In this document: positions 1-52,635 of the stretch, in pieces | Position numbering within the stretch: the stretch's first letter is position 1 | How the letters are laid out: each line of letters opens with the position of its first letter | Source of the DNA: Mesobacillus subterraneus | GTDB taxonomy: Bacteria > Bacillota > Bacilli > Bacillales > Cytobacillaceae | Length of the DNA stretch: 52,635 nucleotides | Direction: 5' to 3' | Assembly (NCBI RefSeq): GCF_000934845.1 | Contig: NZ_JXIQ01000015.1 | Coordinates: 1 to 52,635 of the forward strand | Position numbers and translations under genes: made by a program | Notes under the pieces: generated by a model | The model's database searches: none | Told to the model about the DNA's origin: nothing | Seen by the model: the letters and a program-made list of their open reading frames with translations, nothing else

Positions 1-379
1 TAAAAACCCGTGGCCGTAATCATTAGAGAAGAGTTGAATGTCAGTGCTCTTTATCATACCGCAATCAGCATGTACCTATGTTGTTTTAACACAAATGTCT
101 CACGCTTCAACCAGCTGATTTGCACAAATTATCCGATGAGCTTTTCATGTTGCGTAATGGCTTCGTTCATGATAATCCGTTTTGATGTGAAATTCATTAT
201 AGCTTCGTATTCATCCTATTGTTTGGCCATTTTTTCTTAGGGTGCCAACTGATAAAGATCAAAGTGGGATGCTAACGGGTTATTAATAATATAGGTTAAT
301 TTGCTAGCGTGGGATGTACATATTGCTTCCTTTCTAGATTAATTTTGAAGCAAAAACTAGATCCTGTAAATCGCTGGCT
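1..379. other. No supportable gene; AT-rich flank
   Basis: I see no convincing gene here. A 76-codon open frame on the plus strand (10-240) has no ribosome binding site, no recognisable motif and a composition that looks non-coding. The stretch lies downstream of the decayed nuclease gene on the minus strand and probably belongs to the same degraded accessory segment. Confidence 0.5.
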
Positions 380-1354
380 CTAATCCTTTAAACCTCTCTC
401 GCAAGCATAACAACCCTTATCCCGATCCATCTTTGTTTGATAGGTCGAATGGATGGTGGGTACTCCATCTGGATAGACTTTCCTTAATAGTTTGCCAAGT
501 ATTCCGTTTTAATTGCCGTAGCTGGTGCAGTCGTACTGGCTGCCTGTTGTAGTAGTTGCTGGTTGGCTAGTTGTTGTTGTACTTTTAGCGGCTGCTTTTG
601 TGTCTGGGTCGCCTTTGGTTGCTCTTTTTGTTCCAAATCCCCATAATCCGTTTCCTGATTCGCGTGCTTCTCTGGCAAACTTTACGAAGTAGTCGCTGTA
701 TTTTACATCAGGTGGGAAGGTGGATGGTACTGCAAATCCACTGAGAACAAGATGGGCATTAAACATGTTAGAGCGGATTTCGCACTCGTTCCTGTCATCC
801 GTTGGGATTGACAGCCAGATGATGCGAAGCTGTCGGCCGTAACGGTCGGTGTCCCTGACGTCTGGTTGCATCCAGATTTTTTTGCCTTTGAGTTTATAAG
901 TGGTATAGTCGCTTGCTTCTTTTCCAAATGGCTCTTTTCTTGTCGTTGATTCGGGTGTATTTACACCAACAAGGCGGACTTTGCGGCCTTTGTTGGTTAC
1001 GATTGTATCTCCATCAACGACTCGAACAACGATGGCTTCCTCTAGACCTAGTTCGGCATTTCGGGATTCTTCTTTTACTTTTGCCTCAGCCTTTCGCTTT
1101 GCTTCTTCCTCTGCTTTCGGCTTAGCTTGTGCCTCTAATTTCGCTTTTTGTTGTTCTGCCTCTTTAGCCATTTTCTCGGCTGTTTCTTTTTCTTCTGTCT
1201 CTGTTTCCATTTTCTCGTTTTTCATTTTATCAGCATCTTTCTAGGCCTGCTGCTCTGATTTTGACTCTAAAATGGCTTTTTCAGGAACAGGATCCACAAA
1301 TTTAATGACCAATACATTGGTGGTTACGGCACCAATGGTTCTTTTTTTCGAGAC
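380..1354 (-). pseudogene. Broken staphylococcal-nuclease-like (SNase) protein with Excalibur tail
   Basis: The longest intact frame (1225 down to 509) has a Lys/Glu-rich coiled region followed by an SNase domain. The family's catalytic neighbourhoods are visible: VVDGDTI, VRLVGVNTPE and DRYGRQLR. Two in-frame stops break a longer gene. A TAG at 1241-1243 cuts off an upstream in-frame segment (1244-1354, containing GAVTTNVLVIKFVDP). A TAA at 509-511 cuts off a downstream in-frame segment (508-380) that reads KVYPDGVP, then KMDRDKGCYACE, the signature of the Excalibur calcium-binding domain. The whole reading frame is preserved across both stops, so two nonsense mutations are the simplest explanation. 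The 717-nt core could still make an SNase domain from its own ATG, but I see no good Shine-Dalgarno for it. Family members are usually extracytoplasmic or membrane-anchored Ca-dependent nucleases. Confidence 0.65.
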
Positions 1355-2191
1355 CTAAAATCCCATCTCTAAAAGCTCCCCAAAATAAACCTCTTGGAAC
1401 TTCTTGTTCAGGATGCCGGTGAAATAGGCGAGTGGATTCTTCACCTTCACTGTTGATTTAAGTTTGCGTACGAGCTGTTTGAAGGAATCCAGGGAGAGAG
1501 CTAGAACGGTGTCTGTTTCGTTCTCCTGGTTGTTTTTATAGGCAGAGATCGTTGTCATTCTCCAGAATTCCTCGATTGTTTTGGCTGCAGGGAAGAAGCA
1601 TTGTACCAGTTCAACGAATGGCTTTGGAATTCGATCGCTGACGAATTCATGATCTTCTGGTGGTTGGATCAGGCTGCCTTCTGGTTTCTTTTCATCAAGA
1701 TTGTGGAATTGGCTATTTTCCCCTGAGGCCGTTTCTTCACGTTTATTATTCTTTATAGTTTTAGTTTCAGAAAGATTAATAGTTTTATTAGGGTGGTTCA
1801 ATTTTTCCTTCTTCAGTGGTTCATTATTGGGAAAACGGTTGAATACATACAAATTGCTGGATTGTGAACCGTTCTTACGTGATGTTTCGTGTACCGTGAA
1901 GATTCCCAGATTTCTTGCTTTGATGATCATTCTTTTAAAAGTGGAACGGGAAATGCCGAGCTCGTGGTACTCTTCATGGATGGCTTTCAGCATCGTGCCG
2001 ATTTTTGCGTTGCTGACGCCTGGGACCTTGGCAGCAAACCGTGACAGTCTCTTCAATCCTACTAACTCTCCCTTTGTAAAATCACGTTTGTGCCAAGCCA
2101 TCCACATCTCCAAATGGTGGTTGAATTCCTCCAGCGAACTGAATTGTCCATACCCTTCAAAACCTTCAATGACCCCTGATTTAATCGTCAT
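1355..2191 (-). CDS. Winged-helix-like DNA-binding protein, unknown role
   Basis: This 278-residue protein resembles a group of Bacillus proteins annotated only as helix-turn-helix or replication-initiator-like. Residues about 15-115 contain a helical region with a likely winged helix around GVSNAKIGTMLKAI and ISRSTFKRMIIKARNLGI. A charged low-complexity linker (Lys/Asn/Glu) follows, then a C-terminal helical domain. I prefer the ATG at 2191, which has AAGGGCGGTG about 7 nt upstream; an in-frame GTG at 2212 would add seven residues. The stop at 1355-1357 is in the same frame as the nuclease pseudogene remnant that follows it, so the two may have been brought together by a deletion. The role is not established; plasmid- or phage-type replication control is one possibility. 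Confidence 0.55.
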   Translation of the reverse strand: MTIKSGVIEGFEGYGQFSSLEEFNHHLEMWMAWHKRDFTKGELVGLKRLSRFAAKVPGVSNAKIGTMLKAIHEEYHELGISRSTFKRMIIKARNLGIFTVHETSRKNGSQSSNLYVFNRFPNNEPLKKEKLNHPNKTINLSETKTIKNNKREETASGENSQFHNLDEKKPEGSLIQPPEDHEFVSDRIPKPFVELVQCFFPAAKTIEEFWRMTTISAYKNNQENETDTVLALSLDSFKQLVRKLKSTVKVKNPLAYFTGILNKKFQEVYFGELLEMGF

Positions 2192-2251
2192 TTTTTTGCA
2201 CCGCCCTTTCACTGTCTATATACAGAGGGGCAGGAAAAGGGGACAGGGTGG

Positions 2252-2551
2252 TTAGCGGATTATTGTGTCTGTTTTGTGACGGTTATCCAGTTGGAAAATG
2301 GTCATACAGTGTTCTGCTTCGGACACAAAGTTTTCTCCAGTTTCATAATTCAATGTACCGAGGAGCTTGGCACCCCGGTGCGGTCCATAAGTAGTAATCT
2401 GTATTTGTTTTCCTTTCAGGAACTTCTGCTTATACCCTTTTAGATGGAGGTGGATAACTTGGTACCGTTCGAACATGCGCCTATCGTTGCTTTCCTTCAT
2501 GGCTTCCATAACTAGAAGAGCATCCGAGTGAGCAGCTGTAATTGATTTCAT
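2252..2551 (-). pseudogene. IS630-family transposase relic, internally deleted
   Basis: The 99-codon frame joins two parts recognisable from IS630/Tc1-type transposases. Residues 1-40 (with RMFERYQVIHLHLKGY) match the start of the N-terminal helix-turn-helix domain. Residues about 43-75 (KGKQIQITTYGPHRGAKLLG, then TLNYETGE) match the region leading into the DDE catalytic core. The rest of the HTH, the linker, the first catalytic Asp and the DDE core end are missing, so the protein cannot be an active transposase. The assignment is from memory of family motifs. I saw no obvious terminal inverted repeats around it. Confidence 0.6.
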
Positions 2552-2889
2552 CCTCCCAATCTAGGTTTTTCTATTTGCAATTATATAGAACTGCCACAGA
2601 AATAATTTATTCCGATTGAAAGAGTAAAAGAATCCACTGAAAAAATGCACTCTTTATTTAAACATTTACGTTCTTTTTAGAGATGTGTTCTAGTTCTTTT
2701 GGTCTTCATATTTTCATTAATAACAACAAAACGAAATAGTTTCCTCCAATTTTCCTTCAAACTAATACTGAGAAAAAAGGGGAATATGCAGGTAAATCCG
2801 AGTTAAAAACAGAATACTTAAAATATAAAGAATTCTTGTGAATTATAAATCATACAGTTTCTATATTGTATAAAAAAGGAGCAATCACC
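2552..2889. other. AT-rich intergenic region upstream of the PucR-like regulator
   Basis: This spacer separates the minus-strand relics from the plus-strand catabolic cluster. It is very AT-rich and should hold the promoter of the PucR-like gene, but I could not pick one convincing -35/-10 pair. The Shine-Dalgarno AAAAGGAG ends at 2881. Confidence 0.4.
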
Positions 2890-4509
2890 TTGTCTTTATA
2901 TATCACGGTTGAGGATCTTTTACAGAGAAAGTACTTTGAGAATATAGAAGTTGTTGCTGGGCATGAGGGTCTGAGCCGTATTGTTAAATGGGTCCATGTG
3001 ATGGATGTGACGAAAATCAAAAACCTTTTAAATGGGAGTGAATTGATTTTGTCTACCGGGCTTGCATGGAAAGAGGACAAAAATTTATTTTTTTCTGTTG
3101 TTGAACAGTTAATTGAATCCCAGGCTGCTGCTCTTTGTTTTGAGATTGGTACTTACACTTCAATTTTGCCGCAGGAAATTATTGATCTCGCAAATGAACA
3201 TCATTTCCCAATTATCCTTTTTAAACAAGAAGTTCCTTTCGTCAAGATCACCCAAGACATCCACACCCTCCTAATCAACCACCAGTACCAGATGATATCT
3301 GACCTGGAAGGATATTCTCAAAAGCTAAACAAGAAGTTATTAACGATTGAAAATCATCAAGAAATCCTCACTTTCATCCAACAGTTTTTAAATGTTCAAG
3401 TAGCCATCCTTTTTCATCCTTCTGATATTCAGTTTATTCCAAATGTCGATGCCAACGAGAGGAATGAACTTATACCATTCATAAACAACCTTGTACCAGA
3501 CCATCTATCAACATCAATAGCAAGCGTACCAATCCAACTGCTTGGCGACAATAAAGCAGAGCTATTCCTCCTTTCGAAAGTCAGGGGTATTACTGATTTT
3601 GACCGGCTAATTCTGGATCGGACGGCAACTGCTCTTGCACAGTTTCTCTTGCGAAAGCATTATTTCGAAGAGAAGCGGCGGAACGAGGAAACGGATTTCC
3701 TGAATAACTGGCTGGAGGGAGAATGCAGTGAAGATGCTATTCAAGATTACATAGCCTATCATTCACCGCAAGTTGTTGGGAAAGGAGGATTTGTCTGCTT
3801 GTGCAGGCTAGAGACACTTGATTCATTTTCAAATCTTGATTTAACCTATTTTAAACTTTATGCAAGAACAATCTTTGAACAGCATGGATTTACTTTTTAT
3901 TCGATAGAGAGGAAAGGTTTGTTAGTATTTATTTTCTTAAATATGAGAAGCACAGCCAATTGGAAGAAGAGGATGACAGAGGGAATACAGAAATTGTTGC
4001 AAAGTGATCTTAAAATTGGCGAATACAAGTTCCGACATATGCTTGCGATTGGGAAATACGTTCAGGAACTGAAAAACATCGGAATGAGTTATAAAACAGC
4101 TGCCGAGACTCTAAGAATCCAAACACGCTGGAGTGAGCAAGAATCCTATTATTTCTATGATGACCTGCATATATACAGGCTCATATCCAAGCTGAACGAG
4201 CATTTAGAGTTAAAGGAAATTGTGATGGAGTATCTAGAACCAGTGATTGAATACGACAAAAAGTATAATGCGAAGCTGATGGATACCTTGAAAATCTATT
4301 TAGCATGTAATGGATCAAAGCAAGAGACAGCTAAACAGCTATATGTTGTTAGACAGACACTTTATCATCGGCTTGATAAATTGGAAAATCTGCTTGGTGA
4401 GGACTTCATGCGTCATGAAAAACGGCTGGCGATTGAGTTCATGATTTATTCTTATGACTATTTGATTTCATCCAGGCAGGTAAAAAAGTCTGGTCAAGAA
4501 TCACTATAG
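2890..4509 (+). CDS. PucR family transcriptional regulator
   Basis: This 539-residue protein has the PucR layout: an N-terminal PucR (purine-catabolism) ligand domain (about 1-125, starting LYITVEDLLQRKYF), a GGDEF-like/CdaR middle region, and a C-terminal PucR-type helix-turn-helix (about 475-515, with LACNGSKQETAKQLYVVRQT then LYHRLDKLE). I chose the TTG at 2890 because AAAAGGAG sits 8 nt upstream; a start at 2866 would lie before the ribosome binding site. Relatives activate or repress nitrogen-source catabolic genes such as those for purines or GABA. Its position just ahead of a beta-alanine/ureide-type catabolic cluster makes it the likely local regulator. The effector is unknown. Confidence 0.85.
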   Translation: MSLYITVEDLLQRKYFENIEVVAGHEGLSRIVKWVHVMDVTKIKNLLNGSELILSTGLAWKEDKNLFFSVVEQLIESQAAALCFEIGTYTSILPQEIIDLANEHHFPIILFKQEVPFVKITQDIHTLLINHQYQMISDLEGYSQKLNKKLLTIENHQEILTFIQQFLNVQVAILFHPSDIQFIPNVDANERNELIPFINNLVPDHLSTSIASVPIQLLGDNKAELFLLSKVRGITDFDRLILDRTATALAQFLLRKHYFEEKRRNEETDFLNNWLEGECSEDAIQDYIAYHSPQVVGKGGFVCLCRLETLDSFSNLDLTYFKLYARTIFEQHGFTFYSIERKGLLVFIFLNMRSTANWKKRMTEGIQKLLQSDLKIGEYKFRHMLAIGKYVQELKNIGMSYKTAAETLRIQTRWSEQESYYFYDDLHIYRLISKLNEHLELKEIVMEYLEPVIEYDKKYNAKLMDTLKIYLACNGSKQETAKQLYVVRQTLYHRLDKLENLLGEDFMRHEKRLAIEFMIYSYDYLISSRQVKKSGQESL

Positions 4510-4537
4510 CCTGAAGAAAAGCAAGATTTTTTTCAAA

Positions 4538-4569
4538 ATGTAAAAAAAACTCCGTTAGATTTTTTACAT
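4538..4569. promoter_or_regulatory. 10-bp inverted repeat, candidate operator
   Basis: ATGTAAAAAA at 4538-4547 is mirrored exactly by TTTTTTACAT at 4560-4569 across a 12-nt centre. It lies just after the PucR-like gene and just upstream of the predicted promoter of the dehydrogenase gene. The symmetry suits a dimeric regulator, and PucR is the obvious candidate. A weak AT-rich terminator hairpin for the regulator gene is the alternative. Confidence 0.4.
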
Positions 4570-4585
4570 AGTGTCTAATGAAACT

Positions 4586-4615
4586 TTGTAACAAATACAA
4601 GATAATTTATATAAT
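4586..4615 (+). promoter_or_regulatory. Candidate sigma-A promoter of catabolic operon
   Basis: TTGTAA (4586-4591) and a perfect TATAAT (4610-4615) are separated by 18 nt, about 40 nt before the dehydrogenase start and directly downstream of the inverted repeat at 4538-4569. Confidence 0.4.
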
Positions 4616-4655
4616 ATTAATTTTAAAAATTCAGAAAAAAGGAGGCCGCCAACCA

Positions 4656-6119
4656 ATGAATATAACCAAAGGAACCGCTGTATTAAAGAACTATATAAAC
4701 GGTGATTGGGTAGATGCCCAGTCCAATGAAACTCTTGAGGTCCTTAATCCAGCTACTAATGAAGTATTAGCGAGGGTTCCAATTTCTTCTGCGGCAGATG
4801 TTGACTTTGCTGTAAGTGCTGCCAAAACCGCGTTTGAAACTTGGAAAAACACTCCGGTGCCGAAAAGGGCACGAATTCTCTATAAGTATCATCACCTGCT
4901 GACTGAGAATCACGAAAAGCTGGCAAGGTTGATTGTCAAGGAAAATGGCAAGGCCTATAAGGAAGCTTATGGGGAAGTGCAACGTGGCATTGAGTGTGTA
5001 GAGTTTGCCGTTGGGGCACCAACGCTGATGATGGGGGAAAGCTTATCCAATATAGCGGAGGAGATTGACTCTGAAATGTTCAGGTATCCTCTTGGTGTAG
5101 TCGGCGGAATTACTCCTTTCAACTTTCCGATGATGGTTCCTCTCTGGATGTTCCCTTTGGCCATCGCCTGTGGAAATACTTTCGTATTGAAACCTTCCGA
5201 AAGAACACCACTTTTGGCGAATGAACTTGTGTCACTGTTTTCAGAAGCGGGTGCTCCAAAAGGCGTATTTAACATTGTTCACGGAGCACATGATGTGGTG
5301 AATGGTCTTCTTGACCACGAAGATGTGAAAGCCATTTCCTTTGTAGGTTCCCAGCCGGTTGCTAAGTATGTGTATGAAAGAGCATCAGCCAATGGAAAGC
5401 GGGTTCAAGCACTTTCGGGGGCTAAGAACCACCATATTGTCATGCCTGATGCGGATGTGGCAAAGGCAGTAACCAATATCCTCAGTTCCGCCTATGGAAG
5501 TGCTGGGCAGCGATGCATGGCGTGCAGTGCCGTAGTCGTTGTAGGTGACAGAGAAGAATTTGTACAGGCATTAAAACAAAAGGCTAGCGATCTGGTGATT
5601 GGAAATGGTTTGGATGATGAGGTCCTGCTTACTCCATTGATTAGAAAATCACATCGCGAGAAGGTATTGGGATATATCGAAAAGGGAGTAGAAGAAGGAG
5701 CTTCACTGCTTCTGGATGGACGAAGTGCGATGGACGAATTAAAGGAAGGTACATTCCTTGGTCCAACAATATTTGATCATGTGGAGCCAGACATGACGAT
5801 TGCCAGAGAGGAGATTTTCGCACCGGTCTTGAGTGTCCTTCGTGCTGAGAATCTGGATGAGGCGCTGGAATACCTTCGTAAATCCCGTTTTGGCAATGGG
5901 GCGACGATCTATTCGAAGGATGCAAAAGCAATCCGGCAGTTTAGGGAAGATGCTGACGCAGGAATGCTTGGAGTCAATGTTGGCGTTCCAGCCACGATGG
6001 CTTTCTTTCCATTCTCCGGCTGGAAGGATTCCTTCTATGGTGATCTCCATGTGAATGGCAAGGATGGTGTGAACTTCTATACTCGCAAAAAAATGATTAC
6101 TACTCGTTTTGATTATTAA
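4656..6119 (+). CDS. mmsA: CoA-acylating (methyl)malonate-semialdehyde dehydrogenase
   Basis: The enzyme oxidises malonate semialdehyde or methylmalonate semialdehyde with NAD and CoA to acetyl-CoA or propionyl-CoA plus CO2. At 487 residues it has exactly the usual family length. The catalytic cysteine is C287 in AGQRCMACS, the position used by IolA/MmsA. The usual ALDH general-base region reads LSGAKNHH instead of an ELGGK-type motif, a hallmark of this CoA-dependent subfamily. The NAD-binding signature [14 protein letters not shown] is present. ATG 4656 follows AAAAGGAGG; an in-frame upstream start at 4578 lacks one. Next to an omega-aminotransferase, the probable substrate is malonate semialdehyde from beta-alanine. 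I see no inositol genes nearby, so an IolA role is less likely. Confidence 0.88.
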
Positions 6120-6158
6120 ATTTAGCCACAAAACCGAAAGCGTAGGAGGAAGGCGGGC

Positions 6159-7514
6159 ATGACAAAGACAAAACAAGCAGAGGATTTTCTTGCAAAGGAC
6201 CGGGATTATGTCTGGCATTCAATGAAGCCATATAACCCCGACAACACCCTAATAGCAGAGAAAGCAGAAGGTTCATGGGTGACGGACCATAACGGTAAAA
6301 GATATCTTGATGCCATGGCGGGGCTGTGGTGTGTGAATGTTGGTTATGGAAGGAAAGAACTAGCCGATGCAGCTTATGAACAATTAAGGGAAATGGCCTA
6401 TTTTCCTCTTAGTCAGAGTCATATTCCGGCGATTAAACTGGCTGAAAAGCTGAATGATTTACTGGGAGATGATTATGTTTTCTTTTTTTCCAACAGTGGG
6501 TCTGAGGCAAATGAAACGGCCTTTAAACTGGTAAGGCAGTATCATCAGCAAAATGGTGAGCACAACAGGTACAAATTCATTTCTCGCTACAGGGCTTATC
6601 ATGGTAATTCGATGGGCTCATTAGCGGCTACGGGGCAAGCGCAGCGCAAAATTAAATATGAGCCATTGGCACCTGGATTCCTACATGTCGCTCCGCCAGA
6701 TCTATATCGTGGCGCAGATCAAGAAGACACCGAAGCAGTAAACCTCCAGTCAGTACAGGACATCGACCGGGTGATGACATGGGAGCTTGGCGAGACGATT
6801 GCAGGAGTGATTATGGAACCGATCATTACTGGAGGCGGGGTCATCGTTCCACCAGAGCAGTATATGAAAGGTGTGAAAGAGGTTTGTGAAAAGCATGGTG
6901 CCTTGCTGATCGTGGATGAAGTGATTTGCGGATTTGGCAGGACTGGGATGCCATTTGGTTTCATGAATTACGGTGTTAAACCAGACATCATCACAATGGC
7001 AAAAGGTATTACTAGCGCATACCTTCCGCTTTCCGCAACAGCGGTCCGGAAAGAAATCTACGAAACTTTTAAAGGATCTGAGGATTATGATTATTTCCGC
7101 CATGTGAATACGTTTGGCGGTAATCCCGCTGCCTGTGCTCTCGCTTTGAAGAACATTGAAATCATGGAAAATGAAAAATTGTTCGATCGTTCAAGGGAGT
7201 TAGGTAATTATTTAAAACAAAGTCTTTATGACAGGCTGATGGATCATGCTTTTGTAGGAGATGTGAGAGGGAAAGGGCTGCTGATTGGTATTGAACTAGT
7301 CAGTGATAAGACATCGAAAGAACCTCTTCATACAAATCTTGTCAACAAAGTGATGAATGGATGTAAAGAAAGAGGATTGATAATTGGAAAGAATGGGGCG
7401 ACTGTTGCGGGATACAACAATGTATTAACTTTGTCACCGCCACTCAATATTGAGATGGAAGACCTGGATTTTATTATTCAGACACTCACGGAAGAATTAC
7501 AGAAAATACAGTAA
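6159..7514 (+). CDS. Class III omega-amino acid:pyruvate aminotransferase
   Basis: This 451-residue PLP enzyme belongs to the subgroup I/class III aminotransferases. The PLP lysine is K282 in ITMAKGITSAYLPLSA, the ring-stacking/Asp motif is IVDEV (D253), and the phosphate-binding segment SNSGSEANE lies at 111-119. It resembles beta-alanine:pyruvate and taurine/omega-amino acid transaminases. The gene starts 39 nt after the dehydrogenase behind a TAGGAGGAAGG site, and the two are probably cotranscribed. Context suggests it converts beta-alanine plus pyruvate to malonate semialdehyde plus alanine. Putrescine, GABA or other omega-amines cannot be excluded. Confidence 0.85.
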   Translation: MTKTKQAEDFLAKDRDYVWHSMKPYNPDNTLIAEKAEGSWVTDHNGKRYLDAMAGLWCVNVGYGRKELADAAYEQLREMAYFPLSQSHIPAIKLAEKLNDLLGDDYVFFFSNSGSEANETAFKLVRQYHQQNGEHNRYKFISRYRAYHGNSMGSLAATGQAQRKIKYEPLAPGFLHVAPPDLYRGADQEDTEAVNLQSVQDIDRVMTWELGETIAGVIMEPIITGGGVIVPPEQYMKGVKEVCEKHGALLIVDEVICGFGRTGMPFGFMNYGVKPDIITMAKGITSAYLPLSATAVRKEIYETFKGSEDYDYFRHVNTFGGNPAACALALKNIEIMENEKLFDRSRELGNYLKQSLYDRLMDHAFVGDVRGKGLLIGIELVSDKTSKEPLHTNLVNKVMNGCKERGLIIGKNGATVAGYNNVLTLSPPLNIEMEDLDFIIQTLTEELQKIQ

Positions 7515-7528
7515 AACAACCACCGGAG

Positions 7529-7566
7529 ACACTCGTAATTTCATATTGGGATTACGAGTGTTTTGT
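7529..7566 (+). terminator. Intrinsic terminator after aminotransferase
   Basis: An 11-bp stem ACACTCGTAAT (7529-7539) / ATTACGAGTGT (7551-7561), with an 11-nt loop, is followed by TTTGT. It would end or attenuate transcription between the aminotransferase and the M20 hydrolase. Confidence 0.75.
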
Positions 7567-7654
7567 CAAAACTTAAAGAACTGAGGAATTTTTTAGGACA
7601 TGGCTGACACTCCGCTTTGACTGAAAGGATTTTAAAAATAGGAGGAGGGGAAAG

Positions 7655-8902
7655 ATGAAACTGCAAACTTTTACGATCAACAAACAGCGTTTGGAGCAGC
7701 GTATTGATGAGTTAGCAGAGATAGGCAAAATTGGGGATACTGGTGTCTGCCGATTGACCTTATCGAAAGAGGACAGGGAAGGAGTAGAGAAGGTAAAGAA
7801 CTGGATGGAAGAAGCTGGTCTTACAACAAGAATAGACGATTTTGGCAATCTGATAGGGAGGCTTGAGGGCAAAGACCCCGATGCTCCAATATTGATGATT
7901 GGTTCCCATATTGATTCCCAGCCATATGGAGGCAGGTTTGATGGTGTCATCGGGGTGCTGGGCGGGTTAGAAGTCGCGCAAACTTTGAAGGAGCAAAATA
8001 TTTTACCGCGAATGCCAATTGAGGTTGTGGCGTTTAGCGATGAGGAGGGCTGCCGCTTTAATAAAGGATTATTTGGAGTCCGGGGAATCCTTGGGCAGCT
8101 TGAAGAAGGCGAATTAGAGAGAAAAGACAAAGATGGTGTGACCCGGCGCGAGGCATTGAAGGAATTTGGCTTTGACCCTGATCGATTAAAAGAATCCGAA
8201 TATGAAGAGGGAAGCATCGCTGGCTTCCTGGAAATGCATATTGAGCAGGGACCGATCCTGGAAAAGAATGATCTCCCGGTTGGTATTGTCACCGGAATTT
8301 CTGGACCATTATGGCTGACAATTGAGTTAGAAGGCTTTGCAGGTCATGCAGGCTCTGTGCCAATGGCGATGAGGCAGGATGCACTGGTGGGAGCAGCAAA
8401 AATTATCGTGGCACTAAATGAGCTGGCTGGTGAAGATCCTGATGCTCCAACAGTCGGAACTGTGGGAAGCATGAGTATTTTCCCCGATTCTCGTAATATA
8501 ATCCCTGAAAAAGTTACCTTCACTGTGGATTTAAGAGATATTGATATTAATAAAAGACATCGGATCGAAGAGAGATTATATGAGCGTATTGCCGAAATAA
8601 CAAATCAACACGGTCTGACTTACAGAATTCATGAGGACACGAATAGTGAGCCAAGGTACTGTTCTGAGGAAATAATGAATTTGATGAGAGAGGAAAGCAA
8701 AAATATTGGACTGGATACCATCGAATTAATGAGCGGCCCATTCCATGACTCTCTTGCTATGTCCTATGTGTGCGATTATGGGATGATCTTCGTTCGCTGC
8801 AAGGATGGAATCAGCCATAATCCTAAAGAGTTTTCATCCATTGAAGATATTTCATTAGGTGCTGAATTGCTTTATCGAACGACCGTTAGGATGGCAGAGT
8901 AA
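7655..8902 (+). CDS. M20 family N-carbamoyl-amino-acid / ureidopropionate hydrolase
   Basis: This 415-residue zinc-dependent amidohydrolase belongs to the allantoate amidohydrolase / N-carbamoyl-L-amino acid hydrolase / beta-ureidopropionase branch of M20. Metal-ligand motifs are GSHIDSQPYGGRFDGVIG (H85, D96), FSDEEGCRF (E130/E131) and MHIEQGP (H195), plus a C-terminal GISHNP. A dimerisation-type domain sits in the middle (about 205-320). A strong AGGAGGGG site precedes the ATG. Hydrolysis of a carbamoyl group to amine, CO2 and ammonia fits. With the neighbouring aminotransferase and dehydrogenase, N-carbamoyl-beta-alanine is the most economical substrate; allantoate or N-carbamoyl-alpha-amino acids are alternatives. 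Confidence 0.85.
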   Translation: MKLQTFTINKQRLEQRIDELAEIGKIGDTGVCRLTLSKEDREGVEKVKNWMEEAGLTTRIDDFGNLIGRLEGKDPDAPILMIGSHIDSQPYGGRFDGVIGVLGGLEVAQTLKEQNILPRMPIEVVAFSDEEGCRFNKGLFGVRGILGQLEEGELERKDKDGVTRREALKEFGFDPDRLKESEYEEGSIAGFLEMHIEQGPILEKNDLPVGIVTGISGPLWLTIELEGFAGHAGSVPMAMRQDALVGAAKIIVALNELAGEDPDAPTVGTVGSMSIFPDSRNIIPEKVTFTVDLRDIDINKRHRIEERLYERIAEITNQHGLTYRIHEDTNSEPRYCSEEIMNLMREESKNIGLDTIELMSGPFHDSLAMSYVCDYGMIFVRCKDGISHNPKEFSSIEDISLGAELLYRTTVRMAE

Positions 8903-8936
8903 GGATTACCGATAACCTAAGAGGAGTTGATAAAAG

Positions 8937-9158
8937 ATGAGCAAATCTAAATTTAACACAATCTATATCGCTGTTGGGCTGATACCATTTTTAATGCTCG
9001 TGTTTCCGTTTTTCGAGATTGCGAATCGTGCAACCCCGATTATATTTGGTTTACCCTTTTCATTTTTCTGGGTGATCTTGTGGATTGTCATTACGTTTGT
9101 AACACTTGTAATACTGTATCGTTTAGACCCAGACCAGGATGAGGAGGAGGATGTTTAA
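8937..9158 (+). CDS. DUF3311 small membrane protein
   Basis: This 73-residue protein has two predicted membrane segments (about 8-28 and 38-62) and an acidic tail (DPDQDEEEDV). It matches the DUF3311 family, which typically sits immediately before sodium:solute symporter genes. Its last base overlaps the symporter start codon (TAATG), implying translational coupling. It is probably an accessory subunit of the transporter; its function is not known. Confidence 0.8.
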   Translation: MSKSKFNTIYIAVGLIPFLMLVFPFFEIANRATPIIFGLPFSFFWVILWIVITFVTLVILYRLDPDQDEEEDV

Positions 9159-10624
9159 TGCCAGGATGGCAGATTGCTCTTATTATGATGATTCTGTACC
9201 TTGTGATCGCTCTCTTTGTAGGTGTCATGGCAGGTAGAGGAAGAGATAGCAGCTCGCTGGATGAATTTGCGGTAGCAGGCGGGAAGCTAGGATTGTTTGT
9301 AATGTGGTTCTTGATGGGAGGAGCTGTCTTCAGCGCATTCTCGTTTTTAGGAGCACCCGGATGGGCGTATTCAAAAGGGGCTCCGGCCTTATATATTATT
9401 ACGTACACTGCGTTTGCGATTCTCCCATGGTACATCATCGGGCCAAAAATAGGGAAAATCGGCAGGAAATATCGTCTTTATACAGTGGCAGGGTTTTTAA
9501 AGGGAAGATTCAACAGCCCTGTATTGGCTATACTTGTTGGATTGATCGCGTTATTTGCTTCCATTCAATATTTAGCTACTCAAATGTCAGGGATGGCCAT
9601 TATTTTTAACACCTTGACCGAAGGCAGGATTCCGTTCTGGCTTGGTGCTCTTCTGTCGTATGGAATCGTTGTTGTATATGTAGCAACAGGTGGTCTGCGG
9701 GCAGCTGCCTGGTCTGATGTATTCCAAGGTATATTGATGATCCTGATTTCTTGGATTGTAGGCTTGACCATCGTTTATCAATTACATGGCGGAACAACTG
9801 AAATGTTCGAGTCAATTGCGAGAGAGACACCTGAATTCCTTCAAATAGGGAAAGAAGGTTCTTCAATGGGTACCGTTGCTTACACAACTACCATTCTAGT
9901 ATCGGTAATTGGATTTCTGATGTGGCCGCATTTATTTTCTAAGTCATATGCATCCAATTCAAGGACAATTAAAAAGACTGTACTAGCATACCCAATTTTC
10001 GCCTTGTTTTTAGTGCCACTTTTACTTGTTGGCTTTGCTGCTAAAGGGGTAGTTGATTCAGGACAACTAGAAAGCGCTGATCAAGTTTTACCTTATTTGA
10101 TTACAACGGTTATGAATTTGCCTGGATGGCTGTATGGCCTTGTCGGAGCTGGTGCGCTTGCTGCGGCTATGTCAACCGCCGATGCGATTACTCATAGTGC
10201 TTCTTTGGAGGTAACGGATGGAGTGATCAAATCCATTTGGAAGGACCTCTCAGACAAGACAACACTTCTAATCATGCGTGTTGGCGTTTTCGTTATCGGT
10301 GCCTTAGCTTATTATATTACTGTTTTCGGCGGGCAGGGATTGGTCGCCTTGTTATTAGGTGCTTATGGTTCCATTGTCCAGTTTGCTCCAGGAGTGTACA
10401 GTGCACTATTTTGGCGAAGAGCAACAACCCATGGGGTTATCTCAGGATTAGTTGTAGGAACAATCGTCAATTACTATTTCCAACTGGTTGCTACTTCTAC
10501 TCCATTTGGTATCCATGCGGGAATTCTAGGCTTAGTTTCTAATATTGTCATAATGGTAACCGTTAGTTACGTAACAAGAGCACAAACCGAAGATGAAGTT
10601 AATCGTTATGTCGATGTAGCATAA
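9158..10624 (+). CDS. Sodium:solute symporter (SSS family)
   Basis: This 488-residue polytopic membrane protein has about 13 predicted transmembrane helices and SSS/PutP-like features: an early GGKLG segment, AAAMSTADAITHSAS (around 330) and GAYGSIVQFAPGVYSALFW in the second half. It belongs to the SSS branch paired with DUF3311. It should import the organic substrate of the cluster using the sodium gradient. A ureide, carbamoyl amino acid, beta-alanine or pyrimidine derivative is inferred from context only. Confidence 0.88.
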   Translation: MPGWQIALIMMILYLVIALFVGVMAGRGRDSSSLDEFAVAGGKLGLFVMWFLMGGAVFSAFSFLGAPGWAYSKGAPALYIITYTAFAILPWYIIGPKIGKIGRKYRLYTVAGFLKGRFNSPVLAILVGLIALFASIQYLATQMSGMAIIFNTLTEGRIPFWLGALLSYGIVVVYVATGGLRAAAWSDVFQGILMILISWIVGLTIVYQLHGGTTEMFESIARETPEFLQIGKEGSSMGTVAYTTTILVSVIGFLMWPHLFSKSYASNSRTIKKTVLAYPIFALFLVPLLLVGFAAKGVVDSGQLESADQVLPYLITTVMNLPGWLYGLVGAGALAAAMSTADAITHSASLEVTDGVIKSIWKDLSDKTTLLIMRVGVFVIGALAYYITVFGGQGLVALLLGAYGSIVQFAPGVYSALFWRRATTHGVISGLVVGTIVNYYFQLVATSTPFGIHAGILGLVSNIVIMVTVSYVTRAQTEDEVNRYVDVA

Positions 10625-10692
10625 AAAAATAGATTCGCCAGACAAGATTTTGAAATATGTGTCTCGATTTTTCCATTTGAAAGGAGAGGCTT

Positions 10693-12342
10693 ATGAAAGC
10701 AGATTATATTTTTAAAAATGGTGAAGTTATTACAATAGATAGTCAAAATCGCATTGCAGAAGCTGTGGCAGTTAAAGGAAATAAGATTATCGCTGTTGGT
10801 ATGACGGAGGAAATGGAAGATTTTAGATCAGTAAACACCACTACTATCGATTTGGAAGGTAAAACGCTTATGCCGGGTATCAATGATGCCCATATCCATT
10901 TGACGATCTATGGAACGAATTTATTAGGAGTCAGTTGTATAGAGCCGCATATTCAATCGTTGGAGGATTTGTTTATAGATCTTCGAAAAAAAGTTCAAGA
11001 GACACCCAAAGGGCAATGGGTAAGAGCATGGGGGTTCAAGGAATCCAATCTTAAAGAAAATCGTTTTCCAACTAGGGAAGAGCTTGATGAAATTTCAAAG
11101 GACCATCCGATTGTTATTATCAGAACTTGCAACCACACATCGTATGTCAACAGTAAGGCTCTAGAAATCGCGAAGATTGATGAGAATACTCCTGATCCCG
11201 AAGGAGGAATAATCGAAAAAAATAAAGATGGCAGTCTCACTGGACGGATGATCGAAAATGCCCATATGCAGGTTTTTCAATATGCAAGTTATAGCAATGA
11301 AGAAATACGGAAAGGGATGCAGCTGGCTTCGGATGAATTTATCAAAGCAGGCATTACGAGTATCCATGATGCAGGAGGGTATGGCGATGGTGCCGAGATC
11401 ATCCGAATCATGCAGCAGGCAATCAATGGAGGAGAAGTTAAGGTAAGGGTATATGCGATGATCGGTTCGCTGACCAATTCTCACGAGTTTGTTGAAAAGA
11501 TGGTTCACGCTGGGCCAATTACAGGACTTGGGAATGAGTATTTTAAAATCGGTCCAGCCAAGTTGTTTACAGATGGAAGCAGCGTCGGCCCCACTATAGC
11601 CACAAGAGAGGGGTATACTCATAATCCTGATGACAGAGGGATTATTTATTATAGCCAGGATGAGCTCAATCGGATTTTAGGTCAGGCACACGAGAAAGGT
11701 TTCCAGCTTACAGCACATGCACAGGGTGACCGGGCGATTGAAATGCTTTTGGATTGTTATGAATTAGCGCTGACAAAACATCCCCGAGAAGATCATCGGC
11801 ACCGGATTGAACATGCGGGTATATCATCCCCTGATTTACAGGAGAGGATAAAGAAGCTTGGTGTAGTTGTAACACCAAACCCTGTATTTATGTATGCAAA
11901 TGGCGACAAGTATCTTGAATATTACGGAGAGCGTGTAGAGGTAATGTATGCTGCAAGAGATTTCATCGACAAAGAAATCGTAGCAGCATTTGGGTCTGAT
12001 GCGCCTGTCACCTATCTTGATCCACTTCTCGGAATACATGCTGCAATTAACAGGGAGTCGGTTGAAGGTCAACACGTTGGCAAGAATCAGAGCATTGAAA
12101 TATTGGAAGCGTTAAGGGCATATACATGGAATGGTGCATATGCCAGCTTCGAGGAGAACATTAAAGGCAGTATTGAGCCAGGTAAACTAGCAGACTTAGT
12201 CGTTTTGAACTCCAGTATTTTAAAAGAAGAGAAAAAAAGAATAAAAGACATGAAAGTCGAACTGACAATGGTGGATGGGGAAATTTTGTACTCCTCAAAT
12301 AAGAGTTCGTTTTATGAAATAAAAGAAGTTTATTCAAACTAA
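10693..12342 (+). CDS. YtcJ-like metal-dependent amidohydrolase
   Basis: This 549-residue member of the amidohydrolase superfamily (amidohydrolase_3 / YtcJ group) has the N-terminal beta-sandwich half MKADYIFKNGEVITID, the HxH metal motif DAHIHL (H67, H69), an AHAQGDRA histidine segment, RIEHAG, and a late FGSDAPVTYLDP carrying the catalytic Asp. An AAAGGAGAGG site precedes the ATG. It closes the catabolic cluster and may feed the pathway by hydrolysing an amide, formamide or cyclic ureide. It is not a typical dihydropyrimidinase, so its substrate is open. Confidence 0.8.
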   Translation: MKADYIFKNGEVITIDSQNRIAEAVAVKGNKIIAVGMTEEMEDFRSVNTTTIDLEGKTLMPGINDAHIHLTIYGTNLLGVSCIEPHIQSLEDLFIDLRKKVQETPKGQWVRAWGFKESNLKENRFPTREELDEISKDHPIVIIRTCNHTSYVNSKALEIAKIDENTPDPEGGIIEKNKDGSLTGRMIENAHMQVFQYASYSNEEIRKGMQLASDEFIKAGITSIHDAGGYGDGAEIIRIMQQAINGGEVKVRVYAMIGSLTNSHEFVEKMVHAGPITGLGNEYFKIGPAKLFTDGSSVGPTIATREGYTHNPDDRGIIYYSQDELNRILGQAHEKGFQLTAHAQGDRAIEMLLDCYELALTKHPREDHRHRIEHAGISSPDLQERIKKLGVVVTPNPVFMYANGDKYLEYYGERVEVMYAARDFIDKEIVAAFGSDAPVTYLDPLLGIHAAINRESVEGQHVGKNQSIEILEALRAYTWNGAYASFEENIKGSIEPGKLADLVVLNSSILKEEKKRIKDMKVELTMVDGEILYSSNKSSFYEIKEVYSN

Positions 12343-12534
12343 AATTCATGCTATATTTCCCCCTTACAGTATGAAACAAAAAAGGCAGGTCCTACGTGGA
12401 ATTAGGTGTCCAGTAATTTATACAAAATAAAGAGAAGAGCTTCTACAATCATCAATTGTATTTGAAGTGGAAAAATTTATGATAAATTTCGTTAATAGTC
12501 TAACCATCGTAAAAATTTAGAGAGGTGGTTCAAG

Positions 12535-12900
12535 ATGGCAAGAGAAGTACAATTTGATGATGAAAATGTAATTTTAAAACTAAGTGGTGTAAATGCTATT
12601 TCCGCTTTGAAATTAAACTTGAAAATGCCATTTGAGACAATCAAAAGTGTATATGTTGATAGTTTTGATGCTCCCCGGTGGATGCTTCGGATGCCTGGGA
12701 CTTCTATCTCCGCTCTGAATATTTTTGAAGGTAGCTTTAAATATGCTAATAAGTGGTACTTTCTCTCATACGAAAAGAAGGTGCCTTTGGTAATAATCGA
12801 ACTGGATGGTCACGAAAGGTATGATTATGTGATTTTTGAAATAGATAAGCCTACAAATATTGCTTTTGAAATCCGTAAACATCTCCTGGCTAGTGACTGA
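12535..12900 (+). CDS. Small conserved-type protein of unknown function (PH-like?)
   Basis: This 121-residue soluble protein has no signal or membrane segment. The beta-rich pattern (VILKLSGV, MPFETIKSVYVDS, KWYFLSYEKKVPLVIIEL) followed by a C-terminal helix (NIAFEIRKHLL) resembles a bacterial pleckstrin-homology-like fold, but this is only an impression. It has a good AGAGGTGG site and its own terminator, so it is probably a single-gene unit. Function unknown. Confidence 0.7.
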   Translation: MAREVQFDDENVILKLSGVNAISALKLNLKMPFETIKSVYVDSFDAPRWMLRMPGTSISALNIFEGSFKYANKWYFLSYEKKVPLVIIELDGHERYDYVIFEIDKPTNIAFEIRKHLLASD

Positions 12901-12931
12901 TTTTTGGATAATACCAAAAATCAGTCTTTTT
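12895..12931 (+). terminator. Intrinsic terminator
   Basis: A 13-bp perfect stem GACTGATTTTTGG (12895-12907) / CCAAAAATCAGTC (12914-12926), with a 6-nt loop, is followed by TTTTT. It overlaps the stop codon of the preceding small gene. Confidence 0.85.
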
Positions 12932-13011
12932 CCACTTTAAGATTCCAACTAAACTCCAAAAAGAGTCATGGTTGAAAGTGGCGGGAGTGTGGGAATGCTA
13001 TTAGGAATATT

Positions 13012-13053
13012 AATAACCTGATTCCTTCCTGAACAGGAGTGAATCAGGTTATT
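13012..13053. terminator. Long hairpin, likely terminator for the minus-strand hopanoid-type genes
   Basis: AATAACCTGATTC (13012-13024) pairs perfectly with GAATCAGGTTATT (13041-13053), and the interior TCCTG/CAGGA extends the stem. It lies just downstream of the minus-strand HXXEE gene and after the plus-strand small gene, so it may act in both directions. Confidence 0.55.
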
Positions 13054-13087
13054 TCCTATCCCATTTTACTATGAGTAGCAGGGCCAG

Positions 13088-13630
13088 TCACCGAATAAAA
13101 TACCGTCCTAAAAGATTGCCAACTAGGAAAACTGGGATCATCACCAAACTAATTGGGAGACTGGTGAAAAAGAAAGGCCAGTCTAGATGTCCTGATTCGG
13201 CTAAAAGATAATAGGTTAGGAGGCTGTAAGGGATTAGGAGGATTAGGGACGTTATGATCCCGGGTGTGTAGGCCTTGAACATAATGCTTTGAATGATGTG
13301 CATGGATGCCTGGAAAACAAATAAATGAAGTATGGCTGTAAACAAAAGAAAGCCCCATATGTCTGAAAAGTGGGCGGTTGTTATGGCAGTGAATGTGATG
13401 ATTAGTAAAATCCAGGTAGCTGAAACAGCAAGCTGGGCAGCGGTTGAACCTAGCTTTTTTCTCATTGTTAATGTCATCTCGACGAAGGGAGTCTTCGGAT
13501 TTCTGTTCTTGCTTGTCGCCATCGATGATTCAATGGTGATGATTTCTTCTAAGTCATGGAAAATAAAAATGATCGGAAATAGCCAGATTAATGTGTTCAG
13601 ATCGATAAAATGGTGGGGCTCCGCTAACAT
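13088..13630 (-). CDS. HXXEE domain membrane protein
   Basis: This 180-residue protein has about five hydrophobic segments and the HxxEE signature in FIFHDLEEIIT near the N-terminus. The ATG at 13630 is preferred because AAAGGAGG lies about 10 nt upstream, just after the SqhC stop; an in-frame GTG at 13654 would sit in front of that site. It is cotranscribed with sqhC. HXXEE proteins are uncharacterised integral membrane proteins whose conserved His/Glu residues suggest metal or enzymatic chemistry. Confidence 0.8.
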   Translation of the reverse strand: MLAEPHHFIDLNTLIWLFPIIFIFHDLEEIITIESSMATSKNRNPKTPFVEMTLTMRKKLGSTAAQLAVSATWILLIITFTAITTAHFSDIWGFLLFTAILHLFVFQASMHIIQSIMFKAYTPGIITSLILLIPYSLLTYYLLAESGHLDWPFFFTSLPISLVMIPVFLVGNLLGRYFIR

Positions 13631-13646
13631 CTTTTGTCTACCTCCT

Positions 13647-15533
13647 TTATTCACCAGTTAGCAGCTGGCCGTCAGTCAATTTTTGATAATGAGCCAGAGC
13701 TAACAATGGAAAAACATATTCATAACAATGATAATTGATATAAAAAGACCCTGCCATACCTCTGCCTTTTGGGTAGGTTGACGTCCAATCTTTTTCCTTC
13801 CGATCCACTAAAAAAGCGACTCCGTTTTCCATTTCAGATGTAACGGTAGTTGCAGCTGAGATGAGGGTGTCAAGTGCCCATGCGGTGTGCGTGCGGGTAC
13901 TGTCACCAAGTGGTACATACTGATTTTGAATATCGCTGTTACAGGATTCTCCCCATCCGCCGTCTGGATTCTGAATTTTCCGCAGCCAAGTCAGTGCCTT
14001 TTGAATGGCTGGATGCTTCGGAGAAATTCCGACTGCAATCATCCCCGTCACGGCCGCCCATGTGCCATAAATATATACGCCCCAACGTCCCAGCCAAGAA
14101 CCATCTGTCTGTTGTTGCTGCAGCAGCCAGCGAACCCCAGCTTTGATCATTGGCTGGTGAAAATCTAGATTTGTAAAGTTACCGAAGAACTCTAAAGTTC
14201 TCCCCGTTAAGTCCACCGTGGACGGATCAATCAGTAAATCTTGTCCACCTTCAACCGGGAACAAGTTCAACACCTTTTTATCCACATTTTTTTCGAATGC
14301 CGCCCAGCCTCCGTCCTTGTTTTGCATGGAAATGAGCCAGTTTACTCCACGATCCCATGCCTGTCGGTAATCTACTTGCTCTGTCGCCAAAGTACGAATC
14401 GCCCTCAGTGCGGCTGTTGTGTCATCTATATCCGGGTGGAATGTGTTCAAGTCGGCAAACCCCCAGCCTCCTGGCAATACCGTTGATTCATGAATGGCCC
14501 AATCTCCGTATTTAAGCTGCTGGCGCGAGAGAATGTATTGATTTGCCTTTTGGACAGGGCTGGAGGAATAGGCGAAACCAGATTCTTGCAGGACATAACT
14601 AATTAAGGTCGTATTCCAAACTGTTGCCGTTGTGTATTGGCAGTGAAGTTTGTCATCCATCCGGGTGGTCATTGCTTTTAAACCTTGCACTGCACGGGTA
14701 ATCACTGGATGGGTAGAGTGATAGCCTCTTGCCAATAAGGCAAAAATCATAAGGGTGGTCGTGCTGAAATAATTTAAATACGTACCGTCTGACTCGATAC
14801 GGTCCAGCATATATTTTTCGGCCCGATATAATGCCAATTCGCGAAGATTCCCATGAGATTTCAACCCGTTAATCCCTTGTTTCACCCATTTCGTAAGCGA
14901 GCGGAGCTCCTCATCTTGTTCCTCTGTAAATAAGCGAACTTCTCTGTTTTGAAATAAATCGGAGAGATCGGGTGATTGGGCTGTTCTTTTACGAAAATTT
15001 GTATTAGCGAGAATTAAAAAAGGGATAATGTTGGCTCGACCGTATACGGAAAGGTCAAAAAGATTGATCGGAAAGGTATCCGGGATCAGCATTACCTCAA
15101 TATTAATTGGGAAATGCGGCCATTCACACTGTCCTGTTAGCGCCAACATGATTTTCAAAAACTGGTGGACTTCCCCAGCCCCTCCATTGGCTAAAATAAA
15201 TCGCCTGGCTGCTTGAATATCCTTGTCTTTTCGATCTCGATACCCAGAATAAAGAAGGGCATAGTAAGCTTCCACAGTGGATGTCAGATTTCCGTTTTTC
15301 TGATCATGAAACAGCTTCCATGACCCATCCTCCTGTTGTTCTCCAGCTATCCTTTCCACCAACTCTTTTATGAACGCTTCATCCTCTATCTCTAATGTCC
15401 GTAATAAGATAATCATACTGCAATCCGTTGCGATCCCGGTCTCAAATGGATAACGCCAGGCACCATCCTTTGATTGGTCCCGGATTAACTGCTTCACGAT
15501 TCTATTCATTTCCTTATTTACCCGATGATTCAT
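13647..15533 (-). CDS. sqhC: Squalene-hopene cyclase family, likely sporulenol synthase
   Basis: This 628-residue terpene cyclase has the catalytic DIDD motif at 368-371 (HPDIDDTTAA) that protonates the substrate. Several QW-type repeats are visible, for example QQEDGSWKL, QNKDGGWAAF, QQTDGSWLGRWG and QNPDGGWGE. The length suits the Bacillus SqhC branch, which cyclises tetraprenyl-beta-curcumene to sporulenol in the membrane. True hopene cyclases share these motifs, so the substrate is an inference from the organism type. GGGAGAGGA precedes the ATG. The gene is divergent from the DUF2515 gene with about 110 bp between them. Confidence 0.88.
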   Translation of the reverse strand: MNHRVNKEMNRIVKQLIRDQSKDGAWRYPFETGIATDCSMIILLRTLEIEDEAFIKELVERIAGEQQEDGSWKLFHDQKNGNLTSTVEAYYALLYSGYRDRKDKDIQAARRFILANGGAGEVHQFLKIMLALTGQCEWPHFPINIEVMLIPDTFPINLFDLSVYGRANIIPFLILANTNFRKRTAQSPDLSDLFQNREVRLFTEEQDEELRSLTKWVKQGINGLKSHGNLRELALYRAEKYMLDRIESDGTYLNYFSTTTLMIFALLARGYHSTHPVITRAVQGLKAMTTRMDDKLHCQYTTATVWNTTLISYVLQESGFAYSSSPVQKANQYILSRQQLKYGDWAIHESTVLPGGWGFADLNTFHPDIDDTTAALRAIRTLATEQVDYRQAWDRGVNWLISMQNKDGGWAAFEKNVDKKVLNLFPVEGGQDLLIDPSTVDLTGRTLEFFGNFTNLDFHQPMIKAGVRWLLQQQQTDGSWLGRWGVYIYGTWAAVTGMIAVGISPKHPAIQKALTWLRKIQNPDGGWGESCNSDIQNQYVPLGDSTRTHTAWALDTLISAATTVTSEMENGVAFLVDRKEKDWTSTYPKGRGMAGSFYINYHCYEYVFPLLALAHYQKLTDGQLLTGE

Positions 15534-15646
15534 TTAATCCGTCCTCTCCCAAATATTCATCTTTGTATTCATATTCCTTGTGCAAAATGAATATGCATTC
15601 CTTTGATAGGAATAACTGATCCACTAAAAATGAATTCATATGAAGG

Positions 15647-16795
15647 ATGATGCCGTTTTTGCTGAACTCTTTCTCAGATATTAAAAAAGACTTAAAGAAC
15701 AAGGCAAACAAGAAGACTTCTGGGGAACTCCCCTGTTTATCACAAAAAGATAAAAGTAGAATCCAAGTGATAAAAGAACAGACGAGACAACTCAACCAAA
15801 ACAATAGCACGCGGACGCAAGCGTACTTTGATTTTTACCATCAGCATCCTGAAATACACTGGGCATTGCTTGGACATATGGTTTCCCGTAACGTTGGATG
15901 GAATATGACCGATTTAAAAGGGGAGCTGTTAACAAAGCTTTTGCCTGAACGAGAGCAGGAAGATTTTTTTGCATTTTTGGAACGAGGTAGTTGGTTGATT
16001 TTTCAGGATGTATTTCCCCAATTTTTGATTTATGACTTGAGTGTCAAGGTCAAGAAAGAAATGTTTTACCTTTTGCGCTATTTTGGTATTTCTACCTTTA
16101 TGGAGACGATGTGGGATTATTTTTGGAATAGTGGCGACAAAACTAGCTTAGCGATTGCAATGGTGATTAATGAACAAAACTACTTGGAAAAAAGATTGAT
16201 TCAAAATCAGCATTATCAAAAAATCGTTACAGGAACGGTCAGCTTTAAAATGTATGATTTTTTGAACCTTAATAACACTATTTTTCCTTATGCAGCTGGG
16301 AATGACACGGAGAAAGCATCCCTTGCTGGCGCAGCCTTACGGTATTTCACTTCGCTTCACGAGAGAATTTTATTCGGAAAAAAATTGTATTCGCTGCTTT
16401 TTCAGCAGGAAAAGATTTTGTCAGGAGTTTTGAAATGGGCCGATGAGCACCCACACACGGGCTCGCGAAAAGATTATTGGCCAGATGTATTTAATGATGT
16501 AAACGAATCTTTTCCTCGCTCCCTTTATAAGCGGCGCGTCAAAAATTGCGAGTTAAGGAAAGGTGCCGAGCGGCTGTACAGCCCGTCTTTAAAATACGCC
16601 TGGCCGAATATTCCTCAAGAAGAGGCAGAGAACGGGGATTGGTTTGAGGATTGGCGTGTACTGGATTATTTTCAAAGAAAGGATCATTGTGATGGAGATA
16701 TTTTTCATCATTACTGCAAAACCATTGAAAAAATAGAACTGGCGGTTATGACGAAGGAAGCGATTCTTTTGCGGGAAGATGAACAAAGCTTATGA
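15647..16795 (+). CDS. DUF2515 (YppC-like) protein
   Basis: This 382-residue protein resembles Bacillus YppC, with the conserved segment HWALLGHMVSRNVGWNMTDL near residues 70-90 and a Lys-rich N-terminus. No signal peptide is evident. The ribosome binding site is weak and close (GAAGG before ATGATG), so the start could be one codon later. It is divergently oriented from sqhC. Function is unknown; the family is largely confined to Bacillaceae as far as I recall. Confidence 0.75.
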   Translation: MMPFLLNSFSDIKKDLKNKANKKTSGELPCLSQKDKSRIQVIKEQTRQLNQNNSTRTQAYFDFYHQHPEIHWALLGHMVSRNVGWNMTDLKGELLTKLLPEREQEDFFAFLERGSWLIFQDVFPQFLIYDLSVKVKKEMFYLLRYFGISTFMETMWDYFWNSGDKTSLAIAMVINEQNYLEKRLIQNQHYQKIVTGTVSFKMYDFLNLNNTIFPYAAGNDTEKASLAGAALRYFTSLHERILFGKKLYSLLFQQEKILSGVLKWADEHPHTGSRKDYWPDVFNDVNESFPRSLYKRRVKNCELRKGAERLYSPSLKYAWPNIPQEEAENGDWFEDWRVLDYFQRKDHCDGDIFHHYCKTIEKIELAVMTKEAILLREDEQSL

Positions 16796-16924
16796 GAAGA
16801 GTCTGGGTGAGATTAGTAGGATTCATTCGCTGGGAAAAAACTTTTAGTCATTTCGTCTCAAATTGACACTTTTTTCGACAAAAATTGTGTATAATATATA
16901 CCAACGGAAAATTAAATACATAAA

Positions 16925-17105
16925 GATTTGGTGTTTTCTAAACGCATTTCTAGTTTAGAGACTTAATAGGGAAGGTTGGTGAAATTCCAACGCGGTCCCG
17001 CCACTGTAACTGGGAGCTTCAAGCATGTTGCCACTGTACTTTTTGTATGGGAAGGCGCTTGATTTGCAATGACCAGAAGCCAGGAGACCTGCCAGATTCT
17101 TTGCT
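16925..17105 (+). promoter_or_regulatory. Cobalamin riboswitch
   Basis: The aptamer core is clear: GGGAAGGTTGGTGAAATTCC, then CGGTCCCGCCACTGTAA, and the B12 box AGCCAGGAGACCTGCCA at 17078-17094. A TTGACA (16863-16868) and a TATAAT (16890-16895) lie upstream, but their 21-nt spacing is longer than ideal. Adenosylcobalamin binding should switch off the downstream salvage operon through the terminator at 17170-17201. Confidence 0.95.
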
Positions 17106-17125
17106 TCACAACCTACGAGGATAGG

Positions 17126-17201
17126 AGGTGTTTGAGAACGATTCTGTCTTAATAGACAAACCGGCACAAACATCTCCATGGAATAATGGGGGTGTTTTTT
17201 T
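17126..17201 (+). terminator. Riboswitch expression platform: antiterminator/terminator
   Basis: Terminator stem ACATCTCCAT (17170-17179) / ATGGGGGTGT (17186-17195) is followed by a run of seven T. The upstream segment AGGTGTTTG (17126-17134) can pair with CAAACATCT (17167-17175), which removes the left arm of the terminator. This is a classical mutually exclusive antiterminator, so ligand binding would favour termination. Confidence 0.85.
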
Positions 17202-17264
17202 AGGTTTATAGACGGTTTTTTAAAAAAAATTGGTACTTTAAAAGATAATTTGGAGGAATGAAGG

Positions 17265-18239
17265 ATGAAAAAGTGGAACGCGTTCCTATTTGCTTTATTG
17301 CTGTTGATTGGGTCGCTAGCTGGATGTGGCAGCGACAATGCGGATAAGACGAAACAAGAAAACACAAACACTGCAGAAACAGCCCCGCAGGCAGAAGTGA
17401 CTTTCCCTGTAGTGATCACAGACGGAACAGGACAAGATGTAACAATAGAATCAAAACCGGAAAAAATTGTTTCCCTGATTCCAAGCAATACAGAAATTGC
17501 ATACGGGTTGGGTCTGGAGGAACAGATTGTTGGAGTTTCTGATTTTGATAATTTCCCTGAACAAGTGGCGGAGAAAGAGAAAGTTGGCGGCATGGAGTTT
17601 AATGTCGAGAAAATCATTTCTTTGAAGCCTGATTTGGTTCTTGCCCATGCTTCAAGTGCCCATACATCGGAAGCTGGATTGCAGCAGCTTAGAGATGCGG
17701 GCATTACCGTACTTGTCGTGAATGATGCGACAACTTTCGATCAAGTATATGAATCGATCAGCATGCTGGGAACAGCATCCGGCCAAAAGGAAAAAGCGGA
17801 TGCGATGATTGCGGACATGAAGAATAAAACGGAAGAGATTCAAACAAAAGCACAAGCAATAAAAGAGGAAGATCGCAAGTCAGTATTTGTAGAAGTATCT
17901 CCGGCGCCGGAGGTTTATGCAGCTGGGAAAAATACATTCATTGATGAAATGCTGCAGATCATAAATGCAGAGAATACCGTTACCGAAGAGGGATGGCCTA
18001 AGCTGGATTCAGAGACAATTATAAAAAGAAATCCAGATGTGATTATTACCACCCACGGTTACTATACACCTGAGCCAGTTAAAAATGTAACAAGCCGCAA
18101 AGGCTGGGAGAATATTACCGCGGTCAAAGAAAATCGCGTAGTTGATGTACATTCAGACAAGGTGACGCGAACAGGGCCGAGACTGACAGAAGGGTTAGAA
18201 GAGCTTGCAAAAGCGGTTTACCCAGATGTTTTTAACTAA
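17265..18239 (+). CDS. btuF: Cobalamin/corrinoid ABC transporter substrate-binding lipoprotein
   Basis: This 324-residue class III (helical-backbone) binding protein has a lipoprotein signal with lipobox LAGC (C21). The BtuF/FecB-like fold begins at VVITDGTGQDVTIESKPEKI and includes the EKIVSLIPSNTEI and ISLKPDLVLAHAS segments. A strong TTGGAGGAATG context precedes the ATG. It is the first gene after the cobalamin riboswitch, which makes corrinoids the likely ligand. The permease and ATPase partners (BtuC, BtuD) are not in this operon and must be supplied from elsewhere. Confidence 0.88.
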   Translation: MKKWNAFLFALLLLIGSLAGCGSDNADKTKQENTNTAETAPQAEVTFPVVITDGTGQDVTIESKPEKIVSLIPSNTEIAYGLGLEEQIVGVSDFDNFPEQVAEKEKVGGMEFNVEKIISLKPDLVLAHASSAHTSEAGLQQLRDAGITVLVVNDATTFDQVYESISMLGTASGQKEKADAMIADMKNKTEEIQTKAQAIKEEDRKSVFVEVSPAPEVYAAGKNTFIDEMLQIINAENTVTEEGWPKLDSETIIKRNPDVIITTHGYYTPEPVKNVTSRKGWENITAVKENRVVDVHSDKVTRTGPRLTEGLEELAKAVYPDVFN

Positions 18240-18282
18240 AAAGTTGAGCCCTTTTTCACATTTAAAGGAGGCTGTGCCAGAA

Positions 18283-18999
18283 ATGGTATTGCTTCCTACA
18301 AATGGCTCAGACGAGGCAGCAGCAGTGGAAATAGGCTCAAGCCATCTTGAAGTGACAGGAGATTTCATTGTCTTGAAATCTCCTATTCCATTAAGAACTA
18401 TTTCTTCGGGAGTTGTTGGCGCGGGAACGGGCTGGTACAGCAGCTTCGTGAACCGCCATGTGAACAAGGATTATAATTGCAGGGACCATCGGGAAGAAAT
18501 GAGCCAATATTTGAAGAAACAGGGAATAGAGCCGAAGGAAACGGTGGGGATGATGACTGCCGTGAGGACAGAAGATGTATGTTATAAGCAATATCAAGAA
18601 GAAGGGTTTTCAGTGTTTTTCGTTATAACAGCAGGTGTGGGAAATGCGGTGGATGCCTCGAGAAGCAGGGAGTATTATTCCAATGACTCATCACCTGGAA
18701 CGATCAATACCTGGATTTACATAAGCGGTGAACTGACCGAAGAAGCGTTCATCCAAAGTATTATCACAGCAACAGAAGCAAAAACAAAGGCGCTGCATGA
18801 TTTGGAGATAAGGGACTCCTTGTCAGGGACCGTGGCAACAGGTACTTCAACTGACAGCATTCTCATCGCCTCTTCCCAGCGTGGGCAAAAGCTGGAATAT
18901 GCCGGCACGATAACTCCTCTTGGACAAATCATTGGCAAAGGTGTCTATGAATGTACAGTCGAAGCAATTAGGAGCAGCCAGAAAAGGGGGAAGAAGTGA
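18283..18999 (+). CDS. cbiZ: Adenosylcobinamide amidohydrolase
   Basis: CbiZ cleaves the aminopropanol side chain of adenosylcobinamide to give adenosylcobyric acid, so that imported incomplete corrinoids can be rebuilt. The 238-residue protein shows the CbiZ pattern PLRTISSGVVGAGTGWY, VNKDYNCRDH, MTAVRTEDV, TAGVGNAVDAS and ATGTSTDSILIAS. ATG 18283 follows AAAGGAGG with an 11-nt gap; longer in-frame starts reach back into btuF. The 3' end overlaps the next start as GTGA. Confidence 0.9.
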   Translation: MVLLPTNGSDEAAAVEIGSSHLEVTGDFIVLKSPIPLRTISSGVVGAGTGWYSSFVNRHVNKDYNCRDHREEMSQYLKKQGIEPKETVGMMTAVRTEDVCYKQYQEEGFSVFFVITAGVGNAVDASRSREYYSNDSSPGTINTWIYISGELTEEAFIQSIITATEAKTKALHDLEIRDSLSGTVATGTSTDSILIASSQRGQKLEYAGTITPLGQIIGKGVYECTVEAIRSSQKRGKK

Positions 19000-19979
19000 T
19001 CGTCCATCATCTTATCGCCGTAACATTTGCTGTCCTCCTTGATTGGTTTGTGGGGGATCCGCCGGACTGGCCGCATCCGGTGAAATGGATGGGCACACTT
19101 ATTTACAAATTGGACCGCATAATGAATAGGGGCAGCGGCAAAAAGGCAAAAGGCACGGCAATGGTGATCGTTGTTCTGCTGATTGTAGGGGGCATTGCCA
19201 TCTTGGTTACTTCCATTTTTTACTACATCCATCCAGCAGCGGGCATTTTCATGGAAGCGATGCTGATTTCTACCGCGATTGCCCAAAAAAGTCTCAAGGA
19301 AGCTAGTCTATCGGTTTATGATCCACTTGTTACTAACAATCTTGAAGAGGCAAGAGAAAAGCTTTCTTGGATTGTTGGCCGCGATACAGAACGGCTTGAT
19401 GAGCCAGAAATAGTCCGAGCGGCCGTTGAAACGGTTGCTGAAAACACGAGCGATGGCATTACTGCTCCGCTTTTCTGGGCGGCCATTGGAGGAGCCCCGT
19501 TTGCGCTTATATACCGGGCAATCAATACTTGTGATTCGATGGTTGGTTATAAAAACGAGAAGTATCTTGAATTTGGCTGGGCATCGGCAAAACTGGATGA
19601 TTTGGTGAACTGGCTACCAAGCCGGTTAACTTCTCTTTGTATGATCATAATGAACCGCCCGATGTACACTACTAGAATGTCTGCCTGGAAAATGGTTAGG
19701 CGCGACGCCAGAAAGCACCCAAGTCCGAACAGCGGTTGGGGAGAGGCCGCTGTGGCTGCGATCATGGGGATCCAGCTTGGAGGCATCAATTATTATAAAG
19801 GGATCGTATCGAAACGCGCCACGATGGGCGAAGAACTTGTCCCTCTTGAGAAAAATCATATGGTAGCAGCAAACAAAATTGTAACAGCGACTGTTCCGCT
19901 CTTTTTAGCAGTGCTGTGGCTTGGGGGAATTGTCTTTGAAGTGGCCATCTCATGGTGCCAATCCACATTATTTATATGA
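18996..19979 (+). CDS. cbiB: Adenosylcobinamide-phosphate synthase
   Basis: This 327-residue integral membrane enzyme joins adenosylcobyric acid to (R)-1-aminopropanol (phosphate). Family signatures seen are LDWFVGDPPDWPHPVKWMG near the start, AAVETVAENTSDGITAPLFW in the middle, and RDARKHPSPNSGWGEAAVA towards the end. It starts with GTG overlapping the cbiZ stop (GTGA). Several hydrophobic segments place it in the membrane with CobS. It overlaps the following cobD by about 59 nt. Confidence 0.93.
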   Translation: MIVHHLIAVTFAVLLDWFVGDPPDWPHPVKWMGTLIYKLDRIMNRGSGKKAKGTAMVIVVLLIVGGIAILVTSIFYYIHPAAGIFMEAMLISTAIAQKSLKEASLSVYDPLVTNNLEEAREKLSWIVGRDTERLDEPEIVRAAVETVAENTSDGITAPLFWAAIGGAPFALIYRAINTCDSMVGYKNEKYLEFGWASAKLDDLVNWLPSRLTSLCMIIMNRPMYTTRMSAWKMVRRDARKHPSPNSGWGEAAVAAIMGIQLGGINYYKGIVSKRATMGEELVPLEKNHMVAANKIVTATVPLFLAVLWLGGIVFEVAISWCQSTLFI

Positions 19980-21012
19980 AGAAATGAACCTGACCATTCC
20001 AAAGGAAAAGCTGGATTTCAGCGCCAATATAAATCCACTGGGACCACCTCCTTTGGTAAAAGAAAATTGGGGCGAACTCCTAGAATCGGTTCATGAGTAT
20101 CCCGACCCAAACGGGACATTTTTAAAAAGAAAGCTAGCCGATCGCGAAGGATTGCAGGAAAATCAGGTGCTTCTCGGAAATGGAGCCGCTGAAATTATTT
20201 CCCTGATTGGCCGGATGCTTGCAGGGAAACAGGTGGTGATTGTCCAGCCTGCTTTTTCAGAATACGAAGAAGCATGCAGGGGGAATGGCTGCCAAATTGA
20301 GTATCACCAGCTGCCAGCTGACGGGGCCTGGATCGAGGACAATGTAAGTGACAAGCTCCAGAAAGCAGCTGCCTTATTTCTATGCAATCCTAATAATCCA
20401 ACAGGTGCCTACTATCCTAAATCGATCATTCTTCATTTGCTAGAGGAGTGCACAAGGCTGCATTGCTTGCTAATTGTCGATGAGGCATTTTTCGACTTCC
20501 TCGAAGAATATGAATCTATTTCCCCTTACATACATGAATATCGGAATCTGCTCCTCATTCGATCGATGACGAAAATGTTTGCGATCCCTGGATTAAGGCT
20601 TGGCTATTTGCTTGCAGATCAAGAAGTCATTAGCAAGCTTGCAGCGATCCAACCCCATTGGAGTACAAATGCGATTGCATTGAAAGCAGGGGAATGGTGT
20701 CTCGATAGTGAATCTTATATAAAAGAAACGATTGCCTTAATCAAACAGGAAAGAGAACGTCTTTTCCGTTTTTATCAAAACCGAAACTTGACCGTGTCTC
20801 CGTCCCAGATAAATTTTTATCTGCTAACGGACTCGTCTCTTAATGACCAGTATCCGTTCTTGAAATTTCTGCTGGAAAGAGGAATCATACCGAGACATAC
20901 CGTAAACTTTCCTGGACTTGATGGAGCATGGCTGAGATTTGCGATTAAGAAACCTGCGGAGAACGACAAATTGATGGAGGCGGTGGATGAATGGCTGGGG
21001 AGTCGTCTTTAA
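19921..21012 (+). CDS. cobD: L-threonine-O-3-phosphate decarboxylase (CobD-type aminotransferase fold)
   Basis: This 363-residue PLP enzyme has the class I/II aminotransferase fold. It is close to HisC, but the operon points to CobD, which makes (R)-1-aminopropanol phosphate for CbiB. Visible motifs: LDFSANINPLGPPP near the N-terminus, NPNNPTGAYYP, VDEAFFDF, and the PLP lysine in RSMTKMFAIPGLRLGY. The exact start is uncertain; TTG codons at 19921, 19930 and 19936 all lie inside cbiB and precede SHGANPHYLYEE, the family's usual N-terminus. The 3' end overlaps cobU by 22 nt. Confidence 0.88.
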   Translation: MGELSLKWPSHGANPHYLYEEMNLTIPKEKLDFSANINPLGPPPLVKENWGELLESVHEYPDPNGTFLKRKLADREGLQENQVLLGNGAAEIISLIGRMLAGKQVVIVQPAFSEYEEACRGNGCQIEYHQLPADGAWIEDNVSDKLQKAAALFLCNPNNPTGAYYPKSIILHLLEECTRLHCLLIVDEAFFDFLEEYESISPYIHEYRNLLLIRSMTKMFAIPGLRLGYLLADQEVISKLAAIQPHWSTNAIALKAGEWCLDSESYIKETIALIKQERERLFRFYQNRNLTVSPSQINFYLLTDSSLNDQYPFLKFLLERGIIPRHTVNFPGLDGAWLRFAIKKPAENDKLMEAVDEWLGSRL

Positions 21013-21572
21013 TTTTTATCACTGGTGGTGTCCGCAGTGGCAAAAGCCGCTTTGCTGAAAATTTAGCAGGAGTATGGCAAGCGAAATATTCTGGGCAGCT
21101 GCATTATGTTGCCGCAGGGCAGCCGAGCGATCAGGAAATGAAAGAAAGAATTCTGCGCCATCAACGGGACCGTGAACTCAGCGGGCTGCACTGGAGAACA
21201 TGGGAGATTCCAAGAAATCTTTCTCAGCTTTCTATCGTTCTCACAAAAAATGATATTGTCCTGCTGGATTGCCTGACCACGCTGTTAAACAATGAATTCT
21301 TCCATACAGATTGGCAGCAAGAACAGGTTGAGGTCCCAAAAAGGATTGAAACAAAAATCATAAATGATCTGAAGCAAGTGGCTCAGCAAACAAGAGCCCT
21401 CATCGTTGTCAGCAATGAAGTCCTCGGGGCAGCAATACCGGATGAAGCGATGGTATTTACCTATGCTAGGATACTAGGCAAGCTTCATCAAGCTATTGTA
21501 AAAGAAGCGGATTTTGCCTATTTGGTGGAAGCTGGTGTGCCGATGAGGAGGAAGGGAGAGGTTTCTCCATGA
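20991..21572 (+). CDS. cobU: Adenosylcobinamide kinase / cobinamide-phosphate guanylyltransferase
   Basis: This 193-residue CobU/CobP enzyme phosphorylates adenosylcobinamide and adds GMP. It has the P-loop TGGVRSGKS near the N-terminus, then ILRHQRDR around the guanylylation-histidine region, LLDCLTTLLNN and VVSNEVLGAAIP. It overlaps the 3' end of cobD, and its own stop overlaps the cobQ start as ATGA. A second, degenerate CobU-like gene lies later in the operon. Confidence 0.93.
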   Translation: MAGESSLIFITGGVRSGKSRFAENLAGVWQAKYSGQLHYVAAGQPSDQEMKERILRHQRDRELSGLHWRTWEIPRNLSQLSIVLTKNDIVLLDCLTTLLNNEFFHTDWQQEQVEVPKRIETKIINDLKQVAQQTRALIVVSNEVLGAAIPDEAMVFTYARILGKLHQAIVKEADFAYLVEAGVPMRRKGEVSP

Positions 21573-23068
21573 AGGGAATTATCGTATTAGGCACAGCTTC
21601 GGATGTTGGGAAAAGCCTGATTGTGACTGCAATTTGCCGGGCCTATGCAAATGAGGGTGTTAAAGTAGCACCATTCAAATCGCAAAACATGTCCAACAAC
21701 TCGTATGTGACTGCTGATGGAAAAGAAATCGGCAGAGCCCAGGGGATTCAGGCAGAGGCAGCAAGGACCGAGGCGACGGTCTGGATGAATCCGATTCTGC
21801 TAAAGCCAAGGTCCGACCAGAATGCGGAAGTGGTCTTATTTGGGAAAGCAGTCGATACATTGTCGGGAAAGGCTTATCGGGACGTTTTTTACGAACAGGG
21901 ACTGAAGGCAATTTCTTCCGCTTTCGAAAAACTTCAAGAGGAATTTGAAATGATTGTAATGGAGGGTGCGGGCAGCCCGGTTGAAATCAATTTGAAGGAC
22001 CGGGAGCTGGTCAACATGAAGGTGGCAGAAATTGCCGATGTACCGGCTGTTCTGGTCGCAGATATTGACAGGGGTGGCGTATTCGCCAGCATTATCGGCA
22101 CATTAGAACTAATGTCTCCAGAGGAAAAAAAGCGGGTCAAAGGTCTTATCATCAATAAATTCCGCGGTGACATCTCCTTATTTGAACAAGGGATTGACTG
22201 GCTGGAATCCAGAACAGGGATTCCTGTACTTGGTGTACTCCCATTTCTCGAAAACCATATGATGGATGGCGAAGACTCTTTATCGATCCCCGCATCTACT
22301 TACAAAACCGGACTAGATATTGCCGTTTTCAAGCCTCCATACATTTCGAACTACAGTGATGTTGAGCCTTTCTATCATGAGCAGGACGTGTCAGTCCGCT
22401 GGGTCCATTCACTTCGCGAGATCGGCGAACCGGACGCTGTGCTCCTGCCTGGCACAAAAAGCACGATCAAGGACCTTCAATATTTTAAAAAGGAAGGAAT
22501 CGACAGTTGGCTTCGTGATTATGCTGCGAATGGAGGATTTATAGCTGGGATTTGCGGTGGCTACCAAATGCTTGGCGAGAAGCTGCTTGACCCGCTCGGA
22601 AGCGATACCGGTGCAGCCTGCTCGGAGGAAGAAGGACTGGGAATCATTCCAGCTGTCACTACCTTTTCAATGGAGAAAACCACTGTGCGAACAGAAGGGA
22701 AACTCCATAGGCGCATTGGAACGGATCTTACTGTCCAGGGGTTCGAAATTCATCTTGGCGATACGGAAATTGGTTGCTGTCAGCCATTCCTGCTGCTGAA
22801 GAATGGCAGTGAAGAAGGTTTTTACGGAAAGGACGGCCGGATCATTGGGACCTATCTGCATCATATCTTTCACAATGATGATTGGAGAAATCACTGGCTG
22901 AATTCCATTCGAACGGCGAAGGGACTTCCTGAGCAAAAACCCGTTTATATCAGCAGGCTCAAGGACCAGAAGTATGATGAACTGGCCGAGCATTTAAAAA
23001 AACATCTACACTGGGAAAAGCTGAAGGAAATTTCTGATCATTGGAGAAATAGCCATGAGTTGGTTTAA
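21569..23068 (+). CDS. cobQ: Cobyric acid synthase
   Basis: This 499-residue ATP- and glutamine-dependent amidase adds four amide groups to the corrin ring. The N-terminal DTBS/CobQ-type P-loop domain begins MKGIIVLGTASDVGKSLI. The C-terminal type 1 glutamine amidotransferase domain carries the nucleophile in GICGGYQMLG and a late GTYLHHIFH. Its presence without the ring-building cbi genes suggests repair or re-amidation of salvaged cobyrinic-acid-type intermediates. The 3' end overlaps cobS by 14 nt. Confidence 0.95.
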   Translation: MKGIIVLGTASDVGKSLIVTAICRAYANEGVKVAPFKSQNMSNNSYVTADGKEIGRAQGIQAEAARTEATVWMNPILLKPRSDQNAEVVLFGKAVDTLSGKAYRDVFYEQGLKAISSAFEKLQEEFEMIVMEGAGSPVEINLKDRELVNMKVAEIADVPAVLVADIDRGGVFASIIGTLELMSPEEKKRVKGLIINKFRGDISLFEQGIDWLESRTGIPVLGVLPFLENHMMDGEDSLSIPASTYKTGLDIAVFKPPYISNYSDVEPFYHEQDVSVRWVHSLREIGEPDAVLLPGTKSTIKDLQYFKKEGIDSWLRDYAANGGFIAGICGGYQMLGEKLLDPLGSDTGAACSEEEGLGIIPAVTTFSMEKTTVRTEGKLHRRIGTDLTVQGFEIHLGDTEIGCCQPFLLLKNGSEEGFYGKDGRIIGTYLHHIFHNDDWRNHWLNSIRTAKGLPEQKPVYISRLKDQKYDELAEHLKKHLHWEKLKEISDHWRNSHELV

Positions 23069-23840
23069 GGGATTTCTGATCAATCTCCAGTTCTTCTCGA
23101 CGATACCCATTCCACTTAGCTTACCAATGGACAAAAAGCATCTGGAAAGAGCGATTCAAACATTCCCGATACTTGGGATAGTGCAAGGCGCCATTTACGC
23201 TGGTCTTCTTTATAGCTTGATGGAGTGGACCCCGTTTTCACCACTAGCAGCTGCGTTTGTCCTGTGGCTTGCAACTATCCTCTTAACCGGAGGAATCCAT
23301 TTGGATGGCTGGATTGATTCAAGTGATGCGTTTTTCTCTTACCGGGATCAGCAAAAGCGACTAGAAATTATGAAGGATCCAAGGACCGGGGCGTTTGGGG
23401 TTTTGTCCGTTATTGTGCTGTTGAGTGCGAGATTTTTCTTCCTTTACGAAATTATCAACATGATAGGAGATGCTACCTATCTGCTAGCACTTGCTATTCC
23501 GTTTCTAAGCAGAACAGTAATGGGAGTGTTGCTCGTTTCAGTCAAGCCAGCAAAAAAGGAAGGGCTCGGCGCATTGTTTAAAGAGTCTTCTTCACAGAAA
23601 ACCGTATGGATTTATCCAGTTTATCTCCTTGGATTTGTAGTGCTGTTGCTTTTTAATGGTCTGTATAGTAGTCTGGCAAGCTATCTCCTTGTTGCTATTC
23701 TCATTGTCCTGTTCCTTAAGCAGAAGATCGTGGAATGGTTTGGAGGATTGACTGGGGATTCACTCGGCGCAAGTGTCGAATTAACGGAGGTTTTACTGTG
23801 GATGACACTGTGGCTATTGCATTATTTCGCCATGGGATGA
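23055..23840 (+). CDS. cobS: Adenosylcobinamide-GDP ribazoletransferase (cobalamin synthase)
   Basis: This 261-residue polytopic membrane enzyme joins adenosylcobinamide-GDP to alpha-ribazole (phosphate). CobS motifs seen are LQFFSTIPIP at the start, TGGIHLDGWIDSSDAFFS and RDQQKRLEIMKDPRTGAFG, and a late GGLTGDSLGASVELTEV. The 3' end overlaps the next gene by 43 nt, as is typical of this compact operon. Confidence 0.95.
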   Translation: MSWFKGFLINLQFFSTIPIPLSLPMDKKHLERAIQTFPILGIVQGAIYAGLLYSLMEWTPFSPLAAAFVLWLATILLTGGIHLDGWIDSSDAFFSYRDQQKRLEIMKDPRTGAFGVLSVIVLLSARFFFLYEIINMIGDATYLLALAIPFLSRTVMGVLLVSVKPAKKEGLGALFKESSSQKTVWIYPVYLLGFVVLLLFNGLYSSLASYLLVAILIVLFLKQKIVEWFGGLTGDSLGASVELTEVLLWMTLWLLHYFAMG

Positions 23841-24427
23841 CGGCGGAAAATAAACGGCGGGCATATGTAGGGTGGACGGATTCCCCTTTGATGCCGGGAC
23901 AGGTTTTCTCCGAGATTCCTGAAAATTTTGATAGGGTTTATACAAGTGATCTTGGGAGATGCAGGCAAACTGCGAATCTCCTGTTTCCGAAAAAAACAGC
24001 GGAAGTTTTGCCAGAACTTCGGGAAATGAGTTTTGGAGATTGGGAAGGAAAAACATACGAACAGCTAAAGCACGACACCATCTATCAAAAGTGGCTTGAT
24101 AACCCTTTCAGCATTTCTCCTCCAAATGGGGAATCCTTTTCTGCCTTTACCCGGCGCGTACAGAAAGGCTGGGCAGAAATGACTACGAATATGCTGGAAC
24201 AACGGGTAAGAACATCTGCACTTGTCACACATGGCGGTGTGATTCGTTATTTATTGAGTTCGTATTCGCCAGAACAGAAAGATTTTTGGGAATGGAGCAT
24301 TCCGTATGGACGAGGTTATCAACTAACTTGCAGCAGCGAGAGATTAAGGAGGGGCGAACGGTGCATTTCGTTACAGGAGGTTCCTTTAATGGGAAAGCAA
24401 AATGGGTCAGGGAGCAATATCAGCTAG
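23798..24427 (+). CDS. cobC: Histidine phosphatase, likely alpha-ribazole-5'-phosphate phosphatase
   Basis: Phosphoglycerate-mutase-like histidine phosphatase of 209 residues with the catalytic RHG motif (ALFRHGMTAEN), VYTSDLGRCRQTA, a MSFGDWEGKTYEQL segment and the second His in VTHGGVIRY. I chose GTG 23798 because CGGAGG lies about 8 nt upstream inside cobS; the open frame extends further back without support. Placement after cobS points to dephosphorylation of alpha-ribazole phosphate or adenosylcobalamin phosphate. Confidence 0.88.
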   Translation: MDDTVAIALFRHGMTAENKRRAYVGWTDSPLMPGQVFSEIPENFDRVYTSDLGRCRQTANLLFPKKTAEVLPELREMSFGDWEGKTYEQLKHDTIYQKWLDNPFSISPPNGESFSAFTRRVQKGWAEMTTNMLEQRVRTSALVTHGGVIRYLLSSYSPEQKDFWEWSIPYGRGYQLTCSSERLRRGERCISLQEVPLMGKQNGSGSNIS

Positions 24428-24789
24428 CGGAGCGAGAAAGTTCTTGGATCTCAGCTTACCAAGGCGATGAAATTCCAGTACTGAATGGCAAACAAATCAT
24501 CGTTTTGGAAGGCATTGAATGGTGGATCCGCCAAATAAATCAAACCATTCCTGCTGACGAATGCCGGGAAAAATGGCAGTCACTTGTTCGGGAATGGTTG
24601 AAGTGGGAAAGTATGGACCAACAGCGGAAACTGGTGCTGATCGGGAGTGATATTTCGAAAGGAATCGTTCCAATGGCTGCCGAAGATCGATGGTGGCGCG
24701 ATACTACAGGATGGGTTTACCAGGATCTTGTATCAGCGGCAGAGAGGGTTGACGTAATCTGGTACGGAATCAGTCAAAAACTAAAATAA
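24361..24789 (+). CDS. Short CobU-like protein with degenerate P-loop
   Basis: This 142-residue protein starts with GTG 24361 after AAGGAGGGG and overlaps cobC by 67 nt. Its N-terminus VHFVTGGSFNGKAKWVREQY looks like a CobU P-loop, but the residue after the Lys is Ala rather than Ser/Thr. It is also shorter than CobU (193 residues in this operon). The Trp-rich middle (IEWWIRQINQ, WWRDTTGWVYQDLV) is distinctive. Such genes are usually annotated as CobU-like kinases, but the changed nucleotide-binding motif makes catalysis doubtful. A regulatory or corrinoid-handling role is possible. Confidence 0.75.
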   Translation: MHFVTGGSFNGKAKWVREQYQLAERESSWISAYQGDEIPVLNGKQIIVLEGIEWWIRQINQTIPADECREKWQSLVREWLKWESMDQQRKLVLIGSDISKGIVPMAAEDRWWRDTTGWVYQDLVSAAERVDVIWYGISQKLK

Positions 24790-24801
24790 AGGGGAATGGA
24801 C

Positions 24802-25398
24802 ATGAGACTATATACGAGAACAGGCGACAAAGGAAAAACGAGCATAATCGGAGGCCGGGTTGATAAAGATGATATCCGTGTCGAAGCATACGGAACGGTC
24901 GATGAAGTGAATTGTTTTGTTGGCCAGGCTATTACCCAGCTGGATCCTGCAATTTTTTCAGATGTCCTTGAAGACCTTGAAAAAATCCAACATGAACTGT
25001 TCGACTGCGGCGGCGATTTAGCGAATGTAACGAAGAGCCGGGAGCTTAAACTGACGAAGCCATCCGTAGACTACCTAGAAAAGAAAATTGACGAACTAAT
25101 TGTCGAAGCTCCGAAACTGGAGAGATTCATTTTGCCGGGAGGGGCCCCTGCTGCCGCTTCGATCCATCTAGCCCGCACGGTAACAAGAAGGGCGGAAAGA
25201 TTAGTCGTTTCCTTGTTGAAATCTGACCCGGAAGTTTCCGAAACTGCTCTGCAATTTTTAAATCGATTGTCTGATTATTTCTTTGCTCTGGCCAGGGTGA
25301 TTAACTTCAGGCTCCATCTACAGGATATTGAATATGTTCGGAGTGCCAAGGTGTTCAGGGAGGGAAAGCGCAAGGAGGAAAAGCAGGGTGAAGAATAA
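24802..25398 (+). CDS. pduO: PduO-type ATP:cob(I)alamin adenosyltransferase
   Basis: This 198-residue enzyme transfers the adenosyl group of ATP to cob(I)alamin or reduced cobinamide. PduO hallmarks are YTRTGDKGKTSIIGG at the N-terminus (ATP binding), RVEAYGTVDEVN, FILPGG and ARTVTRRAERLVV. ATG 24802 is favoured over ATG 24796 because AAAGGGG then has a 7-nt spacing. The 3' end overlaps the S-component gene by 11 nt. Confidence 0.93.
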   Translation: MRLYTRTGDKGKTSIIGGRVDKDDIRVEAYGTVDEVNCFVGQAITQLDPAIFSDVLEDLEKIQHELFDCGGDLANVTKSRELKLTKPSVDYLEKKIDELIVEAPKLERFILPGGAPAAASIHLARTVTRRAERLVVSLLKSDPEVSETALQFLNRLSDYFFALARVINFRLHLQDIEYVRSAKVFREGKRKEEKQGEE

Positions 25399-25879
25399 GA
25401 AATTATCCTGGTTGGCCATGTTCATCGCCCTTTCGGCGGCGGGCGCCTCCATTAAGCTTCCGGCAGTAATTGGGAGTGTGGCCTTAGATTCCTTGCCTGC
25501 CTTAGTGGCAGCAGGACTTTTGGGAGGGCCGGCAGGAGCAGCAGTTGGCGGGATTGGCCACTTGCTATCTGCAATCATTGCCGGAATGCCGCTCGGACCT
25601 TTTCATTTCCTAATTGCCGGTGAAATGGCCTTGCTTGTATTTCTATTCGGGGTATTATATAGAAACGACAAACGCTGGTCAGCAGTCTTACTATTTATCA
25701 TCGGCAACAGCTTCGCCGCCCCGCTTCCGTTTATAATGTTAATGGGAAAGTCTTTTTACTTAGCTATTGTGCCATCATTGTTGATCGGTTCTGTTTTGAA
25801 TACTGTTTTTGCCTATGCTGTTTTGCCGAGGATTGCTCGAATGCTCGGACCAGTCCTTCCATTTTCAAGACAGGCATAG
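25388..25879 (+). CDS. cblT: ECF transporter S component, predicted alpha-ribazole transporter CblT
   Basis: This 163-residue hydrophobic protein has about five to six membrane segments and an ECF-type S-component pattern (LSWLAMFIALSAAGASIKLP, GGPAGAAVGGIGHLLSAI). The GTG start at 25388 follows AGGAGGAAAAGCAGG. It sits directly before the AIR-synthase-like gene, the arrangement of CblT-CblS known from Listeria and Geobacillus for uptake and phosphorylation of alpha-ribazole. It would need a shared ECF energising module encoded elsewhere. Confidence 0.82.
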   Translation: MKNKKLSWLAMFIALSAAGASIKLPAVIGSVALDSLPALVAAGLLGGPAGAAVGGIGHLLSAIIAGMPLGPFHFLIAGEMALLVFLFGVLYRNDKRWSAVLLFIIGNSFAAPLPFIMLMGKSFYLAIVPSLLIGSVLNTVFAYAVLPRIARMLGPVLPFSRQA

Positions 25880-25898
25880 TTAACAGGGAGGAAAGCAA

Positions 25899-26618
25899 GT
25901 GAGAGATATTTTAGCCATTCCTTTGAATGAAGAAGAGAATATTGTCATTTCCAGTGATAACAGCGGTAGTATCGGAATGAAAGTGGGGGATGCGGTTCAG
26001 GTTTCATATAAAACCGTCGCTTACTACTCCTTTAGAGTGGCTGTCATGGAGTGCATAAGTGCGGGTGCAGAACCATTTGCGGTCGTTGTGCAGAACTTTT
26101 GCGGTGAGGAAGCCTGGGAAGATCTTTTACAAGGGATGGAACAGGGAATTCGCGAGCTGGAAACGGTGAAAATCAAGATCACCGGAAGTACGGAAAGCAA
26201 TTTTTCCTTAAATCAATCCGCTGTTGGCATTTCTGTGCTGGGAAAAACAAAAGCAAGCGAAAATACTGAGAAACTGATGTATAACGCTCAAACTCGCATA
26301 GCAGTTATTGGCTCTCCGCTAGTCGGGCAGGAGGTCGTGGAAAAGGAAGAACAGATTGTCCCTTTGTCTGTTTTTGCGCGGATTTGCGATTTGGAAGAAG
26401 TTGTCACAATTCCAGTCGGCTCCAAAGGAATCCTTCATGAGTTGAATACCTTGTTCGAAAATGTCACATTTACTGAAAAGAATGTGGACGCAACTGTCGA
26501 AGTCTTAAAATCTTCTGGCCCATCAACCTGCTTTGTTGCAGTCTTTCCAAAAGAAATCATGCACAAACTTATCTCGATTTCCGGCCGCTATTTTCATGAA
26601 ATCAATTATTCGGGGTGA
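25899..26618 (+). CDS. cblS: Alpha-ribazole kinase CblS (AIR synthase-like)
   Basis: This 239-residue protein of the PurM/ThiL (AIR synthase-related) superfamily has the ATP-binding half with ISSDNSGSIGMKVGDAVQVS, then AVMECISAGAEPFAVVVQNF and a downstream ITGSTESNFSLNQSAVGIS. In the CblT-CblS pair of Firmicutes this type phosphorylates alpha-ribazole, feeding CobS without CobT. The GTG start follows GGGAGGAAAGCAA. It is 19 nt after cblT and 3 nt before the second phosphatase gene. Confidence 0.82.
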   Translation: MRDILAIPLNEEENIVISSDNSGSIGMKVGDAVQVSYKTVAYYSFRVAVMECISAGAEPFAVVVQNFCGEEAWEDLLQGMEQGIRELETVKIKITGSTESNFSLNQSAVGISVLGKTKASENTEKLMYNAQTRIAVIGSPLVGQEVVEKEEQIVPLSVFARICDLEEVVTIPVGSKGILHELNTLFENVTFTEKNVDATVEVLKSSGPSTCFVAVFPKEIMHKLISISGRYFHEINYSG

Positions 26619-26621
26619 ATC

Positions 26622-27233
26622 ATGATCCATTTGTATGTAATCAGACATGGAGAAACAGAATGGAATAAAGAAAAAAGAAGCCAGGGCAGACTGGACTCTT
26701 CCCTTACGGAGAAAGGGAAAAAAGATGCTCGCTCTCTGGGAGACAGGCTTGATAATACAGAGTTCTGCCAGATCATTTCGTCTCCCAGTGGGAGAACATT
26801 GGAAACAGCCAGGCTGGTAAAAGGAGAACGGATGATACCGTTGACCACCGATGAAAGGTTAATGGAAATCGATTTAGGAGCCTGGCAGGGAAAAACAGAG
26901 GAAGAAGTGAAATCTCTCTATCCCGAAGAATTCGATGCGTACTGGAACGAGCCTGAACGGTACAAAGGCGTTGGCGGTGAAACCTTTTTACAGGTACAGC
27001 AAAGGATAATAAAATTTTTGAAGGATTTGGAGGAGACAGTGACGGAAGGCAATATCTTGATTGTTACACATGGCGTTGTGATGAAAACCTTATACTTGCT
27101 GTGCCGGAATACATCCTTGAAGCACTTATGGGATCCCCCATTCATTCATGGTACAAGCTTAACGATTGTATCACTTGATGCCGGAAAAAAAGAGCTTCTG
27201 CTCGAAGCTTGCGTTTTACATATTGAATTATGA
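26622..27233 (+). CDS. Second histidine phosphatase (CobC-like)
   Basis: Phosphoglycerate-mutase-like phosphatase of 203 residues with VIRHGETEWNKEKRSQGRLD, SSPSGRTLETARLV, MEIDLGAWQGKTEEEV and VTHGVVMKTL. It is the last gene of the riboswitch-controlled operon and likely acts on alpha-ribazole phosphate or cobalamin phosphate, like the earlier copy. Two such genes in one operon suggest separate substrates (free alpha-ribazole phosphate and the corrinoid-bound phosphate), or simple redundancy. The RHG and late His catalytic residues are intact. Confidence 0.85.
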   Translation: MIHLYVIRHGETEWNKEKRSQGRLDSSLTEKGKKDARSLGDRLDNTEFCQIISSPSGRTLETARLVKGERMIPLTTDERLMEIDLGAWQGKTEEEVKSLYPEEFDAYWNEPERYKGVGGETFLQVQQRIIKFLKDLEETVTEGNILIVTHGVVMKTLYLLCRNTSLKHLWDPPFIHGTSLTIVSLDAGKKELLLEACVLHIEL

Positions 27234-27258
27234 CAGCTAACCAAGTTGCAAGCGATAG

Positions 27259-27389
27259 TGTCAAGAAAGCCTCGTTATTTTGACAGGTTTGGGGGTGTAG
27301 AGCGAAAAGTTGTCAAGAAACCCCTGTTATTTTGACAGGTTTGGGTGTGTAGAGTGGAAAGTTGTCAAGAAACCCCTGTTATTTTGACA
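27259..27389 (+). repeat. Three-copy palindromic tandem repeat, 52-bp period
   Basis: Units begin at 27259, 27311 and 27363, exactly 52 bp apart. Each starts with TGTCAAG and reaches TTTTGACA 27 nt later (TGTCAA/TTGACA stem, about 15-nt loop). The palindrome is followed by a spacer resembling GGTTTGGGGGTGTAGAGCG then AAAAGT. The array directly follows the cobalamin operon. A second array with the same period but a different stem follows the Wadjet operon (39147-39379). Confidence 0.9.
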
Positions 27390-27439
27390 GATTTGGGGTG
27401 AAATTATTTATTTGGATGGTGATAGGCTCGGTTGCTATC

Positions 27440-27535
27440 GGTAAGGTTTGAGCGAAACGAGGAGAGGAGAGAAGAGGCTCACCTGACGCCCCGCGGAAAG
27501 CGAGTGTCATACGTTTCAATCAACAGCCCCGATTA
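27440..27535. repeat. Possible dispersed Bacillus-type repeat fragment
   Basis: The stretch contains GAGCGAAACGAGGAG and CCCCGCGGAAAGCGAGTG, a wording I recognise from repeated intergenic elements in Bacillaceae genomes. Only this copy is in the window, so repetition cannot be shown here. Confidence 0.3.
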
Positions 27536-27553
27536 TCAGCCAAACCAAAAAGG

Positions 27554-27579
27554 ACCGGGCGGTTTTCGCCCGGTTTTTC
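27554..27579. terminator. Bidirectional intrinsic terminator
   Basis: Stem ACCGGGCG (27554-27561) / CGCCCGGT (27567-27574) is followed by TTTTTCTT on the plus strand and by a CCTTTTT run on the minus strand. It separates the cobalamin operon (plus) from the acetamidase gene (minus) and can serve both. Confidence 0.85.
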
Positions 27580-27583
27580 TTAT

Positions 27584-28891
27584 TTATTCCAATAGATCAC
27601 GATACTGATCTTTAACCAAATGCGTCAATCCTAATTGATCAATATAACTGGTTGGTGCTAGGAAGGTTACCGTGACGACTCCCGGATGGCGGCCGATTTC
27701 AATGGATCCCGTAATGGTCGCCCTGTTCATCACTTCTGGTACGGTGATTCCGAAAGCTTCGGCTGCACGCTGTAATCCGTTTTCGGTTGCCTCGTTCAAG
27801 TTGGCTCCTGTGCCAATGAAGGAGATTGGCAGGGAGTCCTCTAGTTGACGGACACCCCATTGTCCGGCTACTTTCTGGGCAGTGGCTTTTTCTTTTTTTG
27901 TGATTGGTTTAGCCAGGTATGGGAGATCTTCGCCAACAGGCAGCAGGATCGGTCCGTCGATGTTCAAGCCCTTTATGACGATGGTTTGAAGCGTTACGAT
28001 GCCTGATACATCTGCCGTATGGCCTGCAATCTCTCCGTCTCCCTGCATTGCATGCATATCCCCAATATATATTCCGCCGCCTTCCACTTTTACAGGGCAT
28101 ATCAAGATGGCGCCCTCGCGAACCCTATTAATGTCCATGTGGCCATCAGTGCGGTCTGCAAGCTGTTCCCTGGTAATTCCATATTCGTGAGGGGCATCAA
28201 CCAGGAATTGGCCAAAGTCACCCGCATTATGAGAATCAGGAAAAGCTCTGCCAGGTGTTGTACCTAGCTGTCCCAAGAAAGGACGAAGCCTAGCTACCGT
28301 TCCGACCAAGTCATGTGGGGCAAAAGCGACGATTGGGTTTTGAACTGAATTTTCTGGAGTGTTCATAAATGAGCGCCCTTGTTTGGCAGCTTCTTCTGCG
28401 GCCGTTTTATCTAGAGTGACGCCAACCCGTCTATTAGAGTCAAATGCTATTGTATAGCCATTTGTAAAAACAAAAGGGGTCACATCCGTACCACAATTGC
28501 TGCAGCGAACCGACTCGGGACCAGTCCCAACTACCTTCGTATCCGGATAAAGCTGCCCGCAGCCAGGACATTTCACTGCGACGAAAGGATCGCCAACAAA
28601 TCTGCCTTCTACAGGGGCATCGTTACCAGATGAAGTTCCCATCGAAGTGACCTGTATCGACTTAATGCGAATGGCAATGGCATCGCCTACTTCTGCTCCT
28701 TCGACAAAAACCGGTTTTGTGACTTCATGTCCGCCACGAATACGAGGAGTGATCATTGGTCCCCAGCATCCCGGCGCTGTGTTAGCAATTATATGTCCGC
28801 CATTTTTTACTGGACCAAGCATTTCTTGCTCAGGGTCTAAAATACCGTTAGTAAACTCATTCACATACACGGTTTGCATTGCTTCTCTCAT
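27584..28891 (-). CDS. Acetamidase/formamidase family protein
   Basis: This 435-residue FmdA/AmdA family amidase would release ammonia and a carboxylate from a short amide such as formamide or acetamide. Family segments are GHIIANTAPGCWGPMITPRI near the N-terminus, GEIAGHTADVSGIVTLQ, and KVEGGGIYIGDMHAMQGDGE in the second half. Residues about 115-150 carry two CxxC pairs (KCPGCGQLYP and RCSNCGTDV), a zinc-ribbon-like insert. A good ribosome binding site (AAAGGGTGAG) precedes the ATG at 28891. It appears to be a single-gene unit. Confidence 0.88.
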   Translation of the reverse strand: MREAMQTVYVNEFTNGILDPEQEMLGPVKNGGHIIANTAPGCWGPMITPRIRGGHEVTKPVFVEGAEVGDAIAIRIKSIQVTSMGTSSGNDAPVEGRFVGDPFVAVKCPGCGQLYPDTKVVGTGPESVRCSNCGTDVTPFVFTNGYTIAFDSNRRVGVTLDKTAAEEAAKQGRSFMNTPENSVQNPIVAFAPHDLVGTVARLRPFLGQLGTTPGRAFPDSHNAGDFGQFLVDAPHEYGITREQLADRTDGHMDINRVREGAILICPVKVEGGGIYIGDMHAMQGDGEIAGHTADVSGIVTLQTIVIKGLNIDGPILLPVGEDLPYLAKPITKKEKATAQKVAGQWGVRQLEDSLPISFIGTGANLNEATENGLQRAAEAFGITVPEVMNRATITGSIEIGRHPGVVTVTFLAPTSYIDQLGLTHLVKDQYRDLLE

Positions 28892-29050
28892 TTGAACTCA
28901 CCCTTTCTGAATTTTCTTACCTCTTTCATTATAAAATTTTTTTTTGAGAGACGCGAATAATAAGATTGAACGATTGTGAAGGAGAGAGGAGAAAGATTCT
29001 ATTGATTTTTACATACGACTTTATCCCTTTAACAAGGTAAAATTTTCTCT

Positions 29051-29079
29051 TTGACACAGGATAAATTCTTCTGTATGAT
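29051..29079 (+). promoter_or_regulatory. Consensus sigma-A promoter with overlapping inverted repeat
   Basis: TTGACA (29051-29056) and TATGAT (29074-29079) have the ideal 17-nt spacing. The -35 region is part of a long imperfect inverted repeat: TTGACACAG (29051-29059) with CTGTGTCAA (29113-29121), and GGATAAAT (29059-29066) with ATTTATCC (29097-29104). No gene starts for about 480 nt; the next is the APC permease at 29559. Confidence 0.5.
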
Positions 29080-29253
29080 TACTTAGTCTTGTACATATTT
29101 ATCCTACTTGAACTGTGTCAAGAGAGATTGATCGCCTTTTTTGCTCAGAATCAGCTATTAAGTGGGAAACTTCCCTTTTTCATAGTTGCGCCTCTAGACA
29201 GCCATTTCATTAGGTGTGTTTTTTTTCTGTGTCAAGGGAAGGCTGATAAATAA

Positions 29254-29493
29254 GAAAAGCGCAAGCGCCTTGGTCAGCCCCGACAAGCGCTGGAGGACCG
29301 ACCGGTGAAGTCGTTCTTTGACTTCATTGGACGGACCGAAACCGAAAAGTATAGCCGACTGCCCAGAAACGCAGAAACTGGAGACTCCCCGGAAGAAGCG
29401 ATTTTTGCTTCTGCCGGCGGAGTTGAAGTTTCAGAGTTTCTAGGAGGCGACACTAGACCAGCGACTCGAGGGGCTAGGCGCTGTAGCTGGACA
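29254..29493 (+). repeat. About 240-bp structured dispersed-type repeat element
   Basis: The element starts near AAAAGCGCAAGCGCCTTGG and ends at TAGGCGCTGTAGCTGGACA, so AGCGCCT and AGGCGCT pair its ends. Inside are nested hairpins: GAAGTC/GACTTC near 29308-29330, and a long one in which GAAACT, GACTCC and CCGG on the left pair with CCGG, GGAGT and AGTTTC on the right around GAAGCGATTTTTGCTTC. It is GC-rich compared with its flanks and has no convincing open frame. I recognise this wording from intergenic repeats of Bacillaceae, but only one copy is in the window. Confidence 0.55.
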
Positions 29494-29558
29494 ATTATCA
29501 AAGCAAAATTTATACTAACTTATTCTTTAAATTAGGAAACTATAAGGAGAAGATCATC

Positions 29559-30977
29559 ATGGGTCAATCAAATAAATTAAGTGTCTGGATTCTGACAGCC
29601 TTGGTTGTTGGGAATATGGTAGGTTCGGGGATTTTCATGATTCCTCGGTCACTTTCAGAGGCTGCAAGTCCACTCGGAGTTTTGCTTGGGTGGCTGCTGA
29701 CTGGTTTTGGTGTATTAATGACGGCATTGGTTTTTGGGAATTTGGCATTAAGAAAGCCTCATCTGACCGGTGGACCGCAAATTTATGCGAAAGAATTATT
29801 CCCGCGAGGATCTCATGCTGGTACGCTTTCAGGATTCATGGCTTCCTGGGGATACTGGATTGGAAATTTGGCAGGTAATATAGCCATCATCACTACATTC
29901 GCTAGCTATCTTTCAACGTTTTTCCCTATTTTAACTAGCCAGGCAAAGCTGTTTACTTTTGGAGATACGGTAATAACAACCGGAAACTTAATGACTTTCC
30001 TTGTTTGTACGATTTTATTATGGGGAACACACTTCATCATTTTGTCCGGTATGGAATATGCTGGTAAGTTGAACTTTGCGGCTACAGCTGCGAAAGTCAT
30101 TGGTTTCTTCCTATTTATTATCATTGGATTATTTGCTTTTCAAAAAGCAAATATCCTGCCATTCTCAGCACCGCGTTTCGATGAAGCTGGAAATACAATT
30201 GGGCTGTACGGCCAGATTAATAATGCAGCTATTACCACACTCTGGGCATTTATTGGGGTTGAGTCAGCAATGGTATTTGCCTCCAGAGCGAAGCGCCCTG
30301 TGGATGTTAAACGTGCCACCGTTATCGGATTATTCATCGCTCTAGCAATCTACATTGGGATCAGCATGCTAGTCATGGGAATGTTGGATCAGAAGACGCT
30401 AATTGCATCGGAAAAACCGCTGATTGATGCGATCGAAACGGTACTAGGGCCAGTCGGAGGGCAAACCCTCGCGTTTTTAGGCCTGATTAGCCTTTTCGGT
30501 TCAACGATCGGCTGGGTATGGTTAAGTGCCGAGGTGCCGTACCAGGCAGCAAGGCAAGGCCTCTTTCTACCTTCATTTTTAAAGGAAAATAAAAAGGGGC
30601 TGCCGGTATATTCATTAGTGATTACGAATTTATTGGGACAGCTGTTTGTTTTCTCGACAATTTCTAATTCGATTTCCAGTGCTTTTGATTTTATCATTTT
30701 TATCGCCACACTAGCTTATTTGGTTCCATATTTTATTTCTTCTGTTTTCCAATTAAAGCTGGTGGTGACTGGGGAAACTTACTCCAAACCTGCATCAAGG
30801 ATTATTGATGGAATCATTGCGCTCCTTTCGACGATTTACTCGATCTGGGTGATTATTGCCGGGACTGCTGATATCAAAACTTTTACTTTTGGAGTCATCC
30901 TGTTAGGTAGCGGAATTATTTTTTACGGAAAAGTAGCACCACAAAGATGGAAGATAAAAAAAGAAGCAACTGAATAA
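29559..30977 (+). CDS. APC family amino acid permease (basic amino acid/polyamine antiporter type)
   Basis: This 472-residue membrane protein has about 12 predicted helices. The N-terminal signature VVGNMVGSGIFMIPRSL is typical of the APA subgroup of the APC superfamily, with a later WAFIGVESAMVFASRAKRP in the helix 6 region. Substrates in this subgroup include arginine/ornithine, lysine and polyamines; nothing nearby narrows it. TAAGGAGAAG precedes the ATG. It has its own terminator and is probably monocistronic, possibly driven by the promoter at 29051. Confidence 0.87.
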   Translation: MGQSNKLSVWILTALVVGNMVGSGIFMIPRSLSEAASPLGVLLGWLLTGFGVLMTALVFGNLALRKPHLTGGPQIYAKELFPRGSHAGTLSGFMASWGYWIGNLAGNIAIITTFASYLSTFFPILTSQAKLFTFGDTVITTGNLMTFLVCTILLWGTHFIILSGMEYAGKLNFAATAAKVIGFFLFIIIGLFAFQKANILPFSAPRFDEAGNTIGLYGQINNAAITTLWAFIGVESAMVFASRAKRPVDVKRATVIGLFIALAIYIGISMLVMGMLDQKTLIASEKPLIDAIETVLGPVGGQTLAFLGLISLFGSTIGWVWLSAEVPYQAARQGLFLPSFLKENKKGLPVYSLVITNLLGQLFVFSTISNSISSAFDFIIFIATLAYLVPYFISSVFQLKLVVTGETYSKPASRIIDGIIALLSTIYSIWVIIAGTADIKTFTFGVILLGSGIIFYGKVAPQRWKIKKEATE

Positions 30978-30983
30978 AACGGG

Positions 30984-31015
30984 GAACCTGCCAGTGTGCA
31001 GGTTCTTCTTTTTTT
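30984..31015 (+). terminator. Intrinsic terminator after APC permease
   Basis: Stem GAACCTGC (30984-30991) / GCAGGTTC (30998-31005) is followed by TTCTTTTTTT. It isolates the Wadjet operon from the permease gene. Confidence 0.88.
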
Positions 31016-31096
31016 AAAAATTTTTGCTTCCTCTATTAACCTGTACCCCTCCTGTTCTTTTTCCTTTACAATAATAGTAATAGATTCACATGAAGG

Positions 31097-32608
31097 ATGA
31101 TGAGAGTGGACGTTACGATGAAAAAAGTTGTCGAGGCAAGTTATTTAACAGCTGATTCAGCTGCACATTACCGAACGATCTTACGTTATTTTTACCATCA
31201 GCATGAAAGAATGAGGGATTTCATTTCCCCTGAGGAACTTCTAGATTACCTTCGGACTATTCCAATGTTTGGCGATTATCAGGAAGAACAGCTGCATCAG
31301 CAGCTAGCCCAGCTTGTAAAATGGAACAACTTAATCGCACGGCAGGATATGACGAATGCAAAGACGGTTGAGGAATATAAGAAGAAGCGGTTTCGTTACC
31401 AATCAACACCTTATACAATTGAAATTGAGCGGATGCTGATTGTGCTTGAGAAGAAGGTAGGAGATACCTTCCAGGGATCGTTGGAACGGTCGCAGTTTGA
31501 TCGATTGTTGCAGTCATTAGCAAACTTGCAGAAGGAATTAACAGGTGATCTGTCAAAAAAACCAGAAGAGTACCTCAGAATTTGGGAGGATGTATTCCGC
31601 TATTTCCAGACGATCCGAACAAGTACAGCCGACTATATCGCATACATTAATAGCGAACAAACAGACCAACGGATGCAAACAGAGGCTTTTCTGGTCTATA
31701 AAAATCAATTCACGACTTATTTACGGGATTTTATTGTTTCCTTACAAAATACCGCTTTGCAAATCAGGGAAAGACTGGATGAGCTGACTCTAGATAAAAT
31801 GTCTGTCTTTTTCGAAAAGCTGATTGAACATCGACAATCCATTCCGAGGTTGGAGGATGTTCGTTCATCGGTTGAGGAATGGCGAATGGAGTATCTCGAA
31901 TATTGGGATTCCTTAAGACAATGGTTCCTTGGATCAAGCTTACAGCAAAGTGAGTTAGATGTATTGCAATGGCAGACAAATGAAATGATCAGAAGAATGA
32001 CTCGTTATGTACAGCGTATTGGCGAAAGACAGCAGCATTTCCGCAGCCGAAAAAATGATTATCTGCACTTGGCTAAGTGGTTCGTTAGCACGGACACGAT
32101 AGCAGAGGCTCACAAATTATCTTCCGTTGTATTTGGTGCGATGACGATCAAGCATCTTCAGCTGGAAGAAGTTAGTACCGATAATATACATAGTGAAACA
32201 TGGGAAGAAGATCCGGTGTTACTCCCACTCAAACCGCGGACGAATCGTTATCGAGAAAGGACGAAGCCGGGTTCGATGGTATCAAATACAGAGAGAAAAC
32301 GTCAGCAAAGAGAGCAGTATTTAGCTGAGAGAAAACAAGAGAGGCTATTAATTGAAAGACATATCGACGAAGGCGTCATCAGGCTTTCAACGTTAGCTAC
32401 AGTCGAGCCTTTTGTTAGAAAAGTGCTGTTAAGCTGGATTGGAAAATCGATGGCCAGCAAGGATGGAAGAGTAAAGACCGATTATGGCATGATCGTCAAG
32501 GTGTCGATTGATCGTGAAAAATCGATTCACCTTCATGCGGAAGACGGAACTTTACGGATGCCTGATGCGTTGTTCACCTTTGAAGGGGAAGGAGGATCCG
32601 GAGCATGA
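31097..32608 (+). CDS. jetA: Wadjet anti-plasmid subunit JetA (TIGR02677/DUF2397)
   Basis: First gene of a four-gene Wadjet operon. The 503-residue protein matches the TIGR02677 type: an N-terminal winged-helix-like part (YLTADSAAHYRTILRYFYHQ), a long helical middle, and a Lys/Arg/Glu-rich region (around 400-430) before a C-terminal segment. In Wadjet, JetA is the kleisin-like subunit that bridges the JetC SMC-like dimer with JetB. The start follows GAAGG closely and could be the second ATG-type codon. The stop overlaps jetB (ATGA). Confidence 0.88.
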   Translation: MMRVDVTMKKVVEASYLTADSAAHYRTILRYFYHQHERMRDFISPEELLDYLRTIPMFGDYQEEQLHQQLAQLVKWNNLIARQDMTNAKTVEEYKKKRFRYQSTPYTIEIERMLIVLEKKVGDTFQGSLERSQFDRLLQSLANLQKELTGDLSKKPEEYLRIWEDVFRYFQTIRTSTADYIAYINSEQTDQRMQTEAFLVYKNQFTTYLRDFIVSLQNTALQIRERLDELTLDKMSVFFEKLIEHRQSIPRLEDVRSSVEEWRMEYLEYWDSLRQWFLGSSLQQSELDVLQWQTNEMIRRMTRYVQRIGERQQHFRSRKNDYLHLAKWFVSTDTIAEAHKLSSVVFGAMTIKHLQLEEVSTDNIHSETWEEDPVLLPLKPRTNRYRERTKPGSMVSNTERKRQQREQYLAERKQERLLIERHIDEGVIRLSTLATVEPFVRKVLLSWIGKSMASKDGRVKTDYGMIVKVSIDREKSIHLHAEDGTLRMPDALFTFEGEGGSGA

Positions 32609-33771
32609 AGCCTGAGCAAACACTCGATTTCGATGAAAAAGCTATTCTTGGAATGGATCTTTTATTCCATCATTATTGGATCCTTCGCAGCGAACAGCCC
32701 GAATGGTATCAGCTTATCCGGGAACGTGAGAAGGTGCTGCGCCGTTATATCAATGAAAAATTCGGCTTGAGGCTGATCGTGCATCAGCATTTCATCAAAT
32801 TAGAAAAGATCCCGGTTGAACCCGAAAGATGGATGGGGGTTACAGAATTTCAGGAACCGATGGATTATGCCATTTTCTGCTGTGCGCTTTCGTTTCTTGA
32901 AGGCAAATCGGTCGATGAGCAATTTCTGTTATCGGAATTGAGCCAGGAAATTCAAGCTGACTACCCGGGGGATCTTTCCCTTGACTGGACGATGTTCATA
33001 CATCGTAAATCTTTGATTAGAGCAATCAAGGTGCTAATTGATTTCCAGCTGATCAGGACAATTGATGGCGACATCAGCAGGTATGATCATAATGAGGAGC
33101 AGGAGGTCTTATATGAAGCAACGGTTTATAGCCGTTATTTTATGAGAACCTATCCTGATGATTTTACCAGCTATCAGCACTGGGAAGAGCTTTTGCATGA
33201 AGATTGGCGGCTCAACCAGGAGGATGAACGGAGAAAACGAGTGTATCGGAAATTATTCTTTTCCCCTGGACTTCACCGGTTGGATCAGCAAGATCCTGAT
33301 TTCCTCTACATCCGGAATTTCCGTAATAGGCTCTCAGAAGATATTGAGAATCATAGTGATTATAAACTGCATGTATACAAAAACACTGCATTTCTTTCGA
33401 CTGATGCCTTAAGACAATACCGGCAGTTATATCCTGATTCCAAAGCTTCGACCGATTTGATCCTCCAAATCTCCAAACATCTTCATGATCATCCGGAGAA
33501 GTATAAGCCGCGAGAAAATGGGGAAATCATTTTGACGGAGGGGGAAATGGATGCGATCATCCTTGAACTGCGCGATCAATATGAGCGGGGATGGTCTAAA
33601 TACTTTCGTGAAAAAGGCAATAGCAGTATTCGTGCGGAACTGGTCGAGGCTATGAAAGATTGGATGATGGCTGAGGTAGAAACAGAAAGTTCATTGATAA
33701 AAATAAAACCACTGCTGGGTGTTCTTGCTGGAACATTCCCGAGCGATTTTGAAGGGAGCGAGAAGGAATGA
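32605..33771 (+). CDS. jetB: Wadjet subunit JetB (TIGR02678/DUF2398)
   Basis: This 388-residue TIGR02678-type protein is the KITE-like winged-helix partner in the Wadjet SMC complex. Recognisable stretches include KAILGMDLLFHHYWILRSEQ, YEATVYSRYFMRTYPDD and a C-terminal region rich in charged helices. It overlaps both jetA and jetC by 4 nt (ATGA in each case), indicating coupled translation and fixed stoichiometry. Confidence 0.88.
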   Translation: MKPEQTLDFDEKAILGMDLLFHHYWILRSEQPEWYQLIREREKVLRRYINEKFGLRLIVHQHFIKLEKIPVEPERWMGVTEFQEPMDYAIFCCALSFLEGKSVDEQFLLSELSQEIQADYPGDLSLDWTMFIHRKSLIRAIKVLIDFQLIRTIDGDISRYDHNEEQEVLYEATVYSRYFMRTYPDDFTSYQHWEELLHEDWRLNQEDERRKRVYRKLFFSPGLHRLDQQDPDFLYIRNFRNRLSEDIENHSDYKLHVYKNTAFLSTDALRQYRQLYPDSKASTDLILQISKHLHDHPEKYKPRENGEIILTEGEMDAIILELRDQYERGWSKYFREKGNSSIRAELVEAMKDWMMAEVETESSLIKIKPLLGVLAGTFPSDFEGSEKE

Positions 33772-36700
33772 ACAATACAAGGTGGATGATGAACCGAGCG
33801 GGATTGTTGAATTTTTGGTATTACGATGAAGAAGTATTCCATTTTGAAAAAGGCAAACTATTATTGCGTGGCTCGAATGGTTCTGGAAAATCGGTTACGA
33901 TGCAAAGTTTTTTGCCTGTCTTGCTAGACGGAAAAAAATCTCCTGATCGGCTGGATCCATTTGGTTCCAAAGCGAGACGGATGGATGATTATCTACTCGG
34001 AGAAAAGGAAGTCGTTGACCGAGATGAGCGAACTGGTTATTTGTTTATGGAATACAAAAAACAAGGTACGGAACAGTATATCACTACCGGGATTGGCATG
34101 CAGGCGAAGCGCAATAAGGGAATCAAGTCATGGTATTTTTTGTTGACCGATAATCGCAGAATTGGACATGATTTTCAGCTTGCCCAACAGCATACTGGTG
34201 AAAAAATCCCATTATCTGCAAAGGAATTAGAAAACCGGATTGGGCAGGGAGGGTACGTTGTTCATTCTCAGCGGGAGTATATGGAACTGGTCAATAAATA
34301 TGTATTCGGATTCCAGTCAATCGATGCATATGAGGACTTGATCAAGCTTTTGATTCAGTTGCGAAGCCCAAAATTATCAAAGGACTTTAAACCGACGGTC
34401 ATATATGAAATTCTCGAATCAGCTTTGCCGCCATTAACGGATGATGAGCTGCGCCACCTATCTGATACGATTGAAAGTATGGACCAGACTCAACAGCAGC
34501 TGGAGCAACTGCAAAGGGAAGCGGAATCCATCACAAGGCTGGAATCGGCGTATGACACCTATAATAAGTATATTTTGGCTGAACGGACACTGCAATGGGA
34601 GAAGGCTTTGCAAAAAAGCAAGAATGCAGAAGCCAAAATGAATGAGTACAATACACAGAAACAACAGCTAGAGCAGGACATAGTCAGACTAAGGGTAGAG
34701 CTTGGAAGAAGTCAACAGCAGAAGCAGGTGGCCGAACAAGAAAGTCACTCCCTTCAGCAGCATGAAGTCTGGTCGCTGGAAAGAAAGCGAACAGAGAAAG
34801 TAGAAGAATCTTCAGCAGCAGAAAAAGAAATTCTTAGTTTGACTAAGCGTATAGAAGACGTGAACCGGAAACTTCGTGACGAGTTACAGAAGAAGCAGGC
34901 CGCCGAAGATGAACTTTTTCGATATGCTGAAAAAGAAAAGGAACTATTAGGTGAACTTTTAATAGATAGCGATGCTAGTGGTTTTCTTCAGCACAATGTC
35001 AATGTGGCAGACTTCAACAGGACGAAGGAAAACGGATTTGATTTCACGGTTTGGCAAAAAGAAGCGAAAGGTCATCTGGCATTGATTGCTGAACTCGAAA
35101 AGCTGGCTGTTGAATCTGAAAGGTTAGGTCAAGAGCAAAACCGGCTGCAAAGGAATTCATCGGAAAAGAAGAAGGAATTGGACAGCCTGCAAAAGGACCT
35201 TGACCATTACCAAAACTGGTTTGAAGAAGAGCATCAAAAGCTCGAAAATGATGTGTTTCTTTGGATCGAAAATCACCCTAAACTATCTTATCCAAATGAG
35301 CTGCGTCAAGAAATTGCTCGTGCACTTCAAGGGTTATATGATAACAACCGCTTTGAAGTTGTTCGGTCCCAACTTTTTACTGCCATCCAAGCTTATGAAG
35401 CAGAGGTGAGGAAGGATGAAGCACTGACAAAGGACAGGATCGAGCAAAAAGAAAAAGCGATAACCGAGGCAGAGGCAGAACTTATCCGGATTAAGACCCA
35501 AAAGATGGTCGAACCCGCAAGATCTTCAGGAACGATGGAACAACGTGGCAAACTTAGCGAGGAAGGAGTTCGTTTCCTTCCGTTTTATAGCGCAATTGAA
35601 TTCCAGGAGCATGTAACGGAACAGGAAAAAGAACGGCTTGAGGCTGCATTAATGAGAACAGGGATTTTAGACAGTCTGCTTACGGATGAACCAGTTTCTC
35701 CAAGGGAAGATGCTATTTTGATGCCTGAACCGCGATTAATGGGCTATACGCTAGCAGACTACTTGGTTCCTGACCTGGAGGATGATAGTTCCTTAACACC
35801 AGAGTTTGTTGACCAGGTGCTGCGTTCCATTCCCCTGCAAGCTGATGGGTCTGGCTTCCATATTGATGCTGACGGAACCTACTCCATTGGCTGTTTAGTA
35901 GGGCACGCTCCGATTGAGGGGCCTTCAAAATATATCGGCAGGACATCGAGGAAACGGCATCAGCGGGAGCTTATCCAACAGTGGATGGAAACGATTCAGG
36001 AGTTGAATGAGGAACTTGCGGACTTAAAGCAAGAGCTAGCAATCCTCGGGTCGGAACTAGTTTCGATTGAAATGTGGAAGCGAGAAATGCCAGAAGATGC
36101 GGTTTTGATGGATCTCCATGAGCAAATCTTAAATAAGCAGCATCAATTAAAGAATGAAAGAATCATGCTGAGCCGGATTGATGAAGAATGGAAGCTTGTG
36201 TATGACAAGTACACAGAAGTGAAGCGCACGATACGGGATAAGGGCATGCAGTTAAATATTTCCATGACATTGGAAGATCTAGGTGATGCACTTACTTCAG
36301 CACAAAGCTATATCGATTTTTTACATGAATTAAAAAATAATGATGTTAAGGTATTCGCAGCCAAAAAACATTTGCAAACGAATGTCCAACGGATTGCCGA
36401 GTTGGAAGAAGATCTTGATGTGTTAAATGGAGAACGGGGCCGAAAGGAAAGCCAGCGTGAAAAGATACTAGCGCTAATGGAATCGATCGACCTGCAGCTG
36501 CAATTGAAGGGGATCGATGAAGTAAGAAACAGGATACGTGAAGTCCAGAGGGTATTGAATGAAACGGAAGAAGCAATCGACCGAGTGCGGAGTGCTTTGC
36601 CTCAAAAAGAGTCAGACCTAGAACGCAACGAGGAAAAGCTCGCAGACAGCCAAAAAGATTTATTCTTTTGGAAGCAGATGAGTGAAGAATGGGGCAAAAT

Positions 36701-37856
36701 GGTCGAAGAAGAAAAAAGAAGAAACTTCTTTCCGTTTGATGAAACAGCGGAATTCGGAAATATTTTGGAAAAGCATGAGCGATCTAAATTATCCGAATTG
36801 CTTACGAAGGTATTTATTAACGAGCAAGTACACTTAACGGAATACAGAATGTTTGAATATACCGAAGATGCTGAAATGCCGCTGTGGTTTGCTGAACCAC
36901 AGGCCGATAAGTATGAGCCATTCATCAATGAGTGGCAGCAGCTAAAAGGCCGACGTCTGATTCAAATGGAATACCGCGGCCAGCGTGTCAGTCCTTATTA
37001 TGTTTCTGCTGAGCTGAAAAAGGAGCTGGAGGAACAGCAGGGCTGGCTGGATGAACAGGATCGCAAATTGTATGAGGATATCATTTTAAACAGTGTCGGC
37101 ATTATTTTAAGAAATCGGATTCAACGCGCACAGCAATGGGTGAAGGAAATGGATAAAATCATGGCAGATCGTGATAATTCTTCCGGACTGATCTTTTCCA
37201 TTGCATGGAAGCCCCTGACGGCTGAATCTGAACAGGAATTGGATACAAAGGATTTGGTACAACTTTTACAGCGGAACAGCAAGTTTTTGAATGAAGAAGA
37301 TCTCCAAAGAATTACGAAACACTTCCAATCACGAATCGGCAAAGCCAAGGAATTGATCCAGCTCAGAAATGAAGGTTCCACGCTGCATCAAGTTTTAAAA
37401 GAAGTACTCGACTACCGAAAATGGTTCACATTTGTGCTCTCGTTTAGCCGAGTGAATGAACCAAAGCGTGAGCTGTCAAATAATGCTTTCTTCAAGTTCA
37501 GTGGCGGTGAAAAAGCGATGGCAATGTACATTCCGTTATTTACCGCGGCTTACTCCCGATACAAGGAAGCAGGCGATATGGCTCCTTTCATCATCTCACT
37601 TGATGAAGCATTTGCTGGTGTGGATGAGAATAATATCCGTGACATGTTCGAGGTCGTCGAACAGCTTGGTTTCAATTACATCATGAATTCTCAAGCGTTA
37701 TGGGGGGATTATGACACCATTTCCAGCCTGGCAATTTGCGAATTGGTACGGCCGAAAAATGCTGATTATGTCACGGTCATCCGCTATCAATGGGACGGAA
37801 AACAAAAGTCACTAGTCTTTGAGGAATCTATTGAGGAAATGATGATAAATGAATAG
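33768..37856 (+). CDS. jetC: Wadjet SMC-like ATPase JetC (TIGR02680)
   Basis: This 1362-residue SMC/MukB-like ATPase would extrude plasmid DNA loops. The Walker A motif is GSNGSGKS at 35-42, the ABC signature FSGGEKAMA lies near 1245, and Walker B ISLDEAFAG near 1276. Long coiled coils (about 230-480 and 800-1010, rich in Glu/Lys/Gln heptads) flank a central hinge-like region around 600-760. N- and C-terminal halves together form the ATPase head. The sequence looks intact with no frameshift. It overlaps jetD by 8 nt. Confidence 0.93.
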   Translation: MNNTRWMMNRAGLLNFWYYDEEVFHFEKGKLLLRGSNGSGKSVTMQSFLPVLLDGKKSPDRLDPFGSKARRMDDYLLGEKEVVDRDERTGYLFMEYKKQGTEQYITTGIGMQAKRNKGIKSWYFLLTDNRRIGHDFQLAQQHTGEKIPLSAKELENRIGQGGYVVHSQREYMELVNKYVFGFQSIDAYEDLIKLLIQLRSPKLSKDFKPTVIYEILESALPPLTDDELRHLSDTIESMDQTQQQLEQLQREAESITRLESAYDTYNKYILAERTLQWEKALQKSKNAEAKMNEYNTQKQQLEQDIVRLRVELGRSQQQKQVAEQESHSLQQHEVWSLERKRTEKVEESSAAEKEILSLTKRIEDVNRKLRDELQKKQAAEDELFRYAEKEKELLGELLIDSDASGFLQHNVNVADFNRTKENGFDFTVWQKEAKGHLALIAELEKLAVESERLGQEQNRLQRNSSEKKKELDSLQKDLDHYQNWFEEEHQKLENDVFLWIENHPKLSYPNELRQEIARALQGLYDNNRFEVVRSQLFTAIQAYEAEVRKDEALTKDRIEQKEKAITEAEAELIRIKTQKMVEPARSSGTMEQRGKLSEEGVRFLPFYSAIEFQEHVTEQEKERLEAALMRTGILDSLLTDEPVSPREDAILMPEPRLMGYTLADYLVPDLEDDSSLTPEFVDQVLRSIPLQADGSGFHIDADGTYSIGCLVGHAPIEGPSKYIGRTSRKRHQRELIQQWMETIQELNEELADLKQELAILGSELVSIEMWKREMPEDAVLMDLHEQILNKQHQLKNERIMLSRIDEEWKLVYDKYTEVKRTIRDKGMQLNISMTLEDLGDALTSAQSYIDFLHELKNNDVKVFAAKKHLQTNVQRIAELEEDLDVLNGERGRKESQREKILALMESIDLQLQLKGIDEVRNRIREVQRVLNETEEAIDRVRSALPQKESDLERNEEKLADSQKDLFFWKQMSEEWGKMVEEEKRRNFFPFDETAEFGNILEKHERSKLSELLTKVFINEQVHLTEYRMFEYTEDAEMPLWFAEPQADKYEPFINEWQQLKGRRLIQMEYRGQRVSPYYVSAELKKELEEQQGWLDEQDRKLYEDIILNSVGIILRNRIQRAQQWVKEMDKIMADRDNSSGLIFSIAWKPLTAESEQELDTKDLVQLLQRNSKFLNEEDLQRITKHFQSRIGKAKELIQLRNEGSTLHQVLKEVLDYRKWFTFVLSFSRVNEPKRELSNNAFFKFSGGEKAMAMYIPLFTAAYSRYKEAGDMAPFIISLDEAFAGVDENNIRDMFEVVEQLGFNYIMNSQALWGDYDTISSLAICELVRPKNADYVTVIRYQWDGKQKSLVFEESIEEMMINE

Positions 37857-39129
37857 CAGATTTCGCGTTTTTAAGGAAGAACCGGGATTTATGAAGCTGT
37901 TCAGCTTGTTTCGTGACAAATACCGATCATTAGGCCGAAGTGGTGGATTCGTTAGCTTGAAAGGATTTGAGGAACCGGAGATCGAATCGATCGCCGGTTT
38001 CCTTGGCCTATCAGCTGCCGTCCTTCATGAAAAAGGCAGGATTGGTCTTGCCCAATTTGAAAATGAATTAGCGAACACCGGGTATTCTGATGTTAAGCTC
38101 ATTGATCTGCTAGAAGCAATATTTGAAGAGCCACTGTTGTCTAAAAAAGAAGCAGCTGAAAAAATCCGGGGGCGGGAGAATGATTTTTTGGATTCTTTAA
38201 AAGAGGTTATGCCTAATGCAGATTGGTGGATTTCATGGCTCGGATCAAGAAGTTCCGATTCAAGATGGATTTGGTCTCTTTTTCATCAAAATGAACAGCA
38301 GCTTGCTGAAACAATGAAAAAAGTATTCTTTGCGTTTCAGTCATTGCCTGGTGAGGGAAAATTCGAAAGGCTGCCGTTCTTTTCACAGAGGTCAACAGGC
38401 AATCCTCATTATTTTGATATCGCTAATATTGGCGGCAGATTACTGATTCATACACTTTCGGTCTATAAGAAAATAGCCGATCCGGAATTTCCCTTTCCAA
38501 AAAGCACGGAAGAAATCAATGATTTGCTTGCAGACTTTGGCTTACTAAGGGATGATCTTTGGAATTTTGTAACGGTAAACGGATTCGTGGCATGGACACA
38601 GAAGGGGGTTCATCCTGTCTGGGAGGCAGCTGTCCAAACAGAAACAGTGTTAAATGTCCCAATGAAAGAACTCGGAAAGCTGGAAAAAATCCAACCTGCT
38701 TCCGGCAGCGCCGTTTGGATTGTCGAAAATTCCAGTGTTGCCTCGACGATAATGGATGCAGTACCCTACGCTCCCGTAGTATGCACACATGGACAGCTGC
38801 GTGCAGCAGGCTGGAGGCTTCTCGATAAATTGACCGCGGTCAATTGTACGTTGTTTTATTCCGGTGACCTTGATCCTGAAGGTATACTGATTGCCGACCG
38901 TTTAAAAAAAAGATACCAAAACCAGCTTGTATTGTGGAGAATGGACGCTACGGATTATGAAAAAAGTATTTCAGAAGAGGATGTTACCGAACGTATTTCA
39001 AAACTAGCAAGTGTTGATCCGCAAATTTGGAAGGAAATGATTCCTCTATTAACGGAAAAGAAAAAAGCGGGCTATCAGGAAGCGTTGGTGGATTTGCTGA
39101 TCGGTGATATAAAGAAATACAGGGAATAA
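37849..39129 (+). CDS. jetD: Wadjet nuclease subunit JetD (TIGR02679; DUF3323/DUF2399)
   Basis: This 426-residue protein has an N-terminal DUF3323-type region and a C-terminal Toprim-like (DUF2399) domain related to Spo11/topoisomerase VI. The acidic Toprim motif is LFYSGDLDPEGILIADRL (about 335-352), with an earlier conserved Glu in VWIVENSSVASTI. In Wadjet, JetD cleaves plasmid DNA after loop extrusion stalls on a small circle. Catalytic-type residues are present, so the system looks complete. Confidence 0.9.
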   Translation: MNSRFRVFKEEPGFMKLFSLFRDKYRSLGRSGGFVSLKGFEEPEIESIAGFLGLSAAVLHEKGRIGLAQFENELANTGYSDVKLIDLLEAIFEEPLLSKKEAAEKIRGRENDFLDSLKEVMPNADWWISWLGSRSSDSRWIWSLFHQNEQQLAETMKKVFFAFQSLPGEGKFERLPFFSQRSTGNPHYFDIANIGGRLLIHTLSVYKKIADPEFPFPKSTEEINDLLADFGLLRDDLWNFVTVNGFVAWTQKGVHPVWEAAVQTETVLNVPMKELGKLEKIQPASGSAVWIVENSSVASTIMDAVPYAPVVCTHGQLRAAGWRLLDKLTAVNCTLFYSGDLDPEGILIADRLKKRYQNQLVLWRMDATDYEKSISEEDVTERISKLASVDPQIWKEMIPLLTEKKKAGYQEALVDLLIGDIKKYRE

Positions 39130-39146
39130 GCTTTGCTGTCGAAATC

Positions 39147-39379
39147 GTCCGAACTAGAGCCAACTTCGGACTGGTTTTGTCGGAAAAAGCGAAAAGCTGT
39201 CCGAACTAGAGCCAACTTCGGACAGTTTTTGTGGGAAAAGGGGAAAAGTAGTCCGAACTAAAGCCAACTTCGGACTGGTTTTGAGGGAAAAGACGAAAAG
39301 TAGTCCGAACTGAGGGCAACTTCGGACTGGTTTTGTCGGAAAAAGGGGAAAAGCTGTCCGAACTAGAGCAACTTCGGAC
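39147..39379 (+). repeat. Five-copy palindromic tandem repeat, 52-bp period
   Basis: Palindromes GTCCGAA...TTCGGAC begin at 39147, 39199, 39251, 39303 and 39356. The spacing is 52, 52, 52 and 53 bp. Each is 24-25 nt with a loop like CTAGAGCCAAC, followed by a spacer resembling TGGTTTTGTCGG then AAAAAGCGAAAAGCT. Stem arms are invariant in all five copies while loops vary, which suggests selection or homogenisation on the hairpin. The array directly follows jetD. Confidence 0.93.
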
Positions 39380-39455
39380 AGCTTTTAACAAAAAAGCTTG
39401 CAAATAATGTTGATAGACTTTGTATTTTTCCTTTAATACCGCCCATATAATAGGA

Positions 39456-40400
39456 CTAACTTTCTGTTATAAGAGGTTTTTCGTTTATTGTAGGCGGATC
39501 TTGAGAGGTGGACCCCTTATTTATAGCTAATAAAAATATCATTCCGATGATACAAAGGACCCCTAGCCATTGAAAAATTCCAAATGGTTCTTTTAACCAA
39601 AAGACTGTCGTCAGTACGGCGGCTAGTGGTTCCATGCTGCCTAAGAGGCTTGATTCTTTCGGCTGCAGGCTTTGCAGGCTTTCGATATAGAACCAAAATG
39701 CAACCATTGTACCGAATAGGATGACGAAGATTAAATAAAGATAAGCTTCCAAATCTAGTGTTTCAATGTCTATTTGCCACGGTGGATGGATGAAGCCTAA
39801 TGCAAAACCACCGATGATCATAGCCCATCCGACAACTACAAGCGAATCGTATTGTTTCAGTAACGGAACGGCATAAAGAGTATAAAATGCTAGTGCTATT
39901 CCAGATAAAACACCCCAAACAATAGCAGTTGCAGGCACTGATAATTGTGAAACGGACCCGTTCGTCAATAAAAAAAAGCTTCCCAAAAGCGCCAGAGTGA
40001 CTGTCCACATGTCTGTTCGTGTGAAAACTGTCAGTTTGCGAAGAAGTAAGTATACAATGATCATAACTGGCGCCAGATACTGTAAGAGTGTCGCTACAGC
40101 AGCGTTTCCATGTTCAATGGAGGCCATATAGGTGTATTGAACGGATAACATACCAACTAAACCGAAGATGATAAAATGGAAGGCAGTCTGGCGATTTTTC
40201 CAGACATCAAATATTTGGGAACGGTCCGCTCTAAAAAATTGAATTGCCAGTAGTAAAAAGCCCGCTATCAGCAGTCGGGTTGTAACCAACCAATTTACAT
40301 CAATCTGATATTCGTCAAACAGCTTTTTTGCCACTGTTCCGCCGATCCCCCAAAATATCGCTCCCGTTATGACGAGGAAGATTCCCTTTCGCCTGTTCAT
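39456..40400 (-). CDS. EamA/DMT family transporter
   Basis: This 314-residue protein has ten predicted transmembrane helices and two EamA repeats (about 5-140 and 150-290), starting [21 protein letters not shown]. The second repeat carries the typical [24 protein letters not shown] exporters move amino acids, nucleosides or other metabolites, and the substrate cannot be told from sequence. It lies on the opposite strand to the neighbouring operons and starts behind a short purine-rich ribosome binding site. Confidence 0.87.
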
Positions 40401-40850
40401 CGATTCCCCCCCTTTTTCATGACAATAATTATAGTATATGACAGTTTCTATGATAAGTAGAGAAACTCACAAATAATACCTGAAAAAAAATACTATCTCA
40501 GAGAACCAATGTTGCTTTTTACCCTCTACTATGAAAAAAGGATCAAAATTTGAGTTTCTTCAACATCTTTTGTATAATAGTAACAATGCGTATTTCGATC
40601 CTTTTATGTGACCCTCATGAAAACACGCCTTTTTGATTGATTTGATAACCCCTTATTATATCAAAAAGTCAGTTTTCGTGCTGGTTTCCCTTACCATTTT
40701 GTCTCTCTCTAAGAGGCTCTTTTATTGAATTATCAAGGATGTCACTTGGTGGTTCCCCCTTTATTTGCCTTTTCTAAACTTCCTGGCAATAAAATTCAAT
40801 TAATGGTAAACCTATTTGTATGGACAATTTTACAAGAAAGAAGTGACTGG
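40401..40850 (+). promoter_or_regulatory. Intergenic region with promoter of the betaine transporter
   Basis: A sigma-A promoter is visible: TTGAGT (40550-40555), 17 nt, TATAAT (40573-40578). It leaves a leader of about 270 nt before the ATP-binding protein gene. The leader contains short inverted runs but no riboswitch that I recognise. The other side of the gap should hold the EamA promoter (minus strand). Confidence 0.5.
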
Positions 40851-42062
40851 ATGAATCCGATAGTAGAAGTGAGGAATGTTTCCAAGATTTTTGGGAAATC
40901 TCCTAAAGCATCAATTGATCTATTGAAGCAAGGAAAATCGAAAAAGGAAATTTTGAAACAGACAGGACAGACAGTTGGCGTTAATAATGTCAACTTCGAA
41001 ATATACCCTGGAGAAATTTTTGTGATTATGGGTTTATCTGGAAGTGGGAAATCTACCTTAATCCGAATGTTCAACAGGCTTATTGATCCGACGATCGGGG
41101 AGATTTTTATTAACAATGAAGATATCGTCAAGATGAACAGTGCTCGATTAAGGGAAATCAGACAGAAGAAAATGAGCATGGTTTTTCAAAATTTCGCCTT
41201 GTTCCCACATAAAACGATTCGGGAGAATGCAGAGTATGGTCTAGAAATCAAGAAAGTACCCGTGGAAGAACGGCGAGAAAAAGCGATGAAAGCTTTGGAG
41301 AGTGTAGGCTTAAAAGGCTATGAAAACCAGCTTCCATCCCAGCTGAGCGGCGGCATGCAGCAGAGGGTTGGTCTTGCACGGGCGCTTGCCAGTGATACCG
41401 ATATCATCTTAATGGATGAAGCCTTTAGCGCTCTTGACCCTTTAATCCGAAAAGACATGCAGGATGAATTGATTGAAATTCAAGAACAATACAAGAAAAC
41501 CATTATTTTCATTACACATGACTTGGATGAGGCATTGCGGATCGGGGATCGAATTGCATTGATGAAGGACGGGAGCATCATTCAGCTTGGAACACCAGAA
41601 CAAATTATGATGCAGCCTGCTAATGAATTTGTCGAAAAATTCGTTGAGGATGTTGATTTATCCAAAGTTTTAACAGCTTCACATGTTATGAAACGGGCGG
41701 AAAGAATCAGTGTTGACAGAGGTCCGCGGGTTGCTCTTGAAATTATGCGGAACCAAGGGTATTCCAGCATATTTGTTGTCGACCGCCATCGAAAACTGCT
41801 TGGGGCTTTGACCGCAGAGCAAGCCCGGCAGGCCATCGACCAGAACCTATCAATTTCTGCCGTAATGACAACTGAAATTCCAACGGTTACGGAGGATACA
41901 TTATTGGCCGATCTTATGGATACGATGGCAACATCAAGTTTTCCAATCTCTGTAATTGATGAAGAAAAAAGAATGAAAGGAATCATCATCAGAGGTGCAG
42001 TCATAGGTGCTCTAGCCGGCAATAAAGATTCACTGAACGAAATGGAGGGAGACTTGACATGA
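40851..42062 (+). CDS. opuAA: Glycine betaine ABC transporter ATP-binding protein
   Basis: This 403-residue ATPase of the OpuAA/ProV type has Walker A GLSGSGKST, signature LSGGMQQRVGLARAL, Walker B ILMDEAFSALDP and H-loop FITHDLDEA. Two CBS domains at the C-terminus (about 280-390) are thought to sense ionic strength or c-di-AMP in this family. ATG 40851 is preferred because it begins the family's normal N-terminus (MNPIVEVRNVSKIFG); an upstream in-frame ATG at 40725 adds unrelated residues. The stop overlaps the next gene as ATGA. Confidence 0.9.
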   Translation: MNPIVEVRNVSKIFGKSPKASIDLLKQGKSKKEILKQTGQTVGVNNVNFEIYPGEIFVIMGLSGSGKSTLIRMFNRLIDPTIGEIFINNEDIVKMNSARLREIRQKKMSMVFQNFALFPHKTIRENAEYGLEIKKVPVEERREKAMKALESVGLKGYENQLPSQLSGGMQQRVGLARALASDTDIILMDEAFSALDPLIRKDMQDELIEIQEQYKKTIIFITHDLDEALRIGDRIALMKDGSIIQLGTPEQIMMQPANEFVEKFVEDVDLSKVLTASHVMKRAERISVDRGPRVALEIMRNQGYSSIFVVDRHRKLLGALTAEQARQAIDQNLSISAVMTTEIPTVTEDTLLADLMDTMATSSFPISVIDEEKRMKGIIIRGAVIGALAGNKDSLNEMEGDLT

Positions 42063-43786
42063 ATTTACCCAAAATCCCTCTTGGAAGTTGGATCGATTCC
42101 TTTGTGGAATGGATTACTATAGCATTTGCTGGTTTATTTTCCTTTATTACTGCGACAATCGATGGGTTATTGAACCTTATCGTTAATGTAGTAGGCGCAG
42201 GACCCCCGATTGTTTTCATCATCGTTCTTGCCTTATTGTTGGCCTATACAAGCAGATGGCAATTGGGAATCTTTACGTTTGTCAGCTTGTTATTGATAAA
42301 TAATTTGGGATACTGGGAATCAGCGTTACAAACACTGGCGATTGTTCTGGTGTCGGGATTTCTGACAATCCTAATTGGGATCCCATTAGGAATTTGGAGT
42401 GCTCAAAATAAAACAGTGCAAAGAATTGTTATGCCGATTCTGGACTTCATGCAAACAATGCCTGCATTCGTATATTTGATTCCCTCCATTCTGTTTTTTG
42501 GAATCGGAGTTGTGCCGGGGATTATTGCTTCGTTTATTTTCGCAATTGCTCCAACCATCCGCATGACCAATCTTGGGATTCGCGAAGTTCCTAATGATCT
42601 GATTGAGGCGTCGGATGCCTTTGGTTCGACAAGCAACCAAAAATTGTTCAAAGTCCAAATGCCATTGGCCACTCCAACCATTTTAGCTGGGGTTAACCAG
42701 AGCATCATGCTCGCTTTGTCGATGGTCGTTACGGCGTCGTTAGTTGGAGCACCTGGTCTTGGTGCAGATGTTTACCGGGCCGTCAGCCAAATAAACGTTG
42801 GTCAAGGGTTTGAAGCAGGGATATCGATTGTCTTTATTGCAATCATCCTCGATCGCCTGACGCAAAATCTGCGCAAGCCGGCATACGGCCATATCATTAA
42901 AGGGAAGTATGTTTTTTCTATTATCGTCGCACTTATCGTTGGAACCCTTGTTGTACAAGGCCTTGCCACTGAAAAGGATTTACCGGGAGATCCAAAGGCA
43001 ATCGGTGGACAAACCAATTATGAAATAATCGGGATTGAACCTGGAGCAGGAATCATGAAACAGGCGAACAGCTCGATAACGGAATATGGACTGGATAATT
43101 GGAAGCTTGTAGAAGGATCTTCAGCAGCGATGATTGCAGAATTAAAGAAAGCTTATGAAAACAAGCAGCCAATCATCATCACCGGCTGGTCACCTCATTG
43201 GATGTTTTCAAAGTTTGATCTAAAGTATCTTGATGACCCGAAAGGTGTATTTGGCGGGGCCGAAGAAATCCATACTATCGTCAGGAAAGGCCTTGAACAA
43301 GATGCTCCAGGTGCTTATAAAATCCTTGATCAATTTTCCTGGGAGACGGGCGATATGGAAGCAGTGATGGTCTATATCGAAGAAGGAATGTCTCCAAGTG
43401 AAGCTGCTGAAAAATGGATTGCTGAAAATCAAGAGAAAGTATCTAAATGGACAAATGGTGCCGACAAGGGAAATGGCAAAAAAATGAACCTTGTCTATGT
43501 GGCTTGGGATACAGAAATCGCCAGTACGAACGTCATCGGCAAGGTTCTTGAACAGTATGGCTACGATGTCTCCCTCAGCCAGGTTGAAGTTGGTCCGATG
43601 TATGCCGGTGTTGCGAACGGCAGTTCCGATGCACTCGTTGGAGCTTGGCTGCCAAGTACCCATGAAGAATATTTTAATACCTACAAGAACGATTTCGTCG
43701 ATCTCGGACTCAATCTAAAAGGAACAAAAAATGGCTTAGTCGTTCCAAAATATGTAGAAATTAATTCCATTGAAGAGTTAAAATAG
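42059..43786 (+). CDS. opuAB: Glycine betaine ABC transporter permease fused to binding protein (OpuABC type)
   Basis: This 575-residue fusion has an N-terminal permease (about 1-310; several membrane helices, with the EAA-like region IREVPNDLIEASDAFGST) and a C-terminal extracytoplasmic binding domain (about 325-575). The binding lobes are in permuted order relative to Bacillus subtilis OpuAC. The EIIGIEPGAGIMKQA lobe, with GWSPHWMFSKFDLKYLDDP, comes first, and the VAWDTEIASTNVIGKVLEQY lobe comes last. The same fused layout is known from Lactococcus OpuABC. Together with the ATPase it forms a complete osmoprotectant importer. Confidence 0.9.
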   Translation: MNLPKIPLGSWIDSFVEWITIAFAGLFSFITATIDGLLNLIVNVVGAGPPIVFIIVLALLLAYTSRWQLGIFTFVSLLLINNLGYWESALQTLAIVLVSGFLTILIGIPLGIWSAQNKTVQRIVMPILDFMQTMPAFVYLIPSILFFGIGVVPGIIASFIFAIAPTIRMTNLGIREVPNDLIEASDAFGSTSNQKLFKVQMPLATPTILAGVNQSIMLALSMVVTASLVGAPGLGADVYRAVSQINVGQGFEAGISIVFIAIILDRLTQNLRKPAYGHIIKGKYVFSIIVALIVGTLVVQGLATEKDLPGDPKAIGGQTNYEIIGIEPGAGIMKQANSSITEYGLDNWKLVEGSSAAMIAELKKAYENKQPIIITGWSPHWMFSKFDLKYLDDPKGVFGGAEEIHTIVRKGLEQDAPGAYKILDQFSWETGDMEAVMVYIEEGMSPSEAAEKWIAENQEKVSKWTNGADKGNGKKMNLVYVAWDTEIASTNVIGKVLEQYGYDVSLSQVEVGPMYAGVANGSSDALVGAWLPSTHEEYFNTYKNDFVDLGLNLKGTKNGLVVPKYVEINSIEELK

Positions 43787-43797
43787 CCTTGCAAGCA

Positions 43798-43830
43798 GGG
43801 GACAGTTCTAATTGACTGTCCTCTTTTTTA
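43798..43830 (+). terminator. Intrinsic terminator of the betaine transporter operon
   Basis: Stem GGGGACAGT (43798-43806) / ACTGTCCTC (43815-43823), with one G-T pair, is followed by TTTTTTA. Confidence 0.88.
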
Positions 43831-43924
43831 TTGGTTTAAGGGGGCAATCAATCGCGAATTTATTTGCTTATACGGAAATAGAAGGAAAATGTCGAAATTT
43901 ATTCCAAAAGTTTTATGATAATGA

Positions 43925-43953
43925 TTGACAAAATCAGACAGAAAACTCAAAAT
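43925..43953 (+). promoter_or_regulatory. Candidate cas3 promoter
   Basis: A perfect -35 TTGACA (43925-43930) is followed after 17 nt by a weak -10 CAAAAT (43948-43953). It would give a cas3 leader of about 105 nt that includes the hairpin at 43998-44042. An alternative -10 (TAAAAT) lies a few bases further on. Confidence 0.45.
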
Positions 43954-43997
43954 AAAATTAGAGTAAAATTTTGGAGTTTTCGAACTTACCTCATGTG

Positions 43998-44042
43998 AAG
44001 CAGAAGGAACACACTTAGACCAAGGGTGACCTCTGCTTTTTT
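43998..44042 (+). terminator. Terminator-like hairpin inside the cas3 leader
   Basis: AAGCAG (43998-44003) pairs with CTGCTT (44033-44038), and AGG/CCT extends the stem after a bulged A. A run of six T follows. It ends about 22 nt before the cas3 start codon, between the predicted promoter and the gene, so it would attenuate cas3 unless read through. It could instead end a short RNA made from the promoter at 43925. Confidence 0.6.
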
Positions 44043-44064
44043 CATTTTCTAACGGAGGGATTAT

Positions 44065-46491
44065 ATGAATTTTATCGCTCACATTCGTGAAAGTGACAAA
44101 ACGATTCAAACTGTTGAAGAACATTTGTTGGCAGCTAAAGAGTTAGCAGAAACATATGGAGAAAAGCTAGGGGTAAAGCATTTAACTGGTTTAGCTGGAA
44201 TGCTGCATGACCTTGGTAAATACTCGAATGAATTTAGAGAATACATATTACAAGCAGTTAATAATCCTGCAGCACCTCCTAAACGTGGAAGCGTTGACCA
44301 CTCAACGGCAGGAGGGAAATTATTATACGAATTGTTTCACAAAGATAATATTTCAAGATATAAGGGAGTTGTTGCTGAGATTGTCGGTAATGCCATCCTG
44401 TCGCATCACTCGTATTTGCAAGATTTTTTGAATCCGGAATTGGAATCTAATTATTTAAGTAGAGTACGCGATAAGGATTTAAAAGACTTTGAAATAACAA
44501 AGAAACTATTTTTTGAAAACGTTATCAGTGAGCAAGATTTTCATCATTTTGTGAATAAAGCAGCAATTGAATTAGAAGCGTTTTTGGCAAAAGAAAGTTC
44601 GGAAAACACTGAAAAACAATTAATGTTTTTAACAAAATTTATTTTTAGTTCGTTGATTGATGCAGACCGTACGAATACGAGACAATTTGAGGGAAATCGA
44701 ACCAATGAAAAAACCATTGATCATGAAAAACTATTTTCTGTGTATTACGAGAAAGTTATCAATAAAATCAATACGTTCAAAAACGACTCTAACGCTGATC
44801 ACCCTATTAATGTTTTAAGAACTGAGATGTCAGACCAATGTGATGTATTTGCGGAGAAACCATCAGGGATTTATACATTATCAATACCAACAGGCGGGGG
44901 AAAAACATTAGCAAGTTTACGTTATGCACTAAAACACGCCAAACTTTTCAATAAAAAAAGGATTATTTACATTGTTCCCTACACCACTATTATTGAACAA
45001 AATGCGCAAGAAGTTCGAGATATTTTACATGATTCAGGAAATATATTGGAACATCATTCCAATATAATTGAAAACGAAAATGAGAACGATGAATTGCAAG
45101 ACGGGTTTATGAGTGTTCAGCAAAAATTAAAAATCGCAAAAGATAATTGGGATTCTCCCATTATTTTTACTACGATGGTTCAATTTTTGAATGTTTTTTA
45201 TGCAAAAGGAAGCAGAAACATAAGGAGGTTACACAATTTAGCTGAATCGGTAATTATTTTTGACGAGGTACAGAAAGTTCCAATATCCTGTGTTTCTTTA
45301 TTTAATCAGGCTTTGAATTTTTTAAAAACATATGCACAGTCTAGTATTGTTTTATGTACTGCAACTCAACCAGCGTTGGATTTTGTGGAAAATAAGTTAG
45401 AAATAAATCCGGATGCTGAGATTATTGGTCATCTTGATCAAGTAATTGAAGCTTTTAGGCGAGTAGAGATTATCGACTTGGCAACAAATCAAACCTTTAC
45501 TAATGAAAAATTAGCAGATTTTATTGAGGCTAAAATGGAAGACGTCCAAAGTGTTTTAATTATATTAAATACAAAGACTGTCGTTAAAAACTTATACACA
45601 ATTTTAAAGGAAAGGAATATCCAGGCTTCTGCTTATCATTTAAGTACTTCCATGTGTGCAGCACATCGAAATAATATATTAATTAAAGTTAAAGATGACC
45701 TTCTTTCCAAGAATAAAATCATTTGTATCAGTACCCAGCTAATTGAAGCTGGAGTCGATGTGAGTTTTGAATGTGTCATTCGCTCCTTAGCTGGATTGGA
45801 TTCTATTGCCCAAGCTGCTGGACGATGCAATCGACATGGAGAAAAAGATATTCAAAATGTTTATGTTATTGATCATGAGGAGGAAAACTTAAAACATTTA
45901 AAGGAAATTAGCGTGGGCAAACAGATATCAAAAAAAATTTTAGTCGATCTAAACCAAGATGCTTCAAATCATGGCGGACATATTCTATCAAAGCTCGCAA
46001 TGGAAAGGTATTTTAAAGAATTTTACACTAAGTTTTCATCCGACTTAAATTATTTTATTCCTGGTTTGAATAAAACGATGACCGAATTATTGACGGCTAA
46101 TAAAAATAAAAGCGGATTTTATCAAGCTTACAAGGCGAGGAATGGAGGCGTTCCTCCGTTATTTCTTGTCAACAGCTATAAAACGGCAGCAGAGCATTTT
46201 CAAGTTATTGAAGATTTGACAACATCTGTGATTGTACCTTTTGAAGATGGCAAAGAGATCATCGCAAATCTAAACAGTGATGGTTCCATTGATGATCTTA
46301 CTCGATTACTACGCAAAGCCCAGCATTATACAATCAATCTTTTTAAATATGAACTGGACCAACTATCTAAAAATGATGGATTAGTGAGTTATTTGGATGG
46401 GAAAATTTTTGTGTTAAAAGCAGGAGCTTATGACAGAGAATTTGGACTTAATTTAGAAAACGATAGTCAGTTACCTTTGGAATATATTTGA
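44065..46491 (+). CDS. cas3: CRISPR-associated helicase/nuclease Cas3 (type I-C)
   Basis: This 808-residue protein has an N-terminal HD nuclease domain (HDLGK at 48-52, with upstream His at 20) and a superfamily 2 helicase. Helicase motifs: Walker A SIPTGGGKT (about 272-280), DEVQ at 400-403, CTATQPAL, and motif VI AQAAGRCNRHG near 582. It degrades the DNA displaced by Cascade. A strong CGGAGGG site precedes the ATG. Cas3 has its own leader and is separated from the other cas genes by a 192-bp gap that contains the crRNA-like element, so it is probably transcribed separately. Confidence 0.95.
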   Translation: MNFIAHIRESDKTIQTVEEHLLAAKELAETYGEKLGVKHLTGLAGMLHDLGKYSNEFREYILQAVNNPAAPPKRGSVDHSTAGGKLLYELFHKDNISRYKGVVAEIVGNAILSHHSYLQDFLNPELESNYLSRVRDKDLKDFEITKKLFFENVISEQDFHHFVNKAAIELEAFLAKESSENTEKQLMFLTKFIFSSLIDADRTNTRQFEGNRTNEKTIDHEKLFSVYYEKVINKINTFKNDSNADHPINVLRTEMSDQCDVFAEKPSGIYTLSIPTGGGKTLASLRYALKHAKLFNKKRIIYIVPYTTIIEQNAQEVRDILHDSGNILEHHSNIIENENENDELQDGFMSVQQKLKIAKDNWDSPIIFTTMVQFLNVFYAKGSRNIRRLHNLAESVIIFDEVQKVPISCVSLFNQALNFLKTYAQSSIVLCTATQPALDFVENKLEINPDAEIIGHLDQVIEAFRRVEIIDLATNQTFTNEKLADFIEAKMEDVQSVLIILNTKTVVKNLYTILKERNIQASAYHLSTSMCAAHRNNILIKVKDDLLSKNKIICISTQLIEAGVDVSFECVIRSLAGLDSIAQAAGRCNRHGEKDIQNVYVIDHEEENLKHLKEISVGKQISKKILVDLNQDASNHGGHILSKLAMERYFKEFYTKFSSDLNYFIPGLNKTMTELLTANKNKSGFYQAYKARNGGVPPLFLVNSYKTAAEHFQVIEDLTTSVIVPFEDGKEIIANLNSDGSIDDLTRLLRKAQHYTINLFKYELDQLSKNDGLVSYLDGKIFVLKAGAYDREFGLNLENDSQLPLEYI

Positions 46492-46563
46492 AAATCCTAT
46501 CTATAGATAGGCTTTAACAAATAATATACTATATATTTCAATCCGCGCTAAGAAGAAAGCGAC
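46490..46563 (-). ncRNA. Candidate CRISPR-repeat-like regulatory RNA (CreR-type)
   Basis: Read on the minus strand, 46563-46535 is a 29-nt degenerate copy of the array repeat. It keeps the repeat's first five bases (GTCGC) and last ten (GGATTGAAAT). The changed middle still forms a short CGCT/AGCG stem, followed by exactly 11 nt (CGGATTGAAAT), the handle length Cas5c leaves on I-C crRNAs. A consensus promoter places the start at the first repeat base. A pseudo-spacer (from 46534; ATATAGTATATTATTT and on) runs into the perfect palindrome CCTATCTATAGATAGG (46511-46496) and ATTTTC, a plausible 3' end. The pseudo-spacer matches the cas5c promoter. I infer a crRNA-like guide that makes Cascade repress its own operon. 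A CreTA-type antitoxin or a dead repeat are the alternatives. Confidence 0.7.
46496..46511. terminator. Perfect palindrome between cas3 and the crRNA-like RNA
   Basis: CCTATCTATAGATAGG starts 4 nt after the cas3 stop. It can fold as a hairpin on both strands and lies at the convergent ends of cas3 (plus) and the crRNA-like RNA (minus, followed by ATTTTC). The T tracts are weak, so it may be a processing or stability boundary more than a strong terminator. Confidence 0.45.
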
Positions 46564-46569
46564 AACTTA

Positions 46570-46597
46570 ATTATATCATATTAAAGAAAGTTTACAA
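46570..46597 (-). promoter_or_regulatory. Promoter of the crRNA-like RNA (minus strand)
   Basis: On the minus strand, TTGTAA (46597-46592) and a perfect TATAAT (46575-46570) are 16 nt apart. A start 7 nt after the -10 falls on 46563, the first base of the degenerate repeat. The -35 overlaps the -35 of the divergent cas5c promoter. Confidence 0.6.
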
Positions 46598-46618
46598 AAA
46601 GTTCATATAATATATCAT
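46591..46618 (+). promoter_or_regulatory. Predicted promoter of the cas5c-cas8c-cas7c-cas4-cas1-cas2 operon
   Basis: TTTACA (46591-46596) and TATCAT (46613-46618) are separated by 16 nt; an alternative -10 TATAAT sits at 46606-46611. Either way the -10 lies inside the TTC-flanked pseudo-protospacer (46605-46620) matched by the crRNA-like RNA. The expected start near 46625 leaves a leader of about 60 nt. Confidence 0.55.
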
Positions 46619-46620
46619 TT
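46605..46620 (+). promoter_or_regulatory. Pseudo-protospacer with TTC PAM over the cas5c promoter
   Basis: TTC at 46602-46604 is directly followed by ATATAATATATCATTT. The pseudo-spacer of the minus-strand crRNA-like RNA begins ATATAGTATATTATTT. The two agree at positions 1-5, 7-11 and 13-16 and differ only at 6 and 12. They do not match beyond position 16. TTC is the PAM known for Bacillus-type I-C systems, and every sixth crRNA base is unpaired in type I Cascade. Confidence 0.6.
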
Positions 46621-46686
46621 AAATTTTTCTCAAAGAGGAGTATTGTTTAATTATAAAAAATATTTAGAATTTTTGGAGGTGAAATG

Positions 46687-47397
46687 ATGAGAAATATGAT
46701 TGAATTCGAAGTCTATGGAAAATATGCCTTATTCACAGATCCTTTAACAAAGATGGGGGGAGAAAAACTATCCTATCAAATCCCGACTTACCAGGCACTT
46801 AAAGGAATTGTAGAATCAATTTATTGGAAGCCTACGTTACTGATGGTTGTGGATGAAGTAAGGATAATGAATCCGATCCAAATGGAATCTAAAGGTATTC
46901 GTCCCATTGAATATGGGGGAGGAAATACACTAGCAAATTATACTTACCTAAAGGATGTTCGTTATCAAGTACGCGCACATTTTATCTTTAATCCATATCG
47001 ACCAGACATGGCATTTGATCGAAACGAAAACAAACATTTTAATATCCTGAAACGATCTCTCCGAGCTGGAGGGAGAAGAGATGTTTTCTTAGGAACAAGG
47101 GAATGTCAAGCATATGTAGAACCTTGTGTTTTTGGCGAGGGGGAAGGTTTCTATGACCAAGGAGAAATCCATTATGGAACGATGATACATGGGATTAACT
47201 ACCCTGATGAAACGGGAAGAAATGAAATGGAAGTTCGACTGTGGAATCCGGTGATGAAAGAGGGAATTATCAAGTTTCCACATCCAGACCAATGCACTTT
47301 AATAAGAAAAATTACAGAAATGCATCCAAAGAATTTCACAACTATCCAATCAGCAGACGAGCTTTTGAGTCAATTAGAGGAGGGAGGGAATAAATGA
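46687..47397 (+). CDS. cas5c: Cas5c (Cas5d), pre-crRNA endonuclease and Cascade subunit
   Basis: This 236-residue Cas5 of type I-C replaces Cas6: it cuts the repeat at the base of its hairpin and holds the 11-nt 5' handle. Family features are the N-terminal [36 protein letters not shown], and a Tyr/Lys-rich middle. Start choice: TTGGAGGTG lies 7 nt before ATG 46687; the adjacent ATG at 46684 is only 4 nt away. The stop overlaps cas8c (ATGA). It opens the operon whose promoter overlaps the pseudo-protospacer. Confidence 0.93.
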
Positions 47398-49262
47398 GTT
47401 GGTTATTAAACTTATATGAAACGTACGAATCAAATTTTGATCGAGTAGGAGTAGTTGAAAAGAAATCGAATGATCGAGAATTTACACTTTTGCCAATTTC
47501 TCATACAACACAAAATGCACATATTGAGGTAACGATCACAGAAGATGGAACTTTTCATTCCGCAAGGATACTAGATAAAAATGAAATGAACACATTAATT
47601 CCATGCACTGAAGGATCCGCAAATCGAGCAGGATCAAAAATTGCTCCTTATCCACTTCATGATAAGTTAAGTTATGTGGCAGGTGATTTTGTTGCATACG
47701 GTGGCAAAATAAAAAAAGAGGAACCCTTTACATACTATATCGCACAATTAAAAGAATGGGCAGAATCGCCGTATGCAGTATCAAAAGTGAAAAGTATTTA
47801 TAACTATGTATCAAAAAGAACTTTAATTAAAGATTTAGTTGATTCGAAGATATTATTTCTCGATGGCAGTGGCTATTTAATCGAAACATGGGATAAAAAG
47901 TATGAGTCCACCTACGCAGAAAAGCCAGCTATTTTTTCCGTTGTAACTGGTGGGCAGGAAAGTGCTTTTATTCGATTTACTGTTTATTCTTCTAAAAAAC
48001 TTTTAACAGAAGTTTGGAAGGATCAAGAAATGTATAATTCGTTCATTCGTTTTTATCAAGATTTATTAGGGGATAAAGATCTTTGTTATATAACAGGAAA
48101 TTTTTTGCCTAGCACGGATAAACACGCCAATAAAATACGTAATTCGGGTGATAAAGCAAAGCTAATTTCAGCTAACGATACAAGCGGTTTCACATTTAGG
48201 GGGCGCTTTAATAAAAGTTCTGAAGTGGCAAGTATCAGTTATGAAGTGTCTCAAAAAGCACATAATGCGTTAAAATGGTTGATTAATCGCCAAGGGAAAG
48301 TGATTGATCAGCGGGTATTTCTTGTTTGGGGCAATGATGATCTTTCTATTCCTAATGTCACCGAAGATACTTTTTCAATTGATCCTGTGCCAATAGAAAG
48401 AGAAAAGATATCTCATACAAATCAAGAGTTTGCCAGAGAAATCGCGAAAGCTTTCGATGGGCACAAAAATAATTTAACGCTAAAATCAGAGGTTAATGTT
48501 TTATTACTTGATTCTGCCACTACAGGTCGATTAGCTGTATTATACTACCGTAATTTACACAAAGAGCTTTATTTAGAGAGGCTGAAAAACTGGCATTCTA
48601 CTTGTGCTTGGATTCATCGCTACCGTAAAAATGACAATGGTGAATACGTCCATTTTTTTGGAGCACCGGCAACAAAAGACATTGCGTTTGCAGCATACGG
48701 ACCAAAAGCTAACGAGAAGATTGTGAAAGGATTAATGGAGCGACTGCTACCCTGCATTATTGATAATAAAGTTATTCCATTAGACATTGTTAAAAACGCA
48801 ATGAATCGGTCCTCCAATCCTGTATCAATGGAGAAATGGGAGTGGGAAAAAACGTTAAGTATTACTTGTGCATTGATTAATAAAATGGAGGGGTACAATG
48901 TGACATTGGACAAGGAAAATAAGGAACGGGATTATTTATTTGGTAGGTTGTTAGCGATTGCAGATGTACTAGAAAGAAGAGCTTTAGGGCCTGATGAAAA
49001 CCGTTCAAGCAATGCAATTCGATATATGAACTCTTTTTCAAAAAGTCCTGCAAGAACATGGAAAACAATTCAAGAAAGTCTGCAGCCATATCAAGCAAGA
49101 CTAGGTACAAAATCTCGATATTTATCCAGCCTTATAGATGAGGTAGCTTCCCAAATTGATTATGCAGATTTTAATAATAAACCATTATCAGGAAAATATT
49201 TATTAGGGTTTTATAGTCAACGGCATGAGTTGTATCAGAAAAAAGAAAATATAGAAAAATAA
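47394..49262 (+). CDS. cas8c: Cas8c (Csd1), Cascade large subunit
   Basis: This 622-residue Csd1-type large subunit recognises the PAM and nucleates the R-loop in type I-C Cascade. It begins [19 protein letters not shown], typical of the family, and contains AVGDF-like [22 protein letters not shown] and a C-terminal helical bundle (about 430-620). In type I-C its 3' part can also provide an internal Cas11c. An internal ATG at 48898-48900, just after GGAGGGGTACA, fits a Cas11c-type start, but I cannot prove it. Confidence 0.93.
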
Positions 49263-49278
49263 AAAGGAGAATGAAAAA

Positions 49279-50142
49279 ATGACAATTTTAGATCACAAAG
49301 TTGATTTTTCTGTAGTTTTGTCTGTAACAAAAGCAAATCCAAATGGAGATCCGCTTAATGGTAACCGTCCACGGCAAAATTATGACGGCCATGGTGAAAT
49401 TTCAGATGTTGCCATAAAACGAAAAATTAGAAATCGTTTGCAAGACATGGGAGAATCTATTTTTGTACAATCAAATGACCGGTGTGTAGATGATTTTAAA
49501 AGCTTAAGAGAAAGAGCTGAATCAAACCCGGAGTTATTGAAACTGTTAAAATCAAAAACTTCTACCAATGATGAATTTGCAAAAATTGCTTGCAATGAAT
49601 GGATTGATGTAAGAAGTTTTGGACAGGTTTTTGCTTTTAAAGCTTCTGGTAGTGGAAGTGCGGTTTCAGTAGGTGTAAGGGGGCCGGTTTCTATCCATAC
49701 CGCAACCAGTATTGATCCGATTGATATTACTAGTATGCAGATAACGAAAAGTGTCAATTCAGAACCTGGAAAAGAAAAAGGATCAGATACAATGGGTATG
49801 AAGCATCGGGTGGATTTTGGGTTATATGTTTTTTACGGCAGTATTAACACACAGCTTGCTGAAAAAACGGGTTTTACAAATGAAGATGCAGAAAAAATCA
49901 AACAAGCTCTTGTTACTCTTTTTGAAAATGATACATCTGCTGCAAGACCGGATGGAAGTATGGAAGTACACAAGCTAATTTGGTGGGAACATAATTCAAA
50001 GCTTGGTCAATATTCGTCAGCAAAAGTTCATCGTTCTATAAAAATTGAATCTAAAATGGACGAGCCGAGATCTTTTGATGATTACTCTATCGCAGTTGAG
50101 CATTTGGAAGGTTTAGAAGCTGAGATCATCGATGGTTTATGA
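49279..50142 (+). CDS. cas7c: Cas7c (Csd2), Cascade backbone
   Basis: This 287-residue RRM-type backbone subunit coats the crRNA spacer, with about seven copies per complex. The family signature FSVVLSVTKANPNGDPLNGN lies near the start, followed by GEISDVAIKRKIRNRLQDMG and a later GVRGPVSIHTATSIDPIDI. An AAAAAGGAG site lies 9 nt before the ATG, stronger than those of its neighbours and consistent with high subunit demand. It overlaps cas4 by 11 nt. Confidence 0.95.
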   Translation: MTILDHKVDFSVVLSVTKANPNGDPLNGNRPRQNYDGHGEISDVAIKRKIRNRLQDMGESIFVQSNDRCVDDFKSLRERAESNPELLKLLKSKTSTNDEFAKIACNEWIDVRSFGQVFAFKASGSGSAVSVGVRGPVSIHTATSIDPIDITSMQITKSVNSEPGKEKGSDTMGMKHRVDFGLYVFYGSINTQLAEKTGFTNEDAEKIKQALVTLFENDTSAARPDGSMEVHKLIWWEHNSKLGQYSSAKVHRSIKIESKMDEPRSFDDYSIAVEHLEGLEAEIIDGL

Positions 50143-50791
50143 TGAAGAAAATGATTATTTGATGCTGTCAGGAATTCAACATTTTCAATTTTGCAAACGA
50201 CAATGGGCGCTAATCCATATAGAGCAGCAGTGGGAAGAAAATGTTCGGACGGTAGAAGGACAACATCTTCATCAAAAAGCGGATCAGCCATTTATTCGAG
50301 AAAAACGCGGGGATAAACTTATTGTTCGAGCGATGCCAGTTAGGTCGAACGAGCTAAAGATAACTGGAGTTTGCGATGTTGTTGAATTTATTCGAGATGA
50401 AAAAGGCGTTGAAATTAGCGGTTCAGAAGGAAAATATACCGCGTTTCCTATTGAGTACAAACGTGGGAAACCCAAATTGGACGATTCAGATGTCTTGCAG
50501 TTAACGGCACAAGCGATTTGTATTGAGGAAATGCTCTGTTGTGAGGTTAATCTGGGCTATATGTTTTATAATGAAATTAAACACAGAGTCGAAGTGCCAT
50601 TAACGGAAGAATACAAATTGAAAGTAAAGACAATCGTTGCAGAAATGCATGAATATTATGATCGAAGGCATACGCCGAAAGTGAAAACAGGTTCATTTTG
50701 TAAAAATTGTTCCCTTCAAAATATTTGTTTACCGAAGTTAATGAATAAACAGTCTGTGAAAAGTTTTATTGATGGGAAGATCAATGAATGA
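50132..50791 (+). CDS. cas4: Cas4 (type I-C), PAM-side spacer processing nuclease
   Basis: This 219-residue RecB-like nuclease has a predicted [4Fe-4S] cluster: C21 (FQFCKRQW) and C190, C193, C199 (GSFCKNCSLQNICLP). The nuclease core has FPIEYKRGKPKLDDSD (Glu and Lys of the RecB motif) and DVLQLTAQAICIEE. Cas4 works with Cas1-Cas2 to trim prespacers and set the PAM end. The stop overlaps cas1 (ATGA). Confidence 0.94.
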   Translation: MVYDEENDYLMLSGIQHFQFCKRQWALIHIEQQWEENVRTVEGQHLHQKADQPFIREKRGDKLIVRAMPVRSNELKITGVCDVVEFIRDEKGVEISGSEGKYTAFPIEYKRGKPKLDDSDVLQLTAQAICIEEMLCCEVNLGYMFYNEIKHRVEVPLTEEYKLKVKTIVAEMHEYYDRRHTPKVKTGSFCKNCSLQNICLPKLMNKQSVKSFIDGKINE

Positions 50792-51819
50792 AAAAATTAT
50801 TAAACACGTTATTTATAACACAACCAGACGTTTACTTATCATTAGATGGGGATAATATTGTTCTTCTTAAAGAAAAAGAACAGTTAGGCAGGCTTCCTCT
50901 TCACAATTTAGAGGCAATCAACTCTTTTGGATATACTGGCGCTAGTCCGGCATTAATGGGTTACTGTGCTGAGAAAAACATTTCTATCGTTTTTTTTACG
51001 ATGAACGGCAGATTTCTTGCAAGAGTCATAGGGAAAAGTAGAGGAAATGTTGTATTAAGAAAGAAACAATACCGAATATCTGATGATGAAGTAGTTTCTG
51101 CTAAAGTGGCGCGAAATTTTATTGTTGGGAAAATTTTCAATCATAAATGGATTCTTGAAAGAATAACGAGAGACTATCCGTTGCGAGTAGATGTGTCCCA
51201 ATTCAAAGAGGTTTCAAAACAGTTGTCGGAGATAATTATTCAAGTTAGAAACTGTGAAGATTTAGAAAGGCTAAGAGGCCTTGAAGGACAAGCAGCCATT
51301 AGTTATAACAAAGTATTTAATCAAATGATTTTGCAGCAAAAAGAAGATTTCTCTTTTCAATTCCGTTCTCGTAGGCCACCTACTGATAATGTGAACGCCA
51401 TGCTATCATTTGCTTATACTTTATTATCAAATGACATGGCGGCTGCTTTAGAAGGTGTAGGACTTGATGCCTATGTTGGTTTTTTACATCGAGACCGTCC
51501 GGGTAGAGCTTCTTTAGCATTAGATCTTATGGAAGAGCTTCGCGGTGTCTATGCTGATCGGTTTGTTCTATCATTAATCAATAAAAAAATTGTTAGTAAA
51601 GATGATTTTCATCAAAAAGAGAATGGGGCTGTTATAATGACAGACGATGCCAGAAAAAGGTTTTTAGGAGCTTGGCAATCCAGAAAACAGGAAAAAATTA
51701 CGCATCCCTATCTTGGTGAAAAAATCTCCTGGGGATTAGTACCTCATGTGCAATCATTATTATTAGCCCGTTTTTTACGGGGTGACTTAGATGAGTACCC
51801 ACCTTTTTTATGGAAGTAG
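50788..51819 (+). CDS. cas1: Cas1 (type I-C) spacer integrase
   Basis: This 343-residue integrase has the metal-binding residues E166 (RLRGLEGQAAISY), H234 (GFLHRDRPGR) and D246 (ASLALDLMEEL). The N-terminal beta domain starts KKLLNTLFITQPDVYLSLDG. Length and motifs suit subtype I-C. It sits between cas4 and cas2 in the normal order. Confidence 0.96.
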   Translation: MKKLLNTLFITQPDVYLSLDGDNIVLLKEKEQLGRLPLHNLEAINSFGYTGASPALMGYCAEKNISIVFFTMNGRFLARVIGKSRGNVVLRKKQYRISDDEVVSAKVARNFIVGKIFNHKWILERITRDYPLRVDVSQFKEVSKQLSEIIIQVRNCEDLERLRGLEGQAAISYNKVFNQMILQQKEDFSFQFRSRRPPTDNVNAMLSFAYTLLSNDMAAALEGVGLDAYVGFLHRDRPGRASLALDLMEELRGVYADRFVLSLINKKIVSKDDFHQKENGAVIMTDDARKRFLGAWQSRKQEKITHPYLGEKISWGLVPHVQSLLLARFLRGDLDEYPPFLWK

Positions 51820-51828
51820 GTGGATATT

Positions 51829-52119
51829 TTGTTAGTACTAATCACTTATGATGTCAGCACAATTAGTAATACTGGTCAAAAGAGACTACGAAAAGTTTCA
51901 AAAATATGTCAAAATTATGGACAACGAGTCCAGAATTCCGTTTTTGAATGTGTTGTCGATTCAACCCAATTCGCAGCTTTAAAAATTGAACTTGCGAATG
52001 TTATCGACAAAGAGAAGGATAGTCTTAGGTTTTATCAATTAGGCAATAATTACAAAAATAAAGTGGAACATTTAGGTATAAAAGAGTCGGTGGATGTAGA
52101 AGGTCCATTAATTTTTTAA
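51829..52119 (+). CDS. cas2: Cas2 (type I-C)
   Basis: Small ferredoxin-fold partner of Cas1. Starting from TTG 51829 it is 96 residues, the usual I-C length, beginning LVLITYDVST with the conserved Asp of the YDVS motif. GQRVQNSVFECVVD and KEKDSLRFYQLGNN are typical. AGGTGG lies 5 nt upstream. A GTG at 51820 directly after the cas1 stop would add three residues but has no separate ribosome binding site. Confidence 0.93.
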   Translation: MLVLITYDVSTISNTGQKRLRKVSKICQNYGQRVQNSVFECVVDSTQFAALKIELANVIDKEKDSLRFYQLGNNYKNKVEHLGIKESVDVEGPLIF

Positions 52120-52288
52120 GTGCGAATGGGAAGCGAACATGATTAGCTAAGGGGATTCGCACCTAAAATAACTGTTTGTTCTCCCGTTATTTGTAAAATA
52201 TGTTTATGTCCTCTAATATTTTGGAGGAAATAGTGTGTTTTTGATCAAAATCCTCCCATAAATTAGGAGTCTATGGCCAAAAATCGCT
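52120..52288 (+). promoter_or_regulatory. CRISPR leader with 8-bp palindromic motif
   Basis: The leader between cas2 and the first repeat opens with GTGCGAAT (52120-52127), mirrored by ATTCGCAC (52155-52162). Similar GTGCGAA...TTCGCAC motifs occur in other type I-C leaders as I recall. The rest is AT-rich, with a GGAGGA/TCCTCC inverted pair near 52222 and 52252. It should contain the array promoter and the integration-directing sequence, but I could not fix the promoter. Confidence 0.65.
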
Positions 52289-52635
52289 GTCGCACCCTGT
52301 ACGGGTGCGTGGATTGAAATTGTTACATCGACATCACTGAATAGGATGCCTTTGTCGCACCCTGTACGGGTGCGTGGATTGAAATCCCTCGACCCATCCG
52401 ACTGTCTGGCCGGCTACGACGTCGCACCCTGTACGGGTGCGTGGATTGAAATGTGAAGTCACCTTTGCCTGTCAAGATGAAATGCGTCGCACCCTGTACG
52501 GGTGCGTGGATTGAAATTAGTTATTCTGCTGAAGTTTTGGAATACGAAAGAAGTCGCACCCTGTACGGGTGCGTGGATTGAAATTGATGACAATGCCAAT
52601 TGATCACTACTATAAACCGTCGCACCCTGTACGGG
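52289..52635 (+). CRISPR. Type I-C CRISPR array (leader end; runs off the window)
   Basis: Five complete identical 32-nt repeats start at 52289, 52354, 52421, 52486 and 52553, and a sixth begins at 52619 and is cut by the window end. Each starts GTCGCACCC, has TGTAC as loop, and ends GGGTGCGTGGATTGAAAT. The CGCACCC/GGGTGCG stem leaves the 11-nt handle TGGATTGAAAT. Spacers are 33, 35, 33, 35 and 34 nt. No repeat divergence is seen, as expected for the leader-proximal end. Spacer sources were not identified, and none matches elsewhere in the window by eye. Confidence 0.98.

What the first reader, a model, noticed from the sequence alone, without database searches (positions are those of the whole stretch)
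46490..46563. Candidate crRNA-like regulatory RNA (CreR-type) hidden between cas3 and cas5c
The minus strand holds a degenerate repeat sharing 15 terminal bases with the real array repeat (GTCGC and GGATTGAAAT). The divergent core still forms CGCT/AGCG, followed by exactly 11 nt, the Cas5c handle length. A consensus promoter puts the transcript start on the first repeat base, and a perfect palindrome closes the pseudo-spacer. A dead stray repeat would not be expected to keep the stem, handle length, promoter and 3' palindrome together. Cas-regulating RNAs and CreA guards are known in other type I systems; I do not know of this one being described.
Basis: partly seen in the sequence, partly recalled or inferred. 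Interest (0 to 1): 0.96.

Follow-up and report, generated by a model that had tools for sequence, protein, structure and literature searches.

The report
CRISPR guide RNA silencing its own genes
A small CRISPR-like RNA hidden between two defence genes appears to guide the bacterium's own CRISPR complex to the switch of its own genes and turn it down, and the same arrangement recurs in many related bacteria; the general trick is known, but I found no description of it for this CRISPR subtype in the papers I could read.

Summary
Behind cas3 of a complete type I-C locus, the minus strand carries a 29-nt pseudo-repeat (46563-46535) with an extended -10 promoter in front and a terminator-like palindrome (46511-46496) behind. 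The 17-nt guide (46534-46518) matches a protospacer at 46605-46621 with a TTC PAM, in the cas5c promoter region. It agrees at positions 1-5, 7-11 and 13-16 and mismatches at 6, 12 and 17; 6 and 12 are (recalled) bases that type I Cascades flip out and do not read. None of 20,000 shuffles reached this.

Forty of 80 usable I-C loci carry the element, all antisense, and guide and target co-vary. Over 61 distinct matching pairs, positions 6 and 12 mismatch in 48 and 43, positions 1-5 never. Of 22 model hits new to the survey, 20 have a target.

Best explanation: a CreR-type RNA by which Cas5c-Cas8c-Cas7 represses its own operon. CreR is known from I-B, I-E and V-A. I found no I-C description in what I could read, but two key papers were not held. 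No expression data exist.

The parts
46535..46563 (-). creR pseudo-repeat (29 nt): GTCGC, short stem CGCT/AGCG, handle
   Evidence: conserved in 26-row alignment A1
46535..46545 (-). 11-nt 5' handle CGGATTGAAAT (array repeat has TGGATTGAAAT)
   Evidence: GGATTGAAA invariant in A1 (every row was chosen for carrying it)
46518..46534 (-). guide (pseudo-spacer) ATATAGTATATTATTTG
46496..46511 (.). palindrome CCTATCTATAGATAGG, inferred creR terminator hairpin just behind the cas3 stop
   Evidence: sequence; conserved hairpin with compensatory pairs in relatives; not called by the terminator scan
46570..46597 (-). inferred creR promoter TTGTAA-N16-TATAAT with TG before the -10
   Evidence: extended -10 TGNTAWAMT in 28 of 36 elements
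46602..46604 (+). PAM TTC
   Evidence: TTC at 31 of 36 best sites when no PAM was asked for
46605..46621 (+). protospacer ATATAATATATCATTTA matched by the guide at 1-5, 7-11, 13-16
   Evidence: best match of the PAM-plus-guide pattern in the whole genome
46591..46618 (+). candidate cas5c promoter TTTACA-N16-TATCAT, -10 inside the protospacer
46618..46646 (+). alternative cas5c promoter TTTAAA-N17-TATTGT, at the place of the clearer promoters of relatives
44065..46491 (+). cas3
46684..47397 (+). cas5c (repeat endonuclease of I-C, review passage; first gene of the presumed target operon)
   Evidence: TIGR01876 E 1.5e-83
47394..49262 (+). cas8c
49279..50142 (+). cas7c
50132..52119 (+). cas4, cas1c, cas2 (50132-50791, 50788-51819, 51820-52119)
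52289..52635 (+). CRISPR array with canonical repeats, cut by the window end

Best explanation
The element is creR of a type I-C system: a short, single-repeat, terminator-ended crRNA-like gene. It is transcribed leftward from a promoter facing the cas5c promoter. Cas5c binds and cuts the small repeat hairpin, leaving the handle, and Cas8c and Cas7 assemble on a guide of about 17 informative nucleotides that runs into the terminator hairpin. This complex recognises TTC plus the partial protospacer in the cas5c promoter region and blocks transcription of cas5c-cas8c-cas7-cas4-cas1-cas2, while cas3, upstream, is left out. Pairing stops at position 15-17 in most loci, presumably too short to license Cas3 cutting, so the outcome is repression and not self-destruction. 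When array crRNAs or anti-CRISPRs take away Cascade, repression lifts. Shown here: anatomy, conservation, guide/target co-variation, PAM, promoter-region location. Inferred: transcription, processing, repression, sensing.
For: Window: 14 of 15 non-flipped positions match behind TTC; 0 of 20,000 dinucleotide shuffles of its own region reach that. It is the only site in the 3.9-Mb genome with one mismatch over the 18 PAM and guide letters; three sites have 2 and fifteen have 3 (the guide itself among them), against 14 sites for the reversed control pattern. Relatives: 31 of 36 elements have an own + strand TTC site with at least 13 of 15 matches, against 1 of 7,200 shuffles. With no PAM demanded and all 17 positions weighted equally, the best site has TTC in 31 of 36 although TTC is 2.25% of sites there; mismatches fall at 6 (23 of 31), 12 (20 of 31), 16 and 17 (8 and 18), with at most 2 at any other position. 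New to the survey: 22 model hits, 20 with a target of at least 13 of 15 (19, where 0 of 4,200 shuffles did; L161). In 9 cases guide and target lie on the same strand, so this is not just an inverted repeat (L064, L069, L075, L084, L097, L099, L101, L140, G278). Placement: -35 of the best cas5c promoter lies within positions 1-34 of the protospacer in 27 of 31, 46% in shuffles; exact TTGAC there in 14 of 31 against 0.65 expected. Model R1 on 398 genomes: all 17 hits with E up to 2.6e-4 lie antisense upstream of cas5c, 14 within 0.3 kb and 3 at 0.6-0.9 kb.
Against: No RNA or expression data. Half of the I-C loci surveyed lack the element, and presence is scattered on the Cas5c tree (30 changes, no fewer than shuffled labels, 27.4), so it is dispensable. 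L070/G335 and L083/G339 keep an intact-looking element without a good target (7 and 11 of 15); G187 has 12 of 15; L019 and L021 have no TTC target. In the window the cas5c promoter is weak by consensus (8 of 12 at the homologous place; 10 of 12 for another). Guide and target are AT-rich and close relatives share sequence: in the cross test the own region beat all others for only 19 of 36 guides, and not for the window (4 of 35 others did as well). The window RNA folds no better than shuffles, and the terminator scan calls no terminator.
Confidence: 0.9

Rival explanations
1. CreA-type antitoxin: the guide represses a hidden toxin (RNA or protein) rather than cas5c.
For: CreA has the same anatomy, with one or two repeat-like sequences and a spacer partly matching a promoter (PMC9458426, introduction). 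Seven loci have 280-886 nt between target and cas5c, with small ORFs in the four loci with a long gap that were looked at (L006, L081, L064, L059). G278 (L186) has a DUF3800 gene behind its creR-like element.
Against: In the window 79 nt, and at the median 98 nt over 31 loci, separate target and cas5c start; that stretch must hold the promoter and 5' leader. No ORF of at least 80 aa lies there in the window. A very short toxin RNA was not tested for.
Confidence: 0.05
2. A decayed stray repeat from an old array, kept by chance.
For: A single degenerate copy; half of the loci lack it; L046 and L076 look like decaying copies (read by eye).
Against: Same place, strand and handle, and in most the same terminator and -10, in many genera; guide and target co-vary with a 6-nt period.
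Confidence: 0.02
3. The two similar stretches are an inverted repeat bound by a protein regulator or forming a hairpin, unrelated to Cascade.
For: In most loci guide and target face each other as an inverted repeat of about 16 bp, both AT-rich.
Against: TTC is on the target side (31 of 36 best sites with no PAM asked) and the repeat handle on the guide side; mismatches concentrate at 6 and 12; 9 cases have the target in direct orientation.
Confidence: 0.02
4. A decoy that titrates Cas5c or Cascade (Racr-like) without targeting.
For: A solitary repeat unit is the hallmark of Racrs (PMC10651486 passages), and an I-C Racr exists.
Against: It has a conserved guide with a matched PAM site and sits in host cas loci; three viral-contig scans found no such element.
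Confidence: 0.01

Closest known systems
CreR, cas-regulating RNAs (Liu et al. 2023; seen only through passages of PMC13131331, PMC12737573 and PMC12948488; the paper itself not held)
   Same: crRNA-like RNA partly complementary to its own cas promoter; autorepression by the CRISPR effector.
   Different: Described for I-B, I-E and V-A according to PMC13131331. Here type I-C, where Cas5d does the repeat cutting (PMC7064716 passage); one repeat, guide running into a terminator; targets the cas5c operon.
crRNA-like elements / mini-arrays of CRISPR-Cas loci (Shmakov et al. 2023, NAR gkad495; seen only as a reference; not held; content recalled)
   Same: Standalone repeats with spacers partly matching cas promoters, mostly type I (recalled).
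   Different: Could not be checked; it may already list I-C examples.
CreA of CreTA and CrePA (PMC9458426 abstract, introduction and passages; review passages)
   Same: Degenerate ectopic repeat, partial match to a promoter, TTC PAM in haloarchaea.
   Different: Target there is a toxin promoter; here the cas5c promoter region. The G278 locus with a DUF3800 gene is closer to this kind.
scaRNA of Francisella (PMC9458426 passage) and the Cas9 natural single guide (title in the reference list of PMC10651486)
   Same: RNA with limited complementarity turns a Cas effector into a repressor.
   Different: Cas9-based, not Cascade.
RacrIC1 (PMC10651486 passages)
   Same: Solitary I-C repeat RNA.
   Different: Prophage-encoded inhibitor of CRISPR, not a guide to a promoter.

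Membership tests
CreR | crRNA-like gene with one or two degenerate repeats beside the cas genes ('one or two' is stated for CreA; for CreR recalled) | tested here: met
   (one repeat)
CreR | guide partly complementary to its own cas promoter, with PAM | tested here: met
   that the site is in a working promoter is inferred from consensus
CreR | not coupled to a toxin gene | tested here: met
   79 nt between target and cas5c, no ORF of 80 aa or more; a very short toxin RNA is not excluded
CreR | transcribed, processed and bound by the effector | not testable with these tools
   promoter-like site, hairpin and handle present; no RNA data
CreR | represses cas genes; relieved by crRNAs or anti-CRISPRs | not testable with these tools
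   no expression data
CreA (CreTA/CrePA) | target is the promoter of a toxin RNA or toxin gene | tested here: not met
   target lies in the cas5c promoter region
Racr | solitary repeat on a mobile element, inhibits by binding Cas proteins | tested here: not met
   inside the host cas locus with a matched guide; viral scans empty
Type I-C CRISPR-Cas (host system) | cas3-cas5c-cas8c-cas7-cas4-cas1-cas2 and array | tested here: met
Known RNA family (Rfam 15) | match above gathering score at 46200-46900 | tested here: not met
   one sub-threshold snoRNA match at 46231-46267, inside cas3

The most novel reading that the evidence does not exclude
Type I-C systems of Bacilli have their own, previously undescribed CreR lineage: a one-repeat, terminator-capped guide that throttles Cascade and adaptation genes but not cas3, moves to the region in front of cas3 when cas3 and cas5c fuse into one operon (L084, G386, G155), and in at least one case (G278) sits with a DUF3800 gene instead. 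Its guides are a natural record of which guide bases type I-C Cascade reads: 1-5, 7-11 and 13-15 nearly fixed, 6 and 12 free.
Probability: 0.5. Interest if true: 0.75.

Novelty: new variant of a known kind. Interest (0 to 1): 0.65.

Why it matters
It would extend RNA-guided self-regulation to type I-C, one of the commonest subtypes (so the abstract of PMC7684278, listing), and explain how these bacteria keep Cascade in check. Because guide and target have co-evolved in many genera, the loci give an independent read-out of seed length, PAM and unread guide positions for I-C Cascade in nature. It also offers a ready sensor: anti-CRISPRs or crRNA load should switch the cas5c promoter on.

Tried and rejected
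Stray decayed repeat: rejected on conservation and co-variation. Toxin guard: not favoured in the window, little room between target and cas5c. Known RNA family: none. Virus-borne copies: one Cas5c scan and two pattern scans of viral contigs found none. Spread beyond Bacilli: 299 genomes of the phylum gave two model hits at E up to 0.001, the window's own genome and G812, which is in the phylum but not in the class; its element lies beside a cas5c but its best target is only 7 of 15. Eight of the 34 plasmid records with Cas5c were scanned (Lysinibacillus, Monoglobus, Lacticaseibacillus, Zymomonas, Nitratidesulfovibrio, Thermus, Paenibacillus, Streptomyces); only the Paenibacillus one (L148) has a creR-like element near cas5c, and it has no target of 12 or more. 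That scan used the Bacilli handle and would miss others. The covariance model was built from 26 of the 36 elements; L019, L021, L029, L031, L045, L049, L052, L059, L079 and L082 were left out as divergent or duplicate.

Weak points met on the way: the first scan shifted the spacer by one base when the handle's last base was A or G and was redone. Loci from the genome search are not turned to the match strand, so one search missed the minus-strand loci; these were redone. The script chose a wrong handle in L161; one search took the right one (14 of 15, not in the survey set). Shuffles for G386, G155 and G278 were added (0 of 2,000 each). The I-C paper PMC11417383 gave no passage for the words asked.

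Full report
WHAT IS THERE. The window's right end holds a complete type I-C locus: cas3, cas5c, cas8c, cas7, cas4, cas1, cas2 and an array with repeat GTCGCACCCTGTACGGGTGCGTGGATTGAAAT. Between cas3 (stop at 46491) and cas5c (start 46684) the minus strand reads, in order: TTGTAA-N16-TATAAT with TG before the -10 (46597-46570), the pseudo-repeat GTCGCTTTCTTCTTAGCGCGGATTGAAAT (46563-46535), a 17-nt guide ATATAGTATATTATTTG (46534-46518), and, after a few more bases, the palindrome CCTATCTATAGATAGG (46511-46496). Neither the promoter match nor the fold of this one copy exceeds chance by itself.

THE TARGET. Against the guide it matches at 1-5, 7-11 and 13-16 and mismatches at 6, 12 and 17. TTC is the PAM reported for a type I-C system (start of the abstract of PMC8406640, listing). 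Every sixth guide base is flipped out and unread in type I Cascades (recalled; the two I-C structure papers queried gave no passage for the words asked about this). Of the 15 non-flipped positions 14 match; 0 of 20,000 dinucleotide shuffles of the region do as well. In the whole genome this is the best match of the TTC-plus-guide pattern (1 mismatch in 18 letters); 18 others have 2-3 mismatches, the guide itself among them, against 14 matches of the reversed control pattern.

RELATIVES. The genome-contig scan with the window's Cas5c returned the best 80 of 211 loci, by title nearly all Bacilli. An exact GGATTGAAA handle lies on the minus strand of the cas3-cas5c gap in 35 of the 80, in none on the plus strand of the gap. 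With the window that makes 36 elements. Four more loci (L044, L064, L073, L075) have displaced or degenerate ones. One locus, L017, starts at the contig end and is left out: 40 of 80 usable loci, window included. Gaps of at least 160 nt carry it in 39 of 45, shorter gaps in 1 of 35. The layout is alike in most: cas3 stop, hairpin of the AACCTATCT...AGATAGGTT kind, guide, handle, short stem, extended -10, TTC target, cas5c promoter. The extended -10 is present in 28 of 36. The consensus structure has both hairpins, with 5 of 13 pairs changed on both sides in at least one sequence.

GUIDE AND TARGET CO-VARY. In 31 of 36 elements the guide has an own + strand TTC site in the gap with 13-15 of 15 matches; 1 of 7,200 shuffles does. 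The exceptions are L019, L021, L070 and L083, and L069, whose match (15 of 15) is on the minus strand. When no PAM is asked and all 17 positions count alike, the best site has TTC in 31 of 36 (one of them, L083, weak and tied), against 2.25% of sites; mismatches at positions 1-17 are 0,0,0,0,0,23,0,0,0,2,1,20,0,1,1,8,18 of 31. Guides are partly shared between relatives: for 19 of 36 the own region beats every other locus's region, but not for the window, where 4 of 35 other regions do as well. Twelve cases judged on both strands, L069 and eleven outside the 36 (the array-end spacer of L084 among them), each gave 0 of 2,000 shuffles. Pooling the pairs that passed (61 distinct), mismatches are 48 at position 6, 43 at 12, 0 at 1-5, 7, 8 and 13, 1-4 at 9, 10, 11, 14 and 15, 9 at 16 and 32 at 17; these pairs were chosen for matching at the non-flipped positions, so only 6 and 12, and the shuffles are free of that choice.

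INDEPENDENT CHECKS. A covariance model from 26 elements was run on 398 genomes of the class. All 17 hits with E up to 2.6e-4 (the window's own among them) lie upstream of cas5c on the opposite strand, 14 within 0.3 kb and 3 at 0.6-0.9 kb; of the 9 weaker ones 8 are in genomes where one search found no cas5c and one (G386) is a real element in front of cas3. Cas5c passes its cut-off in 53 of the 398. I scanned by script the cas5c neighbourhoods of the other 36: five more have a guide-target pair (G376, G004, G386, G155, G278), so 22 of 53 carry an element, 19 with a target of at least 13 of 15; in G278 the target is not the cas promoter. A second draw of 299 genomes of the order gave 20 hits at E up to 0.001. 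Among hits at that level of the two draws, 22 elements are not in the survey set; 20 have a target of at least 13 of 15 (19, with 0 of 4,200 shuffles; L161), G187 reaches 12 of 15, and G436 is not beside a cas5c in the fetched stretch and has no handle. These genomes are still relatives of the training loci.

HOW IT PROBABLY WORKS. The conserved parts are those a crRNA needs: a stem that Cas5d can use (a 3-bp stem and a tetraloop suffice, review passage PMC7064716), the handle clamped by Cas5c (PMC7684278 passage), and a seed with PAM. Pairing mostly ends at 15-17 and the following bases form the terminator hairpin. The -35 of the best cas5c promoter starts at a median of 22 nt from the first protospacer base, inside positions 1-34 in 27 of 31; in shuffles 46% fall there, and exact TTGAC is found there in 14 of 31 against 0.65 expected. 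A bound Cascade should cover it. Cas3 is upstream and would not be repressed. Short pairing should spare the chromosome from Cas3, as for CreA (recalled). In operons with cas3 and cas5c close together the element, in the three cases found, sits in front of cas3 (L084; G386; G155). In L084 the guide is the last spacer of an array, which suggests how such elements arise. L027 has the element while L022 and L023, with nearly the same Cas5c, have a 12-nt gap: there loss went with closure of the gap.

KNOWN OR NEW. [quoted passage not shown] My ten paper searches, judged by their listings and by passages of the nine papers I opened, showed no description of an I-C CreR. The two papers most likely to hold one, Liu 2023 and Shmakov 2023, are not in the library. 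I therefore call it a new variant of a known kind, with that reservation.

Noticed in passing
L186 (reverse complement 565-1526; G278): A creR-like guide whose TTC target (mismatches only at 6 and 12; 0 of 2,000 shuffles) lies 45 nt upstream of the element's handle, followed by a DUF3800 gene (PF12686) and then cas3: looks like a CRISPR-repressed protein gene, CrePA-like.
   Followed up: partly
L084:900-1400: The last spacer of a real array upstream of cas3 matches a TTC site about 120 nt further on, upstream of cas3 (14 of 15, 0 of 2,000 shuffles): a possible ancestral creR.
   Followed up: partly
L171 (G812): A creR-like pseudo-repeat beside cas5c in a genome of the phylum but outside the class, without a target in the 420 nt searched.
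   Followed up: no
L081:3624-3917, also L018, L020, L059: Small orphan transposase-like HTH ORFs between the creR region and cas5c (PF01527 in L081); the other three were only read by eye.
   Followed up: partly
L064:3689-3916, L148:4190-4406: Small ORFs between creR and cas5c in Paenibacillus (L064 scanned, no Pfam match; L148 read by eye); possible CreR-controlled cargo.
   Followed up: no
L005, L015, L043 gaps: Only the AACCTATCT terminator hairpin, or a remnant of it, is left behind cas3, the creR part being gone (read).
   Followed up: no
phage records MT837094 and MT836695: Two short phage records from faecal samples hold distant Cas5c-like matches (29% and 26.5% identity).
   Followed up: no
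window 39142-39401: Four overlapping copies of a 104-nt stretch spaced 52 nt apart, i.e. a 52-nt tandem repeat, far from the cas locus.
   Followed up: no
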